This document shows positions 1 through 64,000 of a DNA stretch of 64,000 nt, one piece after another; position 1 is the first letter of the stretch, and the number at the start of each line of letters is the position of its first letter. The DNA is from Chelativorans alearensis (GTDB taxonomy: Bacteria; Pseudomonadota; Alphaproteobacteria; Rhizobiales; Rhizobiaceae), in NCBI RefSeq assembly GCF_010993735.1, contig NZ_WQNI01000008.1, positions 170,916 to 234,915 on the forward strand, given 5' to 3'. The position numbers were made by a program, and so were the translations under genes. The notes below the pieces were generated by a model, which made no database searches, was not told where the DNA came from, and worked only from the letters and a program-made list of their open reading frames with translations.

Positions 1-264
1 GTCCGTCTACCGCAAACCACGTTGATTGCATGGCTACCACCAGTTCATTCGCGGGGACAGGCTGCTTTGGCGCATGTGGTATGGTGGTTGACAGACACCT
101 GCCGGATTCCATCGGCTCAGCAACCGGCAACGTCGGCAGATGAACCCGTGTCTGCCGTTCAGGTGGAAGAAGGCAACGGCTGCCCGGGAGCTTCTTTCTT
201 TGGCCATCTTTATCGCAACCTATGCCGTGCCTGAGGCGTTGCAAATGATGTAAGGAAGATGACC
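1..264. other. No supported gene at the left edge
   Basis: I see no convincing gene here. A 70-residue open frame exists on the plus strand but has no ribosome binding site, no recognisable motif and an uneven composition, so I do not call it. The last bases carry the Shine-Dalgarno sequence of the next gene (AGGAAG at 253-258). Confidence 0.5.
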
Positions 265-624
265 ATGAAGTTGCTTGGCGTGATGACGGCGTTGTCCGTA
301 GCGACGACCGGACTTACAGGGATGGCTGCGGCTGATCCTTGGAAGGATGAAAGCGGCCATGGGCGTTGGAGCCGCTACGAGCACAGCGAGAAGTATTGGA
401 AACCGCGTCGCCACTATCGCGAGCGGAGCGGCTCCCGCATCTACTTCGAAGTCCGCCCCGCCTACCGTTCTGCTCCCGCCTATCGTCCCGCTCCTGAATA
501 TCGCTCGGCAGGAGATGCTCACGTGGCGTGGTGCTACAGCCGCTATCGCTCCTACCGGGAGTGGGACAACAGCTTCCAGCCGTACAATGGCCCTCGCAGG
601 CCGTGCTACTCGCCCTACAACTGA
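265..624 (+). CDS. BA14K-like secreted protein
   Basis: This is a 119-residue small exported protein. The first ~25 residues form a Sec signal peptide ending near AAA-DP. The C-terminal ~35 residues carry the BA14K signature seen in many Rhizobiales and Brucella proteins: [19 protein letters not shown], then a [12 protein letters not shown] tail with two Cys that could form a disulfide. The middle is rich in Arg/Tyr and Pro with a short PAYR/PEYR repeat. I chose ATG 265 rather than 259 because AGGAAG (253-258) lies 6 nt upstream of it. BA14K proteins are described as lectin-like immunoreactive antigens in Brucella; the role here is unknown. Confidence 0.75.
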
Positions 625-755
625 ACTGGCATGGTGCGTCCTGCCGAAGGCGGCGCCGGTGTAGGCTTGAAGCGGGCACGCAGCACCTCGATCTTGGTCG
701 GACGGCGGTATGCGATGTCACTGTGCGGCCAGCCCGCAGCGCAGTTGGATCAGCA

Positions 756-1733
756 TCAAGCGGTTTCCATCGCATGCAGGCGACATGGGATGATCTCACT
801 TCTCGAAGGACCCGAAAATCTCTCCTCCAATCGATCGATGAGCATGTGGCTTGCTCTTGCCGCGAGCACTGATGGCGCTACACCCACGCGTGTGAGACGC
901 GGACGCACGTATTCCATCTGTGGGTGATCCCCGAAGACGGCAACCGCGATGTCGTCCGGCACTTTCAGGCCGCGATCATGCAATGCGGCAAATCCGCCTA
1001 ATGCCATGAAATAATTTGAGAAAAATATAGCGCTTGGCAGGTTTGAACCGTGCCGGTCAAGCAACCAGCCCACCGCCTCGATGCCGGAGGGCGAGAGGTA
1101 CGTGCCTTCGTAGCGGAGTTCGGGAACCATCGGCGCACCGTGATCGGCCAGCCCTTTCTCGAAACCGTCTGCCCGGGCCATGGCCTCCGCAAAAAAAGAT
1201 GGGCCGGTGACGTGGGCCACGCGTCTGTGTCCCTAGCGGGCAAAGTGCTGCCCCATCAGGTAGCCGCCGCCAAAGTCGTCGGTCTTGACGCTGTCGACAG
1301 CGTGGTTCGGCAGATGGCCGATGAAGACGGCCGGAATGTCGAGCTGAAACAGAGCATCATGCATGCCGTGCAGAGCAAAATCCCCGACGATCAGGCCGTC
1401 AACGCGCTTGATGCGAAGCTGCCGCAAATATTCCTTGCTGTGCTCTTGGGAGTGACTGCCCGGCACGTCTACGTTGAAGATCAGCGTGTCGCGCCCGACC
1501 GCCTCGAGCTCGTACTGAGCGGTCTTGACCAATTCGGGATAGAATGGGTTCCGGATGTCCGGGATCAGCATGGCGACGAGGTTAGTCCAGCCCGTACGCA
1601 GGCTCTTTGCTTGCGGGTTCGGCACGTAGCCCAGCTCTTCGACCGCCTTCAGTACCCTTTCGCGCAGATGGACGGAGACGCGGTCCGCATGGTTGAGAAC
1701 ATGCGAGACCGTCGTCCGCGACACCCCCGCCCG
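756..1733 (-). pseudogene. LacI-family transcriptional regulator, disrupted
   Basis: The minus strand encodes a LacI/GalR-type repressor: the end of the HTH (SRTTVSHVLNHADRVS), the hinge region, and the periplasmic-binding-like sensor domain up to residues near the C-terminus. Two lesions are visible. A TAG codon (1233-1235) interrupts the frame between HFAR and GHRRVAHVTG, where intact homologs read straight through; the two halves remain in the same frame. The first ~12 HTH residues are missing: upstream of AGVSR the frame changes to unrelated residues and a stop. The gene is therefore probably non-functional unless the TAG is a sequencing error. LacI proteins usually control sugar uptake genes, which fits the adjoining solute-binding protein remnant. 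Confidence 0.75.
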
Positions 1734-1737
1734 CTGT

Positions 1738-1922
1738 GGATCCTCAAGGAGCTAGTCAAAGGCCTGCCGGCGATCGAGATGTTCGGTACCTCGAAATTCG
1801 TTCCGGTCAACGAGACCTATTGGACGAACTATCCTTCAGCCAACAACTACTATGAAGGCCCATGGTGGTGGTGGACGAACTTCAAATTTATCGCTGCCCG
1901 GCTTGAGCCGCAGGCCGAATAG
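1738..1922 (+). pseudogene. 3' remnant of family-5 solute-binding protein gene
   Basis: About 60 codons on the plus strand match the C-terminal end of ABC family-5 (peptide/glycoside type) solute-binding proteins. Recognisable stretches are LVKGLPAIEMFGTSKFVPV, NETYWTNYPSANNYYEGP and a WWWW-NFKF motif near the end, followed by a normal stop. The rest of the gene is absent: immediately upstream the sequence becomes the truncated LacI gene in the opposite direction. It is a deletion or recombination scar. Confidence 0.6.
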
Positions 1923-2173
1923 CTTTCGATGGAACTTGGGGGGCACAAAACGGCGCCCTCCCCGCAGTCAGGCCATTGCGCGACGGAGCGGCAGTCCGTG
2001 TTCCACTCGCTAGCGGCCTCCTCGCCTCTCGGGGAACACGGCTAAGGGCAAGCGTCAGACCCAGAACGAGCATGGCCAACTGGATACACATATTGGCCAA
2101 ACTGACGACATCAGCTAGTCACCGTTCCCGCCTATGATGCGGGAATTCGACATCCGTTGTTGGAGGCGACGCA
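1923..2173. other. Intergenic, nothing recognised
   Basis: I see no gene or clear regulatory motif apart from the Shine-Dalgarno GGAGG at 2162-2166 for the next small gene. Confidence 0.4.
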
Positions 2174-2380
2174 ATGGCACATGGGAGCGAACCCACGCTC
2201 GACGAGCTCTTAAGTGAGCCAATCATCCGCAAGGTCATGGCGGTCGACGGCTACACCCCTGACGATATCCGCACCCTGATGCGCCGTGCCGGTGCGCGGG
2301 AACCGTTCGTGAAAATCCCAAAGCCGTCCAACAGCGTGTCCGCTCCGCAACGGCGTCCTGCGATGCCGATCTCGACCTAA
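2174..2380 (+). CDS. Small conserved-type hypothetical protein
   Basis: This encodes 68 residues. GGAGG lies 7 nt upstream of the ATG, a good initiation signal. The first ~42 residues (ELLSEPIIRKVMAVDGYTPD, then an Arg-rich helix) look like small soluble helical proteins often seen in Rhizobiales, with a D/EP-hydrophobic-VM-xDG pattern. The last 25 residues are low complexity. No function can be assigned. It stands alone, about 370 bases before nirK. Confidence 0.5.
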   Translation: MAHGSEPTLDELLSEPIIRKVMAVDGYTPDDIRTLMRRAGAREPFVKIPKPSNSVSAPQRRPAMPIST

Positions 2381-2749
2381 CAAACCAGTCCGCAGTCAAC
2401 AAGCCCCGTTCGACAACCCGCGGGCACTGGAATCCAACCGTCGGGGCAATGTCCCTTTGACGCTCTCCGCGACGACGAAGTGCCGGTTCTTCATGGCGTA
2501 TTGAGCGTGGCCAGCGTGCAGGCATGGCCTTCAATGATGGCCGCTAATCCAAGCCCGTTTGCCGACCCCTGAACTTGATCCAGCGCAAATCGCGCCGAAC
2601 GCGATACTTGGCGGCTTACGAAAAGTACTTTCTAGAAGTTTCCCCATGCCGAACGAAAGCAAGCGTATTTGCGCCAGAGCAAAGAATTCCCACGGCGACA
2701 CGCATATCGTTCCTTCATCGATAACCGAACACGAGAAGGAAGACGAAAG
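2381..2749. other. Upstream region of nirK
   Basis: The stretch has no gene I can support. It contains the nirK leader, including an Fnr/NnrR-type site at 2575-2588 and the AAGGAAG ribosome binding site just before 2750. Long open frames opposite nirK that extend into this region are composition artefacts. Confidence 0.5.
2575..2588 (+). promoter_or_regulatory. NnrR/Fnr-type box upstream of nirK
   Basis: The sequence is TTGATCCAGCGCAA, i.e. TTGAT-N4-CGCAA. The right half-site CGCAA is shared with the sites at 5988 and 7022. If it acts at -41.5, transcription would start near 2623, giving a leader of about 127 nt. Confidence 0.55.
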
Positions 2750-3853
2750 ATGTTCACGCGTCGCGAAGCACTGCTGGGCGTGGCTGCGACCGCCATGCTG
2801 AGCGCCCTGCCCCTGATGGCCGCGCCTGCGCTGGCTGACGCAGCAGATGCCCTTCCGCGCGAGAAGGTGGTACTGGTGCCTCCCCCCTTCGTGCACCCGC
2901 ATGAACAGGTGGCGATCGGTGGACCGAAGATCGTCGAGTTCACCATGACGATCCAGGAAAAGGAGATCATGATCGACGACGAGGGCACCACATTCCAGGC
3001 CATGACCTTCGACGGCTCTGTGCCCGGACCGATGATGGTGGTGCACGAGGGCGACTATGTCGAGCTGACACTCGTCAACCCAGAGACGAACGGGCTGGCG
3101 CACAACATCGACTTTCATGCCGCCACGGGCGCCATGGGCGGCGGCGAGCTGACGCTCATCAACCCGGGCGAACAGGCGACACTCCGCTTCAAGGCGACGC
3201 GCACAGGCGTCTTCGTCTACCATTGCGCGCCCGGCGGCCCAATGACCCCCTGGCACGTGGTCTCCGGCATGAGCGGCACCATCATGGTGCTGCCGCGTGA
3301 GGGGCTCACGAACGAGAAGGGCGAACCGGTCCGCTACGACCGCATCTACTACATCGGCGAGAACGACTTCTACGTCCCGCGCAACGAGGACGGCACCTTC
3401 AAGACGTACGAATCCGCCGGCGATGCCTACGCCGACACCATAGAGGTCATGCGCGGCCTCGTGCCCACCCACGTGGTCTTCAACGGCGCCAAGGGCGCGC
3501 TCACCGGCGAAAATGCACTCACGGCAAAGGTCGGCGAGACGGTGATGTTCGTCCACGCGCAGGCAAATCGCGATAGCCGGCCCCACCTGATCGGCGGTCA
3601 TGGCGACCATGTGTGGGAAGAAGGCAAGTTCGCCAACGCCCCCGCCAGGGATCTGGAGACCTGGTTCATCCGCGGCGGCTCGGCGGGTGCTGCGACCTAT
3701 ACATTCCTGCAGCCCGGCCTCTATGCCTACGTCAACCACAACCTCATCGAGGCGATTGAGTTGGGCGCCGCGGCACACATCATGGTCGAGGGCGAGTGGG
3801 ACGACGACCTGATGAAGCAGGTCGATGCACCGCGGCCGATCATGACCAACTGA
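2750..3853 (+). CDS. nirK: Copper-containing nitrite reductase (NO-forming)
   Basis: NirK reduces nitrite to nitric oxide in the periplasm, the defining step of denitrification. The 367-residue precursor begins with a twin-arginine-type signal (TRREALLG, cleaved near ALAD). All copper ligands are visible: type 1 His118, Cys159, His169, Met174; type 2 His123, His158, His330. The catalytic pair Asp121 (in HNIDFHA) and His279 (in PHLIGG) are present. The [17 protein letters not shown] stretch places it with class I NirK. ATG 2750 is preceded by AAGGAAG and places the Tat motif at the N-terminus. Likely electron donor: the pseudoazurin encoded at 5483. A strong hairpin follows the stop codon. Confidence 0.96.
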
Positions 3854-3875
3854 GCAACGAGCCGGCAATCAGTGA

Positions 3876-3900
3876 CGGCCCGGCGCAAGACGCCGGGCCG
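3876..3900 (+). terminator. Hairpin after nirK
   Basis: A perfect 10-bp stem (CGGCCCGGCG / CGCCGGGCCG) with a CAAGA loop lies 22 nt after the nirK stop, followed by CTCTTGT. It resembles an intrinsic terminator with a poor U-tract, or an mRNA-stabilising 3' hairpin allowing reduced read-through into the next gene. Confidence 0.6.
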
Positions 3901-3963
3901 CTCTTGTCCACCGAAGGGGCAGCACTGGAAGTCAGAGAACCGCACGGCATGGGAGAGAGAGCG

Positions 3964-4227
3964 ATGGGAAATCTAGCGGACCGGATCGGCGCGAAGGCGC
4001 GCAACATGAGTGAGATGTTTGAGCAGTGTGGTGTGGCACCGACGGCGCTGGCGATGGACAGGCTGGGTTTTACCCTCGCCGCCGCTGCCCGCAGTTGCAT
4101 GCTCTGCCCGGCGGAAAAGGAATGCCGGTTGTGGCTCGACCTGCAGGGGAGCGCGGGGCGGGCGGACCCGCCCTCCTTTTGCCCGAATGCCGGCCGTATC
4201 CATCGGGCACGGGAACTGGCACTCTAA
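3964..4227 (+). CDS. DUF6455-like Cys-rich small protein
   Basis: This is an 87-residue protein of the kind found beside denitrification genes. It has five Cys: Cys22, then Cys45-x2-Cys48-x5-Cys54 (CMLCPAEKEC), and Cys73 in FCPNA. The last four could bind a metal or a cluster (inference). No signal peptide or transmembrane segment is seen. ATG 3964 follows GGGAGAG with good spacing; an upstream ATG at 3949 is less well placed. It lies 110 nt after nirK in the same direction, beyond a hairpin, and its stop overlaps the convergent nnrS stop by a few bases. Confidence 0.65.
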   Translation: MGNLADRIGAKARNMSEMFEQCGVAPTALAMDRLGFTLAAAARSCMLCPAEKECRLWLDLQGSAGRADPPSFCPNAGRIHRARELAL

Positions 4228-5396
4228 ATACGCGGCCGCAGCAGCGCACCGCCGTAGATGACGGCAAAGCCCAGGAAGGCAAGAGCCCAGGCGGACCCTG
4301 CCGCATGGATCCACACCATCTGCGGATCGAACGCAGCCAGGATCCGCAGCAGCGCTGCGATGAAGACAGCGGCGAATATGAACACCGCGCCACCGCCCGC
4401 CTCGACCGCGCGTCCCGTATGGCCCAGCGTCGCCCGCACCATCACCGACAGCGTCATTGCGCCTATGGCACCACCGCCCAACGCATGCATGCCGGCCCCG
4501 ACCGGGACCGTGTCCGGCGCGAGGATCGCCAACGAAAGCAGCAAGAGACCAAGTGGAATGAACGCATAGGCGAGGTGGAGCACCAGGACAAGCGGATCGC
4601 GTACAGTGCGATCGCCCGCCCAGCGTGCTAGGCGCAACGCCTGCAGGGTCGCCGCAGCCGCCAGAAGCACCGCCGACAGGACAAGCTCCGGCGCGAGAGT
4701 CCAGCTAGCCAGCGCGAGGACGGAAACAGCAATCGAAACCGCATCATACCGGCCAAAGGGAGCCGGCAGCCGGCCTGGATTCTCCCGCACCAGCCACTTA
4801 CGCGTGAAGGAGGGAATGATGCGGCCGCCGATAAGCATGATAAGCGCGATAGCCGCGGCGATCCCCAAGCGCCGACTAAGATCGGAAACGCCCTGAACAT
4901 GCGCCTCGACATGAAAGAGCACGTTCGCCGATAGAAGCACCGCAAGCGGCACAAGCACCTTGAGGTTGCGCCAGTTCTGGCCGGCGACGATCTCGCGGGC
5001 GACCGCAAGGGCTACCGCCGCCAGAAAGGCGGAATCGACAAGCGCTGTGAGCCACCAGCCGAGTGAAGCCGACAAGAAGACCGCGAAACGGCCGGCAAGC
5101 CACAGGGCGACGAGCCCGAGGAGCGGCCCTCCCTGCACCGGCAGCCGGCCTGTCCAGTTGGGCACTGCCGTCAACAGGAAGCCGGCGATAATTGCCGAAA
5201 GGTAGCCGAACAGCATTTCGTGCACGTGCCAGTCCACCGGCAGGAAGAGTGTGCCCATTTCGAGCGCGCCGGCATAAAGCAGCACCCATATGAGAATGGA
5301 AAGGCCCGCATAGAGCGAGCCCAGGAGGAAGAATGGCCTGAAGCCGTAGGAAAGCACGGCGGGCCCATCGAGATCCCGAAGCCGGGGAATTGCCAT
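4224..5396 (-). CDS. nnrS: NnrS family membrane protein
   Basis: NnrS is a haem- and copper-containing polytopic inner-membrane protein linked to nitric oxide stress in denitrifiers. The ~390 residues form about 12 hydrophobic segments. The signature region HVHEMLFGYLSAIIAGFLLT with TAVPNWTGR is present near residue 70, including the conserved His residues. The start is ambiguous: ATG 5396 (MAIPRLRD, with GGGGC upstream) matches the family N-terminus; ATG 5408 is 4 codons earlier. It lies downstream of pseudoazurin on the same strand with about 86 nt between, so probably one transcript. Confidence 0.9.
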   Translation of the reverse strand: MAIPRLRDLDGPAVLSYGFRPFFLLGSLYAGLSILIWVLLYAGALEMGTLFLPVDWHVHEMLFGYLSAIIAGFLLTAVPNWTGRLPVQGGPLLGLVALWLAGRFAVFLSASLGWWLTALVDSAFLAAVALAVAREIVAGQNWRNLKVLVPLAVLLSANVLFHVEAHVQGVSDLSRRLGIAAAIALIMLIGGRIIPSFTRKWLVRENPGRLPAPFGRYDAVSIAVSVLALASWTLAPELVLSAVLLAAAATLQALRLARWAGDRTVRDPLVLVLHLAYAFIPLGLLLLSLAILAPDTVPVGAGMHALGGGAIGAMTLSVMVRATLGHTGRAVEAGGGAVFIFAAVFIAALLRILAAFDPQMVWIHAAGSAWALAFLGFAVIYGGALLRPRI

Positions 5397-5482
5397 CGTC
5401 TGCCCCATTGAAAAATGCGGCCGGGCAGCATCGTCTCGCACCCCCGGCCGCCGTCACGCCACCGCGAAGATGGCTCTGGAGT

Positions 5483-5923
5483 CTAGTTCGAAGCGACGAC
5501 CTGACCGAACAGCTCAGCAAAGACCTTACCCGCCTTGCCGGGATGCTTCACCATTTCAGCCTCCGCGGTGTTGACGGGTTCACCGACCGTGATCAACGCC
5601 ACCATGCCCATGCCATAGTGCGGGGCGCATTTGACGCCGTAGACGCCTTCGGTTTCCAGCGTCACGGTGAATTCCTCGTTGATCTTGCCCTTGAAGCCGT
5701 CAGCGTTCTCGGGGACCATGCCCTTGATCGTCTCGGCGTTATGCCCCTTGTCGACCGCGACAAAGCGCACGGTATCACCTGGCGCAGCGCGAACAATGTC
5801 GGGCACGAAGACCATGACGCCCTTCTCGCCCTTGTTGTGCATCTCGATAACATGCTCTTCGGCGATGGCAGCCCCGGCCGTGGCAAGGAGGACACAGGTG
5901 GCAGCCAGGATCATCTTTTTCAT
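5483..5923 (-). CDS. Pseudoazurin (blue copper electron carrier)
   Basis: Pseudoazurin is a periplasmic type 1 copper protein that carries electrons to NirK or nitrous oxide reductase. The 146-residue precursor has a clear signal peptide (MKKMILAATC to about AIAEE). Copper ligands are visible: His61 (in GHNAET), Cys99, His102 and Met107 in KCAPHYGMGM. The start has AAGGAACC upstream. It diverges from the regulator at 6044, and a symmetric Nnr-type box lies between the two genes. Confidence 0.95.
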   Translation of the reverse strand: MKKMILAATCVLLATAGAAIAEEHVIEMHNKGEKGVMVFVPDIVRAAPGDTVRFVAVDKGHNAETIKGMVPENADGFKGKINEEFTVTLETEGVYGVKCAPHYGMGMVALITVGEPVNTAEAEMVKHPGKAGKVFAELFGQVVASN

Positions 5924-5987
5924 TTTGGTTCCTTTCTTGTCAAAATGAGTGTTGCATCTTGCCTATCGCCGATCGCAGGCGGAAAAC

Positions 5988-6001
5988 TTGCGCTCGCGCA
6001 A
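5988..6001 (+). promoter_or_regulatory. Symmetric NnrR-type box (TTGCG-N4-CGCAA)
   Basis: TTGCGCTCGCGCAA has perfect 5-bp inverted half-sites. Its centre is 41-42 nt before a transcription start near 5953 for pseudoazurin, leaving a 30-nt leader. For the divergent regulator, a start at -41.5 would fall inside its ribosome binding site, so activation of the pseudoazurin-nnrS unit is the more natural reading. Confidence 0.7.
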
Positions 6002-6043
6002 AGTGAGATTGGAAAAATCGAGAACCGATCGCAGGAGGTTGAT

Positions 6044-6745
6044 TTGCCGAAGCTGGACGCGTCGCTGATCGCCGGTCTGCCGCCGTTCGAGGGCCTGCAG
6101 CGGGATGAACTGGAAGAAGTGCTTGCCCCGGCCCGGTCGATCCGGTTCGCAGCCGGTACCGCGATCTTCGATCAGGAGGCCGAAGCGGAGTCTTTTTTCG
6201 TACTGCTCGACGGATATGTGCGTGTCGTGCGCACGACGCCGGAGGGGCAGCAGGTAATCGTGCGCTACATCTCCGAAGGCGAGATCTTCGGCATCGCGGC
6301 GGCCCTTGGTCGCACAACCTATCCAGCGACCGCCGTTGCGGCGATGGATTGCGTGGCGCTGGCCTGGCCGAGCGCACTCTGGCCGGAGCTTTCCTCGCGT
6401 TTTCCCTCGCTCGGTGCCAACACGTACAAGACCGTGGGCAGCCGGCTCCAGGACGCGCACACGCGCGTCGTCGAGATGTCGACCGAGCAGGTGGAGCAAC
6501 GCGTGGCGCATGCGCTGTTGCGCTTGGTGAAGCAGACCGGTCGCAAGACTGAGGAGGGAATCGAAATCGACTTCCCCATCACCCGCCAGGATATCGCCGA
6601 GATGACGGGAGCGACGCTGCACACCGTCAGCCGTCTGCTGAGCGCCTGGGAGGAACAGAACATCGTGAAGAGCAGGCGCAAACATGTGACCGTGTGCAAC
6701 CCCCACAGCCTGATGCTCAAGGCGGAAAGCCGCGACAAGACATAA
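6044..6745 (+). CDS. Crp/Fnr family regulator, NnrR-like
   Basis: This is a 233-residue transcription factor with an N-terminal cyclic-nucleotide-binding fold (about residues 15-130) and a C-terminal Crp-type HTH (ITRQDIAEMTGATLHTVSRL). It lacks the N-terminal Cys cluster of oxygen-sensing FNR, so it belongs with the NnrR/DNR/FixK side of the family, where several members respond to nitric oxide. I chose the TTG at 6044 because AGGAGG (6033-6038) lies 5 nt before it. The upstream ATG 5945 would make the protein start before the 5988 box and has no such signal. Its position among nirK, nnrS and pseudoazurin genes suggests it is their activator. Confidence 0.85.
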   Translation: MPKLDASLIAGLPPFEGLQRDELEEVLAPARSIRFAAGTAIFDQEAEAESFFVLLDGYVRVVRTTPEGQQVIVRYISEGEIFGIAAALGRTTYPATAVAAMDCVALAWPSALWPELSSRFPSLGANTYKTVGSRLQDAHTRVVEMSTEQVEQRVAHALLRLVKQTGRKTEEGIEIDFPITRQDIAEMTGATLHTVSRLLSAWEEQNIVKSRRKHVTVCNPHSLMLKAESRDKT

Positions 6746-6755
6746 CTGCCGGTCC

Positions 6756-6965
6756 TCAAGCGCTGGCGATGACCGTCTGCAGCTCTTTCATGAAGGCATC
6801 CTCATCCACACCGTGCTCGCGGCAGGCGTCGGTAACGGCGTGGAACGCCGTAATCGGGCAACCCACGCAGAGCATGCGATGACGCAGGAAGACAGCCACG
6901 GCGGCCGGCCACACAGCCATGATCTCCTCGAGCGACATATCTGGATTAAGGCGCGGCTTGCGCAC
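6756..6965 (-). CDS. DUF1858 domain protein
   Basis: This is a 69-residue cytosolic protein of the DUF1858 family (NPDMSLEEIMAVWPAAVAVF, then HRMLCVGCPIT with a Cys-x2-Cys pair). Such proteins often accompany denitrification and FeS/NO-related genes; they resemble the N-terminal domain of ScdA/RIC-type proteins, but no repair domain is fused here. I chose GTG 6965 because AAGGAGG lies 7 nt upstream; earlier ATG/GTG codons lack any such signal. It is convergent with the regulator gene, 10 nt apart, and has its own Nnr-type box. Confidence 0.8.
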   Translation of the reverse strand: MRKPRLNPDMSLEEIMAVWPAAVAVFLRHRMLCVGCPITAFHAVTDACREHGVDEDAFMKELQTVIASA

Positions 6966-7021
6966 GTCTCGGCCTCCTTGCAACATAGGAACAAATATCG
7001 CGCCCACCGCGCGGCAGGTCG

Positions 7022-7035
7022 TTGTGCTTGCGCAA
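7022..7035 (-). promoter_or_regulatory. NnrR-type box upstream of DUF1858 gene
   Basis: TTGTGCTTGCGCAA (TTGTG-N4-CGCAA) lies 57 nt before the GTG start. A class II position predicts a transcription start near 6987 and a 22-nt leader. The half-site CGCAA matches those at nirK and pseudoazurin. Confidence 0.6.
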
Positions 7036-7079
7036 AGAAGTAGGCGCTGCGGGCGGTTCTGAGGCGGAACGGACCGCGC

Positions 7080-8051
7080 TTACAGCTCGGCGTGCATTTC
7101 GCGAAACAGCCTCGGTGCGACGCCAAAGCGGCGCTCGAAGGCTTCCGTGAGGCGCGCTGTCGGGAAAAGGCCGACCTGTGCCGCGACCGACTTCAGCGAG
7201 AGCCCCCGCGATAGAAGCATTCGCGCGGCATCGAGCCGGGCAATCTCTACGAAGCGGGCCGGCGTCTTGCCGGTAGCCGCCACAAACTTGCGATGAAAGG
7301 TGCGTTCGGTAAGGCCGGCGCGAGCGGCCAGCGAGGGCACGTCCAGTGGTGCGTCGAGGTTTGATTGTATCCAGCCAATCAGTTCGGCGAACGGACTGTC
7401 ACCCTTCACCTGCGCCTGCAGGACCGGGCTGAACTGGGACTGATAGCCGGGACGCCGGGCATAAAGGACCAGCCGTTTCGCGACCTCCCCGGCGATCGTC
7501 GCATCGAGATCGTGCGCAATCATCGCCAGCGCCATGTCGATGCCGGTGGTCACCCCGGCGGACGTCCATAGCCGCCCGTCGACCACATAAAGGGCGTCTG
7601 GATCGACCCTAACCTTTGGAAAGGCTTTCGAGAGTGGTTTGCAGGAATCCCAGTGCGTCGCGATGCGGCGGCCATCGAGCAGCCCGAGTGCGGCCAGGAA
7701 GAAGCCGCCGGTGCAGACAGAGCCGAATCGTTCGGCCTTCCCAGCCAGTTGCGGGACAGCTGCCCGCAGGGCCGGATCGCCAAGCGCCAGCAGAAGTGGT
7801 TCCCGTTCCGCCCCCACAACCAGCACCGTCTGGGCCTCACCCGGCTGAAGCTCAATGACCGGACGCGTTTCCACCCCAACGCCGCTGCTGCTCTTAATGA
7901 CGCCGCCCTGGGCCGATGAGAGATCAACCTTGTAAAAGGCAGGCCTTCCTTGCTGTTTCAAGGCACGATTGGCGCCGTTGAAGACCGATGCAGGCCCGGA
8001 AACGTCAAGCAGCTCGAAACCCGGATAGACGATGAAGGCGACATGATGCAT
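7080..8051 (-). CDS. GlxA-type regulator (DJ-1/PfpI + AraC HTH)
   Basis: This is a 323-residue transcription factor with an N-terminal DJ-1/PfpI-like domain (about residues 1-190) and a C-terminal AraC double HTH (about 215-320, ending in FGVAPRLFREMH). The nucleophile-elbow Cys is seen in SVCTGGFFLAALGLLDGRR, followed by ATHW. Family members control catabolic and nitrogen metabolism genes in response to small ligands; the ligand here is unknown. It is divergent from a second DJ-1 gene at 8180, a common pairing that suggests it regulates that gene. No clear ribosome binding site precedes ATG 8051. Confidence 0.88.
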   Translation of the reverse strand: MHHVAFIVYPGFELLDVSGPASVFNGANRALKQQGRPAFYKVDLSSAQGGVIKSSSGVGVETRPVIELQPGEAQTVLVVGAEREPLLLALGDPALRAAVPQLAGKAERFGSVCTGGFFLAALGLLDGRRIATHWDSCKPLSKAFPKVRVDPDALYVVDGRLWTSAGVTTGIDMALAMIAHDLDATIAGEVAKRLVLYARRPGYQSQFSPVLQAQVKGDSPFAELIGWIQSNLDAPLDVPSLAARAGLTERTFHRKFVAATGKTPARFVEIARLDAARMLLSRGLSLKSVAAQVGLFPTARLTEAFERRFGVAPRLFREMHAEL

Positions 8052-8179
8052 TGGCAGAAATTACAACGATTTTGTCATTTCTGCCAGATACTCCCGCTGC
8101 TAAGGCTACGACCGTTCGCTGAAAGCGCCCACCAGCCGCTTCAAGGCATCTCCGTTTCACCTTCTGGAGCAATGCAGCC

Positions 8180-9328
8180 ATGTTGAAATCCTATCTGATC
8201 TGGGGAGGTGTCGCTCTCCTCTTCATCTGCCTGGCAGGGTTTACCGGCTGGGTAATTGGCCTGCCCTCCGCGACGGCGGCGGCAGAGGCGCCGATTGTGC
8301 CGCAGGGAGAAACGGAGGCCATGATCGCTTCGCTCAAGCCAGCAAGGCGCGCGCGTCCACTGATCGCTGTCATCGGCATCAACGATGCCACGGAGACAAC
8401 TGACTACCTCGTACCGACCGGCATCCTGCGACGTGCCGACGTGGCCGACGTGGTGATGCTCGCGACCGGATCGGGACCGGTGCAGCTCTATCCCGCGCTC
8501 AAGGTTCAACCTGACGCGACCATCGCGGAGTTCGATGCCAGGCATCCTGAGGGAGCCGACTACGTGATCGTGCCGGCCATGAGCCGCGACGACGACCCGG
8601 CAGCACTCATCTGGCTCAGAAGCCAGGCGGAAAAGGGCGCGAGGATCATCGGCATCTGCGCCGGAGCGAAGGTCGTCGGCGCCGCCGGGCTGCTCGACGG
8701 CAAGCGCGCGACCACCCACTGGTATTACCTGCATGACATGCTTGAGGGTAGCCCGACGATCAACTACATCGCGGACCGGCGCATGGTCTCAGACGCGGGC
8801 GTGGTGACGACGACCGGCATCACCGCGTCCATACCGATGATGCTGACGCTGATCGAGGCGATCGCCGGCCGGGCAAAGGCGGTGTCGGCCGCCCGAAACA
8901 TCGGCCTCGAAGAATGGGATGCGCGACATGCGAGCGGCGCGTTCAAGCTCACCCGTCCGTTCGCGACGACAGTGCTTGCCAACCGGATGGCCTTCTGGAA
9001 GCGGGAGAAGCTCGGAATTTGGCTCGAACCGGGCATGGACGAGGTCTCGCTTGCCCTGGTGGCCGACGCCTGGTCGCGGACCTACCGGTCGAGTGCGACG
9101 ACCGTTGCCGCCTCGCCGGACGCGGTGGAGACCCGCAACGGGGTGCGCGTCATCCCCGACCAGTCGGGCATGGACTGGCCCGAAGCCCGTCGCGTCTCGC
9201 ACTTTCCCAACCAGCGGCCGGCCGATGCGCTCGACCAGGCGCTCGAGGCGATCACGGCGCGCTACGGAGACCGCACCGCCAACGTGGTCGCCATGCAGCT
9301 CGAATATCCGCGGCGGGTGGCGTGGTGA
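8180..9328 (+). CDS. Membrane-anchored DJ-1/PfpI family protein
   Basis: The 382-residue product begins with a hydrophobic segment (about residues 5-28) that could be a signal anchor, followed by a DJ-1/PfpI domain (about 55-225). The Cys elbow GICAGAKVVGAAGLLDGKR and the following ATTHW mirror those in the divergent GlxA-type regulator. The C-terminal ~140 residues form an extra region without a motif I recognise. The enzyme reaction, if any, is unknown. ATG 8180 has GGAG about 10 nt upstream. Confidence 0.78.
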   Translation: MLKSYLIWGGVALLFICLAGFTGWVIGLPSATAAAEAPIVPQGETEAMIASLKPARRARPLIAVIGINDATETTDYLVPTGILRRADVADVVMLATGSGPVQLYPALKVQPDATIAEFDARHPEGADYVIVPAMSRDDDPAALIWLRSQAEKGARIIGICAGAKVVGAAGLLDGKRATTHWYYLHDMLEGSPTINYIADRRMVSDAGVVTTTGITASIPMMLTLIEAIAGRAKAVSAARNIGLEEWDARHASGAFKLTRPFATTVLANRMAFWKREKLGIWLEPGMDEVSLALVADAWSRTYRSSATTVAASPDAVETRNGVRVIPDQSGMDWPEARRVSHFPNQRPADALDQALEAITARYGDRTANVVAMQLEYPRRVAW

Positions 9329-9461
9329 CTGCCGGGCTGGATGGTCTGATTAAGCCGGATCTTCGCCTGTATGCTCCGTTCGAAGCAGAATCGGCACGAC
9401 GCCAGAAGATGACCTCAGTTGCTGGACCGGACGGCGGCGCCATAAAGATGAGGTCGACCGC

Positions 9462-9557
9462 ATGTACGCCCGCTCCGGTGCTTATATCTTCGGCAGGCGG
9501 ACGTGTGACATCATCAATGGTTGGGGCGAATCGCACCCGGACGTTCTGCCAGTGCGC
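9462..9557 (+). pseudogene. Fragment of RibD/DHFR-like reductase gene
   Basis: About 30 codons (SGAYIFGRRTCDIINGWGES, then HPDVLPV) match the middle of the dihydrofolate-reductase-like RibD C-terminal family, whose members read GAYxFGRRTYDI-x-GW-G. There is no intact frame before or after, so this is a remnant. The HxlR gene runs across it on the other strand. Confidence 0.5.
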
Positions 9558-10243
9558 GGGTTCGGTTCACCTGCAAATCCTTCTCTCTGCGCGAACGGGC
9601 TGAGGAGCAACCACGAGGAGAATGCCCGCCGCAGGTCAGGGGCGCCTAAGAGTTCCAGAGTGCCGGCATTGATCGCGGCCGAGAGTCGCAGCTTGCCGAT
9701 CCAAATCCACACCATCGTCTGCAGATCGGTGACAACGTAAAGGTCGACCTCGAAACCGGGATCCTTCGGGCACAGATCGACATTGGTCGCCTCGTTGACG
9801 AGCCACCAGAACTGCTTCGCCCGGGGCTGATCGGCAAACTCGAACTGAATGGTGATACGCGTTCCCCCGAAAACTGACGGATCAACGCGTCGACGGATCG
9901 CCCACATCAGCGCGGTAACATCCGGCTTGCGCGTGTCGATGTGGCCCAACACCCAGCGCTCACCCCACCGGCTCAACCGGTTGACAATCGGCGCAAGTTC
10001 CTGGCCAGCCTCTGTCAGATAGTAGAGATGACCGGAGCCGGAGGGCTCTCGTCGGACCAGACCTTCGCGCTCCAGCCGCTGCAGCCGCCGCGACAAGAGC
10101 GATGGCGACATCAACGGCACTCCGCGGCGGATCTCGTTGAACCGGGTTGCGCCGGAGAGGAGTTCCCGAATCACGAGGAACGTCCAGCGCTCGGCGAGTA
10201 TCTCCGTGGCCTTGGCCAAGGGGCAGAGCTGACCGTAGTCCAT
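9482..10243 (-). CDS. HxlR-family regulator with C-terminal SCP2-like domain
   Basis: The N-terminal ~100 residues form a winged-helix HxlR domain (CPLAKATEILAERWTFLVIR, then SPSLLSRRLQRLEREGLV). The following ~100 residues resemble the sterol-carrier-like domain found in longer HxlR proteins. I chose ATG 10243 because GGAGG lies 5 nt upstream. The normal C-terminus of such proteins ends near LLLSPFAQRE. Here about 40 further residues are read, antisense to a reductase fragment, so the original stop was probably lost by rearrangement. It diverges from the methyltransferase gene at 10368, a likely target. Confidence 0.8.
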   Translation of the reverse strand: MDYGQLCPLAKATEILAERWTFLVIRELLSGATRFNEIRRGVPLMSPSLLSRRLQRLEREGLVRREPSGSGHLYYLTEAGQELAPIVNRLSRWGERWVLGHIDTRKPDVTALMWAIRRRVDPSVFGGTRITIQFEFADQPRAKQFWWLVNEATNVDLCPKDPGFEVDLYVVTDLQTMVWIWIGKLRLSAAINAGTLELLGAPDLRRAFSSWLLLSPFAQREGFAGEPNPRTGRTSGCDSPQPLMMSHVRLPKI

Positions 10244-10367
10244 GACGGCCTCCATGTCGGACAGATCATAGCAAAAAAACCGAATGCTGATCGATTCAAT
10301 TTCTAGACTGGAGATATCTGCCGCCTCGCGCATGCTCTTCGAAGTGATCTTGAAAAGGGAGGATGCC

Positions 10368-11177
10368 ATGACAGATTTTGTCCATCGTGAAGACAAGTGG
10401 AGCGCCGGTGATGCCTACGAGCCCTATGTCGGTCGCTGGAGCCGGCTTGTTGCAGCCGAATTCCTGGACTGGCTCGCCTTCCCCGCAGGTGCGCGCTGGC
10501 TCGATGTCGGCTGCGGGACCGGGGCGCTCAGCGAGACGATCCTCAATCGCGCAGCGCCGCATCAGGTCCTCGGGATTGACCCATCGGAGGCATTCCTTGA
10601 TTTCGCCAGGAGCCGCCTGAGCGAGCCGCGCATCGCGTTCAAAATCGCAGACGCGCAGGCCCTCCCCGTCGAGGATGAGGCCTTCGATGTCGCCGTCGCC
10701 GGCCTCGTTCTCAACTTCGTCGCCGATCCGGCTAGGGCGCTCTTGGAAATGCGGCGGGTCGTGCGGCCGGGCGGAAGCCTCGCAGTCTACGTCTGGGACT
10801 ATGCTGGCGAGATGCAACTGATGCGGCGCTTCTGGGAAGCCGCCGTGACGCTGGATCCCGCCGCGCGCGAACTCGACGAAGGGCGCAGGTTCCCGATCTG
10901 CAAGCCTGAGCCGCTACGTGCGCTGTTCGCCGAGGCTGGCCTTGACGACATCCAAGACCGCGCGATCGACGTGCCGACCGTATTCCGCGATTTCGACGAC
11001 TACTGGTCGCCGTTCCTTGGCGGCCAGGGGCCGGCGCCTGGATATTGCGTTTCGCTCTCCGAGACCAAACGCCAATCGCTCCAGGAAAAGCTTCGCGCGG
11101 AGCTGCCGGCAGGACCTGACGGTAGCATCCGCCTCACGGCGCGGGCCTTTGCTGTTCGCGGCGTTCGGCCCGCATGA
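10368..11177 (+). CDS. Class I SAM-dependent methyltransferase
   Basis: This is a 269-residue soluble methyltransferase. Motif I is RWLDVGCGTGALSETIL (about residues 45-60), with the acidic residue of motif II in GIDPSEAFLD and a UbiE-like motif near VLNFVADPARALLEMRRVVRPGG. The substrate cannot be told. ATG 10368 has AGGGAGGA 6 nt upstream; the earlier in-frame ATG at 10284 would overlap the promoter region shared with the divergent HxlR gene. Confidence 0.85.
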   Translation: MTDFVHREDKWSAGDAYEPYVGRWSRLVAAEFLDWLAFPAGARWLDVGCGTGALSETILNRAAPHQVLGIDPSEAFLDFARSRLSEPRIAFKIADAQALPVEDEAFDVAVAGLVLNFVADPARALLEMRRVVRPGGSLAVYVWDYAGEMQLMRRFWEAAVTLDPAARELDEGRRFPICKPEPLRALFAEAGLDDIQDRAIDVPTVFRDFDDYWSPFLGGQGPAPGYCVSLSETKRQSLQEKLRAELPAGPDGSIRLTARAFAVRGVRPA

Positions 11178-11411
11178 ATTGCGTAATTGCGGGGGCGGCA
11201 TCGAGTAATGATCGCGTTGCCGCCCTCGTCGGTCCCTCGCGGGGTATCTGGTCGACTGACCGCTTTGCACGCCGGAGACCAATATTGACGAGGTTTCTCG
11301 GGATGGCCGAGCCGTCATCGCCTGCCCGTTCACGGGCCATGCGATCGAGCGCCTGGCGAATGACTCCGCACTCACCTTCGCTCAACGCAAGGCTGCAAGC
11401 ATCTCACACGT
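11178..11411. other. Intergenic between convergent methyltransferases
   Basis: Short open frames exist on both strands but none has a ribosome binding site or a family resemblance I can defend. It may contain decayed sequence. Confidence 0.4.
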
Positions 11412-12221
11412 CTATTTCCGCGCGGCCGCCGTCGTCATGCCCACCTGAAGCGACATGGAGCCGTCCGCCATAAACTCTTGCCACTGCACGCAGATGTCCC
11501 GCTCAAGCACATCGCGCTTTGCTTGGCCGGCTTGAGCGACCGCTTCGGCGAGCGGCGTGCTGTGGATGTATTGCCACAGGAAATCGGCCGGCGCCGGGAG
11601 ACGAAGGGTCCTGGGCTTTGCCTGAACATCGACTTCCCGGAAGCCGGCGTTACGCATGAGTTCGGTGAGTTCGTCGATATCGTGCATCGAGAACACGAGA
11701 TCGCCGAACGACGCGGCTTCCGGGCCCAGGTGACGGGCCAATGCATCCGTCATGATCGCGAACATGGGCGGCTTGGGACCAGGCACGGTGACAAAGGCTC
11801 GTCCGCCCGTATCCAGAACCCGCCGCATCTCGCGCAGCGCGGCCAGCTTGTTTGGGACAAACTGCAGTCCCATCTGGCACAGCACGACATCGAACGCGTC
11901 GTCCGGAAGCGGCATCGACTCGGCGCTCGCCTCGTGCCAGTCGATCGGGATATTCGGCGGGGTCTGAGAACGGGCCACCGCCAGCATTCCGGGGTTCACG
12001 TCCAGGCCGGCAACCGTGCCGCCGGCACCGACGCGCTCCGCCGCGAGCCGCGTCACGACGCCGGTGCCGCACGCGACATCGAGCACACGCTCGCCCGGCT
12101 GAAGCCCTGCAACGCCGATCAGATCGTCGGCCACTGGCGCACCGATGGAAGGGACAAAAAAGCGCTGATAGTTCTCGGCAGGGGTTGCACCGTAGGACTT
12201 TCCGTAAACTTGCTGTGTCAT
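11412..12221 (-). CDS. UbiE/COQ5-like SAM-dependent methyltransferase
   Basis: This is a 269-residue class I methyltransferase with motif I VLDVACGTGVVTRLAAERVG, an acidic Asp in AGLDVNPGML, and the later motif LPDDAFDVVLCQMGLQFVP. GGAGG precedes the ATG with a few bases of spacing. It lies 16 nt downstream of the membrane-protein gene at 12238 in the same direction, so they probably share a transcript. The substrate is unknown. Confidence 0.85.
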   Translation of the reverse strand: MTQQVYGKSYGATPAENYQRFFVPSIGAPVADDLIGVAGLQPGERVLDVACGTGVVTRLAAERVGAGGTVAGLDVNPGMLAVARSQTPPNIPIDWHEASAESMPLPDDAFDVVLCQMGLQFVPNKLAALREMRRVLDTGGRAFVTVPGPKPPMFAIMTDALARHLGPEAASFGDLVFSMHDIDELTELMRNAGFREVDVQAKPRTLRLPAPADFLWQYIHSTPLAEAVAQAGQAKRDVLERDICVQWQEFMADGSMSLQVGMTTAAARK

Positions 12222-12237
12222 CGATACCTCCTTTTCC

Positions 12238-12921
12238 TTAGGCGGCGGACGGTGTGTCCCGCCGGATGCCCGCCCGACCCACCTCGGCCCGCGCCAGTGA
12301 CAGGCCGAACCAGACGAGCCACAGGCACATCACGATCGACCCCACAACCCAGATCGGAGCGCCGAAGGGCAGCCCAAGCCACATCGCCAGCGCCCAACCG
12401 GCAAATGAGGCGAGGCTGGCGATGGCGCCGATCGACGAAGCCCAAAAGGGCGTGGCGCCGCTGTCCGCGCGTGCCTCGTCGGCTGCGATCACGGCGAACG
12501 CCAAGGCCATCGCCGCGAAGCCGTTGGCGCTGCCTTCCGCGAACAACCGCCAAGTTTCGAAGACCGCCCGGTTCTCTCTCACCGCGGCGTGGTAAATCAT
12601 GGTGGCTTCGGCTACAGCCGTGGTCACTGTCCAGAGCGCGCCGACCGGCAGCAGCCCCCACGCGGACAGCGTCCACCATTCCCGAGTGAGCCGCGAGCCG
12701 GCGGTCAACGCGATCAAGCCCGCGATGGCGAAGAAGGACAGGGCAGCAGCGGCAGCCCAGTGCACGACAGTCCACCGCAGGCTTCCATCAGCGATGTTCT
12801 GCATCTGCACGCTGCTGTCCGGAGCGATCGGACCGTGAAAGACGAGCGCGACCGCCAGTATGATCGCTGCCAGCGCGAGCCAAGAGCCCGCAACCCGCAT
12901 CCCCGTATCGGCATGTGACAT
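12238..12921 (-). CDS. Predicted multi-pass membrane protein
   Basis: This encodes 227 residues with about six hydrophobic segments (near 10-30, 50-75, 85-110, 130-150, 160-180, 190-210) and no catalytic motif I recognise. AAAGGAGG lies just upstream of ATG 12921. It is the first gene of a two-gene unit with the methyltransferase at 11412. Confidence 0.7.
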   Translation of the reverse strand: MSHADTGMRVAGSWLALAAIILAVALVFHGPIAPDSSVQMQNIADGSLRWTVVHWAAAAALSFFAIAGLIALTAGSRLTREWWTLSAWGLLPVGALWTVTTAVAEATMIYHAAVRENRAVFETWRLFAEGSANGFAAMALAFAVIAADEARADSGATPFWASSIGAIASLASFAGWALAMWLGLPFGAPIWVVGSIVMCLWLVWFGLSLARAEVGRAGIRRDTPSAA

Positions 12922-13088
12922 CGCTTCCTCCTTTCATTGTGGCCGGATGTTCGCAGCGCGATCACCCAGTCAGCCCTGCGGTCCGCGGTGAGCTGCACTG
13001 AGGCGCCGCACAACTATGGCTGACGGTGTAAGTTTAGGGCGGAAGGGAGGGCGGCGCTTCGGGCGAACCACCCATCAGCGCCGATAAT

Positions 13089-13112
13089 GGCATGGGTGAT
13101 TCCACCCATGCC
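13089..13112 (-). terminator. Hairpin after the TPR-LuxR gene
   Basis: A perfect 10-bp stem (GGCATGGGTG / CACCCATGCC) with a 4-base loop lies 10 nt past the stop codon of the minus-strand regulator. There is no strong U-tract, but its position and perfection suggest a transcript end. Confidence 0.5.
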
Positions 13113-13122
13113 AGAGGCACGC

Positions 13123-14772
13123 TCAGATCAGGCGGTGCTCGTAGGCCCAGGCGGTGGCGGCGGCGCGAGTGGGGACGTCAAGCTTACTGAAAATATTGCT
13201 GACGTGCCTGTCCACTGTCTTTCCGCTCAACTGCAGTTCGTTGGCGATTTCCTTGTTGGTCTTACCAGTAGCGATCAGGCGGAGGACTTGCAGTTCGCGG
13301 GCGGAGAGGCCGCAGGCTTCGTCCGACCGTATACCAAGCAGGGTATCGACACGAGAAACGTCCGGCGTGGCACCAAGCTGCTGGAACACTGTTCGGGCTG
13401 CCTGCAACTCCAGTGCCGCACCATCTTTGTCACCAAGGGCGCGGCACGCCAGGCCCATCATGACGCGTGCCCGCGCTGCCTCGTACGGTGCATCGACTTG
13501 CTGCCAACCCTCGATTGCCTGGCGCAGCCAAATCACCGCGGCCTGCGCTTTGCCTTCCGCCAGTTCCACCGCTCCCCGTGCGTGGGCAGCAAGCGCGCGC
13601 AGCAATTCGGTTCCATAGCCTTTCGCAGCATCCTCCAGTTCACGGCAGGCACGCCGTGCTTCTTCGATGTCGTCAGCCGCCAGCATGATCTCTACATGAG
13701 CGGGCAGCAGTCGCATGCGCCTCAGATGGTCGGTCGTCGCACCCATGACGCGCCGGATTGCAGCCGCAGCCGCATCAATATGCCTGTTGGCCAATCGCAA
13801 CAGGGCAAGGCCCGGCTGCGGTTCGAAGCCGTATTGGCTCGCACTTCGATACGCTTGCTCGGCTGCGTCAAAGTCTCCGCGAAGACGGTGTGTTTCCGCC
13901 AACTGGTACCACGCCCCAGCCGCATCTTTCCGATTGTTCGACTGCGTCAAACGCTCCACGGCCTGCTGCGCCTCGTCAATCGCGTCCTGCCATGCGCCGC
14001 TGAGCCGTTTGATCTCGGCGCGATGCATCAGGCAGGTGCCGCTGAAACTGATCAGTTGGGGTTGTTCGGCGCACCATCGCCCCAGAGCGGAAGTCCATTC
14101 GCGTGCGCGGCCCAGAGCGTGGACTTGCTGACACGCTTCGATCACGCTGCAGTAGATCAAGCCGGTGAGGAGCGGCGACAATTCGCCAGCCGTGACCGAA
14201 ACCATCGCCTCGTCGAGGAGCGCGAAGCCTTCGGTGGTCCGCCGCTGCCGCAACAGAACACGGCCCTGCAAGTGCCGTGCGCAGGCCACGAGATCGGCGT
14301 CCGCAAAGTGCTCGCCGATCTCGACCGCGCCTCTGGCCGCAGCATAGGCCGCCTCAAGATTACCCGCGGCAAGATGCTGTTCGACATTGGGCAGCATCAG
14401 GTAGCCCTGTTCGGCGCAATCCTGTGGCTCGCGTTCGAGCAGCCGGTGCGCCCGTCCGAACCAGCCGGCGGCCGGAGCCATCTCCCCACGAAAGACAAGC
14501 CGCAGGCCCAGCCAGAACGCGCAGCGGGCTGCGCGATGGCACTCGCCCGCGTCGAGATATGCATGATGGGTTTGCTCCAGCACCCGCAGGTACTCCTCGT
14601 CGCGCCCGGTCAAATAGGCCGACATCGCCAGCCGCTCGAGATCGTCCATTGCGAGCGGAGCCGCTTCGCCGGCACGCGAAAAGAACCGATAGGCATCTTC
14701 CCACGCCCTTTCCTCGTAGGCCTCGCGACCGAGCATAAGATAGTTGAATTGCTGCCGATCTGACCTGCCCAT
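13123..14772 (-). CDS. TPR-repeat LuxR-type transcriptional regulator
   Basis: The product of about 549 residues has helical TPR-like repeats through most of its length (for example [17 protein letters not shown] and [18 protein letters not shown]) and a C-terminal LuxR HTH ([20 protein letters not shown], then a recognition helix with [14 protein letters not shown]). It has no receiver or AAA domain, so it is the stand-alone TPR-LuxR type common in Rhizobiales. The start is uncertain: ATG 14772 gives the usual family length; ATG 14856 or 14904 are possible and no option has a strong ribosome binding site. It may control the divergent or neighbouring genes. Confidence 0.8.
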
Positions 14773-15104
14773 CCACCCTGGTCCCGGAGACGAACGGAAA
14801 TCCCAGCCATCAATGGCTGCTTTGGAGCCAGAATACAGTATAGCATGCTCGAACATGAATGAGCGGAATGCACTACTTAAAGCGCTCTGAATGGGAACAC
14901 CCACCCGCGAACTTCGGTTCTCTCAGATCTGACCTCACGGGATGTGGAGGGCCCAAAGGTGAGAAAGACGCCCGCTCCGGCAAAGCCCTGGGCCGGCCGG
15001 CCGGCCAGCCCGTTCCGCGAGCCATCCCTCATGTCCGCGATAGAATTGACGGAAGACGATGGAGCCGCGTTCTGACGGACCTTTCGTGACCCGAGGAAGG
15101 GCGG
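14773..15104. other. Intergenic, nothing recognised
   Basis: If the TPR-LuxR gene starts at 14772 this is about 330 bases without a gene. It includes a GC-rich GGCCGGCCGGCCGG run near 14995 and no motif I can interpret. An alternative upstream start for the regulator would use part of it. Confidence 0.4.
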
Positions 15105-15446
15105 TTAGATGAGCCTCTGGCCGCCGTCGATGTGAATGGTCTCGCCGGTCCTGAAGTCACTTTCCATAGCGTAGATGTAGGCAGGGGCGAGGTCGGCGGG
15201 TGTCGCGATCTTTCCTGCCGGCAAGCGAGTGGCCATGCTCTCAAAGAAGCCGGACTTGGCTTCTCCGACGAGCTCATCGAACATTGGCGTGTCGACCCAT
15301 CCGGGTGACACGACGTTTACACGCGTTGGAGCCAGTTCCAGCGACAGGGCGCTGGCCAGATAGCTGAATGAGCCGGCGATCGCGGACACGACCGAACCTC
15401 CGGGAACCGGCGGGCGATCCTTGTTGATCCCCGAAGTGAAGGTCAT
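15105..15446 (-). pseudogene. 5'-truncated short-chain dehydrogenase
   Basis: The 113 residues match only the C-terminal half of an SDR: SFSYLASALSLELAPTRVNV, then VSPGWVDTPMF and the final GETIHIDGGQRLI. The N-terminal Rossmann half with its TGxxxGIG nucleotide-binding motif is absent. Upstream, the minus strand runs directly into the promoter of the P-type ATPase. It has no cofactor site, so it is unlikely to be an active enzyme. Confidence 0.75.
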
Positions 15447-15484
15447 GGAACCTCTGTGATATCCATCGCCGCCGAACCACGCGG

Positions 15485-15498
15485 TTGCGCCAGGTCAA
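15485..15498 (+). promoter_or_regulatory. FNR/FixK-type box before P-type ATPase
   Basis: TTGCGCCAGGTCAA (TTGCG-N4-GTCAA) ends 35 nt before the ATPase ATG. It deviates from the consensus at both half-sites, and a class II start would fall at the ATG itself, so this is one of the weaker sites. Confidence 0.4.
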
Positions 15499-15533
15499 GG
15501 CTGTGGGGTGATAGCGGCGGTATTCCAGCCACC

Positions 15534-18176
15534 ATGGATGCCAGCACCTCCCCGCACGCGCAACATGACGGCCTGAGCGAAGCCGAGGCGGCTGCCCGGC
15601 TCGCCCGCTTCGGCCCCAACACGCTTCCCCAGCCGCAGTCCCCGTCGCTCCTCGTCATATTCCTGCGGCAGTTCCTGAGCCCGCTGATCTATATCCTGCT
15701 GGCGGCGGCCCTCGTCTCGCTTGCTCTGAGCGAGGCAAGCGATGCGCTGTTCATCGGCGCCGTTCTCCTCGTCAACGGCATCATAGGCGCGACCCAGGAA
15801 TATTCGGCCGGCCGTGCCGCAGCCGCTCTGCGCCGGTTCGAGGTGCCGCATGCGCGTGTCTTGCGCGAAGGAATCGTACGCCACATCGATGCGCGTGAGC
15901 TGGTACCGGGTGACGTCGTCTTCCTGGAGGCAGGGGAGCGGATTTCGGCTGATGTCGACCTTTTCGAGGCCATCGACCTGAAAGCGGACGAGTCGCTTCT
16001 GACGGGCGAATCGGCGACAGTGGCGAAAAGCACGACAGCAACGGACCCTCGCGCGGCACGCGCCTTTGCCGGAACCTTTGTCACGCGCGGGCGCGGGCGC
16101 GGCATCGTGATCGCGACCGGGCATGCGACCGAACTCGGCCTGATAGCCGCCGAGATAACCAGGCGGCCGATGACGCAGCCGCCGCTGATGATCCGTCTCG
16201 AACATTTCTCGCGCATGATCGCCGTAACCGTCGGCATATCGGTGATGTTGCTGATAGCCGTCGGGCTTCTGCGCGACATGCCCTTCTACACCCTGTTCCT
16301 GACGGCGGTGGGCTTGGCCGTAGCAGCCATCCCTGAAGGGTTGCCAGTCGCCATCTCCGTGGCGCTCGCCATCGGCATGCGGCGCATGGCGGCCTCCCAT
16401 GTCATCGTGCGCAACATGCCCGCGGTGGAATCGCTCGGCTCCTGCACCATGATCGCCACCGACAAGACCGGTACACTAACGCTCAACGAACTCACCGTCA
16501 CCGATGTCTGCCTTCCGGAGGGCTCAAGATTCATATTCGAAACGGGCGACGACCTCGAGGCCTGCGCAGTTCGCAACGCTCATCCAGTCGGCATCGACGC
16601 GCAGGCGCGTGTCGCAGCCCTCTTGAAGGCGGCGAGCCTGCCCAACGAGGCGCGGCTGTTGAAAGAAGAAAGCGGCTGGAGGGGCCTCGGCGACACGGTC
16701 GACGTGGCGCTGCTGGCCGCCGCCCGCAAGGCCGGCATCCGGCACGAGGATATCCAGGAGACCTACCCTCTGGTCGCGCGCATCCCGTATGAGCCCGACA
16801 TTCGCTACGCGGCCTCCTTCCACCGCCGAGGCGGCGGCGTGCGCATTTTCGTCAAAGGTGCGCCGGAAACGCTGATCGCCATGGCCGCACGCATGGATGC
16901 CGGCGGCAAGCCGGTGCCGATCGACCACGCGACCTTGCTTGACCAGAAGGAAGAGATGGCGGCCCGCGGCCTGCGGGTACTTGCTTTTGCGGAGGGCACG
17001 ATCGCAGCGGATGAGGACGGCAGATATGATCACAGCAACCTGATTGACCTGGTTTTCCTCGGCATGGCCGGCATGCAGGACCCGATCCGCCCGGAGGTGC
17101 CACAGGCGATCGCCGACTGCCGCGCCGCCGGCGTCGAGGTGGCGATGGTGACGGGTGACGACCCACGCACCGCCGCGGCAATCGCCGCGCAGGCGGGACT
17201 ACGGTTCGACAAGACGCAGGTGGTGACGGGCGAGGATGTGCGCCGGGCGGAGGAGAAAGGCGAGGAAGAACTCGACCGCCTGACCCACCAGGCGCGCATC
17301 TATGCCCGCGTCGACCCGGCGCAAAAGCTTGCAATCGTCATGTCGCTGGCGCGCAGTGGCCATTTCGTGGCGGTGACCGGCGACGGCGTGAACGACGCCC
17401 CTGCCCTCACCCACGCTCATGTCGGCGTGGCCATGGGGCGCAAAGGCACCGATGTCGCCCGCGAAAGCGCCGACATCGTGCTTACCGACGACAACTTCGC
17501 CTCGATCGTCGCCGGCATCCGCGAAGGACGCGTTGCCTATGCCAATATCCGCAAGGTCGTCTTCATGCTGGTCTCGACCGGGGCGGCGGAGGTGGCGCTG
17601 TTTCTGCTGACCATTCCCTTCGGTCTGCCCATGCCGCTCTTGCCGGTGCATCTTCTGTGGCTCAACTTGGTCACCAACGGCATCCAGGACGTGGCGCTGG
17701 CGGCGGAGGGCGCGGAAGGCGACGAGCTCGCCTATCCCCCGCGCAGGCCCGGCGAGCCGATCTTCGACCGCGTCATGATCCGCCGCATCCTGCATTCGAC
17801 CGCCGTGATGGGGCTCGGCGGCTTCGTGTTCTTCTGGTGGCTGCTGGAGACTGGCATGGATATCGACGCCGCGCGCAACCTGCTCCTGCTTCTCTTCGTG
17901 CTCTTCGAGAACTTCCAGACCTTCAACAGCCGATCCGAACACCACTCCATCTTCCGCAGGGGCTTTCTCGCGAACCGCTTCTTGATCCTCGGTGTGGTCG
18001 CCGCGCAGGCCCTGCATATCGCCGCGATGCACATGCCAGGCCTCGGTGATATGTTGCATCTCACCCCCGTCACGCTGACCGAATGGGCTTGGCTGCTTCT
18101 GGCCGCCTCCTCATTGCTTGCGGTGATGGAAATCGAGAAGTGGTGGGACAAACGCCGCCGCAAGCAGGTCCCGTAG
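15534..18176 (+). CDS. P-type cation-transporting ATPase (P2-type)
   Basis: This is an 880-residue inner-membrane ion pump. In order it shows the N-terminal cation-ATPase domain (about residues 5-70), actuator motif LTGES, the PEGLP motif of transmembrane helix 4, the phosphorylated Asp310 in DKTGTLT, the VTGDDPRTAAAIA hinge, TGDGVNDAPAL, and a C-terminal set of helices with LLWLNLVTNGIQD. This pattern is of the Ca2+/Mg2+ (P2A/P3B-like) group rather than the heavy-metal group, since CPC is absent. The exact ion is not decidable from sequence. ATG 15534 begins the family-typical N-terminus. Similar ATPases occur in oxygen-limitation regulons. Confidence 0.88.
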   Translation: MDASTSPHAQHDGLSEAEAAARLARFGPNTLPQPQSPSLLVIFLRQFLSPLIYILLAAALVSLALSEASDALFIGAVLLVNGIIGATQEYSAGRAAAALRRFEVPHARVLREGIVRHIDARELVPGDVVFLEAGERISADVDLFEAIDLKADESLLTGESATVAKSTTATDPRAARAFAGTFVTRGRGRGIVIATGHATELGLIAAEITRRPMTQPPLMIRLEHFSRMIAVTVGISVMLLIAVGLLRDMPFYTLFLTAVGLAVAAIPEGLPVAISVALAIGMRRMAASHVIVRNMPAVESLGSCTMIATDKTGTLTLNELTVTDVCLPEGSRFIFETGDDLEACAVRNAHPVGIDAQARVAALLKAASLPNEARLLKEESGWRGLGDTVDVALLAAARKAGIRHEDIQETYPLVARIPYEPDIRYAASFHRRGGGVRIFVKGAPETLIAMAARMDAGGKPVPIDHATLLDQKEEMAARGLRVLAFAEGTIAADEDGRYDHSNLIDLVFLGMAGMQDPIRPEVPQAIADCRAAGVEVAMVTGDDPRTAAAIAAQAGLRFDKTQVVTGEDVRRAEEKGEEELDRLTHQARIYARVDPAQKLAIVMSLARSGHFVAVTGDGVNDAPALTHAHVGVAMGRKGTDVARESADIVLTDDNFASIVAGIREGRVAYANIRKVVFMLVSTGAAEVALFLLTIPFGLPMPLLPVHLLWLNLVTNGIQDVALAAEGAEGDELAYPPRRPGEPIFDRVMIRRILHSTAVMGLGGFVFFWWLLETGMDIDAARNLLLLLFVLFENFQTFNSRSEHHSIFRRGFLANRFLILGVVAAQALHIAAMHMPGLGDMLHLTPVTLTEWAWLLLAASSLLAVMEIEKWWDKRRRKQVP

Positions 18177-18180
18177 CCTA

Positions 18181-18197
18181 CCGCCGCTGCTCGGCGG
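18181..18197 (+). terminator. Possible short hairpin after the ATPase gene
   Basis: CCGCCG-CTGCT-CGGCGG forms a 6-bp GC stem directly after the ATPase stop. There is no U-tract; termination is only a possibility. Confidence 0.3.
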
Positions 18198-18214
18198 CCC
18201 AAGAGTCGCGCTCC

Positions 18215-18228
18215 TTGATCCGCGTCAA
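18215..18228 (+). promoter_or_regulatory. FNR/FixK-type box upstream of hsp20
   Basis: TTGATCCGCGTCAA (TTGAT-N4-GTCAA) is centred about 213 nt before the hsp20 ATG. This implies a long leader or an additional promoter. Confidence 0.5.
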
Positions 18229-18434
18229 TGATGCCGACGGTGCAAAGAGCTTTGATTAGAGCCTCTTCGAGTGGAGCCGGCACTGCAAAGCTTCACTGTG
18301 AAAACCGGACAAGCGACAAACCGGCCGGTCACAATGCTCGAGGAGCAACCCGCATTCCCCGCTGCCCAGATATCGAGTGGGCCTGAGATGCGAGGAACCG
18401 GGCTGTATGACACCAACACAGAGGAGATGAAATC

Positions 18435-18971
18435 ATGGCCGAGACCGCCACCAAACTGCCGATCAAGAACGAGAAGAAGTCCGCGCCGACTTCCGAGGCG
18501 CATTGGTCGCCTTTTGAGGCCCTTCATCGCGAGATCGACCATCTGTTCGACAATTTCCATCCCTCCGGCTGGCGGCGTTCGCCACGGCCTTCCCTATTCG
18601 ATCTGGAGATCGAATGGCCGCGCCCGGTTACATGGGGGGTCGCGCCGGCGATGGATCTGGTCGAGAAGGACGGCGCCTATGAAATCAGCGCCGAACTGCC
18701 GGGTCTTGACGAGAAGAACATCGAGATCAAGCTGTCCAACGGCACATTGACGATCAAGGGCGAAAAGACGGAGGAGAAGGAAGAGCGCGAGAAGGAATAC
18801 TACCTTTCGGAGCGCCGCTTCGGTTCCTTCCATCGCAGCTTCGGCGTTCCGAAAGGTGTCGACGCTGACAAGATCGACGCAAAATTCGCCAAGGGCGTCC
18901 TGACGGTGACCCTGCCGAAGTCGGCGGAAGCGAAGAAGAGCGAGAAAAAGATCAGCGTGAAAGCCGCGTGA
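18435..18971 (+). CDS. Small heat shock protein Hsp20
   Basis: This 178-residue holdase chaperone has an alpha-crystallin domain at about residues 75-170 (DLVEKDGAYEISAELPGLDE, later KGVLTVTLPKS with the conserved G-L motif). The N-terminal arm is rich in Trp/Phe/His (SPFEALHREIDHLFDNF) and the C-terminus is Lys-rich. GAGGAG lies about 10 nt before ATG 18435. Small Hsps of this type protect proteins during stress or dormancy and are often in FNR/FixK-dependent sets. Confidence 0.92.
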   Translation: MAETATKLPIKNEKKSAPTSEAHWSPFEALHREIDHLFDNFHPSGWRRSPRPSLFDLEIEWPRPVTWGVAPAMDLVEKDGAYEISAELPGLDEKNIEIKLSNGTLTIKGEKTEEKEEREKEYYLSERRFGSFHRSFGVPKGVDADKIDAKFAKGVLTVTLPKSAEAKKSEKKISVKAA

Positions 18972-19180
18972 GCGGCCCTGACGCGTCATAGACCGGATTC
19001 GAGGCAGGTGGCGAACGACCTGCCTCAGCGGCCTATATAGACCGGTCCAGACAAGCACCGGCAATACAATCGCAAGGTAGGAGCGGCGATGCTCCACGAC
19101 CGACATGAAGCTGGTCGAGATCCAACGCTTCACCAAACGACGAGGCAGCCGTGCCCTGTCAGGGACAACGGGAAGCATCG

Positions 19181-19621
19181 ATGATCATTCGCAATCTGAC
19201 TGAGGCCGAATGCGCCGAGGCACTCACCGAAAACCGGCTCGGTCGCCTCGCCTGCGCCAGGGACGGGCAGCCTTATGTGGTGCCGGTCTACTACGCCTAT
19301 GCGGACCGACATCTTTATGCGTTTTCGCTGCCAGGCAGGAAGATTGACTTCATGCGGGTCAATCCACTGGTCTCGGTGCTGGTCGAGTCGGCGCAGCAGG
19401 GCGGCTGGCGCAGCGTCGTTGTCGACGGGCGCTATGAAGAACTGCCCGACGAGATCGGCCACAAGCGCGAGCGCGACCATGCGTGGGCACTCTTGAGCAG
19501 ACACGCTGACTGGTGGGAACCGGGCTCCCTCAAACCCATCCTGCCGGTCTCCATCCATGCGGAGGAGATATTCTTCCGCATTGCCATCGATCGGATGTCG
19601 GGACGGGAGGCGAAGGCGTAG
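19181..19621 (+). CDS. PPOX-like flavin-binding split-barrel protein
   Basis: These 146 residues resemble the pyridoxamine 5'-phosphate oxidase-like FMN-binding family: LTEAECAEALTENRLGRLAC, then DGQPYVVPVYYAY and VSVLVESAQQGGWRSVVVDG. Such short members are flavin reductase or F420/FMN-binding proteins of uncertain reaction. ATG 19181 follows CGGGAAG. It sits between hsp20 and the CBS-BON gene in a block of oxygen-limitation genes; similar proteins occur in dormancy regulons of other bacteria. Confidence 0.8.
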   Translation: MIIRNLTEAECAEALTENRLGRLACARDGQPYVVPVYYAYADRHLYAFSLPGRKIDFMRVNPLVSVLVESAQQGGWRSVVVDGRYEELPDEIGHKRERDHAWALLSRHADWWEPGSLKPILPVSIHAEEIFFRIAIDRMSGREAKA

Positions 19622-19629
19622 CCGAGCGG

Positions 19630-19790
19630 CCCACCGGGCGACGAATTGACCGTCGATCGGTTTATTCGCACCGGCCATGAATGACGTCCGGTCGGAGCTG
19701 AGCCACATGATCAGCTCCGGCGTGCCCACGCGACCGATGGCATGTAGCGGGTCCATCATTTCGTGCGTGATCTTCGCGCGCTGGGCCGCA
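19630..19790 (-). pseudogene. Remnant of a short-chain dehydrogenase C-terminus
   Basis: On the minus strand the translation HAIGRVGTPE, then LIMWLSSDRTSFMAGANKPI, then DGQFVAR closely follows the SDR C-terminal pattern HPIGRxGTPEEVA-x-LWL-SDxxSF-TGA-x-PVDGG. A few residues are deleted after GTPE, and the frame runs on without a natural start. It occupies most of the gap between the PPOX and CBS genes. The small 5'-truncated SDR at 15105 is a separate case. Confidence 0.5.
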
Positions 19791-19858
19791 CGGTCGTTGA
19801 CCCGTGCCAATCCCGCCCTCGGTGATAGGGCGCATGCGACGCTGTGCCCGGCCGCCTG

Positions 19859-19872
19859 TTGAGGCAGATCAA
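19859..19872 (+). promoter_or_regulatory. FNR/FixK-type box upstream of CBS-BON gene
   Basis: TTGAGGCAGATCAA (TTGAG-N4-ATCAA) is centred about 70 nt before the ATG. A class II position predicts a start near 19907 and a 29-nt leader. Confidence 0.55.
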
Positions 19873-19900
19873 GGCGGCACGGAACGAATCCGCCATTCAT

Positions 19901-19914
19901 GTGATTGAAATCAA
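19901..19914 (+). promoter_or_regulatory. Second FNR/FixK-like box before CBS-BON gene
   Basis: GTGATTGAAATCAA (TGAT-N4-ATCA core) ends 21 nt before the ATG. This is too close for activation at -41.5, so it may be a second or repressing site. Confidence 0.35.
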
Positions 19915-19935
19915 GGAAAGACTGGGAGCGGCACC

Positions 19936-20637
19936 ATGAAGGCCAAGGACATTATGACGACGCACATCGTAACGATAAGCCCGCAACACAGCGTTCGGCA
20001 TGCTGCCCAGATCATGCTCGACAATGGCATCAGCGGCCTGCCGGTGACCGACGATGAGGGCCATCTCGCAGGCATCATCACCGAAGGAGACCTGTTATGC
20101 CGGGCCGAGATCGGTGCCGACCATTTCCTTCTCCCCGATAATTCGCCCCCAGACGCGCACCAGCAGGCATATAGTTATGCCAAGAACCACAGCTGGAAGG
20201 TCGCCGATGTGATGACGGTGGACGTGGTCAGTATCGAAGAGGACACGCCCATAGGCCGCGTCGCGGCACTGATGGCCGAGCATCATGTAAAGCGGCTGCC
20301 GGTCATGAAAGACGGGGCTCTGGCAGGCATCGTCAGCCGCGCTGATCTCCTGCGCGCCATAGCGGTGGCGAAGCTCGAGGCGCCGGTGACAGGTGACGAA
20401 GCGATCCGCCGCAGCGTTCTTGCCCGGCTGGGCGAGGTGAACGAGCTCAACGGCGTCAGGCTGGGCGTGATCGTCTCGGACGGTATCGTGCACCTATGGG
20501 GTGACGTTGATTCCGAGGCCGCTCGCCGGGCGGCGAATGTGGTTGCGGAAGGCATCCGTGGTGTCGCCGGTGTTGTTGATCATCTGGGCGTCATCGCCAC
20601 TGTCGACCGGCATGAGAACCTTGAAAGCCACGGGTAA
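19936..20637 (+). CDS. CBS-domain pair plus BON domain protein
   Basis: The 233-residue protein has two CBS domains (about residues 1-60 and 90-150; motifs GISGLPVTDDEGHLAGIITE and VKRLPVMKDGALAGIVSRAD) and a C-terminal BON domain (about 160-225). CBS pairs bind adenine nucleotides and often sense energy state; BON domains are associated with membranes or phospholipids. Such proteins are common in low-oxygen and dormancy gene sets. The pfkB-like gene starts 8 nt downstream, so the two are co-transcribed. Confidence 0.9.
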   Translation: MKAKDIMTTHIVTISPQHSVRHAAQIMLDNGISGLPVTDDEGHLAGIITEGDLLCRAEIGADHFLLPDNSPPDAHQQAYSYAKNHSWKVADVMTVDVVSIEEDTPIGRVAALMAEHHVKRLPVMKDGALAGIVSRADLLRAIAVAKLEAPVTGDEAIRRSVLARLGEVNELNGVRLGVIVSDGIVHLWGDVDSEAARRAANVVAEGIRGVAGVVDHLGVIATVDRHENLESHG

Positions 20638-20644
20638 CGGACGC

Positions 20645-21571
20645 ATGAGTCCCATCCTGACCATCGCCCTCAACCCCGCTATCGACCTGTCGAGCGAAGC
20701 GGAGGCGATCCATCACACGCGCAAGGTCCGCACGATCAACGAGCGATATGATCCCGGTGGCGGCGGGATCAATGTCGCCCGCGTGATCGACACGCTCGGC
20801 GGGGAGGCTGAGGCGCTCTTTGCCGCCGGAGGCGAGACGGGTGCAATGCTCGACCGGCTCTTGAAGCAGGAAGGCATCCGGCGCCGCCATGTTCCGATCG
20901 CCGGCCAGACGCGCATCAGCTTCATGGTCAGAGAGAAAAGCACCGGCCTCGAATACCGCTTCGTTCCGAAAGGGCCGGAAGTCAAGGGCGAGGAGCTCCG
21001 GCCCTGTCTTGACGCGGTCGCCGCGCACGAGGCTGGCTACGTTGTGGCCAGCGGCAGCCTGCCGGCCGGCGCGCCGGCGGACATTTACGTCAAAATGGCT
21101 GAGTTCACGCGCGGGCGCGGAGCAAGATTTGTTCTCGACAGTTCCGGCCACGGGCTGCGTGAGACACTGGAACGATCGCGTGTCTTTCTGGTGAAGCCGA
21201 GCATCGGAGAGCTTGAGCAACTGGTCGGCGGGAAGCTGGACGAGGACGGCGTGTGCCGCGCCGCCACCCGGCTTGTCGAACGCGGCGCGGCCGAGCTGGT
21301 GGCGGTGACAATGGGTATCGAGGGCGCCGTCCTGGCCAGCGCCGATGGCATCTTACGGTTGCCCGCCATCCATGTGCGCGAACGCTCGGCGGTCGGCGCT
21401 GGTGACAGTTTCCTGGCGGCGATGACCTTGGCTCTTTCCCGCGGCGGGGCAACGGAAGATGCGTTCCGCTACGGTATCGCCGCCGGGGCGGCGGCGGTCA
21501 TGACACCCGGAACGGAACTGTGCCGGCGCGAAGATGTGGAAAGACTCTACCACTGCCTGAAGGGGCCGTAG
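20645..21571 (+). CDS. PfkB-family sugar kinase (phosphofructokinase type)
   Basis: This is a 308-residue ribokinase-superfamily kinase. The N-terminus ILTIALNPAIDLS with GGGGINVARVIDTLGG is typical of the 1-phosphofructokinase/6-phosphofructokinase-2/tagatose-6-phosphate group. The catalytic GAGDSFLAAMTLALSRG motif lies at about residues 250-266. It would feed hexose phosphate into glycolysis. ATG 20645 begins MSPILTIALNP 8 nt after the CBS gene. The exact substrate (fructose 6-phosphate versus 1-phosphate) cannot be told. Confidence 0.88.
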   Translation: MSPILTIALNPAIDLSSEAEAIHHTRKVRTINERYDPGGGGINVARVIDTLGGEAEALFAAGGETGAMLDRLLKQEGIRRRHVPIAGQTRISFMVREKSTGLEYRFVPKGPEVKGEELRPCLDAVAAHEAGYVVASGSLPAGAPADIYVKMAEFTRGRGARFVLDSSGHGLRETLERSRVFLVKPSIGELEQLVGGKLDEDGVCRAATRLVERGAAELVAVTMGIEGAVLASADGILRLPAIHVRERSAVGAGDSFLAAMTLALSRGGATEDAFRYGIAAGAAAVMTPGTELCRREDVERLYHCLKGP

Positions 21572-21634
21572 CGGAATTGCAGCGAAACCCAGGGCACTCC
21601 CAGACCCACGCGATCCCCCATAGCACCGTGCCGG

Positions 21635-22606
21635 TCAGGCTGCCGGCATCACGTTTGACAGTGCCACAGCCGCGCCGCGCAGGCCCGCGTCCTGAGTCTT
21701 GATGACGTGAACCGGCAGCTTTTCCAGGAAGGAAGCCAGTCTCCCCTTGGAGGCGAACGCGGCACAGAACGCGTCTGTTGCGAGGAGATCCAGGACCCGT
21801 GGCGCGATACCGCCGCCCAGATACACGCCACCGCGAGCGCCATAAAGAAGGGCAACGTCACCGGCGAAGCGACCGAGCCACTTCACGAAATGTCCGAGCA
21901 CTTCCCCGGCGAGCGGGTCCTCCCCTGCCAGTCCGAGTTCCACGATCTCGGCCACCGGCAACGGCCCGACATTCTGTCCTCGCGTGCATCCTAACGCTTC
22001 GTAGAGCCGGGCAAGTCCTGGACCCGAGATAAGCTGCTCGGCCGAAACATGCCCCCCACCCTCCCTGATCCGGGCGACGATTTCCAGCTCATCGGCATTT
22101 TCCACAGGAAACGACACATGTCCGCCCTCGGTAGGAACGGCGACCCAGCCGGACGGAGCCGGGACGAGCCCTGCAACGCCCAGCCCGGTCCCCGGTCCGA
22201 GTACGACCTTGGCTCCGCCTTCGGACGGCTTGCCTCCTCTGATCTCCTGCAGATCGTGTGTTGTCAAATAAGGCAAGGAAAGTGCCAGCGCCTCGAAGTC
22301 GTTGACGACGTGAAGATATTCCGCTCCGGTTACAGCCTTCAGTTCGGCTCGTGTGAAGGACCAAGGCAGGTTTGTAAGGCGCAATTCCTCACCCGCCACG
22401 GGGCCGGCGATCGCGATGCCCGCCATCAAAGGGCGGTGTGGAATGGAAGCCAAATAGGCCTTGACCGCGTCCTGCAGCGACGCGAACATATTGCAGCGGA
22501 ATATGACGAAATGATCGATCGTCAGTTCATCAATGTCCGTGATGGCGAAACGAGCGTGGGTGCCGCCGATATCACCGACAAGGGCCTGGCGCGGATTTGC
22601 TTTCAT
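21635..22606 (-). CDS. glk: Glucokinase
   Basis: Glucokinase phosphorylates glucose with ATP. The 323 residues show the ATP-binding motif LVGDIGGTHARFAI, a catalytic region with HVVNDFEALALSLPYL and GPGTGLGVAGLVP, and EGGHVSFP. This is the Glk (not ROK) family. ATG 22606 has GGGAG 7 nt upstream. It lies on the same strand as the ABC importer and is the natural second step after uptake. An FNR-like site lies 105 nt upstream, so it can also be transcribed alone. Confidence 0.92.
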   Translation of the reverse strand: MKANPRQALVGDIGGTHARFAITDIDELTIDHFVIFRCNMFASLQDAVKAYLASIPHRPLMAGIAIAGPVAGEELRLTNLPWSFTRAELKAVTGAEYLHVVNDFEALALSLPYLTTHDLQEIRGGKPSEGGAKVVLGPGTGLGVAGLVPAPSGWVAVPTEGGHVSFPVENADELEIVARIREGGGHVSAEQLISGPGLARLYEALGCTRGQNVGPLPVAEIVELGLAGEDPLAGEVLGHFVKWLGRFAGDVALLYGARGGVYLGGGIAPRVLDLLATDAFCAAFASKGRLASFLEKLPVHVIKTQDAGLRGAAVALSNVMPAA

Positions 22607-22710
22607 TCTTTGCTCCCATATGAGCATCACCGCCCGAACGGCGCGTCAACTACTGCCGGCGGACGTCCTCCGCCTTCGAACATCTTTCAAGCATCTCGAT
22701 GATCGATACC

Positions 22711-22724
22711 TTGATCTGCATCAT
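22711..22724 (-). promoter_or_regulatory. FNR/FixK-type box upstream of glk
   Basis: TTGATCTGCATCAT (TTGAT-N4-ATCAT) has one mismatch in the second half-site. A class II start near 22676 would give a 70-nt leader. Confidence 0.45.
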
Positions 22725-22791
22725 ATCGACGGTAACGGGTCCCTCATCATTGATCGCCGGCGCTGCCTGAATGGTGACACAGGCAAAACGG

Positions 22792-23919
22792 TCAAATTTT
22801 AAGGACCGTTGGATGAAGCCGTTTTCCTGTTTCCGGGTCGAACAGCTTCGCGCCGTCCATGTTGACCTCGAAGCGGTATCTGGTGTCGACGGGCGCCTTG
22901 TCCTCGGGATGAACGCGGGCAATTGCCTCGATGCCGCCCAGTGTGAAGACGAGCAGCGTATCCGGCCCGGTCGGCTCGACGACATCGATCATTCGCTCGA
23001 AGCCAAAGGTCGCCCTGCCAGGCCTCTGAGTGCCTTCGCGGCCGATCGTTTCCGGCCTCAGCCCCAGATAGAGCTCGCGGTCGAGATACGCTCTGGCGGA
23101 GCCCGCGAGCGCCACGGGTACTGGGAACTGGATGGTGCCTTCCTCATCCGTCACTTCCAGCCGAAGCCCGCTCTTTTCGACCACCCTCACCTTGAAAAGG
23201 TTCATCGACGGCGAGCCGATGAAGCTCGCGACGAAGAGATCGACGGGCTCCTCGTAGATCGCCTCTGGCGGGGCGAACTGGCGGATGGTGCCGTTGTCCA
23301 TGACCGCGATCCGCGAAGCGAGCGACATGGCCTCGATCTGGTCGTGGGTAACGTAGATCACGGTCTTGCCGAGACGCTGGTGCAGCTTCTTGATCTCGGT
23401 GCGCATCTCCACGCGCAGCTTGGCGTCGAGATTGGAGAGCGGCTCGTCGAACAGGAAGACGTCCGGATTGCGCACCAGCGCGCGGCCCATGGCGACGCGC
23501 TGCCGCTGGCCGCCGGAGAGTTGGCCGGGCTTGCGGGTAAGCAGCGTCTCGATGTGCAGAAGCTCGGAAACCTCGGCCAGCGCCTTCTCGCGCGCCTCCT
23601 TCGGCACGTGGCGGGTGACCATGCCGAAGGTGATGTTGTCCTCGACCGACTTGGTCGGATAGAGCGCGTAGGACTGGAAGACCATTGCTATGTCGCGGTC
23701 CTTCGGCGCCACGTCGTTGACCTTGCGCTTGCCGATGAAGATGTCGCCGGTGGAAAGCGTCTCAAGGCCGGAGACGAGGTTGAGCAAAGTGGACTTGCCG
23801 CAGCCCGAGGGGCCCACCAGCACTACGAACTCGCCCTCCTCGATGTCGAGGTCGATGCCCTTGATCACCTCGTTGGCGCCAAAGCGCTTGCGCACTTTCC
23901 TCAACCGGATGTCGGACAT
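22792..23919 (-). CDS. Sugar ABC transporter ATP-binding protein (UgpC/MsmK type)
   Basis: This is a 375-residue ATPase with Walker A GPSGCGKST, Q-loop MVFQSYALYP, signature LSGGQRQRVAMGRALVRNP, Walker B VFLFDEPLSNLD and H-loop THDQ, followed by a C-terminal OB-type TOBE region (about residues 240-375). The loop after ALYP reads TKSVEDNITFGM rather than the usual HMTV; this may be a neutral variant. It starts 4 nt after the permease stop. It energises the importer encoded upstream. Confidence 0.92.
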   Translation of the reverse strand: MSDIRLRKVRKRFGANEVIKGIDLDIEEGEFVVLVGPSGCGKSTLLNLVSGLETLSTGDIFIGKRKVNDVAPKDRDIAMVFQSYALYPTKSVEDNITFGMVTRHVPKEAREKALAEVSELLHIETLLTRKPGQLSGGQRQRVAMGRALVRNPDVFLFDEPLSNLDAKLRVEMRTEIKKLHQRLGKTVIYVTHDQIEAMSLASRIAVMDNGTIRQFAPPEAIYEEPVDLFVASFIGSPSMNLFKVRVVEKSGLRLEVTDEEGTIQFPVPVALAGSARAYLDRELYLGLRPETIGREGTQRPGRATFGFERMIDVVEPTGPDTLLVFTLGGIEAIARVHPEDKAPVDTRYRFEVNMDGAKLFDPETGKRLHPTVLKI

Positions 23920-23923
23920 TCAA

Positions 23924-24817
23924 TCAACCTTTCACGGCACCGGCGGAAAGACCGCGGATGAAATACTTGCCGGCGAACACATAAACGATGAGGGTAGGAA
24001 TGGCGGCGATGATGGCCGCCGACATATCGACATTGTATTCCTTAACGCCCGTCGAGGAGGCGACTAGGTTGTTGAGCGCAACGGTCACCGGGTTGGAGTC
24101 GCCCACGGTAAACGCGATGCCGAACAGGAAGTCGTTCCAGATCTGCGTGAACTGCCAGATGACGGTCACCACGATCGCCGGCGGCGACATCGGCAGGACG
24201 ATGCGGAAAAAGATGCCGAAGAAGCCGGCGCCGTCCACCTTGGCCGCCTGCACGATGCCGTCTGACACGCTGATGAAGAAATTGCGGAAGAAGAGCGTGG
24301 TGAAGGCGAGCCCGTAGACGGTATGTACCAACACGAGGCCGGGCACTGTGCCGGCGAGGCCCATGGCACCCAGCGTGCGCGCCATGGGGAGCAGTACCAC
24401 CTGGAAGGGGATGAAGGCCCCGAACAGCATCAGGCCGAAGATGATGGCGGCGCCGCGGAAACGCCATTTGGTCAGCGCATAGCCGTTGATGGCGCCGAGC
24501 ATGGTCGACAGCACCACGGCCGGGATGACCATGGCGATAGAATTCCACACATAGGGCTTCAGCCCCTCGCATCGCACGCCGACGCAGGCCGAGTTCCAAG
24601 CGCGCAGGGTAGGCTCGAAGGTGATGTCTCTCGGAAGACTGAGAAGCGTGCCGGTGCGGATCTCCTCGAGCGGCTTGAGCGCCGTGACGACCATGACGAT
24701 CAGCGGCATGAGATAGTAGAGTACGAACAGCCCGAGCACGGCGAAGAGGATGAGGCGCAGGGCGGTGGACGCCGCGTTCTTCGGCCGGACGATGCCGTGG
24801 ACCTGACGCTCTCTCAT
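23924..24817 (-). CDS. Sugar ABC transporter permease (MalG type)
   Basis: These 297 residues have about six transmembrane helices and the EAA loop near FFISVSDGIVQAAKVDGAGF, where VDGAG is the coupling motif. There is an extended periplasmic loop after helix 1 (NSACVGVRCEGLKPYVWN), as in glucose-type importers of the GtsC family. Its start overlaps the end of the other permease gene by 4 nt. Confidence 0.9.
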   Translation of the reverse strand: MRERQVHGIVRPKNAASTALRLILFAVLGLFVLYYLMPLIVMVVTALKPLEEIRTGTLLSLPRDITFEPTLRAWNSACVGVRCEGLKPYVWNSIAMVIPAVVLSTMLGAINGYALTKWRFRGAAIIFGLMLFGAFIPFQVVLLPMARTLGAMGLAGTVPGLVLVHTVYGLAFTTLFFRNFFISVSDGIVQAAKVDGAGFFGIFFRIVLPMSPPAIVVTVIWQFTQIWNDFLFGIAFTVGDSNPVTVALNNLVASSTGVKEYNVDMSAAIIAAIPTLIVYVFAGKYFIRGLSAGAVKG

Positions 24818-25716
24818 TTCCGGCCTGCCCTGAGTTCGGAGTAGAGATAGGGTACGACCACCGCCATGACGGTGATCAGCATCATGACCGCGCTCGCCGC
24901 CGCCAGCCCCAGCTCGCTGCGCTGGAAGGCGTAGGAATACATGAAGGTGGCCGGCACGTCGGTAGCGATGCCCGGGCCGCCTGCCGTCAAAGCCACCACG
25001 AGGTCGTAGCTCTTGATGGCGAGGTGCATGAGCGTGATGAAGGCCGACAGAAAGACGGGCCGCAGCATCGGCAAGACGATGCCGACATAGGTGCGAATGG
25101 GCCCTGCCCCGTCAATGGCGGCCGCCTTGATGATCTCGTCGTCGATGGACCTCAGCCCAGCCAGGAACAGCGCCATCACGTAGCCGGAAGACTGCCAGAC
25201 GCCGGCAATGACGATAGTGTAGATCGCCATGTCGCGATCGACCAGCCAGTCGAACTGGAAGCTCTCCCAGCCGATGTCGTGCATCAACTTCTCGATGCCG
25301 AGCGTGGGATTGAGGATCCACTTCCAGGCCGTACCCGTGACGATGAAGGAGAGCGCCATCGGGTAGAGATAGATGGTCCGGAGCACACCTTCGGCGCGGA
25401 TGCGCTGGTCGAGCAGGATGGCGAGCAGGATGCCGATCGCCATGCAGATCGCCATGAAGAGGACGCCGAAGACGACCAGGTTCTGAAGCGCCACATACCA
25501 GCGCGGCGTCTCCCACAGGCGGATGTACTGGATGAGCCCAGCGAACTCATAGCGCGGCATGATGCCGGAGCGAGTAAAGGAGATGTAGATCGTCCAGGCG
25601 ATGAAGCCGTAGACGAAGAACAGGCTCAGCGCGAAGGACGGTGCGACCACCAGTTTGGGCAGCCACAGATCGACGCGCCTAACGCGCATAAAGAGATTGG
25701 CCGGTGTGCGAGCCAC
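24814..25716 (-). CDS. Sugar ABC transporter permease (MalF type)
   Basis: These roughly 300 residues have six transmembrane helices; the EAA-like motif is LRSIDDEIIKAAAIDGAGPI. I chose GTG 25716 because GAGGGCGGG lies just upstream of it and downstream of the intergenic hairpin. A GTG at 25785 that overlaps the binding-protein stop would add 23 poorly conserved residues, and ATG 25689 has no ribosome binding site. Confidence 0.88.
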   Translation of the reverse strand: MARTPANLFMRVRRVDLWLPKLVVAPSFALSLFFVYGFIAWTIYISFTRSGIMPRYEFAGLIQYIRLWETPRWYVALQNLVVFGVLFMAICMAIGILLAILLDQRIRAEGVLRTIYLYPMALSFIVTGTAWKWILNPTLGIEKLMHDIGWESFQFDWLVDRDMAIYTIVIAGVWQSSGYVMALFLAGLRSIDDEIIKAAAIDGAGPIRTYVGIVLPMLRPVFLSAFITLMHLAIKSYDLVVALTAGGPGIATDVPATFMYSYAFQRSELGLAAASAVMMLITVMAVVVPYLYSELRAGRK

Positions 25717-25741
25717 TTTTCCCGCCCTCAGCAGAAAAGAA

Positions 25742-25767
25742 CCGGGCCGCCGAAAAGAACGGCCCGG
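25742..25767 (-). promoter_or_regulatory. Intercistronic hairpin after the binding-protein gene
   Basis: CCGGGCCG and CGGCCCGG form a perfect 8-bp stem with a 10-base loop, located between the solute-binding protein stop and the permease start. Such hairpins commonly make the binding-protein mRNA more abundant or stable than the rest of the operon. Confidence 0.55.
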
Positions 25768-25781
25768 CATCAAATGCGCGG

Positions 25782-27035
25782 TCACATTGCGCGCTGAATG
25801 GCCGCAACCAGACGGTCGACGGCCTCTTGGGAGCTCATGTCGCTGTTGAAGTGCTCGGTCACGACATCTAGGAATTCGCCGCGAACCGAACGCGGCACGG
25901 CCATTTCATGGGCCATGCTGGGCACCAGGCTCGCGCTTGCCGTCGCCGCGGTCAGGTCCTCGTGAGACCTCTTCGCGCAGTCGTCGAACTTGTCGAGTGC
26001 AACGTCGATGCGCGCGGGGATCGACCCCTTGGCGAGGTTGAACGTCTCCTGGAAACCCGGCGACATGATCAGGCTCGCCAGAACCTTCTGGCCCTCGACC
26101 CGATCCGCGCCCAAAACCTTGAACATGACGAAGGAGTCGGAGTTGAGGATGAAGGCGTTGCCCGGTGCCGGTGCGCAAAGGAAGTCCTCGCCCGGAACCT
26201 TGCCGGCCGCCAGGAATTCGCCCTTGGCCCAGTCGCCCATGATCTGGAAAGCGGCCTCGCCGTTCATGACCATGGAGGTGGCGAGGTTCCAGTCGCGGCC
26301 GGAGAAGCCCGGATCGACATAACCGCGCAGGGTGCGCATCTGATCGAACACCTTGACCATGGTGTCGCTCTGGAGCGCCTCCATGTCGAGATCGACCAGC
26401 GCCTTCCGGTAGAAGTCGGCGCCACCGAGGCCCAGCGCCACCACCTCGAAGACGGTGGCGTCCTGCCAGGGCTGACCGCCGTGGGCGAGCGGCGTAATGC
26501 CGGCGGCCTTCAGTTTCTCCGCCGTGGCGTTGAATTCATCCCACGTGGTGGGTACGTCGGCATCCACCTTGGCGAGCACCTCCGGATTGGCCCACAGCCA
26601 GTCGACGCGGTGGATGTTGACGGGCGCGGCGACATATTTGCCGTCATATTTCATGATCTCGGCCAGCACCGGCGGCAGCACGCCGTCCCAGTCCTCGGCC
26701 TTCGCTACATCGTCAATGTCGGCGACAGCGCCCTCGTTGGCCCATTCCTGGATGCCGGGGCCCTTGAGCTGCACTGCCGTTGGCGGATTGCCAGCGACCA
26801 CCCGGGCGCGCAGCGCCGTCATGGCGGCGTCGCCTCCGCCACCGGCGATCGGGGAATCGATCCACGTGCCGTCCTGTGCCTCGAAGGATTTTTTCAATTC
26901 GCCGACGGCCTTGGCCTCGCCGCCGGACGTCCACCAGTGCAGCACCTCCACCGTCCCGCCCGCATGCGCGGCTGTAGACGCCATTAACAGCCCGAGCCCG
27001 AAGGCCAGCGCCGTGCCTTTCCTGAATCTCGTCAT
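25782..27035 (-). CDS. Glucose/mannose-type ABC substrate-binding protein
   Basis: This 417-residue periplasmic protein has a Sec signal peptide ending near AAHA-GG. It belongs to family-1 sugar-binding proteins: VEVLHWWTSGGEAKAVGELK at the N-terminus, then PPTAVQLKGPGIQEWANEG and NIHRVDWLWANPEVL. These segments resemble glucose-binding GtsA-type proteins. With a glucokinase gene in the same block, glucose is the likely substrate (inference). AGAGGAAG precedes the ATG. Two FNR-type sites lie upstream. Confidence 0.9.
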   Translation of the reverse strand: MTRFRKGTALAFGLGLLMASTAAHAGGTVEVLHWWTSGGEAKAVGELKKSFEAQDGTWIDSPIAGGGGDAAMTALRARVVAGNPPTAVQLKGPGIQEWANEGAVADIDDVAKAEDWDGVLPPVLAEIMKYDGKYVAAPVNIHRVDWLWANPEVLAKVDADVPTTWDEFNATAEKLKAAGITPLAHGGQPWQDATVFEVVALGLGGADFYRKALVDLDMEALQSDTMVKVFDQMRTLRGYVDPGFSGRDWNLATSMVMNGEAAFQIMGDWAKGEFLAAGKVPGEDFLCAPAPGNAFILNSDSFVMFKVLGADRVEGQKVLASLIMSPGFQETFNLAKGSIPARIDVALDKFDDCAKRSHEDLTAATASASLVPSMAHEMAVPRSVRGEFLDVVTEHFNSDMSSQEAVDRLVAAIQRAM

Positions 27036-27112
27036 CGTGACTTCCTCTCTGTCTCCGCCGAGGTTTACTCGGTCCGGCGAACAACATTTTCGGAGTTGAG
27101 AGGAAACGTGCC

Positions 27113-27126
27113 TTGATCTGAATCAG
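27113..27126 (-). promoter_or_regulatory. FNR/FixK-type box upstream of sugar ABC operon
   Basis: TTGATCTGAATCAG (TTGAT-N4-ATCAG). A class II start near 27078 would give a 43-nt leader to the solute-binding protein gene. Confidence 0.6.
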
Positions 27127-27259
27127 ATGAAAAAAGGCATGGTCCTCGGAGACAGTCGGTCGTCGCCGCCAGCCACCCTTCCTGCCGGGCGCCGCTTCAT
27201 GGAGGCTGTTAGGAACTTTGACTGCTGACGAAGGTAAGGTCGGTTCCACCTGCGAACCA

Positions 27260-27273
27260 TTGACCGTGATCAA
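27260..27273 (+). promoter_or_regulatory. FNR/FixK-type box upstream of acyl-CoA synthetase gene
   Basis: TTGACCGTGATCAA (TTGAC-N4-ATCAA). The predicted class II start near 27308 leaves a 43-nt leader. Confidence 0.65.
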
Positions 27274-27350
27274 GGTCCGCGATTTGTCGCAACCCTAACT
27301 TGCCGGCTCAATGCGCCGGCACCAAGGGCAGTGCGAGGAGAGGCGAGCCC

Positions 27351-30029
27351 ATGACGATCCGCAATCTTGAAAGAGCGGCCCATCCGAAATCCGTTGCGAT
27401 ATTCGGCGCCTCCCGACGCGAAGGCTCGGTCGGCCGCATTCTCATCGAAAACATCATCCAGGGCGGCTTCGAAGGCGCGATCTGGCCGATCAATCCGAAG
27501 TACCGCGAGATCTGCGGTCTTCCCTGCCATGCGCATACGCGCGACCTGCCCGCAGCACCCGACCTCGCCGTGATCGCCACTCCGCCTAGCACCGTTCCCG
27601 GCATCATCAGCGATCTCGGCGAGATGGGCGCACGCGCCGCCGTGGTGATCACTGCAGGGCTTACGCTTGAGAACGGGCTGAGACAGGCCATGCTCGACGC
27701 CGCCAAGCCCCATCTCTTCCGCATCATCGGCCCCAATACGGTGGGCGTGCTCATCCCACCACTGAAACTCAATGCCAGTTTTGCCCATCTCGCAGCGCCT
27801 ACCGGCGGGATAGCGCTGCTTTCGCAATCAGGTGCCATCGCCACCTCGCTGATCGACTGGGCCGCGCAGGAAGGTGTTGGCTTCTCGCAGATCGTCTCGC
27901 TCGGCGACATGGCCGATGTCGATGTGGGGGACTGTCTCGACATGCTGGCGGGCGACGCGCATACGCGCGCGATCTTGCTCTATCTCGAGACGATCCCCAA
28001 TCCGCGCAAGTTCATGTCGGCAGCGCGTGCCGCCGCCCGCGTCAAACCGGTGATCGCCATCAAGTCGGGCAGACACGAACAGGCGGCAAAGGCCGCCGCC
28101 ACCCATACCGGCGCGCTGTCGGGCGCCGACGCGGTGGTGGACGCGGCGCTGCGGCGGGCCGGCATACTGCGCGTGAACGATCTAGGCGAGCTGTTCGACG
28201 CTGCCGAAATCGTGGCACGTTTCCGTCCGCTGTCTCGCGCCCGCGTCGGCATCGTTACCAATGGCGGCGGCGCCGGCGTACTCGCCGTCGACCGGCTCGT
28301 CGATTGCGGCGGCGAGCTTGCCGCCCTTTCCGAAGAGACAATCGAGCGGTTGGACAGGGACTTGCCGGCAAACTGGTCGCGCGCCAATCCCGTCGACATC
28401 ATCGGCGATGCACCCGCCACGCGCTACCGCAACGCTGTCGAAGCGGTGGCCGCCGACACCGCGACGGACGCACTGCTCGTCATCAACTGCCCGACGGGCC
28501 TTGCCTCGCCGGCCGAGGCGGCGGTCGCCGTCTCGCAACTGGCCAAGGACGGCACTCTCGACGGCAAGCCGCTGCTTACCTGCTGGCTCGGCGAGAAGAC
28601 CGCGCGCGAAGGGCGGGACATACTCCAGTCAAGCGGCATCGCGAGTTTCGAAACCCCTGGCGACGCGGCGCTTGCCGTTTCCTATCTCGATCAATGGTCC
28701 CGGGCGCAGGAGGCGCTGACACGCGTGCCGGCAAGCGATGGCGAGGACATCGAGCGCGACCGCGGAAAGGCGCTTGCAATATTCGAACAAGCAGCCGTCG
28801 AGGGCCGGCGCATGCTGACGGAGCCGGAGGCCAAGGCGGTGATCGAAGCCTACGGCATCCCCGTGCCGCAAACGGTCGTGGCGAAGTCACCGGCCGATGT
28901 GCGAAACGCCGCCGTGACACTGCTTGAGACCTCCAGCAAGGTGGTTGTCAAACTGCTCTCGAAGACGCTCAGCCATAAATCCGATGTAGGCGGCGTGACG
29001 CTCGGCATCACAAGCGCGGAAAAGGCACACAAGGCCGCTGCGGCGATCGAACAGAGGCTGCGCGAGAGCGGCCAATGGAGAGAGGACGACGGCTTCGTCG
29101 TGCAGCCGATGGTCGTGCGCAAGCATGCGCATGAGTTGATCCTCGGCATGAGCGGCGACCCGATCTTCGGGCCGGCTGTACTGTTCGGCGCCGGCGGCAC
29201 GGCGGTCGAGGTGGTGGCCGACACTGCGATCGGTCTTCCCCCGCTCGACAGCGTCCTTGCCGGCGATCTGATGGACCGCACGCGCATTGGCAGGCTGCTC
29301 GCCGGCTATCGCGACCGTGCGCCGGCCGACCGGTCGGCGGTCATCCAGGCACTCAACGCACTCTCGCAACTCACCGTCGACTTCCCCTGCGTCGTTTCGA
29401 TGGACATCAACCCGCTGCTCGCCGACAGTGAAGGCGTGATCGCGCTCGACGCGCGCATCGAGATCGAGCCCGCCGCACTCAAGCAGCAGGGGCCGAATCC
29501 AGCGCTCACCATTCGTCCCTACCCGGCCGGCTGGGAGAAGGAGCTTGCGCTTGGCGGGCGGAGATACCGCCTGCGGCCGATCAAGCCGGCGGATGTGGTG
29601 CTCTATCCCGCCTTCCTCGAAAAGGTGTCGCCGGAGGATATCCGGCTGCGCTTCCTGGCGCCACGCAAACATTTTCCCCACGAGATGCTGCTGCGGCTTA
29701 CCCAACTCGACTACGAACGTGAGATGGCCTTCATCGCGCTTTCGGCCGAAGACGGCGCGCTTGCCGGCATCGGGCGGCTGTCGGCCGATCCCGACAAGGA
29801 GGCGGCCGAGTTCGCTCTTCTCGTGCGCACCGACCTTAAGGGCCATGGCCTCGGCTGGGCGCTTCTCAGCCAGCTCGTCGACTACGGGAAAGCCGAGGGC
29901 TTCTCGTGCATTGAAGGGATCGTGCTTGCCGAGAACGAAGGTATGCTGACCATGTGCCGCGAATTCGGCTTTGTCATCCGCCTCCATCCGGACGAGCCGG
30001 GCGCCATGCTGGCCACGCTGATGCTGTAG
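27351..30029 (+). CDS. ADP-forming acyl-CoA synthetase fused to GNAT acetyltransferase
   Basis: The 892-residue protein has, in order, a CoA-binding Rossmann domain (about 1-130, SVAIFGASRREGSVGR), a succinyl-CoA-ligase-like domain (about 140-300, LLSQSGAIATS and THTGALSGADAV), a second ligase domain, an ATP-grasp domain (about 480-700, KVVVKLLSKTLSHKSDVGGV) and a C-terminal GNAT domain (about 720-890, LRPIKPADVVLYPAFLEKVS). This is the architecture of protein acetyltransferase Pat/PatZ and of related acetate-CoA ligases. It may make or use acetyl-CoA, or acetylate enzymes such as Acs. ATG 27351 follows GGAG and gives the family start. Confidence 0.9.
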   Translation: MTIRNLERAAHPKSVAIFGASRREGSVGRILIENIIQGGFEGAIWPINPKYREICGLPCHAHTRDLPAAPDLAVIATPPSTVPGIISDLGEMGARAAVVITAGLTLENGLRQAMLDAAKPHLFRIIGPNTVGVLIPPLKLNASFAHLAAPTGGIALLSQSGAIATSLIDWAAQEGVGFSQIVSLGDMADVDVGDCLDMLAGDAHTRAILLYLETIPNPRKFMSAARAAARVKPVIAIKSGRHEQAAKAAATHTGALSGADAVVDAALRRAGILRVNDLGELFDAAEIVARFRPLSRARVGIVTNGGGAGVLAVDRLVDCGGELAALSEETIERLDRDLPANWSRANPVDIIGDAPATRYRNAVEAVAADTATDALLVINCPTGLASPAEAAVAVSQLAKDGTLDGKPLLTCWLGEKTAREGRDILQSSGIASFETPGDAALAVSYLDQWSRAQEALTRVPASDGEDIERDRGKALAIFEQAAVEGRRMLTEPEAKAVIEAYGIPVPQTVVAKSPADVRNAAVTLLETSSKVVVKLLSKTLSHKSDVGGVTLGITSAEKAHKAAAAIEQRLRESGQWREDDGFVVQPMVVRKHAHELILGMSGDPIFGPAVLFGAGGTAVEVVADTAIGLPPLDSVLAGDLMDRTRIGRLLAGYRDRAPADRSAVIQALNALSQLTVDFPCVVSMDINPLLADSEGVIALDARIEIEPAALKQQGPNPALTIRPYPAGWEKELALGGRRYRLRPIKPADVVLYPAFLEKVSPEDIRLRFLAPRKHFPHEMLLRLTQLDYEREMAFIALSAEDGALAGIGRLSADPDKEAAEFALLVRTDLKGHGLGWALLSQLVDYGKAEGFSCIEGIVLAENEGMLTMCREFGFVIRLHPDEPGAMLATLML

Positions 30030-30046
30030 CGCTTGATCCTCTCCCG

Positions 30047-30060
30047 TTGACCAGGATCAA
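30047..30060 (+). promoter_or_regulatory. FNR/FixK-type box upstream of phasin gene
   Basis: TTGACCAGGATCAA (TTGAC-N4-ATCAA). A class II start near 30095 gives a 59-nt leader to the phasin ATG at 30154. Confidence 0.65.
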
Positions 30061-30153
30061 GTACATCGCGGCAGTGCGGGATATGGTTGATCGCTGTTAG
30101 CTGTGCAGCGCATGAACATACCTGAGCTACCGTACTCAATGAAAGGCGATCCG

Positions 30154-30543
30154 ATGCCCAAGACCGCAAGAGACACGAGTGTAACCGCATTTCCGCAAGT
30201 GCCCGCCTTCGCCCCCTTCGATCTCCAGGCGGCACTTTCGGTAGCCCGCATCCAGGCACAGTCGTTCAAGGCGGCCATGCGCTATCCGATCGAGACGCTC
30301 GTCTTTCTCAAGCATCGCTACGAGCGGGACGTGAAATTAGCGGAAGACCTGGCCAATAGCCTGGAATTCGGGGACACGCTCGATGTCTGTTTCGACTTCT
30401 ACCAGCAGGCGCTGGTCGACTATTCTGCCGAGGCCGGCAAGCTGGCGAAGATCGGCTCGAAACTGGCCTCGGAGGCGAGCGAGGAGATCTGCAAGGAAGC
30501 CGATACGATCACCGACAATATCGCTGCCCAGACTGCCGCATAG
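30154..30543 (+). CDS. Phasin-family protein
   Basis: This 129-residue helical protein resembles phasins, which coat polyhydroxyalkanoate granules. The central helix has the phasin-like pattern AALSVARIQAQSFKAAMRYP, followed by FLKHRYERDVKLAEDLANS and an amphipathic C-terminal helix. ATG 30154 has AAAGG 7-8 nt upstream; the earlier ATG at 30103 lacks one. No PHA synthase lies in the window, so its partner polymer genes are elsewhere or it has another role. Confidence 0.75.
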   Translation: MPKTARDTSVTAFPQVPAFAPFDLQAALSVARIQAQSFKAAMRYPIETLVFLKHRYERDVKLAEDLANSLEFGDTLDVCFDFYQQALVDYSAEAGKLAKIGSKLASEASEEICKEADTITDNIAAQTAA

Positions 30544-30632
30544 ACCGGCAGCCTATGCATTCGCGGGCACAGTCGGTGCTGGATGCGAATAGGGTCTCCG
30601 TCTATCGTCCCGGGAAGAGGAGGAGCGTCGCG

Positions 30633-31076
30633 ATGAGCGAGAATCTGGTCGTATGCAGCGAATGCGGCGGGGTGAACCGCCTGCCCTCTTCCCGCCCGGC
30701 GCTTGAAGCGAAGTGCGGCAAGTGTCAGGCAAGGCTTTTCACCGCGCATCCGCAGGATGCGAGCGGAGAGGTCTTCGAACGCCAGATCACCCGCAGTACC
30801 ATCCCCGTGCTGGTCGATGTATGGGCGCCGTGGTGCGGACCATGCAGGATGATGGCGCCCGCCTATGAGGCAGCCGCGTCCGAGCTGGAGCCGAAGGTGC
30901 GGCTGATCAAGCTCAACTCCGATGTCGAGCAGACGGTGGCGGCAAAGCTCGGAATCCGCAGCATTCCCACGATGATCCTTTTCCACCGTGGACGGGAAGT
31001 GGCCCGCACGGCGGGCGCCATGTCCGCTGCCCAGATCGTGCGCTGGGTGCGCGACCGGCTGCCGCTGGCCGCCTGA
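30633..31076 (+). CDS. trxC: Thioredoxin 2 (zinc-finger thioredoxin)
   Basis: This 147-residue cytosolic disulfide reductase has the N-terminal zinc ribbon with Cys8-x2-Cys11 and Cys28-x2-Cys31, then a thioredoxin fold with the active site WCGPC (Cys68, Cys71), the cis-Pro region SIPT and a C-terminal helix. AGGAGGAG precedes ATG 30633. The MgtC/DUF4010 gene starts 8 nt downstream, so the two may be co-transcribed. Confidence 0.93.
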   Translation: MSENLVVCSECGGVNRLPSSRPALEAKCGKCQARLFTAHPQDASGEVFERQITRSTIPVLVDVWAPWCGPCRMMAPAYEAAASELEPKVRLIKLNSDVEQTVAAKLGIRSIPTMILFHRGREVARTAGAMSAAQIVRWVRDRLPLAA

Positions 31077-31084
31077 CCGGTTCG

Positions 31085-32329
31085 ATGGATCCCCTGATCG
31101 CAAAGCTCGGGCTGGCACTTGCCATCGGCCTTCTGGTCGGGCTGGAACGGGGCTGGCGGGAGCGCGACGCGCCCGATCACAGCCGCACGGCGGGAATCCG
31201 CACTTTCGGGATTTCCGGTCTCCTGGGTGGCGTCTTCGCCGCGTTGTCTGCGGCTTTGGGCTCGAATGCCGTGCTCGTCGCCGGCTTCCTCGGCTTTGCA
31301 CTCATCCTTGCATGGTACAAGTCCCGGGAAGCGATCCACGACGAGGACTACAGCGTCACGAGCGTCGTCGCCGGGCTCGGCGTCTTCGCCCTCGGTGCCC
31401 TCGCGGTTGCAGGCGATTATCGCGCAGCGGCGGCGGGAGGGGCAGCTCTTGCCGGGATCCTTGCCAGCCGTGAGGTGCTGCACGGGCTCTTGAGGCGGCT
31501 CACCTGGATCGAGCTGCGCTCCGCGCTCATCCTTGCGGTCATGACGGCGGTCGTCCTGCCACTCCTGCCCAACAGGACAATCGACCCCTGGGGCGGCCTG
31601 AACCCTTGGGAAATCTGGTTCTTCACCGTCCTCGTCGCAGCCATTTCCTTCCTCGGCTACATCGCCGTACGTCTCTTCGGCGAAGCCCGCGGTCTTCTCG
31701 TGAGCGCGCTGGCCGGCGCGGTTGTTTCCTCGACTGCGGTGACGGTCGCGCTGGCACGGACCTCCAAGAGGACCGACCGCCCGATGCCGCTTGCGGGCGC
31801 CGCCTCGCTTGCGGCGATGGTTTCCATCCTGCGCGTGTCGCTGGTCGTCATCCTGATCGAGCCGCGGGTCTTTCCCGCCATCGCCGCACCGGCGCTGGCG
31901 GCGGCACTGAGCTTCGGCGCCTGCGGCATGCTGCTGCTCAGGAGCGGCGGCAAGATGGGTGACACGCCGGCACGCAATCCGTTCGATCTCGCACCGCTCC
32001 TGCTGTTCGCCCTACTCTTTGCGGTGGTGGCGACCGCAGGTGCAGCGCTCTCTGACGTCTCCGGCGCCAGCGGTCTCGTTGCCACCTCCTCGCTTTCCGG
32101 GGCCCTCGACGTAGACGTGGCCGTGCTCAGCGCGATTCGCCTCGTGGGAGGACCGATCGACGCCACGGTGGCGGGACAGGCGGTGCTCGCGGCCCTGGCA
32201 ACCAATGCCATTGCCCGCCTGGCGCTGGCAGCGGCAGTGGGACCGGTCCGCTTCTCCCTTGCCCTCGCTGGCTTCACGCTCCTGGCGCTGGTGGTGGGTT
32301 TTGGCGTCTATCGCGTCGTACCGGTATAG
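31085..32329 (+). CDS. MgtC/DUF4010 multi-pass membrane protein
   Basis: The 414 residues have an N-terminal MgtC-like segment (LALAIGLLVGLERGWRERDA, with a conserved RTFGISGLLGG) and a C-terminal DUF4010 domain, with about 11-12 hydrophobic helices in all. MgtC relatives are linked to magnesium homeostasis and membrane potential; the DUF4010 function is unknown. It starts 8 nt after trxC and ends 3 nt before the convergent RND gene stop. Confidence 0.85.
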   Translation: MDPLIAKLGLALAIGLLVGLERGWRERDAPDHSRTAGIRTFGISGLLGGVFAALSAALGSNAVLVAGFLGFALILAWYKSREAIHDEDYSVTSVVAGLGVFALGALAVAGDYRAAAAGGAALAGILASREVLHGLLRRLTWIELRSALILAVMTAVVLPLLPNRTIDPWGGLNPWEIWFFTVLVAAISFLGYIAVRLFGEARGLLVSALAGAVVSSTAVTVALARTSKRTDRPMPLAGAASLAAMVSILRVSLVVILIEPRVFPAIAAPALAAALSFGACGMLLLRSGGKMGDTPARNPFDLAPLLLFALLFAVVATAGAALSDVSGASGLVATSSLSGALDVDVAVLSAIRLVGGPIDATVAGQAVLAALATNAIARLALAAAVGPVRFSLALAGFTLLALVVGFGVYRVVPV

Positions 32330-32332
32330 CTT

Positions 32333-35300
32333 TCAAGCCGTCTCCAGAAGCCTCCGGCGGGCAGCCGGGGTATCCTCGGCCGGGTTTTCGTCCTGCGGCT
32401 CGATCTCCCTTTCCCGCCCGCCTCTAAGCGCGACGTAGATCGCTGGGATAACGAGCACGGTGAGCGCGGTGGAGGAGGCGAGGCCGAAGAGGAGCGAGAT
32501 GGCGAGACCCTGGAAGATTGGGTCGGCGAGGATGACGGCAGCACCGATCATGGCGGCGATCGCCGTGAGCAGAATCGGCTTGAAGCGGATGGCACCGGCT
32601 TCCAGGAGCACGTCCACCAGCGGCCGCTCCGGGCTGCGCACGTTGCGGATGAAGTCAACCAGCAGGATCGAGTTGCGCACGATGATGCCGGCGAGCGCGA
32701 TAAAGCCGATCATGGAGGTGGCCGAGAACGGCGCGCCGAACAGCCAGTGCCCCAGCATGATGCCGATGAAGGTGAGCGGGATCGGCGTCAGGATGACGAG
32801 CGGCAGCTTGAAGGAGCCGAACTGGGCGACCACCAGGATGTAGATGCCGAGGATCGCCACCATGAAGGCCGCGCCCATGTCGCGGAAGGTGACCCAGGTC
32901 ACCTCCCATTCGCCGTCCCACAAGAGCGTCGGATGCGACTCGTCGTCCGGCTGGCCGTGCAGCGCGATGACCGGTTTCGGCACCTCGTCCCAGTCGGCCT
33001 CCTCTATTACCTTACCCACGGCCATCATGCCGTAGACCGGCGCTTCGAAATCACCGGCAAGCTCCGCCGTCACCATCTCGGCCGCGCGACCGTTGTGGCG
33101 GAAGATCGGATAGGAGGCGGGCTCGCGGGTGACCGCCACCACGTCGCCGAGCTCGACGATGCCGCGCTCGCCGGGCAGCGCGTTTGCGGGAACCGGCGTA
33201 GCGAGCGCCCGCTCGCCGACGATCCGGTCGCCCTTGGAGAGCGCCACGCGGATGGGGATGGGCGGCCTGCCGCCGCCGCGGTGCGAATAGCCAACGGTCG
33301 AACCGGCATAGAGCCCGCGGATGGCGTCGTAGACATCGGCCTGTTCCACACGATGGTATTCGAGATTGTCCTGATCTATCGCCAGCCGCACGCGCTCGTG
33401 TTGCACGCCGTAGGAATCGTCCACGTCGACGATGAAGGGTACGCTCTCAAACGTCTCGCGCACCTTAGCCGCGACCGCCCGCCGCGTTTCGGGATCGGGT
33501 CCGTAGATCTCGGCGAGCAGCGTGCCCATGACCGGCGGGCCGGGCGGCGGCTCGACCACCTTGAGCACCGTACCGTTCGGTACGGGAAGGCCCGCCAGCC
33601 GCTCGCGTATTTCGAGCGCGATGTCATGGCTTTCCCGGTCGCGCTCGCCTTTCGGAAGCAGATTGACCTGGACGTCGCCCATTTCCGGCGAGGAGCGCAG
33701 ATAGTAGTGCCGCACGAGGCCGTTGAAGTTGAACGGGGCGGCGGTGCCAGCGTAGGTCTGGAAGGAGACGACCTCAGGGATTGACGCCAGCCGCACCGCC
33801 ACCTGCTGCAGCACGCGGTCGGTATCCTCCACCGAGGCACCCTCGGGCAGGTCGGCCACCACTTGCAGCTCCGCCTTGTTGTCGAAGGGAAGTAGCTTGA
33901 CCGTCACGTCCTTCGTATAGAAGAGGCCGAGCGAGGCGAGCGTGGCCATACCGACGAGGACGAGGAAAGCCCAGGCCCTGAGGCGCGACTTCAGGATGGG
34001 CCGGGCAACGGCGACATAGGCTCTGCCCAGGCGCCCTCCGTGGCCGTCGTCATGGCTGTGGCCGGCGACCGGCGCCCGGCCGGCGAGCTTCAGCATCAGC
34101 CAGGGCGTCAGCATAACGGCGACGAAAAAGGAGAAGAGCATCGCGGCCGAGGCATTGGCCGGGATCGGGCTCATATAGGGGCCCATCAGACCGGAAACGA
34201 AGAGCATTGGTAGGAGCGCGGCCACGACGGTGAGTGTCGCAACGATGGTCGGGTTGCCCACCTCGGCCACGGCCAGTGTCGCGTCCAACGCACGCGAGCG
34301 GCCGGTGTTCATGCCCCAGTGCCGGGCGATGTTCTCGATCACCACGATGGCATCGTCCACCAGGATACCGATGGAGAAGATGAGCGCGAAGAGGCTCACG
34401 CGGTTGAGCGTGTAGCCCATCACGTTGGAGGCGAAGAGGGTGAGCAGGATGGTGGTCGGGATCACGACCGCCACAACCAGCGCCTCGCGCCAGCCGATGG
34501 CGAAGGCGACGAGGAGCACGATGGAAACCGTGGCGAGCCCGAGATGGAAGAGAAGCTCATTCGCCTTCTCATTGGCCGTCTCGCCATAGTCGCGCGTGAT
34601 CGTCATCTCCACGTCGTCGGGAACGATCTGCCCGCGCACCTGCTCCAGCCGATGGATGATGGTCTCGGCGATGGTCACCGCGTTGGTGCCGGGCCGCTTG
34701 GCGATGGCAAGCGAGACGGCGGGAAGGCGCTCAAGCCCCCCCTCCGTCTTGCGTACCTCGGTGACGCGGGTCTCGTTCGGCTCGGTGGCAATCACGATGC
34801 TCGCCACGTCGCGCACATAGACGGGCCGGCCGTCGCGAGCGGTAAGGAGCAGGTTTCCGATCTGACCTTGGGTCTGGAGCGTCTGGCCGGCGAGCAGGGT
34901 GCGCTGCTTCCCGTCCTCGCGCACGAGGGCTGCCTGGAAGGAGCGGTTGGCGCCCTCCACCTTGGCCGCAAGCTGCCGCAGCGTGATGCCGTAGAGCGAG
35001 AGCTTTTCCGGGTCCGGCTCGACGCGGATTTCCTCCGGCTGCTCGCCAATGATATAGGTGAGGCCGATGTCGGGAAGCTTGGCCACCTCCACCTGCAATT
35101 CGCGTGCAAGGCGTGTCAGCCCGTTGGCCGTCCAGCGTTCGGCGGCCTCGGGCGTTGGCGTCAGCGTGACGACGACGATGGCGACGTCGTCGATGCCGCG
35201 GCCGACGATCAGCGGCTCAGGGATTCCGTAGGGGATACGGTCCATATTGGCGCGCAGCTTCTCGTGCACGCGCAGGATGGCGGCGTCCGCACTGGTGCCG

Positions 35301-35605
35301 ACCAGGAAGCGGGCGGTGACGACCGCGCCGTCGTCCCTCGTCTGTGAATAGACGTGCTCGACACCGTCGATGCTCTTGACGATGGATTCCAGCGGCTCGG
35401 TAACAAGCTTGACGGCATCCTCCGCCTTCAGCCCATTGGCCTCCACATGGATGTCGACCATCGGCACGGAGATCTGCGGCTCCTCCTCGCGCGGCAGGGT
35501 GAGAAGCGCCACGAGGCCCAGCGCGAAGGCCGTGATGAGGAAGAGCGGCGTGAGTGGCGAGGCAATGAATGCACGCGTCAGCGCGCCAGCGATGCCGAGC
35601 TTCAT
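32333..35605 (-). CDS. RND efflux pump inner-membrane subunit
   Basis: This is a 1090-residue AcrB-type proton-driven exporter with 12 predicted transmembrane helices and two large periplasmic loops. The helix 4 proton-relay pair is seen in GILVDDAIVVIENIARH. Other landmarks are SIDGVEHVYSQT near the porter domain and YILVVAQFGSFKLPLVILTP in the second half. Its start overlaps the adaptor stop by 4 nt. The operon begins with sulfide:quinone oxidoreductase, so the exported substrate may relate to sulfur stress (inference). Outer membrane channel genes are absent nearby. Confidence 0.9.
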   Translation of the reverse strand: MKLGIAGALTRAFIASPLTPLFLITAFALGLVALLTLPREEEPQISVPMVDIHVEANGLKAEDAVKLVTEPLESIVKSIDGVEHVYSQTRDDGAVVTARFLVGTSADAAILRVHEKLRANMDRIPYGIPEPLIVGRGIDDVAIVVVTLTPTPEAAERWTANGLTRLARELQVEVAKLPDIGLTYIIGEQPEEIRVEPDPEKLSLYGITLRQLAAKVEGANRSFQAALVREDGKQRTLLAGQTLQTQGQIGNLLLTARDGRPVYVRDVASIVIATEPNETRVTEVRKTEGGLERLPAVSLAIAKRPGTNAVTIAETIIHRLEQVRGQIVPDDVEMTITRDYGETANEKANELLFHLGLATVSIVLLVAFAIGWREALVVAVVIPTTILLTLFASNVMGYTLNRVSLFALIFSIGILVDDAIVVIENIARHWGMNTGRSRALDATLAVAEVGNPTIVATLTVVAALLPMLFVSGLMGPYMSPIPANASAAMLFSFFVAVMLTPWLMLKLAGRAPVAGHSHDDGHGGRLGRAYVAVARPILKSRLRAWAFLVLVGMATLASLGLFYTKDVTVKLLPFDNKAELQVVADLPEGASVEDTDRVLQQVAVRLASIPEVVSFQTYAGTAAPFNFNGLVRHYYLRSSPEMGDVQVNLLPKGERDRESHDIALEIRERLAGLPVPNGTVLKVVEPPPGPPVMGTLLAEIYGPDPETRRAVAAKVRETFESVPFIVDVDDSYGVQHERVRLAIDQDNLEYHRVEQADVYDAIRGLYAGSTVGYSHRGGGRPPIPIRVALSKGDRIVGERALATPVPANALPGERGIVELGDVVAVTREPASYPIFRHNGRAAEMVTAELAGDFEAPVYGMMAVGKVIEEADWDEVPKPVIALHGQPDDESHPTLLWDGEWEVTWVTFRDMGAAFMVAILGIYILVVAQFGSFKLPLVILTPIPLTFIGIMLGHWLFGAPFSATSMIGFIALAGIIVRNSILLVDFIRNVRSPERPLVDVLLEAGAIRFKPILLTAIAAMIGAAVILADPIFQGLAISLLFGLASSTALTVLVIPAIYVALRGGREREIEPQDENPAEDTPAARRRLLETA

Positions 35606-36591
35606 GGGAGGATGACCTTGTCGCCGTCGTGCAGGCCGGTGAGGACTTCCACGCGCGGTCCGGCGCCGTCCAGGAAGCTCTCGCCGAGGATGACGGCGAC
35701 CTCGATGGCGCCGCCAGCGCTCGAAAGCGCAACGTAATCGATACCGTGGCGGGTCGTCACCGCCTCGGGGGGAACGGCGACGACGCTGCGGTGGCCGACG
35801 GGGATGCGCACCAGTGTGCGCTCGTTGACGAAGTAGTCGCCCAGACCCTCGACCTCGACATCGGCGATGACGCGCCCTTCCGATATCTCGGGATAGATTT
35901 TGGCGACGCGGCCTTCCCGCTCCTGCTCGGCGGCATTGTCGAAGCCGCGCCGGCCGATAAGCACCGAGGCGCCCTCCTCAATGTCGGCGGCATATCGCTC
36001 AGGGAGGGAGAGGCGGAGGTAATACCTGCCGGTGGCGACGCGCGCGATCTCCTCGCCTTGAAGCACGACGGAGCCCTGCGTCACCGGCACGGTAAGCACG
36101 CGGCCGGTGGCCGGCGCCAGAACCTCGCCCTCGCGCGCCTGCTGCTCGACGACGGCTCGCGCCGCCTGCGCCGCCGTCAACTGGTTGGCCGTCACGTTGA
36201 ACTGCGTCCTTGCCTCGTCCACGCGTCCCTGCGAAACGACGCCACGGGCCAAGAGCTGTTCGGCACGCTCCAGCTCCGTCCTGGCGTTGTCGAGTTGCGA
36301 GGTAATCTCCCTGATCCTGGCTTCGGCCGCATCGAGCTCAAGCGCGATCTTCTCGTCGACCACGATAGCGATCACCTGGCCCTCTTCGACCTCGCTGCCC
36401 TCGGTGACATGGACTGTGCGGATCGTGCCGCCGGTGCGGGCCCGCGCCGGCACGACAGTGCGGCTCTTCACCTGGGCGAACACCGCTTTCATCTCGGGAA
36501 TGGTGGCCGTGCCCACCGTGAACTCGCCGGCAGCGGCGGCGCTGGCGAAAAGCGCAAGAACGGCAAGGGCCAGAGGGCTCAGTCGCAACAT
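35602..36591 (-). CDS. RND pump periplasmic adaptor (HlyD/AcrA type)
   Basis: These 329 residues begin with a signal peptide (LSPLALAVLALFASAAAAGE). The lipoyl/barrel-sandwich half (GTIRTVHVTEGSEVEEGQVI), a helical hairpin (about 95-165) and the beta-barrel domain follow in order. It lacks a lipobox Cys at the cleavage site. It is ATGA-coupled to the pump gene. I chose ATG 36591 because it gives the signal peptide; upstream residues overlap the DUF2892 gene. Confidence 0.88.
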   Translation of the reverse strand: MLRLSPLALAVLALFASAAAAGEFTVGTATIPEMKAVFAQVKSRTVVPARARTGGTIRTVHVTEGSEVEEGQVIAIVVDEKIALELDAAEARIREITSQLDNARTELERAEQLLARGVVSQGRVDEARTQFNVTANQLTAAQAARAVVEQQAREGEVLAPATGRVLTVPVTQGSVVLQGEEIARVATGRYYLRLSLPERYAADIEEGASVLIGRRGFDNAAEQEREGRVAKIYPEISEGRVIADVEVEGLGDYFVNERTLVRIPVGHRSVVAVPPEAVTTRHGIDYVALSSAGGAIEVAVILGESFLDGAGPRVEVLTGLHDGDKVILP

Positions 36592-36602
36592 GGGTCGTCG
36601 TC

Positions 36603-36806
36603 CTACTTGAAGGTCGTGCCCGGCCTCACACCGAGCTTCTTGAAGACCATGGCGGCCGGGCAGAAACCGGTGACGGAGGCCTGCACCAGGTTGAGCCCAA
36701 CGAAGACAGTCAGGAGATACCAGTAGGGCGAAGCGTAAAAGCCGAGCGCCAGCGAGATAAGCACCATGAAGCCGGCGAACATCATGACGGCACGGTCGAG
36801 GGTCAT
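36603..36806 (-). CDS. DUF2892 (YgaP-like) membrane protein
   Basis: The 67 residues hold two hydrophobic helices (about 8-28 and 33-52) with the DUF2892 ending TGFCPAAMVFKKLGV. In many bacteria this domain follows a rhodanese or accompanies sulfide oxidation genes. ATG 36806 follows GGAG. It is sandwiched between SQR and the RND adaptor in one operon. Confidence 0.85.
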   Translation of the reverse strand: MTLDRAVMMFAGFMVLISLALGFYASPYWYLLTVFVGLNLVQASVTGFCPAAMVFKKLGVRPGTTFK

Positions 36807-36832
36807 TGGTTTTCTCCAAGTTGAAGGGGCGT

Positions 36833-38125
36833 TCATTCGCCCGGTTCGAGGTGGATTTCCTTGAGCTTGTTGATGCCTAAAAGCTCAAGCGCGAGGTTCT
36901 CGTAGAAGGTCTCGGCATGGCCATGCCGGACCTTGTGTAGGAAGTATTTCTCGAAGCCGACCTTTGCTGCGTGCACCCACCTGCCCTGCGAAGACCAGTT
37001 GACGTTGCGCGGCGGAATCTGCGGCTTCGCAACGAAGGCGATGCCCTCATCGCCGAAATCGGCCAGGCACACCGCGTTCCATGACGCGACTGCCTTCGGC
37101 TCCTCCCCGCGGATGAGAGCGGCGATGTTGTTGGCCGTTGCCGTCACCATGGATTCGATCATGAAGCCGGTCTTTGGCACGCCGACGGGCAGCGGCGTCT
37201 TGCCGACCGGCGGAATGGCCACGCACACGCCGACGGCGAAGATGTTGGGATAAGTCGGGTTGCGCTGATACTGGTCGATGATGACGAAGCCGCGCGGATT
37301 GACCAGCCCCTCGATGCCGTAGACGGCCGGCACGCCGCGGAAGGCGGGCAGCATCATGGAATAGGCGAAGGGAAGCTCGTGCTTCGTCCGGGTCTCGCCG
37401 CTCTCGTCCACCTCCTCGACGAACATTCGGCCCGGCTCGACCTTGGCCACCTTTGCGTTGGCAATCCACTTGATGTGGCGTTCGCGCATGGCGCTCTCAA
37501 GTAAGCCCTTGGTGTCACCCACCCCGTCGAGGCCGAGATGACCGATATAGGGCTCCGGCGTGACGAAGGTGATCGGCACCTGGTCGCGCTTCTTTGCCTG
37601 CCTGAGCGCAGTATCCAGGATGAAGGCGAACTCGTAGGCCGGGCCGAAGCAGGAAGCACCCTGCACGGCGCCGACCACGACCGGTCCCGGGGCCTTCACG
37701 AGCGCATCGAAGGCCTTTTTCGCCTCAGCCGCGTGGTCGATATGGCAAACGGAGTGCGTGTGCCGGGCAGGCCCCAGCCCAGGCACCTCGTCGAAGGCGA
37801 GATCGGGGCCGGTGGCAACGATCAGGTAGTCGTAGTCGATGAAGGTGCCGTCGCCGAGCGCTATCCGGTTTTCCTCCGCGTGGACCCGCCTGGCGCCTTC
37901 CGGCCTTAAGCCGATGCCCCTGCGCTTGAAGACCGGCGCCAGATCGACACTGATCTCCTCGGGCTTGCGCCAGCCGACGGCCACCCAGGGGTTGGACGGG
38001 ACGAAGGAATAGGTAGGACCGAGATTGACGACGGTGATCGTATCCGACGGCCGCATCTTCGCTTTCATCTCGTAGGCCATAATGACGCCGCCGAGGCCGG
38101 CACCGAGAACGACGATTTTTGACAT
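36833..38125 (-). CDS. sqr: Sulfide:quinone oxidoreductase
   Basis: SQR oxidises sulfide to sulfane sulfur or polysulfide and passes electrons to the quinone pool. The 430-residue flavoprotein has the FAD-binding start VVLGAGLGGVIMAYEM and three Cys at positions 127, 159 and 353, spaced as in type I SQR (where 128, 160 and 356 are catalytic). The typical stretch GAVQGASCFGPAYEFAFILD and the C-terminal membrane-associating region are present. ATG 38125 follows GGAGG. It is the first gene of the operon sqr-DUF2892-adaptor-RND, with a FNR-type box and a divergent ArsR-type regulator upstream. Confidence 0.9.
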   Translation of the reverse strand: MSKIVVLGAGLGGVIMAYEMKAKMRPSDTITVVNLGPTYSFVPSNPWVAVGWRKPEEISVDLAPVFKRRGIGLRPEGARRVHAEENRIALGDGTFIDYDYLIVATGPDLAFDEVPGLGPARHTHSVCHIDHAAEAKKAFDALVKAPGPVVVGAVQGASCFGPAYEFAFILDTALRQAKKRDQVPITFVTPEPYIGHLGLDGVGDTKGLLESAMRERHIKWIANAKVAKVEPGRMFVEEVDESGETRTKHELPFAYSMMLPAFRGVPAVYGIEGLVNPRGFVIIDQYQRNPTYPNIFAVGVCVAIPPVGKTPLPVGVPKTGFMIESMVTATANNIAALIRGEEPKAVASWNAVCLADFGDEGIAFVAKPQIPPRNVNWSSQGRWVHAAKVGFEKYFLHKVRHGHAETFYENLALELLGINKLKEIHLEPGE

Positions 38126-38191
38126 GGCTTTTCCTCCTTCAGGGATTGCCACAAACGCTCATCTGCATGCCATACGCCGCGCTGCAGCACC

Positions 38192-38205
38192 TTGATCAGG
38201 CTCAA
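38192..38205 (-). promoter_or_regulatory. FNR/FixK-type box upstream of sqr operon
   Basis: TTGATCAGGCTCAA (TTGAT-N4-CTCAA). A class II start near 38157 gives a 32-nt leader to sqr. Confidence 0.6.
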
Positions 38206-38317
38206 TTCCCGTGATGGATGAGGAAAAGAGGATTCGCATGTGCACCGAAACAACCGCTTCCAACTCGCGGCACCACGCCGCCGGCGGCATCCGCCGTCAT
38301 TGCATATAAAATTCAAA

Positions 38318-38333
38318 TATTGTAAATTCAATA
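38318..38333 (+). promoter_or_regulatory. AT-rich inverted repeat, candidate ArsR-type operator
   Basis: TATTG-TAAATT-CAATA is a perfect 5-bp inverted repeat in an unusually AT-rich stretch (about 38305-38340) directly before the ArsR-type gene, as in operators of BigR/SqrR regulators. It also overlaps a short ATTCAA direct repeat. Confidence 0.5.
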
Positions 38334-38335
38334 CT

Positions 38336-38635
38336 ATGAATGTAAGAGAGATGATCCCCGCCTCAAACGAGGCCGCCGACCTGATGCGCAGCCTGTCGCA
38401 TCCCCAGAGGCTCCTGGTGCTATGCGCGCTGGGCGCGGAGGAGAAATCCGTCGCCCGGCTGCGCGCCGAACTAGACATCGCGCAGGTGCCCATGTCGCAG
38501 CAGTTGATGCGGCTGAGAGCTGACGGGCTCGTCGAGGCTCGGCGGGACGGCACCACCGTCTACTATCGCATAGCGCGCCCGGAAGTGTTGACGATTGTGG
38601 AAGCGCTGCACACGGCCTTCTGTGGACCACGATAA
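38336..38635 (+). CDS. ArsR-family regulator, BigR/SqrR-like
   Basis: This is a 99-residue winged-helix repressor (LSHPQRLLVLCALGAEEKSV, recognition helix near VPMSQQLMRLRADGLV). Two Cys, at 30 and 96, sit at the positions of the dithiol pair that senses persulfides in BigR/SqrR; no metal-site CVC motif is visible. It is divergent from sqr, so it likely represses that operon in the absence of sulfide (inference). The start ATG 38336 lies within the AT-rich region and has no strong ribosome binding site; ATG 38351 is an alternative. Confidence 0.82.
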   Translation: MNVREMIPASNEAADLMRSLSHPQRLLVLCALGAEEKSVARLRAELDIAQVPMSQQLMRLRADGLVEARRDGTTVYYRIARPEVLTIVEALHTAFCGPR

Positions 38636-38755
38636 AGCGTTTTGGCCAACGGATGGCGCAACGCTCTCCGGATAAGGCTTTCATCGATAGAACGACGGCA
38701 GGCGCCTCCGGGAAATCCCGCATAATCGTTGCGCTTGCTGACGACGAGCGGCCGA

Positions 38756-38769
38756 TTGACCCGGATCAA
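38756..38769 (+). promoter_or_regulatory. FNR/FixK-type box upstream of ppsA
   Basis: TTGACCCGGATCAA (TTGAC-N4-ATCAA). A class II start near 38804 leaves an 18-nt leader before the ATG. Confidence 0.65.
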
Positions 38770-38821
38770 GGCGGCCCGCGGCCGCAACGGCAGACTGGCT
38801 TGCAAACCACAGGAGCACGCC

Positions 38822-41260
38822 ATGGAAAGCGCTGTCCGTCAATCGACCGCAGTGAGCCAAAGGATGAAAGGTCCCGGCAAACCCCGTCCGGTTATCTGGT
38901 TCGAGGAAGTGGGGCGCGGCGACGTTAGCCGTGTCGGCGGCAAGAATGCTTCGCTTGGTGAAATGGTGCAGACGCTGGCGCCGAAGGGCATCCGCGTTCC
39001 CCCTGGCTTCGCCACCACGGCGGAAGCCTATTGGCACTACGTCGAGGCGAACGGACTCAAGGAGCGCATCGCCTATCTGCTTGCCGAGATGGCGTCGGGC
39101 AAGGCTCCGCTCGCCGAGACCGGCCAGGCGATCCGCTCCCTGCTTCTCAAGGGGGATTGGCCGGAGCGGACCGCATCAGCGATCATCGAAGCCTATCGCG
39201 AGCTTTGCGAGCGCGCGGGCAAAGCGGAAGTCGACGTGGCCGTGCGCTCCAGCGCCACGGCGGAGGACCTACCGGACGCAAGCTTCGCCGGACAGCAGGA
39301 GACGTTCCTCAACATAAGCGGCGAGAAGGCGCTGCTCGACGCCTGCCGGCGCTGCTATGCCTCGCTGTTCACCGACCGCGCCATCAGCTATCGCCAAGCG
39401 AAGGGATTCGACCACATGGGCGTCGCCCTATCCATCGGCGTGCAGCAGATGGTGCGGTCCGATCTCGGCGGCTCGGGTGTGATGTTCTCCATCGACACGG
39501 AGACCGGCTTCAAGGACGTGGTCGTCGTCGACGCCGCCTGGGGGCTTGGGGAGAATGTGGTTCAAGGAGCGGTCGACCCGGACGAATATCAGGTCTTCAA
39601 GCCACTGCTCGCCGAGCACACGGTCACGCCGATCATCGGCAAGACACGGGGCGAGAAAGCGCAGAAGATGGTCTATGCATCGGGCGACAGGCCGACGCGT
39701 AACGTGCCGACCTCGAAGGCCGAGCGCATGGCTTTCGTGCTGTCGGACCCGGAAATCCTCACGCTCGCCCGCTGGGCCGCAGCCATCGAGGCCCATTACG
39801 GCTGCCCGATGGACATGGAGTGGGCCAAAGACGGCGAGACGGGCGAGATATTCATCGTCCAGGCACGGCCGGAGACGGTGCAGTCGCAGCGCGCTGAAAC
39901 CGCCTTCAAGTCATACACGATCACCGGGAAGGGAAGGACACTGGCCACGGGGCTTGCCATCGGCGATGCGGTGGTTTCCGGTCGCGTCTGCCTGATCGAG
40001 GATGCGCGCGACATCGACAGGTTCGTCGACGGTTCGATCCTCGTCACCGGCACGACGGATCCCGACTGGGTGCCGATCATGAAGCGGGCGGCGGCCATCG
40101 TCACCGACCATGGCGGGCGCACCTCGCACGCGGCGATCGTCAGCCGCGAACTCGGCCTGCCGGCGATCGTCGGCACGGGCGATGCCACGCTCGTGCTTCA
40201 TTCCGAGCAGGAGGTCACCGTTTCCTGCGCGGAGGGAGACCAAGGCTTCATCTATGATGGCACGGCCAGCTTCGAGACGGAGACGGTCGACGTGACCGAC
40301 CTGCCGGAGACGCGCACCGAGATCATGCTGAACCTCGCCAATCCCGCCGCGGCGCTGCGCTGGTGGCGTATCCCTGCCGACGGCGTGGGGCTTGCCCGCA
40401 TGGAATTTGTGGTCTCCAATCACATTCGCGTCCACCCCATGGCGCTGGCGCGCTACGACCAACTGAATGACGAGGCGGCGAAGCGCGAGATCGCCGAGCT
40501 GACGGCGGGCTACGCGGACAAGACGGAGTATTTCGTCGACCGGCTCTCTCGCGGGCTTGCCCGCATCGCGGCAGCTCTTTATCCGAAGCCCGTCATCGTG
40601 CGCATGAGCGACTTCAAGACCAACGAGTATGCGGGCCTCATCGGTGGCGCGGAATTCGAGCCGGAGGAGGAAAATCCGATGCTCGGCTTCCGGGGAGCAG
40701 CGCGCTACTACTCGCCGCGCTACCGCGAGGGCTTCGCGCTGGAATGCCGGGCGATCAGGCGGCTGCGCGAGGAGATGGGATTTACCAACGTCGTCGTCAT
40801 GATCCCCTTCTGCCGTTCCACCAGCGAGGCCGACCGGGTGCTCGAGGTCATGGCCGAGAACGGGCTGAAGCGCGGCGAGAACGCCCTTCAGGTCTTCGTC
40901 ATGTGCGAGATACCTTCGAACGTCGTGCTGGCGGCGGAATTCGCCAAACGCTTCGACGGCTTTTCCATCGGCTCCAACGATCTCACACAGCTCACCCTTG
41001 GTGTGGACCGCGACTCCCGTGAGCTTGCCGAGTTGTTCGACGAGCAGGACGCGGCGGTGAAATGGATGATCGCCAACGTGATTGCCGAGGCGCGCAAGGC
41101 CGGCGCCAAGATTGGCCTGTGCGGCCAGGCGCCCAGCGATCATCCCGAATTTGCGGCGTTCCTCGTCGAATGCGGAATCGACTCCATCTCGGTAAGCCCC
41201 GACAGCTTCATCGCCGTGAAGAAGCAGGTGGCGGCGGCTGAAGCCGTCAGGAAGTGTTGA
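38822..41260 (+). CDS. ppsA: Phosphoenolpyruvate synthase
   Basis: PEP synthase converts pyruvate and ATP to PEP, AMP and phosphate. The 812 residues include the N-terminal ATP-binding domain (VSRVGGKNASLGEMV), the phosphohistidine swivel domain with catalytic His in GGRTSHAAIVSRELGLPAIV (about residue 434), and the C-terminal PEP-binding barrel (NPMLGFRGAARYYSP, GSNDLTQLTLGVDRD, and catalytic Cys in GLCGQAP, about residue 766). ATG 38822 gives a family-like start. Its FNR-type box suggests use under oxygen limitation, when gluconeogenic carbon flow is needed. Confidence 0.95.
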   Translation: MESAVRQSTAVSQRMKGPGKPRPVIWFEEVGRGDVSRVGGKNASLGEMVQTLAPKGIRVPPGFATTAEAYWHYVEANGLKERIAYLLAEMASGKAPLAETGQAIRSLLLKGDWPERTASAIIEAYRELCERAGKAEVDVAVRSSATAEDLPDASFAGQQETFLNISGEKALLDACRRCYASLFTDRAISYRQAKGFDHMGVALSIGVQQMVRSDLGGSGVMFSIDTETGFKDVVVVDAAWGLGENVVQGAVDPDEYQVFKPLLAEHTVTPIIGKTRGEKAQKMVYASGDRPTRNVPTSKAERMAFVLSDPEILTLARWAAAIEAHYGCPMDMEWAKDGETGEIFIVQARPETVQSQRAETAFKSYTITGKGRTLATGLAIGDAVVSGRVCLIEDARDIDRFVDGSILVTGTTDPDWVPIMKRAAAIVTDHGGRTSHAAIVSRELGLPAIVGTGDATLVLHSEQEVTVSCAEGDQGFIYDGTASFETETVDVTDLPETRTEIMLNLANPAAALRWWRIPADGVGLARMEFVVSNHIRVHPMALARYDQLNDEAAKREIAELTAGYADKTEYFVDRLSRGLARIAAALYPKPVIVRMSDFKTNEYAGLIGGAEFEPEEENPMLGFRGAARYYSPRYREGFALECRAIRRLREEMGFTNVVVMIPFCRSTSEADRVLEVMAENGLKRGENALQVFVMCEIPSNVVLAAEFAKRFDGFSIGSNDLTQLTLGVDRDSRELAELFDEQDAAVKWMIANVIAEARKAGAKIGLCGQAPSDHPEFAAFLVECGIDSISVSPDSFIAVKKQVAAAEAVRKC

Positions 41261-41269
41261 TGCTGCCAC

Positions 41270-41490
41270 CACGTCTGACGGAGAAGAGACCATACGCCCT
41301 TTCGCGCTGAAGGGCCGGAAGATCCCCCACGACACGGGCGGCGAATTCGTCCATCTACCGATCGGTGTAGGCTTGGCATATGCCAGCCTTCATAGTGGAT
41401 GCCGCGCACGAGGATCGGAAGCGGTGCCCCGAGGTAGACGGCTTGCTCGACGGTTAAGCGGTCGCGCAGGGCATGAAGCACCACCCTGAG
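41270..41490 (-). pseudogene. Remnant of a DUF2267 gene
   Basis: The minus strand encodes VLHALRDRLTVEQAVYLGAP, then LPILVRGIHYEGWH, which follows the DUF2267 pattern ALRDRL-x-EEAV-LGAQLPMLVRGxYYEGW. Further downstream another frame reads EFAARVVGDLPALQRERAYG, suggesting a frameshift within a former DUF2267 gene. There is no start codon with a ribosome binding site. DUF2267 proteins are often found with CBS and Usp genes. Confidence 0.5.
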
Positions 41491-41508
41491 CGCGCTACCA
41501 GAACGCTG

Positions 41509-42528
41509 TCAGGAACTCTCCGCCCTCACGATCTTCTCGACCGATATCTCATGATCCGCGCAGCCACATTCACCGAATGCGGTGATGTTGCCGATTGTCG
41601 TCTGCGCGATGTTGGCAAGTGCCTCCTTCGTGAAGAAGGCTTGGTGGCCGGTAATCAGCACATTGGGGAATGTCAAAAGCCTTGCAAAGACATCATCCCG
41701 GATGAACCGATCGGAAAGGTCCTGAAAGAACAGATCCGCTTCCTCCTCGTAGACATCGAGACCGAGGCTGCCGATGATGCCTTCTTTCAGGCCGCGGATG
41801 ACGGCCCGCGTCTCGATGACTGCGCCCCGACTGGTGTTGACCAGCATCATACCGGGCTTCAGGAGCGGCAAGGTCTCCGCGCGGATCATGTGATGGGTCT
41901 CGGGCGTGAGCGGGCAGTGCAGGCTTAGAATGTCGGACTGGGCGAAAACCTCCTCGCGCTCCACAAAGGTCACACCCAATCGCTCGCAGGCAGGGTTCGG
42001 CAGGGGGTCGTTTGCCAGCAGCCTGCAGCCAAAGCCGATGAGGATATGCGCCAGCACCTCGCCGATCCTGCCGGTGCCGACGATGCCGACCGTCTTGCCG
42101 TTGAGGTCGAAACCGAGGAGGCCGTCGAGCGCGAAATTGCCTTCGCGCACACGGTTGTAGGCGCGGTATATCTTACGGTTGAGCGCCAGGATAAGCGCCA
42201 TCGTGTGCTCAGCGACGGCATGTGGCGAATAGGCGGGAACCCTTGCGACGCGGATGCCCAGATCGCGCGCCGCTTCAAGATCGACATTGTTGAAACCGGC
42301 ACTTCTCAGCGCCACCAGCCTGGTGCCGAGTTCGTCGAGGGCCTCGAGCACGGGCTTGCCAAGGTCATCGTTGACGAAGGCGCACACTGCCTCCGCGCCT
42401 CGCGCCAGGGGCGCGGTTTCCACAGAGAGCCGCATGTCGAGGAACCACAGGTCGTGACCTGCGCCTTCATTTGCCGTGGAGAGAAACTGACGATCGTATG
42501 GTTTCGTGCTGAATACGGCCACCCTCAT
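41509..42528 (-). CDS. D-2-hydroxyacid dehydrogenase (D-lactate type)
   Basis: This is a 339-residue NAD-dependent oxidoreductase. The NAD-binding motif is TVGIVGTGRIGEVLAHILIG; the catalytic Arg is in LRSAGFNNVDL (approximate position 78), the Glu in LGLDVYEEEADLF, and the His in TGHQAFFTKEAL. The sequence resembles LdhA-type D-lactate dehydrogenase, which reduces pyruvate in fermentation. ATG 42528 follows GGGAG. A FNR-type palindrome lies in the intergenic region shared with the divergent gene at 42690. Confidence 0.88.
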   Translation of the reverse strand: MRVAVFSTKPYDRQFLSTANEGAGHDLWFLDMRLSVETAPLARGAEAVCAFVNDDLGKPVLEALDELGTRLVALRSAGFNNVDLEAARDLGIRVARVPAYSPHAVAEHTMALILALNRKIYRAYNRVREGNFALDGLLGFDLNGKTVGIVGTGRIGEVLAHILIGFGCRLLANDPLPNPACERLGVTFVEREEVFAQSDILSLHCPLTPETHHMIRAETLPLLKPGMMLVNTSRGAVIETRAVIRGLKEGIIGSLGLDVYEEEADLFFQDLSDRFIRDDVFARLLTFPNVLITGHQAFFTKEALANIAQTTIGNITAFGECGCADHEISVEKIVRAESS

Positions 42529-42622
42529 GGCTTTTCTCCCGCAGCGCCGCCTCGCGGTGTTCTTCTTCACACACCTGTATCGACACGGGCCCATCAGATT
42601 AAGCGTTCAGGCGACATGAACT

Positions 42623-42636
42623 TTGATGCGCGTCAA
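42623..42636 (+). promoter_or_regulatory. FNR/FixK-type box between two divergent genes
   Basis: TTGATGCGCGTCAA (TTGAT-N4-GTCAA). It is placed for class II activation in both directions: a 19-nt leader for the host-attachment gene and about 60 nt for the dehydrogenase. Confidence 0.6.
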
Positions 42637-42689
42637 GGGCCAGGAGCACGATTCAGCCTATGAGGACTTGAAACCAGGGAGTGGCCGCG

Positions 42690-43154
42690 ATGAAAAAGCC
42701 GAAGACATGGTTCCTCGTCGCCGACGGGACGCTGGCGCGCATCGTGCGCGATCTGGAGCAGGATCCCGAGACCGGGCCGCATCCCGAGGACATCGTCCTC
42801 GAGATGGAGCACAAGCCGCTTCGGCGCATCATGGCGGACCGGCCGGGACGCAGTTTCGCTTCGTACGGTGCGCGGCGCTCGGCGATGGAGTATCGTTCCG
42901 ATCCGATCCGGGAGCGGCAGGTGCGGTTCGCGGCCATGCTGATCCGGCGGCTGGAGAAGCTTCGTATCGCCCACGCATTCGACAGGCTGGTGATCGTCGC
43001 GGAGCCGCAGATGCTGGGTATCCTCCGCGAAGCGCTCCCGCAAGCGCTCAAGGCTCTGGTTGTCGGCGAGGTGGACAAGGACTTGTCGAGGCTTCCACCG
43101 CGGGAGTTGTACAAGGCACTCGCCGATCTCGGCGCAACTGCCGGGATTCGCTGA
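42690..43154 (+). CDS. Host attachment protein family (baeRF-like)
   Basis: This is a 154-residue cytosolic protein of the so-called host attachment family, related to archaeal eRF1-like domains. It shows [20 protein letters not shown] at the start and a later [17 protein letters not shown] and [14 protein letters not shown]. Its cellular role is not established despite the name. ATG 42690 follows GGGAG; a GTG 9 nt earlier is also possible. Similar genes accompany Usp and ppsA genes in low-oxygen regulons. Confidence 0.8.
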
Positions 43155-43263
43155 TCCAGCGGCGTGCAACGGAGGCGCGCCGCGCTCCGGGAGAGCCTTT
43201 TCCGTCGCTGCCGACGCATTTCAGCCGGTGTGCCGCTCTCGACATGGCCACTCCGCTGGCGGT

Positions 43264-43277
43264 TTGACGCGCATCAA
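43264..43277 (+). promoter_or_regulatory. FNR/FixK-type box upstream of ABC exporter
   Basis: TTGACGCGCATCAA (TTGAC-N4-ATCAA). A class II start near 43312 gives a 24-nt leader. Confidence 0.65.
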
Positions 43278-43335
43278 GGCCAAGCCACCGCGTGGCGTTA
43301 TGACTAGCGGGCAAACGCGAAAGGCCCGCGCTCAC

Positions 43336-44043
<708 letters not shown>

Positions 44044-44047
44044 GGCG

Positions 44048-46411
44048 ATGTCTGTCCTCGACCGCAAGCTCCTCCGCGATCTTGCCCGCATGTGGGCACA
44101 GGTGCTCGCCATCGCCCTGGTCATGGCCTGTGGCGTTGCCACACTCGTGCTGGCCATCGGCGCCTACCGCTCGCTCGACGAGACACGCGCGGCCTTCTAT
44201 GACCGCTACCGCTTCGCGACCGTCTTTTCGGGGCTGACGCGGGCGCCTCTTCAGCTCAAGACCCGGCTTTCATCGATCTCTGGCGTGAGCGGTATCGAGC
44301 TGCGCATTGTCAAGCCAGTCCTGCTGGACATCCCCGGCATGGTGGAGCCTGCGACCGGCATCGCCGTCTCGATCCCGGACTTCGGCGAGCCGGCGGTCAA
44401 TCGCCTCTACCTTCGTTCCGGGCGCCTGCCTGAACCGGGTCGTACTAGCGAGATCGCGGTGACGGAGCCATTCGCGGCCGCTCATCGGATGGCACCTGGC
44501 AGCCGCTTCGACGCCATCATGAACGGGCGCAAGCGGACGCTGACCGTTACGGGCATCGTGCTGTCACCGGAATATATCTACGCCATCGGGCCGGGCGACC
44601 TGGTCCCCGACCAGCGGCGCTTCGGCGTCTTTTTCATGCCGCGCACGGCGCTCGCCGGCATCTTCGACATGACCGGCGCCTTCAACGACGTGGCGATCCG
44701 CACCCAGAGGAACGTCGACCTACGCGCGGTGATCGACGCTCTCGATACCCTGCTCAAGCCCTACGGGGGAACGGGTGCACACGACCGGGATGACCAGATC
44801 TCGCACATGTTCCTGGACAGCGAACTGGTCCAGCTCCGCGCCATGGCGATGGTCATTCCGCCGGTCTTCCTGTTCGTCTCAGCGTTCCTGGTCAACATGA
44901 TCCTGACACGTCTCATCGCCCTTGAGCGCGAGCAGGTCGGGCTGATGAAAGCCGTCGGCTATGGCCCGATGGCGATCGCCTGGCACTACGCGAAACTGAC
45001 GCTAATCGTGGCCTTGGTCGGCATCGCCATCGGCTCGGTCGCCGGCAACTGGCTGGGGCGTGGCATGACGGACCTTTATGCCCGCTTCTATTCGTTCCCC
45101 TTCCTGATCTTCCGGCAGAGCCTCGACCTTTACGCCATTGCCGCCACCGTCAGCGCGCTGGCAGCGTTGGCAGGCAGCGCCCGCGCCATCTGGAGCGTGG
45201 TGCGCCTTCCGCCGGCGGTAGCGATGCAGCCACCGGCGCCCACGCGCTATCGCAGCCTGCTTGGGGCGGGATCGCGCCTTTTGCGGGTGTTTTCGCAGCT
45301 CACGATCATGGCCCTCCGCCACCTGATCCGCTGGCCGGTGCGCACCCTTACAACCGCACTTGGAACGTCGCTTGCTGTGGCGCTCCTGATCACGGCCCTG
45401 TTCGCGTTCGATTCAACAGCCTTCATGGTCGACACCGTGTTCACGCGCTCCGAACGCCAGGATGCGACCCTGTCCTTCAGTACAGAACGCTCTCCTCGCG
45501 CATTGCAGGAAGTGGCCGCCATGCCCGGTGTGCTGCGCGCGGAGGGTTTTCGCGCAACGCCGGTCATCCTGCGCCATGGCCATCGTGAGCGCCGGCTCGT
45601 GATCCAGGGGCTTGTTCGGGAAGCGGACCTTTCCCGCGCGCTCGACAAGGCTCTCGATTCCGTTGAGCCACCATCTTCAGGGCTGATGATCTCGGAGTGG
45701 GTCGCCAACTTGCTCGACCTGCACATTGGCGACATTGCCGAGGTCGAACTGTTGGAAAGAGACCATCGGATGGCGGCGGTGCCGATAAGCAGCGTCGTCG
45801 AAAGCTTCATCGGGCTCGCCGTCTACATGCGCACTGACGCCCTCGACCGGATGATCGGCGACGGGCCGCGGCTCTCAGGGGTGCATGTGGCCATCGACCC
45901 CTCGCAGCTCTCCAAGCTTTACGAGACCATCAAGCGCACGCCGGCGGTTGCGGCGATCGCTTTGCAGGGGCTCTCACGCGAGCGTTTTCGAGAGACAATC
46001 GAGGAGAACATCACCATCATGACGACCGTCTACGCCGCACTTGCCGTCATCATCACCTTCGGCGTCGTCTACAACTCGGCACGCATCCAGTTTTCGGAGC
46101 GGGCACGGGAACTGGCAAGCCTGCGTGTTCTCGGTTTCACCAAGGGCGAGGTGTCGAGTGTTCTCCTGATCGAACTCGGCGCGATCGTCGCGCTGGCGCA
46201 GCCGCTTGGCTGGCTGTTCGGCTATTTCTTTTCCTGGACGGTGGTGGAGGGATTCTCGAGCGACCTTTTCCGCGTCCCGTTCATCATTGACCGCTCCACA
46301 TTCGCCGCCTCCAGCCTCGTGGTGCTTGGCGTTGCGGCACTGTCGGCTCTGATCGTGCGCCGCCGTGTCGACAGGCTCGACCTCGTGCGTGTGCTCAAGA
46401 CAAGGGAATAG
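44048..46411 (+). CDS. FtsX-type ABC transporter permease
   Basis: These 787 residues have two FtsX domains separated by extracytoplasmic parts (about 50-240 and 460-650), with transmembrane helices near the N-terminus, 270-400 and 660-780. The stretch LIALEREQVGLMKAVGYGPM and the C-terminal ELASLRVLGFTKGEVSSVLL are typical coupling regions of this family. It is the membrane partner of the ATPase at 43336. The substrate is unknown. Confidence 0.9.
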   Translation: MSVLDRKLLRDLARMWAQVLAIALVMACGVATLVLAIGAYRSLDETRAAFYDRYRFATVFSGLTRAPLQLKTRLSSISGVSGIELRIVKPVLLDIPGMVEPATGIAVSIPDFGEPAVNRLYLRSGRLPEPGRTSEIAVTEPFAAAHRMAPGSRFDAIMNGRKRTLTVTGIVLSPEYIYAIGPGDLVPDQRRFGVFFMPRTALAGIFDMTGAFNDVAIRTQRNVDLRAVIDALDTLLKPYGGTGAHDRDDQISHMFLDSELVQLRAMAMVIPPVFLFVSAFLVNMILTRLIALEREQVGLMKAVGYGPMAIAWHYAKLTLIVALVGIAIGSVAGNWLGRGMTDLYARFYSFPFLIFRQSLDLYAIAATVSALAALAGSARAIWSVVRLPPAVAMQPPAPTRYRSLLGAGSRLLRVFSQLTIMALRHLIRWPVRTLTTALGTSLAVALLITALFAFDSTAFMVDTVFTRSERQDATLSFSTERSPRALQEVAAMPGVLRAEGFRATPVILRHGHRERRLVIQGLVREADLSRALDKALDSVEPPSSGLMISEWVANLLDLHIGDIAEVELLERDHRMAAVPISSVVESFIGLAVYMRTDALDRMIGDGPRLSGVHVAIDPSQLSKLYETIKRTPAVAAIALQGLSRERFRETIEENITIMTTVYAALAVIITFGVVYNSARIQFSERARELASLRVLGFTKGEVSSVLLIELGAIVALAQPLGWLFGYFFSWTVVEGFSSDLFRVPFIIDRSTFAASSLVVLGVAALSALIVRRRVDRLDLVRVLKTRE

Positions 46412-46415
46412 TCCG

Positions 46416-47612
46416 ATGAAATCCCTCTGGCTCAAACGCTCCTTGATGGCACTGGCGGCATTGGCGGCGGTCGCCGTCGTCGCCTGGTCCCTGCGCGAGC
46501 AACCGGCTCTCGTGGACGTCGCGGAGATAAGGCGAGCCCCCATGAAGGTGACGATCCGGGAAGAGGGCGTCACCCGCGTGCGCGAGGTTTACACGGTCTC
46601 CGCCCCTATCGCCGGGCACCTTTCTCGAACGGTGCTCAAGGAGGGCGACCGCGTGAAAGCGGGTGAGACCGTTGTGGCCAGTATCCACCCCCTCGACCCA
46701 CCTCTCCTCGACCGGCGCACTGAAGCGGAATTGCTCGCCGCCCGCGATGCCGCACGGTCCGCCGTCGGCATTGCCGGGAGTGAGTTGCGAAAGGCCGAGA
46801 CGGCCCTGCGATTGGCGGAGACGGAGCTTGAGCGCGCCCTCAAGCTGCATGGGCCGGGTATCATCTCCGAAAGCGCCTTGCAGAAGGTGACCAACGACGT
46901 CGAGTTGCAGAAGGCGGCCGTGGAGGCTGCCCAGGCAACGGTCCGGTTCCGCCGGGCGGAACTGGCGAGCGTGGAGGCACGGCTCCAACAGACCGACCTT
47001 CGCGATCCAAGGGGCGAGAGCTGCTGTGTCAACGTGCTTGCGCCAGTGGATGGCACAGTGCTTGGCGTGCTTGCCGAGAGTGAGCAGGCCGTGGCAGCCG
47101 GCGCGCAGATCGCCCAGATCGGCGATACGAGCGATCTCGAGGTGGTCGTCGACCTTTTATCGGCCGACGCCGTCCGCATCGCACCGGGAACCATCGCGCT
47201 CGTGCATGACTGGGGCGGCGATCGGCCCCTCGAGGCCACCGTCCGGCGTATCGATCCGGCCGCCTTCACCAAGGTTTCCGCGCTTGGCATCGAGGAGCAG
47301 CGCGTCAACACGGTTCTGGACCTCGAAGAAAGCGACGACCGCTTGGGACATGGTTATCGGGTGTTTGCGGAGATGACTGTCTGGAAGAGCGCAGACTGCC
47401 TGCAGGTGCCGATCAGCGCGCTTTTCCGCAACGGAGGTGACTGGAACGTGTTCACCGTCGAGGACGGCCGCCTGCGGCAAACGACGGTGGAGATCGGCCA
47501 GATGAACGACGAAGTGGCCGAGGTACTGGGCGGTGTCGAGGCTGGCGACGTCGTCGTCCTCCACCCTGCGGACACACTTGAGCAGGGTAGCTGGGTCGAT
47601 CGTAGAGAGTGA
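46416..47612 (+). CDS. HlyD-type periplasmic adaptor of the ABC exporter
   Basis: This 398-residue membrane fusion protein has an N-terminal transmembrane helix (about 8-25), lipoyl halves (APIAGHLSRTVLKEGDRVKA and NVLAPVDGTVLGVL), a coiled-coil hairpin (about 95-195) and a barrel domain. It begins 4 nt after the permease stop. It lets the FtsX-type pump reach the outer membrane. ATG 46416 provides the helix start; earlier codons overlap the permease gene. A Cys pair (ESCCVNV) in the lipoyl region is unusual. Confidence 0.85.
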   Translation: MKSLWLKRSLMALAALAAVAVVAWSLREQPALVDVAEIRRAPMKVTIREEGVTRVREVYTVSAPIAGHLSRTVLKEGDRVKAGETVVASIHPLDPPLLDRRTEAELLAARDAARSAVGIAGSELRKAETALRLAETELERALKLHGPGIISESALQKVTNDVELQKAAVEAAQATVRFRRAELASVEARLQQTDLRDPRGESCCVNVLAPVDGTVLGVLAESEQAVAAGAQIAQIGDTSDLEVVVDLLSADAVRIAPGTIALVHDWGGDRPLEATVRRIDPAAFTKVSALGIEEQRVNTVLDLEESDDRLGHGYRVFAEMTVWKSADCLQVPISALFRNGGDWNVFTVEDGRLRQTTVEIGQMNDEVAEVLGGVEAGDVVVLHPADTLEQGSWVDRRE

Positions 47613-47732
47613 AACGCGCGTGACCCAAACCCCACTGCGTCGATTGCTCGCGATACGGTCGTGCACATCCTTCTCACCCCAGTGATCAGATCTCCTCATG
47701 CAAGCTCGGATGGAAGAACAACCGGGGCTGCG

Positions 47733-48569
47733 CTATCGTGCCATAAGGACCGGCAGCGAGGACTGAGCGAGGATCGACTTCGTGACGCCACCGAAGATGC
47801 GCTCGCGGATGCGCGAATGGCCATAGGCGCCCATCACAAGGAGATCGGCCGCACAATCGACAGCGTGCCTCCGCAGGATTTCAGCGGTGGAATGACCTTG
47901 GCTCGATAGGCAGTCGACAGTCACCTTCGCACCGTGACGGGCAAGATAGGCCGCCGCATCGGCGCCCGGCTCCGCACCATGGCCGCTCTCGCTCTCAACC
48001 GGATCGACTGACACCAGCCGAACCTCCTCAGCGCCTTCAAGTATATCGAGGCACTCGCGCACCGCCCTTGCGGCTTCGATGCGCGAATCCCATGCAATCA
48101 TGATGCGTTTCGGGCTGAGTGTGGCCTGCCAACCTTCCGGGACGACCAGAAGCGGCTTGCCCGAGGAGAAGAGGGCCCCCTCGATTGCCTTACTCCTTAG
48201 TGTGCCGCCCGCGGGCAGGTCGGGCCAGACCACTGTAATGTCTGCATAGCGGCCGCGCCGACCGATCGCTTCGTCGGCCCACGCGACTTCCGTATATTCG
48301 CTTGCCACGTCCGTAGAGATGGATGTTGAAGCCAGGTATTGCGAGACCTGAACGGTGCGCCCCTGCAACGCTTCGAGATCAGCCCGTCGCTCCTCCATCC
48401 AGGCGTCGGAGGCCATTGCTGCATACTCTCCAACGGGCGGCGGCGCGGCAAGCGCGACGACAAGAACGGAAAGATGGGCCTTCGCCTCCTCGCACAGCGC
48501 AACGGCGTTCCCAAGATCGCCCTCAGCTTGGGTAAGGCCCGTGACCGTAAGAAGCGTCCTGAATGACAT
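47733..48569 (-). CDS. Universal stress protein (two-domain UspA)
   Basis: The 278 residues hold two Usp-fold halves. The C-terminal half has the ATP-binding pattern G-2x-G-9x-G in GAYGHSRIRERIFGGVTKSI. The N-terminal half is degenerate. ATG 48569 follows GGAG. A good FNR-type box lies 68 nt upstream. Usp proteins help survival during growth arrest and oxygen limitation. Confidence 0.88.
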   Translation of the reverse strand: MSFRTLLTVTGLTQAEGDLGNAVALCEEAKAHLSVLVVALAAPPPVGEYAAMASDAWMEERRADLEALQGRTVQVSQYLASTSISTDVASEYTEVAWADEAIGRRGRYADITVVWPDLPAGGTLRSKAIEGALFSSGKPLLVVPEGWQATLSPKRIMIAWDSRIEAARAVRECLDILEGAEEVRLVSVDPVESESGHGAEPGADAAAYLARHGAKVTVDCLSSQGHSTAEILRRHAVDCAADLLVMGAYGHSRIRERIFGGVTKSILAQSSLPVLMAR

Positions 48570-48636
48570 GATGACACTCCGCTCACCGTGGACGTCCAAG
48601 TGAGACATTCTATATCTCACTCGATCTATTCCCTTC

Positions 48637-48650
48637 TTGCGCTGAATCAA
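48637..48650 (-). promoter_or_regulatory. FNR/FixK-type box upstream of uspA
   Basis: TTGCGCTGAATCAA (TTGCG-N4-ATCAA) gives a predicted class II start near 48602 and a 33-nt leader for uspA. Confidence 0.6.
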
Positions 48651-48698
48651 ACCGCCAGCCGTTCACCGGCATATTATTAAGTAATGGCATCCGTGTGA

Positions 48699-48712
48699 TT
48701 GCTTTGGATCAA
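48699..48712 (+). promoter_or_regulatory. FNR/FixK-type box upstream of SHOCT gene
   Basis: TTGCTTTGGATCAA (TTGCT-N4-ATCAA). A class II start near 48747 gives about 95 nt of leader before ATG 48842. Confidence 0.5.
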
Positions 48713-48841
48713 GGCCGCACCGGAGGGGCTGTCTAGTGGAACCGTGTTGGGATGCCCGTCGAGATGGGCGGCGCAGCCGAGATTGCCAGGAGCAGCAGTA
48801 CATCCCCCGGTTGCCGTCTGGCGCAAAGGAGCAGGAACGTG

Positions 48842-49201
48842 ATGAGACTTACAGTATCGATCGGAACCATCGCAGGTGCAGCTATTGCTCTTCAGCCAGG
48901 TGCGGCATGGGCGCAAGCCTCCCCCGACTTCGACCGCTACGGCTGGGGACCGCACATGATGGGATGGGGTGGCGGGTGGTTCGGAATGATCTTCGGGCCG
49001 ATCTTCATGATCCTGGTGCTCGCCGTGGTGATCGCGGTCGCCGTTCTCCTCGTACGCTGGCTCGGCGGACCGTGGCAGGCCGCCGCCCCGCATCAGCCGC
49101 CATCGACGCGAACACCGCTCGATATCCTCAAGGAGCGCTTCGCGCGCGGGGAGATCGACAAGGAGGAATTCGAGGAGCGACGCCGCACTCTCGGCGAATG
49201 A
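48842..49201 (+). CDS. SHOCT-domain small membrane protein
   Basis: The 119 residues have a signal peptide or first helix (TVSIGTIAGAAIALQPGAAW), a Gly/Trp-rich stretch (GWGGGWFGM), a transmembrane helix (about 48-70) and a C-terminal SHOCT motif (LDILKERFARGEIDKEEFEE). SHOCT domains are short oligomerisation or linker modules. AAGGAG precedes ATG 48842. The DsrE gene follows by 27 nt in the same direction. Confidence 0.85.
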   Translation: MRLTVSIGTIAGAAIALQPGAAWAQASPDFDRYGWGPHMMGWGGGWFGMIFGPIFMILVLAVVIAVAVLLVRWLGGPWQAAAPHQPPSTRTPLDILKERFARGEIDKEEFEERRRTLGE

Positions 49202-49228
49202 ACCTCATCCATACCTGAGGTAACCCGA

Positions 49229-49579
49229 ATGAAGACCCTGTTCATCCTGAACGGTCCGCCCTATGGCACCGAGAGTTGCTACAATGCCCTTCGTCTTGCC
49301 CACACGCTCCTGAAAAAGGAGCCGGAAGCGGAGATTGCCGTCTTCCTGATGGCTGACGCCGTCATCGCAGCACGCAAGGGCCAGAGGACCCCGGACGGCT
49401 ATTACAACATAGAGCGCATGCTCAAGCGCGTGCTCGCGAAAGGCACCGTGTTGCTCTGCGGCACCTGCATGGACGCGCGCGGCATGACCGACAACGACGT
49501 CATGGATGGCGCGAAGCGCAGCACCATGGGCGAACTCGGGGATGCGACGCTTGGCGCTGACAAGGTACTGGTGTTCTGA
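49229..49579 (+). CDS. DsrE-family sulfur carrier-like protein
   Basis: This 116-residue protein has the DsrE/F-like fold: TLFILNGPPYGTESCYNALR at the N-terminus and a C-terminal CGTCMDARGM motif with two Cys that could carry persulfide sulfur. It probably handles sulfane sulfur in the cytosol, consistent with the sqr operon in the same block, but this is inference. It likely shares a transcript with the SHOCT gene. No FNR-type site precedes it directly. Confidence 0.85.
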   Translation: MKTLFILNGPPYGTESCYNALRLAHTLLKKEPEAEIAVFLMADAVIAARKGQRTPDGYYNIERMLKRVLAKGTVLLCGTCMDARGMTDNDVMDGAKRSTMGELGDATLGADKVLVF

Positions 49580-49730
49580 GACGATGACCCGGATCTATCT
49601 CGACAATGTCGCTAGGTGGAAGTCGGCATAGATTAGCATCGCACGCTCATCCTCCATCCCATCACCTGGGGTGAACTGGGCGACCAGGGTCGAGCATGGC
49701 AAGATCGAGCAGGATAGGCGCTCGGCGGCT

Positions 49731-50231
49731 CTAAAGTTGTCGGCGACGTATCGTCTCCGCGAGCTCGGCAAAAGTTTCCGCGAGCCCGGTGCCGGTCTTC
49801 GCGCTCACGAAATTGACAGTCGAGGGCGCGAGATCTCCAATCTGTCCGTCGCTTCCCCCGCTTTCTGCGAGATCTATCTTGTTTACAAGAGCCCTGTAGG
49901 GTCTTCCTGGAAATCTTGACTCAAAGCTGCGCGCCAATTCGACCATGTGCGTGACCGTTTGCGGCCGCGTTATATCCGATACGATGATCGCCGCCGAAGC
50001 GCCCGCAACGTAGACGGTTTCGAAAATACGCGTTCCAAAATCGCCGTCCGTATCCCACAGCACGAGGCGCGTCGGTTCACCCCCGTCGGCAGGGACATCA
50101 TAACTGAGAATTTCGACGCCAAGCGTCGTCATGTATTCCCCGTCGAAGCGATCATGTACGAGGCGATACATGACCGAGGTCTTGCCGACACCCATATCAC
50201 CGAGCAGCATGACTTTTGCCGTGAGCATCAC
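49731..50231 (-). CDS. Rab-like small GTPase
   Basis: This is a 166-residue Ras-superfamily GTPase. Motifs in order: P-loop GDMGVGKTS (11-19), switch I Thr36, G3 WDTDG (59-63), G4 NKID (117-120), G5 SAK (143-145). The residue after G3, normally Gln in Ras/Rab proteins, is Asp64, so intrinsic hydrolysis may differ. There is no lipid-anchor motif. The GTG start overlaps the stop of the OmpA-domain gene (50228), indicating translational coupling. The partner is probably the longin/roadblock-like cytoplasmic region of that protein. Confidence 0.85.
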   Translation of the reverse strand: MMLTAKVMLLGDMGVGKTSVMYRLVHDRFDGEYMTTLGVEILSYDVPADGGEPTRLVLWDTDGDFGTRIFETVYVAGASAAIIVSDITRPQTVTHMVELARSFESRFPGRPYRALVNKIDLAESGGSDGQIGDLAPSTVNFVSAKTGTGLAETFAELAETIRRRQL

Positions 50232-51940
50232 TGAGCCGGTTCGGTTTGAAACACGTTTTCGAAAGTAACCCGACGATTTGCGGCATTCGTTGCGCCGATT
50301 CTGTCGGCAATCGGCATCGATGCCGAGCGCGAAACGACAACCAATCGCGAGGGTTCGACCCCAAGAGAGATCAGCTTCTGTACTACCTGCTCCGCTCTGT
50401 TGAGAGCAAGTATCCTGTTGGTGGAATCGGACCCTATATGGTCCGTATGCCCGACGACTCGAACCCTCAGATCGTTGTCTGCAAGCAATCCCGCCAGCTG
50501 CCGCATCTGCCGCTCGGCCTCTTCGCGGTCGATGAATTCGTCGGTACCCGTGCGGAAGAAAACGGCCGCTGAAGCCATGAAGCGGGCGAGCCGTTCCGCA
50601 GGACCGTCGACAATGGACTGCAGCCTGCTGTATTGCTCGCTCAACTCGGCATATCGCCGATCTTGGGATTTCGTCTCTTCGGCAATCGCCCCGCGCGTTT
50701 CGTCGATGGTCTTTTGTATGTGCGCAAGTGACTGCTGTATAGTGGCGATATCGGCCTGCAATGCCGCCGACTGTTCCAGTTCGGGCACGATGCCGATCTG
50801 GTCAATGATCCGATATGGAGCCGCGGCCTCGGCCAGCGCTCCGATCACGGGAACGACATCCACTTGGCTGGGCTCAATGCCGGAGACCGTGAGCCGTCGA
50901 TTGCCATGGTCAAAGTCCAGCCGCAGCGGAAACGAAGCCAGCAACGGCTGCTCGTCGACAAGTTGCTGTAGCGCAGCGTTCGTCCGTTGCTCCAGCATCG
51001 TGCGAGTCACGAACGTGCCGGCGAACCAAGCGAGCAGGGCAGCGGCGAGAGTGACAAATATAAGCAGAACAACCCTTCCACGCCTTCTCTTCTTCTTGCG
51101 AGAGAGAGGATCGTTTTCGATGGACGTTGCCAATGCGGCAAGCGTCGCAGCATCGTGCTCCAAGCCGTGGTCCATGCTCTCAATCATGTCATAGAAAAGT
51201 GAATTGATCCTGGCTTCGTCGGCTGCACGCAGGAGGCCGATGCACTCTGCCGCCAGGATGAATCGCGGCGATGCGCGAAGCACGATCTCCTTTCCGCCGA
51301 AATCGAGCTTTTGTAGACTGCCTTCTTCGGCTAGCGCCTGAACCGAAAATTCAAGGATCGCTGCAACCATCGCGCTCATCAGGTCCGCGCGTTCGTCGGG
51401 GATGCCCTCCCGCTTCCAGTCTGCGATGAGGCGTCCACTGCCGCGTTCAATGATCAGCAACCGGTTAACCCGGGGCGGGTTGCTGTCCGCCAGCACGAAC
51501 TCGCTGATCGGACGGCCGGTCACCAGCGACTTGAGGCGCCCGCTCCAAAGTTCCGCGAATGTCAGCGCGCCAATGCGCTCCTCCAGAAACGCAACCAGTT
51601 GCTTGAAAGCATTTGCCACGGCTGCGCTGACCAGCCTCCCAATAATAGGATAGAGCGCATCGACCATCAGCTCGCGCGAATTCTTGATCTCGCTCCTGAC
51701 TGCGGAAACTACGGAGGGAGCAATGACGTTCGCAAGTTCGCGCGGCTGACGGACTTCCGCCCGCTCCAACGCGGAGACCAATATGTCTGCCGTTGCCGCT
51801 TCGAGGCGGTCGGGGTCGCCTACATACCGCTGGAGGAAAGCGACATCTGTTTCCAGCGTCTCAAGACGCGTCGCCTCCGCTTGAAAGAGCAATGTTTTGA
51901 GTTGCTCCATCTCGCGGCTCTGGCCGGCTGCAGATGCCAT
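50228..51940 (-). CDS. Membrane protein with longin/roadblock-like N-part and OmpA C-domain
   Basis: The 570 residues divide as follows. Residues 1-280 are cytoplasmic and contain a helical part followed by an alpha/beta region (about 150-250: VNRLLIIERGSGRLIADWKR, then LQKLDFGGKEIVLRASPRF) resembling longin or roadblock domains that bind small GTPases. A basic stretch RKKKRRR (281-287) precedes one transmembrane helix (288-311). The periplasmic part has a BON-like region (318-385), a coiled coil (390-445) and an OmpA peptidoglycan-binding domain (455-565, with VVGHTDHIGSDSTNRILALN). ATG 51940 lies one base after the stop of the coiled-coil gene. I infer a bridge from a cytosolic GTPase to the cell wall. 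Confidence 0.8.
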   Translation of the reverse strand: MASAAGQSREMEQLKTLLFQAEATRLETLETDVAFLQRYVGDPDRLEAATADILVSALERAEVRQPRELANVIAPSVVSAVRSEIKNSRELMVDALYPIIGRLVSAAVANAFKQLVAFLEERIGALTFAELWSGRLKSLVTGRPISEFVLADSNPPRVNRLLIIERGSGRLIADWKREGIPDERADLMSAMVAAILEFSVQALAEEGSLQKLDFGGKEIVLRASPRFILAAECIGLLRAADEARINSLFYDMIESMDHGLEHDAATLAALATSIENDPLSRKKKRRRGRVVLLIFVTLAAALLAWFAGTFVTRTMLEQRTNAALQQLVDEQPLLASFPLRLDFDHGNRRLTVSGIEPSQVDVVPVIGALAEAAAPYRIIDQIGIVPELEQSAALQADIATIQQSLAHIQKTIDETRGAIAEETKSQDRRYAELSEQYSRLQSIVDGPAERLARFMASAAVFFRTGTDEFIDREEAERQMRQLAGLLADNDLRVRVVGHTDHIGSDSTNRILALNRAEQVVQKLISLGVEPSRLVVVSRSASMPIADRIGATNAANRRVTFENVFQTEPAQ

Positions 51941-51941
51941 G

Positions 51942-52301
51942 CTACTTTCCTGAGCGGCCGGACCCCAGTTCGCTGATGGTCGCACCAAGCTGCGAAATGG
52001 CAGCACCGATCTCCTTATGCGAAGCGAGTTGCTTGTTTTCGCTGTTCCGCTCGAGTTCTTCGACCATTGCTTGCACAGCCGCCAACTCCTTCTCAAACTC
52101 CGCTTTGAGTTCTTTGAAGGTAGCCTGCATCTCTTCCCGCAGGTCAACTAGTCTATTTTCGATCGACCGCTGGGCACCGCCGAACAAGAGATCACGGACT
52201 TGATCTATTGTCTCCTCGGGGCGCGCTATCGCTTCCTTTTCACTCGGAGAAACATTCCCGTTCACATCCTTTTCGATCTGCTCAACGTTCTGCATGGTCA
52301 T
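51942..52301 (-). CDS. Small coiled-coil protein upstream of the OmpA/GTPase genes
   Basis: This 119-residue soluble protein is mostly helical, with a strong heptad pattern (SIENRLVDLREEMQATFKEL, then AEFEKELAAVQAMVEELERN). The segment VRDLLFGGAQRSIENR may be a recognition motif. The C-terminal third has AAISQLGATISELG. Its stop is 1 base before the next gene, so it is the first member of a three-gene operon. No family name is certain; the role is inferred as an oligomeric scaffold for the downstream OmpA-domain protein. Confidence 0.7.
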   Translation of the reverse strand: MTMQNVEQIEKDVNGNVSPSEKEAIARPEETIDQVRDLLFGGAQRSIENRLVDLREEMQATFKELKAEFEKELAAVQAMVEELERNSENKQLASHKEIGAAISQLGATISELGSGRSGK

Positions 52302-52396
52302 TCTCCAGATATCCCGCCATTACTGAAGGAAATTTGCCCCCGCCCGCAGACAGCACAAAATCCCGGGCACTCAGTCCCGAAAGTATGGATTTGTCA

Positions 52397-53086
52397 TTAC
52401 CCCGTTAAGCCAATTGTCCTTATCGCCAACTCAGTCCGGTTTCTAGCCCCGCACTTCTCCAGAATCGTGCTCACATAATTCTTTATCGTGCCCTCGGCCA
52501 AATGCAGTCGCTCGCCGATTTCGCTATTGCTCTTGCCCTCGACCACCAGTCTGAGAATTTCGTTCTCGCGCGCCGTCAGGCCGTTGTTGTGAACAGGAAG
52601 ACTCGCCGGGACGTGCCGGGGGCGCAGCCGCTTGAACTCGTTGAGGACGCGCGCGGTAACGCTTGGCGAAAGCGCCGATTGGCCGTTCATCACCGTGCGG
52701 ATCGTTGCCGCAATCTCATCGATCCTGGCGTCCTTCAAAAGATATGCCTTCGCGCCAGCGCTGACGGCTTCGAAGATCAAATCGTTCGTCTCGAAAGTAG
52801 TCAGGACGACAATATTGGTTTTCGGAAACTCGCGGAGGATTCGATGGGTCGCCGCAATGCCGTCGACACGCGGCATTTGCAAATCCATCAAGATGACATC
52901 GGGCCGATATCGGCGCGCAAATTCGATCGCCTGCTCGCCGTTGGCTGCACCCGGGAGAATTTCGAAGTCGTCGTTCTGCTGGGCAAGGAGCGTGGCAAGG
53001 CCTTCCCTTATCAGCGTCTGATCTTCGGCGATCAGCACACGCACCGCGTCAATTTGCTCACGCAACTCGCTCACCGGCCCCACCAT
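52397..53086 (-). CDS. NarL/FixJ-type response regulator
   Basis: The 229 residues form a receiver domain with phospho-acceptor Asp68 (VILMDLQMPRVDG) followed by a LuxR-type HTH (about 160-225, LTARENEILRLVVEGKSNSE). The ATG at 53086 overlaps the kinase gene end by 29 bases, so the pair is translated together. It lies directly upstream of the coiled-coil/OmpA/GTPase operon (95 bases between), its most likely target. Confidence 0.88.
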   Translation of the reverse strand: MVGPVSELREQIDAVRVLIAEDQTLIREGLATLLAQQNDDFEILPGAANGEQAIEFARRYRPDVILMDLQMPRVDGIAATHRILREFPKTNIVVLTTFETNDLIFEAVSAGAKAYLLKDARIDEIAATIRTVMNGQSALSPSVTARVLNEFKRLRPRHVPASLPVHNNGLTARENEILRLVVEGKSNSEIGERLHLAEGTIKNYVSTILEKCGARNRTELAIRTIGLTG

Positions 53087-54188
53087 CCTTTCGGCGACTC
53101 CATAACTGCGCGCCGGTGTCCACATGTGTGCCTGAAGAGTATGCTGCCGGCGATGCGGTTGCGGGCAGCGATATGTGTACCAGCGTTCCCTCCCCGTGCG
53201 CGCTCTTCACGGTGCATTTGCCGTCGGCGAGTTCAGCAAACTCCACCATTCCGATCAAACCGAAGTGCCCTGGCTTCGCAACGACGGGATCAAAACCGCA
53301 TCCATCGTCATGGATCTCGACAACGAGTCTTCTACCGGCTTCAGTCTCCGTTTCGATCGCACGAAACTGAACGCTTTGCGCCTTCGCGTGCGCCTCGATG
53401 TTGCGCAACGCCTCGCTGAGGATGCGCTGAACCGTCAACGCGTGATTTCGCAACCCATCGCGAGCCCTATTATCGATATGCACCGAGACCTCGGTGCCGC
53501 TCTGTTCTGCAAAATCGGATAACATCCCCTCAACGTCCGGCGCCGGTTCAAGCTCATCGGGCATCCGAAGACGAGCTATGGCATCGCGTGCGCGCGCCAA
53601 CCCGTTTATAGCCGCCTCTTCTGCGGTCGCAAGGCCCTCGGATACGCGGGCGGGGTCCGTCGATTGAAAGTGTTGAATTAGCCGAATCTGGGTCAAAAGC
53701 GCCATGATCGAATGCACGAGCGTGTCGTGAAGGTCCCGCGCCAGTCGCAGGCGGGTTCGCGCAAGCGAGGCAAAGCGCGCTTCGGAGTTGGCCGCTTCGA
53801 GCTGTTGCTCCATCACGCGACGGGCGCGGCGCTCGCTTTCAAACAGGATTCCGACCTGCCGCGCCGCAAAATCAGGTATCGCGATCACGACATAATGGGA
53901 CTGGTCCCTGTTCCACATGATGGCCGCCGTCACCGGATGATCCAGTCCGGGTGATGCGCCGCGCACGCCCGATAGAGCAATTATATCCCGCTGGCCTTTA
54001 GCCAGGGTAGCCAATTCGGATTCCATTCCGACCAACAGCATGCACTGGCAGCAATCTGCTCCCTTCTCCGGAAGCCAATCGACCAAGCGCCCGATTTTCC
54101 GCTGGATCGTTCTGTCGGCACTGACAACGGCAAGCCCTATGACATCGGCTTCTGCGGCCGATTGCAACTCAGCGGCAAGGTCAATCAT
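53058..54188 (-). CDS. Soluble sensor histidine kinase (HisKA_3 type)
   Basis: The 376 residues show an N-terminal sensor-like region (about 1-115) with no clear transmembrane helix, a dimerisation helix with the phospho-accepting His154 in RDLHDTLVHSIMALL, and a C-terminal HATPase domain (GHFGLIGMVEFAELADGKC). The sensor part contains three close Cys (46, 47, 49) in ADCCQCMLLVG, a possible redox or metal site. ATG 54188 follows GGAG with 5-nt spacing. It pairs with the overlapping response regulator gene. Confidence 0.85.
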   Translation of the reverse strand: MIDLAAELQSAAEADVIGLAVVSADRTIQRKIGRLVDWLPEKGADCCQCMLLVGMESELATLAKGQRDIIALSGVRGASPGLDHPVTAAIMWNRDQSHYVVIAIPDFAARQVGILFESERRARRVMEQQLEAANSEARFASLARTRLRLARDLHDTLVHSIMALLTQIRLIQHFQSTDPARVSEGLATAEEAAINGLARARDAIARLRMPDELEPAPDVEGMLSDFAEQSGTEVSVHIDNRARDGLRNHALTVQRILSEALRNIEAHAKAQSVQFRAIETETEAGRRLVVEIHDDGCGFDPVVAKPGHFGLIGMVEFAELADGKCTVKSAHGEGTLVHISLPATASPAAYSSGTHVDTGAQLWSRRKDGGAGERVA

Positions 54189-54406
54189 GCGTTCTCCAAA
54201 CCAGCTCCCCAGGCCCATCTACTATGATGTAATCTCGAGCCGAGCGCAAAAGAACATGACTTTCGTCATCTTCGATCATGACTTTCGCCAGATGTCTCCG
54301 GTGCTCGAGATGAATTATTTTAGACAAATACAAACATTCGTGCGGATTTGCGGGGCAGTTCGCGCGAGTGCATCAGCATTGGCATACAAGTCAAGAGAGA
54401 GACGCT

Positions 54407-54514
54407 ATGTCGGCAAAAGCCAAAGAATCAGACGAGGTTGACCCTTTGCGGCGCAAACTGCACCAGATCGTGCGGCGCATGCGCTTCGCAAGCGCGCAGC
54501 CCCGCATCAGGTAA
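54407..54514 (+). CDS. Possible 35-residue small protein
   Basis: The frame MSAKAKESDEVDPLRRKLHQ continues with an Arg-rich end and stops at 54514. A purine-rich AAGAGAGAGA precedes the ATG. It lies alone in the gap between the divergent kinase and polysaccharide units. Weak evidence; it could be chance. Confidence 0.3.
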   Translation: MSAKAKESDEVDPLRRKLHQIVRRMRFASAQPRIR

Positions 54515-54760
54515 TGACCTCACGATAACCGCCAGGCCTGCTCTGTCTCGACATCACCCGTTCCGTCATCTGCGCCCAGGGCGCACGTCGACGGTCGATG
54601 TGACCTGCAAGGGGCAGATTTAACGCCACAGCCGAGAGCGCGTTTAGCCGCGAGCCTCCGTCGGACGCACGGCGGATGGGCCCGGTCGATCTGCGCCATC
54701 GCGACCACCGAATCTCGGCCTGGCACCATTGAAAACCAGTTTCTTCGTCCGGAGGCATCT
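54515..54760. other. Upstream region of the polysaccharide operon
   Basis: I see no gene here that I can support; short open frames exist on both strands. The ribosome binding site CCGGAGG for the UDP-xylose synthase gene lies at its right end. Confidence 0.4.
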
Positions 54761-55777
54761 ATGGGCAATTCACGGATCGCAAACGTTGTCTTCCCGAAAC
54801 CAGCTTCGCGGAGAATCCTCGCAACGGGCGGTGCCGGCTTTCTGGGATCGCACCTGTGCGAGCGACTGATCAGGCAGGGACACGAGGTCGTTTGTCTCGA
54901 CAACTTCTCGACCGGGCGGGTCGAGAACGTCGAGCATCTGATCGGCGCCCCGGGCTTTCAACTGTTGCGCCATGACGTCGTGGCGCACTGCGGCGAACTC
55001 GCCGTCGATGAGATCTACAACCTTGCCTGCCCTGCCTCGCCGCCTGACTACCAAGCCGACCCGATTCATACCATGAAGACCAGCGTTCTGGGGGCGCTCA
55101 ATCTTCTCGACCTCGCAAGAGAACGCGGTATCCGGATCTTTCAGGCCTCCACTTCCGAGATTTACGGCGATCCGCACGTTCATCCCCAGCCTGAATCCTA
55201 TTGGGGCAACGTCAACCCCATCGGCCCCAGGGCCTGCTACGACGAGGGCAAGCGCTGCGCGGAGACTCTCTTCTTTGACTATGCCCGCCGGTACGGCTTC
55301 AGCATCAAGGTCTGCCGGATATTCAATACCTACGGTCCGCGCATGCGCCCGGACGACGGCCGTGTCGTCTCGAATTTCATCGTTCAGGCCCTCCAGGGCA
55401 AGAACATAACCATCTACGGCAGCGGCACCCAGACGCGTTCCTTCTGCTATGTCGACGACCTCATCGAGGGATTCGTGCGGCTGATGCGGTCGCCGGACGA
55501 TGTCACCGGTCCCATCAACCTCGGCAATCCCGGTGAATTCACCATCCGTGAGCTGGCCGAGCTCGTGATCGACATAACCGGCTCCAAATCGCGGATCGTG
55601 CATTGCCCGCTTCCAGTCGATGACCCCCAGCAGCGCCGTCCTGATATCCGGCAGGCGGCCGAGACGCTGGCGTGGAAACCCACCATCAGCCTCGCCGAGG
55701 GACTGCCGAAGACCATCGCCTATTTCGACAGGATGCTCGGAGCGGAAACGACGGAAACCCGGGAGAGCGCCGCATGA
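54761..55777 (+). CDS. UDP-glucuronate decarboxylase (UDP-xylose synthase)
   Basis: This is a 338-residue SDR-type nucleotide-sugar enzyme that converts UDP-glucuronate to UDP-xylose. It has the NAD-binding motif [20 protein letters not shown], the UXS signature [14 protein letters not shown] (usual HYQ is DYQ here), the active-site YxxxK as [12 protein letters not shown], and [12 protein letters not shown]. The ATG is preceded by GGAGG. It overlaps galE by an ATGA junction, so it is the first gene of the polysaccharide operon. Its substrate is made by the UDP-glucose dehydrogenase at 58646. Confidence 0.9.
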
Positions 55778-56760
55778 CCACGCCGTGTGTACTGGTGACC
55801 GGCGGCGCCGGATACATTGGCAGCCATACCTGCAAGGCCCTGGCGGCCCACGGTATCGAGCCTGTCACTTACGACAATCTCGTTTCCGGTCACCGCGACG
55901 CGGTGCGCTGGGGCCCTTTCGTCGAGGGTGACATCCTCGACGGCGGCTCCCTGTTCGCCACGCTCCAGGCGTGCCGGCCCAAAGCCGTCATTCATTTCGC
56001 GGCTTTCGCCTATGTCGGCGAGTCTGTCGAGGACCCGGCGAAATATTACCGCAACAACGTTGCCGGAACGCTTTCGCTTCTTGAGGCCTGCCGCGCCGCT
56101 TCGGTCGATAACCTGATCCTGTCGAGCAGCTGCGCCACCTATGGCATCCCTGATGAGCTGCCGATCAGGGAGACGATGGAGCAGCGTCCCATCAACCCCT
56201 ATGGCCGTAGCAAGCTGATGGTCGAGCATATGCTGCAGGATTATGCTGCCGCGTATGGCACGCGCTACGTGGCGCTGCGCTATTTCAATGCATGCGGTGC
56301 CGATCCGGATGGCGAGATCGGGGAGTGGCACGCTCCGGAAACCCACCTCATCCCCCGCGCACTCATGGCCGCGGCGGGCAGGATTCCCCGCCTGGAGGTC
56401 TTCGGCGACGACTACGAGACCGAGGACGGCACCTGTGTGCGCGATTATATCCACGTCACCGACCTTGCGCGCGCCCACGTCATGGCCTTTGAGCACCTGG
56501 TCGCAGGCGGGCGCAATCTTGCGTTTAACATCGGCACCGGCCATGGGACCTCGATCCGCGAGGTGCTCGACGCGGTGAACCGCGTGACAGGCCGCACGGT
56601 GCCGATCAGGATGCACCCGCGACGTGCTGGTGATCCGCCTGTTCTCTACGCCGATCCGGGCCTCGCGCGCGAGGTGCTGGGTTTCGCAGCCGAGCGTTCC
56701 GATCTCGACACCATCGTGCGCACCGCCGCTCCCTTCTTTGGCCTGAAGGCGCAGCAATGA
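55774..56760 (+). CDS. galE: UDP-glucose 4-epimerase type enzyme
   Basis: These 328 residues form a GalE-like [23 protein letters not shown], catalytic Ser/Tyr region [11 protein letters not shown] and [14 protein letters not shown], and [16 protein letters not shown]. It interconverts UDP-glucose and UDP-galactose, or in this operon could act on UDP-xylose/UDP-arabinose (inference). The ATG overlaps the previous stop (ATGA), and the next gene again begins with an ATGA overlap. Confidence 0.88.
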
Positions 56761-58604
56761 CGCGGCGTGTGCCTGACATAGGGTTCCGCACCCCGGAGCC
56801 CGCCGTCGCGCCGCACTTGGTGCCGGTGATGGCGGGCTGGCGGCGCGTCGAATATCTGGCGGGCGTCGCTCTATGGCTCGCTGCGCTCATTTATTTCTGG
56901 GTTTGGTGGTTCCGGCCCGAGCACCATTTCAGCGTATTCGGGTCGGTGACCGTCACCTTGGTGTTAGCTTGGGTCACGTTCGTACCGGCTTATTTTCTGG
57001 CTGTCTTCTATCGCGGTCGGAAGCCCAACGGCCCCCTGCGGCTGCCGGCCGGCAGCCGCATCGCCATGGTCGTCACCAAGGCGCCGTCGGAGCCCTTCCC
57101 CGTCGTAGCCGAGACGCTGAAGGCGATGCTGGCCCAGGACGTCCCCCACGATACCTGGCTCGCCGACGAGGACCCCTCGCCGGAGACGCTGGAATGGTGC
57201 CGTCGCCAAGGCGTCTCGGTGTCAACCCGCAAGGGCTGTCTTGACTATCATCGCAAGACCTGGCCGCGGCGCACCCGCTGCAAGGAAGGCAATCTGGCCT
57301 TCTTCTACGATCACTATGGCTATGAGCGCTACGACTTCGTCGCCCAGCTCGACGCCGACCATGTTCCGGAGCCAGGCTATCTCCGTGAGATGTTGCGGCC
57401 GTTCGCCGACTCCGCCGTGGGCTACGTCTCCGCCCCCAGCATCTGCGATAAGAACGCCCACGAGAGCTGGTCTGCGCGTGGCCGGCTCTATGCCGAGGCC
57501 AGCATGCACGGCTCTCTTCAGGCCGGCTACAATGGCGGCTTGGCGCCGCTCTGCATCGGCTCGCACTATGCCGTGCGCACACGGGCGTTGAAGGAGATTG
57601 GCGGCCTTGGTCCGGAGCTTGCAGAGGACCACTCCACCACGCTGATGATGAACGCCTATGGCTGGCGGGGCATCCACGCCCTCGACGCGATCGCCCATGG
57701 CGACGGCCCGCGTACCTTCAGCGATCTCGTCACCCAGGAATTCCAGTGGTCGCGCAGCCTTGTGATGCTGCTTCTCGAGTGGTCGCCCAAGCTCGTCGGC
57801 CGGCTGCCGGCTCGGCTCAAGTTCCAGTTCCTGTTCGCGCAGCTCTGGTATCCTCTCTTCGCGCTTTTCATGGCGGCGATGTTCACAATGCCGATCATCG
57901 CCCTCGTGAGTGGCGAGAATTTCGCTGCCGTCACCTATCCTGCCTTCGTCACGCACTTCGCGCCGCTGTCGATCGTCCTCATTCTCATGGCCTATCGCTG
58001 GCGCGCTGGTGGCTCTTTCCGGCCCTACGATGCAAAGGTGTTGAGTTGGGAGGCAATGCTCTTCCTTTTCGCTCGATGGCCCTGGGCGCTGGCAGGAACG
58101 GCTGCCGCATTGCGCGACTGGATCACCGGCTCCTTCGTCGACTTCCGCGTCACACCGAAGGGCGCCTCCGAGGTCGACCCACTGCCGACGCGAGTGCTGA
58201 TGCCCTACGCCTTCCTCACAGTTGCGTCGGCCCTACCGGTGCTCTTCATCGAGAATGCCGGTGACACACGGGGCTTCTATATCTTCGCCATCGTCAATGC
58301 GCTCATTTACGCGTTGATCTTCCTGGTCATCGTCGTCCGGCACGCCTGTGAAAACACGGTGCGCGTGAAAAGCCGCGCCTACCGCCCTGCCATGGCTGCC
58401 ACACTTGCCGCCCTCCTCGTGCTGCCCGGCCTCGCCACGGCCGGACGGGGCAAGGATGGGCTGGAGGCGCTTGCCTGGGGAGCCGGCAGCCTGCGCCTAT
58501 TCCAAGACCAATACTCGGTCGCGGGCGCCGGGCTCGGCGGCCCGGGCGTACGCAAGTCCGTCTTCAGGCCGAGCTGGCGCCCAGCGAGGCAAACCCACCA
58601 ATGA
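56757..58604 (+). CDS. Membrane glycosyltransferase, cellulose-synthase-like GT2
   Basis: This 615-residue inner-membrane polysaccharide synthase has N-terminal helices (about 30-85), a cytosolic GT2 domain, and four or more C-terminal helices. Catalytic landmarks are the DADHVPEPGYL motif, the acid EDHS and an acceptor-side Q-x2-QWSR variant (TQEFQWSRS) in place of the usual QxxRW. No PilZ domain is visible. It probably builds and exports a linear polymer from UDP-sugars supplied by the neighbouring genes. Coupled by ATGA to genes on both sides. Confidence 0.88.
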   Translation: MTRRVPDIGFRTPEPAVAPHLVPVMAGWRRVEYLAGVALWLAALIYFWVWWFRPEHHFSVFGSVTVTLVLAWVTFVPAYFLAVFYRGRKPNGPLRLPAGSRIAMVVTKAPSEPFPVVAETLKAMLAQDVPHDTWLADEDPSPETLEWCRRQGVSVSTRKGCLDYHRKTWPRRTRCKEGNLAFFYDHYGYERYDFVAQLDADHVPEPGYLREMLRPFADSAVGYVSAPSICDKNAHESWSARGRLYAEASMHGSLQAGYNGGLAPLCIGSHYAVRTRALKEIGGLGPELAEDHSTTLMMNAYGWRGIHALDAIAHGDGPRTFSDLVTQEFQWSRSLVMLLLEWSPKLVGRLPARLKFQFLFAQLWYPLFALFMAAMFTMPIIALVSGENFAAVTYPAFVTHFAPLSIVLILMAYRWRAGGSFRPYDAKVLSWEAMLFLFARWPWALAGTAAALRDWITGSFVDFRVTPKGASEVDPLPTRVLMPYAFLTVASALPVLFIENAGDTRGFYIFAIVNALIYALIFLVIVVRHACENTVRVKSRAYRPAMAATLAALLVLPGLATAGRGKDGLEALAWGAGSLRLFQDQYSVAGAGLGGPGVRKSVFRPSWRPARQTHQ

Positions 58605-58645
58605 TTTTGCGGGAAGGGACGCCCCTAGAAGCACAAAGGATGCGA

Positions 58646-60049
58646 ATGATGAAAGTAGCAATGATTGGCACTGGCTATGTCGGGCTTGTGACGGGAGCCT
58701 GCATTGCCGACTGGGGACATCGGGTCGTCTGCGTCGATAAGAACGTCGAGAAGATTGCTGGTCTGAACCAGGGACGTCTGCCCATATACGAACCGGGTCT
58801 CGACGTGCTCGTCGCCCGCAACAGCACCGCCGGCCGCCTTTCCTTCACGAGCAACCTTTCGGAAGCCGTGGCGGGCGCCGCCGTCGTCTTCATCGCCGTC
58901 GGCACGCCCCCGCGGCCGGGCCACGGCGATGCCGACCTCTCCTTCGTTTACATGGCAGCAAAGGAGATCGCACCGCATCTGGCCGAGAACGCCGTGGTGG
59001 TCGTGAAGTCGACAGTCCCCGTGGGCACCGGCGATGCGGTGGAGAAGATCATCGCCACTGTGCGCCGCCGCGGCAGCTTCTCCGTCGCCTCGAATCCCGA
59101 GTTCCTGCGCGAAGGCGTGGCGATCGACGATTTCATGAACCCCGACCGCGTCGTTATCGGCGTCGAAGACGAGCGCGCGCGTGAGGTTCTGATGGAACTC
59201 TATGACGATTCGCCCGCCGCGCCGGACACGCCGCTTGTCGTCACGCAACGGCGCACATCGGAACTGATCAAGTACGCCTCCAATGCCTTCCTGGCGACGA
59301 AGATCACCTTCATCAACGAGCTCGCCGACCTGTGCGAGCAGGTGGGCACGGACGTGAGCGAACTTGCGCTTGGCGTCGGTCTCGACAAGCGCATCGGCAC
59401 CAGCTTCCTCAATGCCGGCCCCGGTTATGGCGGCTCCTGCTTCCCTAAGGACACGCTGGCAATGCTACGCACCGCGCAGGACCACGGCGTTTCCCTCCGC
59501 CTTGTCGAGGAGACCGTCACCGCCAACGAAGCGCGTAAGCGCAAGATGGCGCTTAAGGTGCTCGATGCCGTGGGCGGCAGCGTGGACGGCCTGACCATTG
59601 CCGTCCTCGGCCTCACTTTCAAGCCTGACACGGACGATATGCGCGACGCTCCCTCGGTGCCGCTGATCGAGACTTTGCAACGTTTCGGAGCCGTCATCCG
59701 CACCTATGATCCAGTGGGTATGGAAAACGCCGCTCAAATCCTCGAGGATGTCGCTTTCTTCGAGGATCCCTACGAGTGCACCCGCGGCGCCGATGCCGTT
59801 GTTGTGGTGACTGAGTGGGACAACATTCGTCGTCTCGATCTTGCGGCGCTTAAGAAGGTGATGCGCGCCCCGGTCCTCGTCGACCTGCGCAACGCCTTCG
59901 AACCCGGAGCGGCGGAAGCGCTGGGCTTCGCGGTCTCGGCGGTTGGCCGGCCCTCCGTGCGCCAGATGGATACCGATACCTTGGCAACGCTGCACGGCAG
60001 CAAGGCAGCTGCGACGAACATCCACCGTATTGCGAGGTTTGAACGATGA
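58646..60049 (+). CDS. ugd: UDP-glucose 6-dehydrogenase
   Basis: The 467-residue enzyme oxidises UDP-glucose to UDP-glucuronate. It has KVAMIGTGYVGLVTGACIAD at the N-terminus, the catalytic Cys in GPGYGGSCFPKDTLAM, and FKPDTDDMRDAPS. ATG 58646 has AAAGG upstream and gives the usual family start; ATG 58601 overlaps the preceding stop (ATGA) and would add 15 residues, so both are possible. It feeds the UDP-xylose synthase at 54761. Confidence 0.92.
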   Translation: MMKVAMIGTGYVGLVTGACIADWGHRVVCVDKNVEKIAGLNQGRLPIYEPGLDVLVARNSTAGRLSFTSNLSEAVAGAAVVFIAVGTPPRPGHGDADLSFVYMAAKEIAPHLAENAVVVVKSTVPVGTGDAVEKIIATVRRRGSFSVASNPEFLREGVAIDDFMNPDRVVIGVEDERAREVLMELYDDSPAAPDTPLVVTQRRTSELIKYASNAFLATKITFINELADLCEQVGTDVSELALGVGLDKRIGTSFLNAGPGYGGSCFPKDTLAMLRTAQDHGVSLRLVEETVTANEARKRKMALKVLDAVGGSVDGLTIAVLGLTFKPDTDDMRDAPSVPLIETLQRFGAVIRTYDPVGMENAAQILEDVAFFEDPYECTRGADAVVVVTEWDNIRRLDLAALKKVMRAPVLVDLRNAFEPGAAEALGFAVSAVGRPSVRQMDTDTLATLHGSKAAATNIHRIARFER

Positions 60050-60666
60050 GCCAGACTTTGACCCTGGTGCGCGGAAGCAATCGCCTCGGCGCATCCCTAC
60101 CGCTTCGGCCCCACGCACTTTCAGCCGCTGTGGTGGGCATTCTCACATTGGCCAGCGCGGCACAGGTGGCAGCCAATGAGACGGTCGTACCGGAAAATGC
60201 CCGACCGATGACTGGCGTAGAACTCTACATGCTCTACCACGACAAGTCCTGGCAATGGCCGGACGGCGCGGCCCGCATGCACGACAATGGCCGTACCTTC
60301 AAGGCCTGGTCTGGTTCCGGCCCCGATGCATCCTGGGCGACGGGGCGCTGGATCGTGACCGATACGGGCCGGCTGTGCCTGAAAGCCGACTGGCATACCC
60401 GTGCCGGCACTTTCGATGGCAAGACCTGCTTTGCCCATCGAACCGATGGGCAGGCGATTTATCAGAGAAAGGAGCCGGATGGCGACTGGTACGTCTTCCG
60501 GCACGAGGAGCCGCAAGAAGGTGGCGAGCCCAATATCCTTGTCCGCGACGACCTTGTCACCGCCAAGCTTGAGGCTCTGCAAGACGCGGCGCAGCAACCC
60601 GACACCGAAAACGCCTCCGTCGTGCGGCAGCCGCAGGATAGCGACGCGAAAGGAGAGATACGATGA
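60046..60666 (+). CDS. DUF995-family exported protein (copy 1)
   Basis: This 206-residue exported protein has a signal segment (about 24-44). The DUF995 pattern reads MTGVELYMLYHDKSWQWPDG, then FKAWSGSGPDASWATGRWIV, RLCLKADWHT and CFAHRTDGQAIYQRKEPDGD. The C-terminal ~45 residues are an extra tail. Two Cys are conserved in the paired copy at 61659. The domain's function is unknown. It sits between ugd and a GH26-like gene with ATGA overlaps at both ends. Confidence 0.8.
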   Translation: MSQTLTLVRGSNRLGASLPLRPHALSAAVVGILTLASAAQVAANETVVPENARPMTGVELYMLYHDKSWQWPDGAARMHDNGRTFKAWSGSGPDASWATGRWIVTDTGRLCLKADWHTRAGTFDGKTCFAHRTDGQAIYQRKEPDGDWYVFRHEEPQEGGEPNILVRDDLVTAKLEALQDAAQQPDTENASVVRQPQDSDAKGEIR

Positions 60667-61628
60667 TAACGACAGCCAAGACCGCAGCGTTGTCGATAAG
60701 CGCAATTATGTTCGCGGGCGCGGTTCTCGCGTCCGACGACAATCCTCCTCGGCTTCCCAACCCAAATTCTGTGACGGCCAAGATGCCGTCCGACAAGCGC
60801 CCGATCATTACCCCGGAGTCTATCGATTTCGGCGCCTACGATCCGCATGGTGACTTCACCGAGGATCCGAATCCGAAGATCGAGCATCTCTTCCTGCCTT
60901 GGGAGGACGTCGATCTAGCCAGCCTGACCATCGCCGACGAATACGCGTTGGAACGTGGACGCTCGCTCATGATCACGGTCGAACCGTGGTCGTGGTCGGT
61001 CGACTGGCGGCTTTCCCCCGAGGAACTCTATCGCGGCATCGTGAGCGGCCGGTTTGACACCAACATGGCGGCCGTGTGCCGCGAGGCGTCGAAGCTGGAG
61101 AGCGAGGTCACCATCCGCTGGGGCCAGGAGATGGACGAGGACGAAGAGGAGTGGTTCAAGTTCACCTGGGCCTACTGGGAGCCCGAGCAGTTCGTGAACG
61201 CCTATCGCCATGCGATCACGGTATGCCGTGAGTACTTCCCGGATGCCAAGTTTGTCTGGTCGCCGAAAGGCAAGGAAGGGCTGGAGGAATATTATCCGGG
61301 CGACGAATATGTCGACATCGTTGGCCTGTCCGTCTTCGGCTATCAGCCCTACGACAACGACCGATTCGGCAGGGACATGACCTTTGTCGAGTGGCTGGAG
61401 CCGCGCTACGAGAGGGCCAAGATTTTCGGCAAGCCGATCATCGTCGCCGAGCTCGGCTATGATGGCGACCAGTCCTATGTGCGCCGATGGGCCGAGGACG
61501 TCACAAAGCCCTATCCCCAATTCCCGGACCTCGTGGCCGTCGTCTACTTCAACGATCGGGAAGTCTACCCCTGGCCAGATTATGGCCGACCCAACTGGCG
61601 GGTCGTCCAACAGCAAGTATCCAACTAA
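60663..61628 (+). CDS. GH26-like secreted glycosidase (copy 1)
   Basis: The 321-residue product has a signal peptide ending near VLAS. It resembles GH26-type (beta-mannanase or beta-1,3/1,4-glucanase-like) barrel enzymes. The presumed acid/base Glu lies in IRWGQEMDEDEEEW and the nucleophile Glu in KPIIVAELGYDG. The residue before the acid Glu is Gln, whereas the usual His (as in copy 2) is lost. It may trim or release the polymer, or be inactive. ATGA-coupled to DUF995 copy 1. Confidence 0.8.
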   Translation: MITTAKTAALSISAIMFAGAVLASDDNPPRLPNPNSVTAKMPSDKRPIITPESIDFGAYDPHGDFTEDPNPKIEHLFLPWEDVDLASLTIADEYALERGRSLMITVEPWSWSVDWRLSPEELYRGIVSGRFDTNMAAVCREASKLESEVTIRWGQEMDEDEEEWFKFTWAYWEPEQFVNAYRHAITVCREYFPDAKFVWSPKGKEGLEEYYPGDEYVDIVGLSVFGYQPYDNDRFGRDMTFVEWLEPRYERAKIFGKPIIVAELGYDGDQSYVRRWAEDVTKPYPQFPDLVAVVYFNDREVYPWPDYGRPNWRVVQQQVSN

Positions 61629-61658
61629 GCAACAACTCTCGGAAACGGAGAAACAAGT

Positions 61659-62168
61659 ATGTCGCTACATCGTATAGCGCTTGTCGCGGCGGTGATCGCC
61701 GGTCTTGGAGGCAACACCTCCAGCGTGGCCGCCCAGGCCCGGGAGGCCGCGGACATCGACAAAGCCCGGCCGCTGACAAGCAGCGAGCTCTACGAGCTCT
61801 ACAACAGCCGCTCGTGGCTGTGGAAGGCCGGTGCCGGCCACTTCGCCGTCAAGGAGCGCCAGTTCACCGCGTATTCCAATGAAGGCGGTTCGCCCTCCTA
61901 TGGCATCGGCCGGTGGTTCATCACCGCTCCCGGCAAGCTCTGCTTCCGGGCCACATGGCATGCGGCAGACGGCACCGCACCCGCGGTGACCTGCTTCAGC
62001 CATCGCGAGGTGGATGGGGCCATCTACCAGAAACGCGAGCCTGACGGTGAGTGGTCCGTGTTCCGAAACGCACGGCCCAGGCGAAGCGATGAGTGGGCGA
62101 AGCTCCGCCACGGCGACTACGTCGCCAAGAGAATGAGCCGCATTAAAGCGAGCCTCGCCGATCGGTAG
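61659..62168 (+). CDS. DUF995-family exported protein (copy 2)
   Basis: This encodes 169 residues, clearly paralogous to the protein at 60046 (LTSSELYELYNSRSWLWKAG, YGIGRWFITAPGKLCFRATW, CFSHREVDGAIYQKREPDG). Signal peptide about residues 1-25 (VAAQ cleavage). It follows the GH26-like gene by 30 nt and is convergent with the second GH26-like gene. No additional tail. Confidence 0.8.
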   Translation: MSLHRIALVAAVIAGLGGNTSSVAAQAREAADIDKARPLTSSELYELYNSRSWLWKAGAGHFAVKERQFTAYSNEGGSPSYGIGRWFITAPGKLCFRATWHAADGTAPAVTCFSHREVDGAIYQKREPDGEWSVFRNARPRRSDEWAKLRHGDYVAKRMSRIKASLADR

Positions 62169-62199
62169 CGGCGCTGTCACCCATGCGCCGCGGACATTC

Positions 62200-63228
62200 C
62201 TACCTTGCCGAAGCCGCCAATGAGGGAGCGTCGGCAAGGACGGAAGCGGACAAACGCCAATCCGGGGAGCCATAGCCGTTCGGCCAATAATGTGGCTCCT
62301 TGTCGTTAAAATAAACAACGCTCGTCAGCAGCGGAAATGCCGCGTTTGCAGGCGCTGACGCCAGGACCTGCGACATCCACGTCCGGCGATAGGCTTTGCC
62401 CCCGGCGACCCCCAACTCGGCGATGATGACGGGCTTTCCGAACCGCTCCACGCGGGTATATTTCTCAGCGAAGGACTCGGTGAAGCCCCGCGGGCGGCCA
62501 TACCAGTCGCGGTCCCATTTCTCCAGCCCCCATACCGAAAGGCCCACCATATCCACGTAGGCGGTCCCAGGATAATAGCCTGCCAGTCCGCGCTCTCCCT
62601 TGGGCGACCAGATGAAGCGCGCCCGTGGCGCGATATCCCGGCACGTTTCGACGAATTTCCGATAGGCCGCTACATAGCCGCGTGCATCGTCGCGTGCCCA
62701 CGGATAGCGGCCAGTCGGGTCTTCCATCTCGTGCCCCCAGCGAATCCACTGCTCGCCGGGGAAGCTCGCGATCATGCCGCAGATCGAGGTGATCTCCGCA
62801 TCGAACCTGCCCGCAATGATGTCGTCGAACAGCCGCTCGCCGCCGTCGCGCCAGTTCGCTGCTTTCGTGTAGGGCTCCACGGTAACCATCAGGGTCCGGC
62901 CCTTCTCCTCGGCAAGGCGCATCTTCCCGGCAAGCATCCGCTTATCGAGGGCCTGCCAGTAGACGAACACGTGCTCGATCTGCGGGCGACTCGAGCCCCG
63001 GAAACGGCCGTGCGGATCATAGATGCCGAAGAGCGGGAACTTCGCCGCCTGCGTGCGCCCGGCGCCGTTTGCCCGTCCTATCGAGGTGGTCTGCATCATG
63101 TCCCTCCCGGGCGCGGGTTCGTTGGCGTGCGCCTCCGCGAGGCACAGTGCAGCGAATGCCATCACCGTAACCCTGGTCCAGGCTTGCGCAACCGCGAGCA
63201 GCCGACGATACACTATCGGGCGTAGCAT
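62200..63228 (-). CDS. GH26-like secreted glycosidase (copy 2)
   Basis: The 342-residue exported protein (signal peptide to about AHAN) is related to copy 1 but on the other strand. It retains the full acid/base motif WIRWGHEMEDPTGRYPW and the nucleophile KPVIIAELGVAGG. It also shows FGIYDPHGRFRGSSRPQIEH and VVYFNDKEPHYW near the C-terminus. ATG 63228 follows GGGAGGAAGG, a strong signal. It overlaps the end of the preceding lipoprotein gene by 16 nt. Confidence 0.82.
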   Translation of the reverse strand: MLRPIVYRRLLAVAQAWTRVTVMAFAALCLAEAHANEPAPGRDMMQTTSIGRANGAGRTQAAKFPLFGIYDPHGRFRGSSRPQIEHVFVYWQALDKRMLAGKMRLAEEKGRTLMVTVEPYTKAANWRDGGERLFDDIIAGRFDAEITSICGMIASFPGEQWIRWGHEMEDPTGRYPWARDDARGYVAAYRKFVETCRDIAPRARFIWSPKGERGLAGYYPGTAYVDMVGLSVWGLEKWDRDWYGRPRGFTESFAEKYTRVERFGKPVIIAELGVAGGKAYRRTWMSQVLASAPANAAFPLLTSVVYFNDKEPHYWPNGYGSPDWRLSASVLADAPSLAASAR

Positions 63229-63542
63229 TGTGCCTTCCTCCCGAAGCCGCTCGGCGTACAGATATAGGGTGCGCGACCGAGAGGACTGCTGCTCGCCAAG
63301 GTGACGGGTTTTCTGGTGCGTTTCGCCGCTTTGGACGCTTTCTTTTGAACGGAGTACGCGGCGGGATTGGCGGGCTCGGCGGAAATCGAGGTGGTTATTA
63401 CATCTGTATCCGGCATCGACGAGCAGCCGATGCAAATACCTGCAATCAGTGCAATTGATGCCACCTTCAAAGAATTTATTGATATTTCCGGCAGAGCTTT
63501 AATATTAATGGGCGAATTGAAATTTTCTATTAGAAAGTCCAT
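63213..63542 (-). CDS. Predicted small lipoprotein
   Basis: The 109 residues have an N-terminal signal with lipobox-like GICIGCSS (Cys about 40), then a basic region and a C-terminal CTPSGFGRKAQC motif found in other small Rhizobiales exported proteins. GGGGAG lies just upstream of ATG 63542. Its stop lies inside the GH26-like gene start, so the two are probably translated together. The function is unknown. Confidence 0.65.
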   Translation of the reverse strand: MDFLIENFNSPINIKALPEISINSLKVASIALIAGICIGCSSMPDTDVITTSISAEPANPAAYSVQKKASKAAKRTRKPVTLASSSPLGRAPYICTPSGFGRKAQCYAR

Positions 63543-64000
63543 GATTGCTCCCCGTATAATTTCATTCCATAAAGTACAAATGGCATCGCCGCCTTAAATT
63601 CACGTGCAGTGGCGCCTGAAATTTTTTCCGATCTTCGGAAGAGGTTGTTAAGAATAGCGTGGTGATTGCGGTAGGCTGCGGGTAGGAGAGTCGGCTGCGG
63701 AACGTGGTCTATGCCAGCATTCACCTGTTGGTGAAGCATTACGCCGGGATCGACGTGCCACTGGAACAGCCGGTCGCGTCCTTATGCTTTTGGAACGAGG
63801 CGGCACACTGGCCGGTATAAGTCTTGGCTATGGGATATGCGAGGCCACAGCCGACAAGCGCCTCGACGATTTCACTGCCACTGTGTCACCGTCGATCACC
63901 GGAACATTGATTTAGAGCACGTCCGTTGAACTCCGAGTCGTAGCGTTGATGACACGGATTGGGTTTTATGATTCACCGTCGCCGTTGCAGGAGATGGCGA
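63543..64000. other. AT-richer right-edge region
   Basis: The first part (about 63460-63660) is noticeably AT-rich compared with its surroundings and holds the upstream region of the lipoprotein gene. Beyond it I see only an IS110 remnant. The last 160 bases show no gene I can support. Confidence 0.45.
63731..63830 (+). mobile_element. IS110-family transposase 5' remnant
   Basis: The frame VKHYAGIDVPLEQPVASLCF resembles the N-terminus of IS110-family transposases (MKHYAGIDVSLE). It diverges after about 14 residues and ends at a stop near 63829. The catalytic domain is absent. Boundaries of the former element are not visible. Confidence 0.45.

What the first reader, a model, noticed from the sequence alone, without database searches (positions are those of the whole stretch)
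49731..52301. Rab-like GTPase coupled to a longin/roadblock-OmpA membrane protein and a coiled-coil protein
Seen: three minus-strand genes with 1-base spacing and a stop/start overlap encode a coiled-coil protein, a membrane protein with an alpha/beta cytoplasmic region, one transmembrane helix and a periplasmic OmpA domain, and a Ras-superfamily GTPase. Known: longin/roadblock-type domains act as platforms or regulators for small GTPases (for example MglA/MglB), and OmpA domains bind peptidoglycan. Inference: the operon may form a nucleotide-switched link between cytoplasm and cell wall.
Basis: partly seen in the sequence, partly recalled or inferred. Interest (0 to 1): 0.78.

Follow-up and report, generated by a model that had tools for sequence, protein, structure and literature searches.

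The report
Cell-wall-anchored Rab-like GTPase signalling cluster
This bacterial gene cluster encodes a Rab-like GTPase beside a membrane protein that carries a peptidoglycan-binding-type domain and a part predicted to fold like the longin domains that serve Rab GTPases in eukaryotes, and together they would likely let the state of the cell wall control a neighbouring two-component gene regulator.

The parts
53058..54188 (-). Histidine kinase (HisKA_3 + HATPase_c), no obvious membrane helix; output module; start chosen at the conserved MIDL
   Evidence: Pfam HisKA_3 1.2e-10, HATPase_c 8.6e-9; near the trio in 45 of 58 relatives
53871..54188 (-). N-terminal input domain of the kinase, predicted PAS fold running into a long signalling helix
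52397..53086 (-). NarL/LuxR-type response regulator (receiver + GerE)
   Evidence: Pfam Response_reg 1.7e-25, GerE 2.9e-17; overlaps the kinase end
52361..52382 (-). Weak terminator-like hairpin in the 95-base gap between regulator and coiled-coil gene
   Evidence: fewer such sites in the region (3) than in shuffles (mean 4.9), so no evidence of a terminator
51942..52301 (-). Coiled-coil protein with conserved TIDQVRxLLFG motif
   Evidence: present in 57 of 58 close relatives and 20 of 20 distant loci; motif shared with the start of the next protein
50228..51940 (-). 570-aa longin-TM-OmpA membrane protein
51473..51940 (-). Residues 1-156: cytoplasmic helical region, strongly conserved, with EQLKTLLF motif near its start
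51113..51472 (-). Residues 157-276: predicted longin domain (b-b-a-b-b-b-a-a)
51008..51073 (-). Residues 290-311: transmembrane helix after a basic stretch
   Evidence: sequence; helix 284-330
50789..50944 (-). Residues 333-384: small periplasmic a-b-b-a-b element (BON-like by topology only)
   Evidence: secondary structure; name recalled, no fold search of this part alone
50276..50560 (-). Residues 461-555: OmpA-like peptidoglycan-binding-type domain, Asp500 and Arg515 kept
49731..50228 (-). Rab-like small GTPase; P-loop GDMGVGKT, NKID and SAK intact, G3 is WDTDGD (no catalytic Gln)
   Evidence: Pfam Ras 1.9e-20; best solved relatives Ypt7 8.4e-17, Sec4, Rab22A; motifs in 75 loci

Best explanation
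The cluster encodes a Group 1 Rup-type signalling system in which a cell-wall-anchored membrane receptor would set the nucleotide state of a Rab-like GTPase through a predicted longin domain, and the GTPase would in turn gate a PAS-histidine kinase and its NarL-type regulator. Shown by sequence: gene order, domains, one hydrophobic helix, intact nucleotide-binding motifs, absence of the catalytic Gln, conservation of the set. Predicted: the longin and PAS folds. Inferred: the OmpA domain holds the receptor to peptidoglycan and reports strain or spacing of the envelope; the longin domain (with the coiled-coil protein, which shares an N-terminal motif with the receptor and may pair with it) is the GTPase's docking and exchange platform; GTP-GTPase binds the kinase's PAS/linker region and switches phosphorylation of the regulator. 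The output enzyme is interchangeable: other lineages put a class III cyclase, a GGDEF-EAL protein or a hybrid kinase behind the GTPase. Because none of 75 GTPases has the Gln, turnover would be slow without a partner, so the switch is likely long-lived.
For: Conserved set; GTPase and longin protein in 47 shared genomes of a union of 51 among 398, side by side in 45 of the 47; kinase PAS domain in 5 of 398 genomes, all 5 with the longin protein, in one of them (G187) 2.8 Mb away; kinase-regulator pair kept in two arrangements, 34 upstream on the same strand and 8 downstream on the opposite strand of 57 loci parsed; longin fold; OmpA; PAS; no Gln in 75 of 75, window included; other outputs in 18 of 20 distant loci directly behind the GTPase; no roadblock gene (PF03259) in this genome, control rings in 3 of 14; 2014 description of the neighbourhood.
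Against: No interaction was tested. The longin match is fold-level on a model of mean pLDDT 71.5 and pTM 0.30, the domain was not folded alone, and Foldseek's 50 best rows were all OmpA/Pal-type; no match to a Pfam longin family or to any PDB sequence. The kinase domain is missing from 13 of 58 close loci: 4 contigs are cut, 4 have a regulator but no kinase (in L051 about 5 kb off), 5 of 6 Rhodoblastus-labelled loci show no output among the neighbours examined. The kinase's PAS domain is not detectably homologous to the input domains of the cyclases (hhalign P 0.011, 0.1 with larger sets). A 95-base gap with a terminator-like hairpin separates regulator and coiled-coil genes. The co-occurrence counts ignore shared ancestry, and the genome searches scored only the best 6 to 10 candidates per genome, so they are lower bounds.
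Confidence: 0.55

Rival explanations
1. The OmpA domain is an anchor, not a sensor: the receptor fixes the GTPase to a place in the envelope (pole or septum) and the GTPase acts as a positional mark for the kinase, as MglA does for motility.
For: OmpA domain and membrane anchor; MglA is a polarity switch (abstracts in the listing).
Against: Nothing found here bears directly on it; neighbours were not annotated for polarity genes. The output enzymes are general signalling enzymes, which fits either reading.
Confidence: 0.2
2. The GTPase and longin protein form a stable scaffold; without the catalytic Gln the GTPase stays GTP-bound and only reports GTP supply, and the kinase responds to its own PAS ligand.
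For: No Gln in 75 of 75; PAS domain on the kinase; no invariant Gln in the kinase's input region.
Against: G1, G4 and G5 are conserved where the motif is present (G1 missing from 3 of 75 and G5 from 1 of 75 aligned rows), which fits a working switch; in MglA the GAP is a separate protein, MglB (abstracts).
Confidence: 0.15
3. Kinase and regulator are an unrelated two-component system that merely sits beside the trio.
For: Intergenic gap with terminator-like hairpin; 13 of 58 close loci without the kinase domain.
Against: Kinase input domain found only in genomes with the longin protein, 5 of 5, kept in two different arrangements; 4 distant loci have a kinase or hybrid kinase directly 3' of the GTPase.
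Confidence: 0.07

Closest known systems
Group 1 Rup GTPase neighbourhoods (Wuichet and Sogaard-Andersen 2014, PMC4316618; 12 of 19 passages and the outline seen)
   Same: Small Ras-type GTPase without the G3 Gln, coiled-coil gene, unknown domain-TM-OmpA gene, output module (typically GGDEF/EAL or histidine kinase); a Mesorhizobium loti member is named.
   Different: Here the unknown domain is assigned a predicted longin fold; outputs also include class III cyclases and hybrid kinases; in this kinase class the reported invariant Gln is not conserved; the kinase is paired with a NarL-type regulator and sits upstream.
Actinobacterial conservons (CvnA-D)
   Same: Kinase-like protein plus small Ras-like GTPase plus a protein of the roadblock/longin kind (abstract in listings).
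   Different: Conservons use an MglB-type roadblock protein and an MglA-family GTPase; no roadblock gene in this genome, and here the longin part is joined to an OmpA receptor.
MglA/MglB polarity module
   Same: Small GTPase with an a/b platform protein.
   Different: No PF03259 roadblock in the genome; G3 keeps the Asp (WDTDG), which MglA lacks, and the best solved relatives are Rabs.
TRAPP complexes with Rab1/Ypt1
   Same: A longin pair (Bet5/Trs23) contacts Ypt1 (passages of PMC10933270); the best longin match is a chain of a TRAPPIII-Ypt1 entry (which subunit was not checked).
   Different: No TRAPP/Bet3-type subunit was sought; here one membrane receptor with a periplasmic domain.

Membership tests
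Group 1 Rup GTPase system (2014) | Single-domain Ras-superfamily GTPase of 150-240 aa | tested here: met
   165 aa, Pfam Ras 1.9e-20
Group 1 Rup GTPase system (2014) | G3 motif lacks the catalytic Gln | tested here: met
   WDTDGD here; no Gln in 75 of 75 loci, window included
Group 1 Rup GTPase system (2014) | Neighbouring coiled-coil gene and unknown-domain/TM/OmpA gene | tested here: met
Group 1 Rup GTPase system (2014) | Fourth conserved gene is a signalling output (typically GGDEF/EAL or histidine kinase) | tested here: met
   Kinase 54188..53058; near the trio in 45 of 58 close loci; 5 of 5 genome co-occurrence
Group 1 Rup GTPase system (2014) | Invariant Gln in the N-terminal region of the output protein (a reported feature, not one of the stated criteria for the group: tree, taxonomy, neighbourhood) | tested here: not met
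   No Gln among invariant or 90% columns in 21 kinase N-termini; a QQ motif is present in 13 of 13 cyclase and hybrid-kinase N-termini aligned
Group 1 Rup GTPase system (2014) | Placement in the Group 1 clade of the GTPase tree | not tested
   No tree was built; the 2014 sequences, including M. loti mll3243, were not fetched
Longin domain | b-b-a-b-b-b-a-a topology and fold match to longin structures | tested here: met
Longin domain | Recognisable sequence match | tested here: not met
   No longin family among Pfam matches up to E 1, no PDB sequence up to E 10
Longin domain | Binds a small GTPase (true of some longins) | not testable with these tools
   no complex prediction or assay available
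MglA/MglB module | MglB-type roadblock partner | tested here: not met
   PF03259: 0 matches in the own genome, control rings in 3 of 14 genomes
OmpA-like peptidoglycan-binding domain | OmpA fold with ligand Asp and Arg (residue roles recalled) | tested here: met
   PF00691 2.3e-14; Asp500 at 90% or more, Arg515 invariant in 26 sequences
PAS domain (kinase N-terminus) | PAS fold | tested here: met

The most novel reading that the evidence does not exclude
Bacteria run a Rab-longin switch at the cell wall: a Rab-like GTPase partnered by a membrane-spanning longin receptor, with plug-in outputs (kinase, cyclase, c-di-GMP enzyme). Since the 2014 analysis placed Group 1 Rup GTPases very close to eukaryotic Rab/Ran/Ras/Rho, the Rab-longin partnership of eukaryotic traffic would have a working bacterial counterpart, or even a bacterial source.
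Probability: 0.4. Interest if true: 0.82.

Novelty: new variant of a known kind. Interest (0 to 1): 0.6.

Why it matters
If true, it says how a class of Rab-like GTPases that the 2014 survey called experimentally uncharacterized is coupled to the envelope and to gene control, and it gives a testable receptor-GTPase-effector chain in culturable Hyphomicrobiales. It also bears on where the pairing of Rab GTPases with longin platforms arose.

Tried and rejected
Roadblock rather than longin: the predicted order of elements is that of longin and the three non-OmpA matches shown are longin chains; no roadblock row is among the 50 shown, which does not exclude kinship of the two folds. Foldseek alone showed only OmpA/Pal-type rows for the whole protein. 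The domain was not refolded alone, because the second and last folding job went to the kinase input domain.

Gln supplied in trans by the output protein (2014 idea): possible for cyclases and hybrid kinases (QQ motif in 13 of 13; the 3 GGDEF-EAL proteins carry Gln nearby, register uncertain), not supported for this kinase class.

One common input domain for all outputs: not supported by profile comparison between kinase and cyclase N-termini (P 0.011 with a small set, 0.1 with larger sets; unrelated controls gave 0.02 to 0.48). Only place and PAS-like layout agree.

Papers: searches listed no report of a longin domain in these proteins and no experiment on a Group 1 Rup system; each listing is capped, and the library lacks most subscription papers. 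Seen as passages: PMC4316618, PMC4917890, PMC10933270, and the outline of the first. All other papers: listings with starts of abstracts only. Whether the 2014 supplement already lists cyclase outputs is unknown to me.

L105 gave no recognised output gene; L119 has the regulator adjacent and the kinase elsewhere. The first neighbour script lost L029 and several GTPases to overlapping reading frames; one search recounted by domain position, and its numbers are used except for orientation counts.

Full report
The locus. Searches confirm the three minus-strand genes and their spacing. The 570-aa protein has, in order, a long helical cytoplasmic part, an a/b domain, a basic stretch and one hydrophobic helix, a small periplasmic a/b element, a long helix and an OmpA domain. 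The GTPase keeps the P-loop, NKxD and SAK motifs, and G3 reads WDTDGD, so the catalytic Gln is missing. Its closest solved relatives by sequence are Ypt7, Sec4 and Rab22A. Directly upstream on the same strand lie a histidine kinase and a NarL-type response regulator.

What it is. The neighbourhood matches the one that Wuichet and Sogaard-Andersen described in 2014 for Group 1 Rup GTPases: a GTPase lacking the G3 Gln, a coiled-coil protein, a protein with an unknown domain, a TM helix and an OmpA domain, and an output module (passages of PMC4316618). They named a Mesorhizobium loti member and wrote that no Rup protein had been experimentally characterized.

Conservation. Sixty loci were found in named genomes; 58 encode the longin part and 2 (L063, L064) match only by OmpA. 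Counted by domain position, the GTPase follows in 54 of 58 and the other 4 contigs end there; the coiled coil precedes in 57 of 58; the kinase input domain is present in 45 of 58. In the 57 loci that an earlier script parsed (L029 was lost to an overlapping frame), kinase and regulator lie upstream on the same strand in 34 and downstream on the opposite strand in 8. In a sample of 398 Pseudomonadota genomes the longin part is found in 48 (E up to 1e-3), the GTPase in 50 (E up to 1e-15), both in 47, and side by side in 45 of those 47. The two exceptions have the pair on different contigs; three genomes have the GTPase alone and one the longin part alone. Each genome search scored only the best few candidates, so the counts are lower bounds. 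Within the window's genus 2 of 16 genomes have it, so it is patchy.

The kinase belongs. A profile of its N-terminal domain finds 5 of 398 genomes, and all 5 are among the 48 with the longin part. In one (G187) the kinase is 2.8 Mb away while the regulator stays next to the GTPase. Ancestry is shared, so the nominal probability of 2e-5 overstates the case. Against this, 13 of 58 close loci lack the kinase domain: 4 contigs are cut, 4 have only a regulator, and 5 Rhodoblastus loci show no output among the neighbours examined.

A shared start. The coiled-coil protein and the longin protein both carry a QVR/QLK-x-LLF motif near the start (hhalign P 4.5e-4, probability 33%, 23 columns, one comparison), which suggests that they pair; this is inference.

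How it likely works. The receptor's OmpA domain would hold peptidoglycan; a change in the envelope would be passed through the TM helix to the longin domain, which would alter the GTPase's nucleotide state; the GTPase would then bind the PAS-linker of the kinase and change phosphorylation of the regulator. Steps shown: genes, domains, conservation. Steps predicted: folds. Steps inferred: every interaction and the nature of the signal.

Verdict.

Noticed in passing
L101-L104, L111-L117: Class III adenylate/guanylate cyclases directly 3' of Rup-type GTPases in several families, including genomes of the window's own family whose longin proteins have open frames of 885-1050 aa (L112-L117).
   Followed up: partly
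L045, L055, L057, L058, L059: Rhodoblastus loci keep coiled coil, longin-OmpA and GTPase, but no output gene was found among the neighbours examined; three of them (L045, L055, L059) have a D-Ala-D-Ala carboxypeptidase with a SPOR domain a few kb downstream.
   Followed up: partly
L043, L047, L049, L051: Methylocystaceae-type loci keep a NarL-type regulator (about 5 kb off in L051) but no kinase was found nearby; in G187 (L119) the kinase is 2.8 Mb away.
   Followed up: partly
G340, G172, G266; G017, G025: The first three have a GTPase of this family without a detected longin partner; the last two have a second GTPase copy elsewhere.
   Followed up: no
L006:3761-5314: A weak phage-integrase match (1.5e-5, below the Pfam cut-off) just downstream of the GTPase in Mesorhizobium sp. 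ORS 3428; with 2 of 16 same-genus genomes holding the system, it may move.
   Followed up: no
47733-49579: Next to the cluster: universal stress protein, SHOCT-domain membrane protein and DsrE-like gene.
   Followed up: no
44048-47612: FtsX-type permease overlapping a HlyD-type membrane fusion protein gene on the plus strand, probably an export unit.
   Followed up: no
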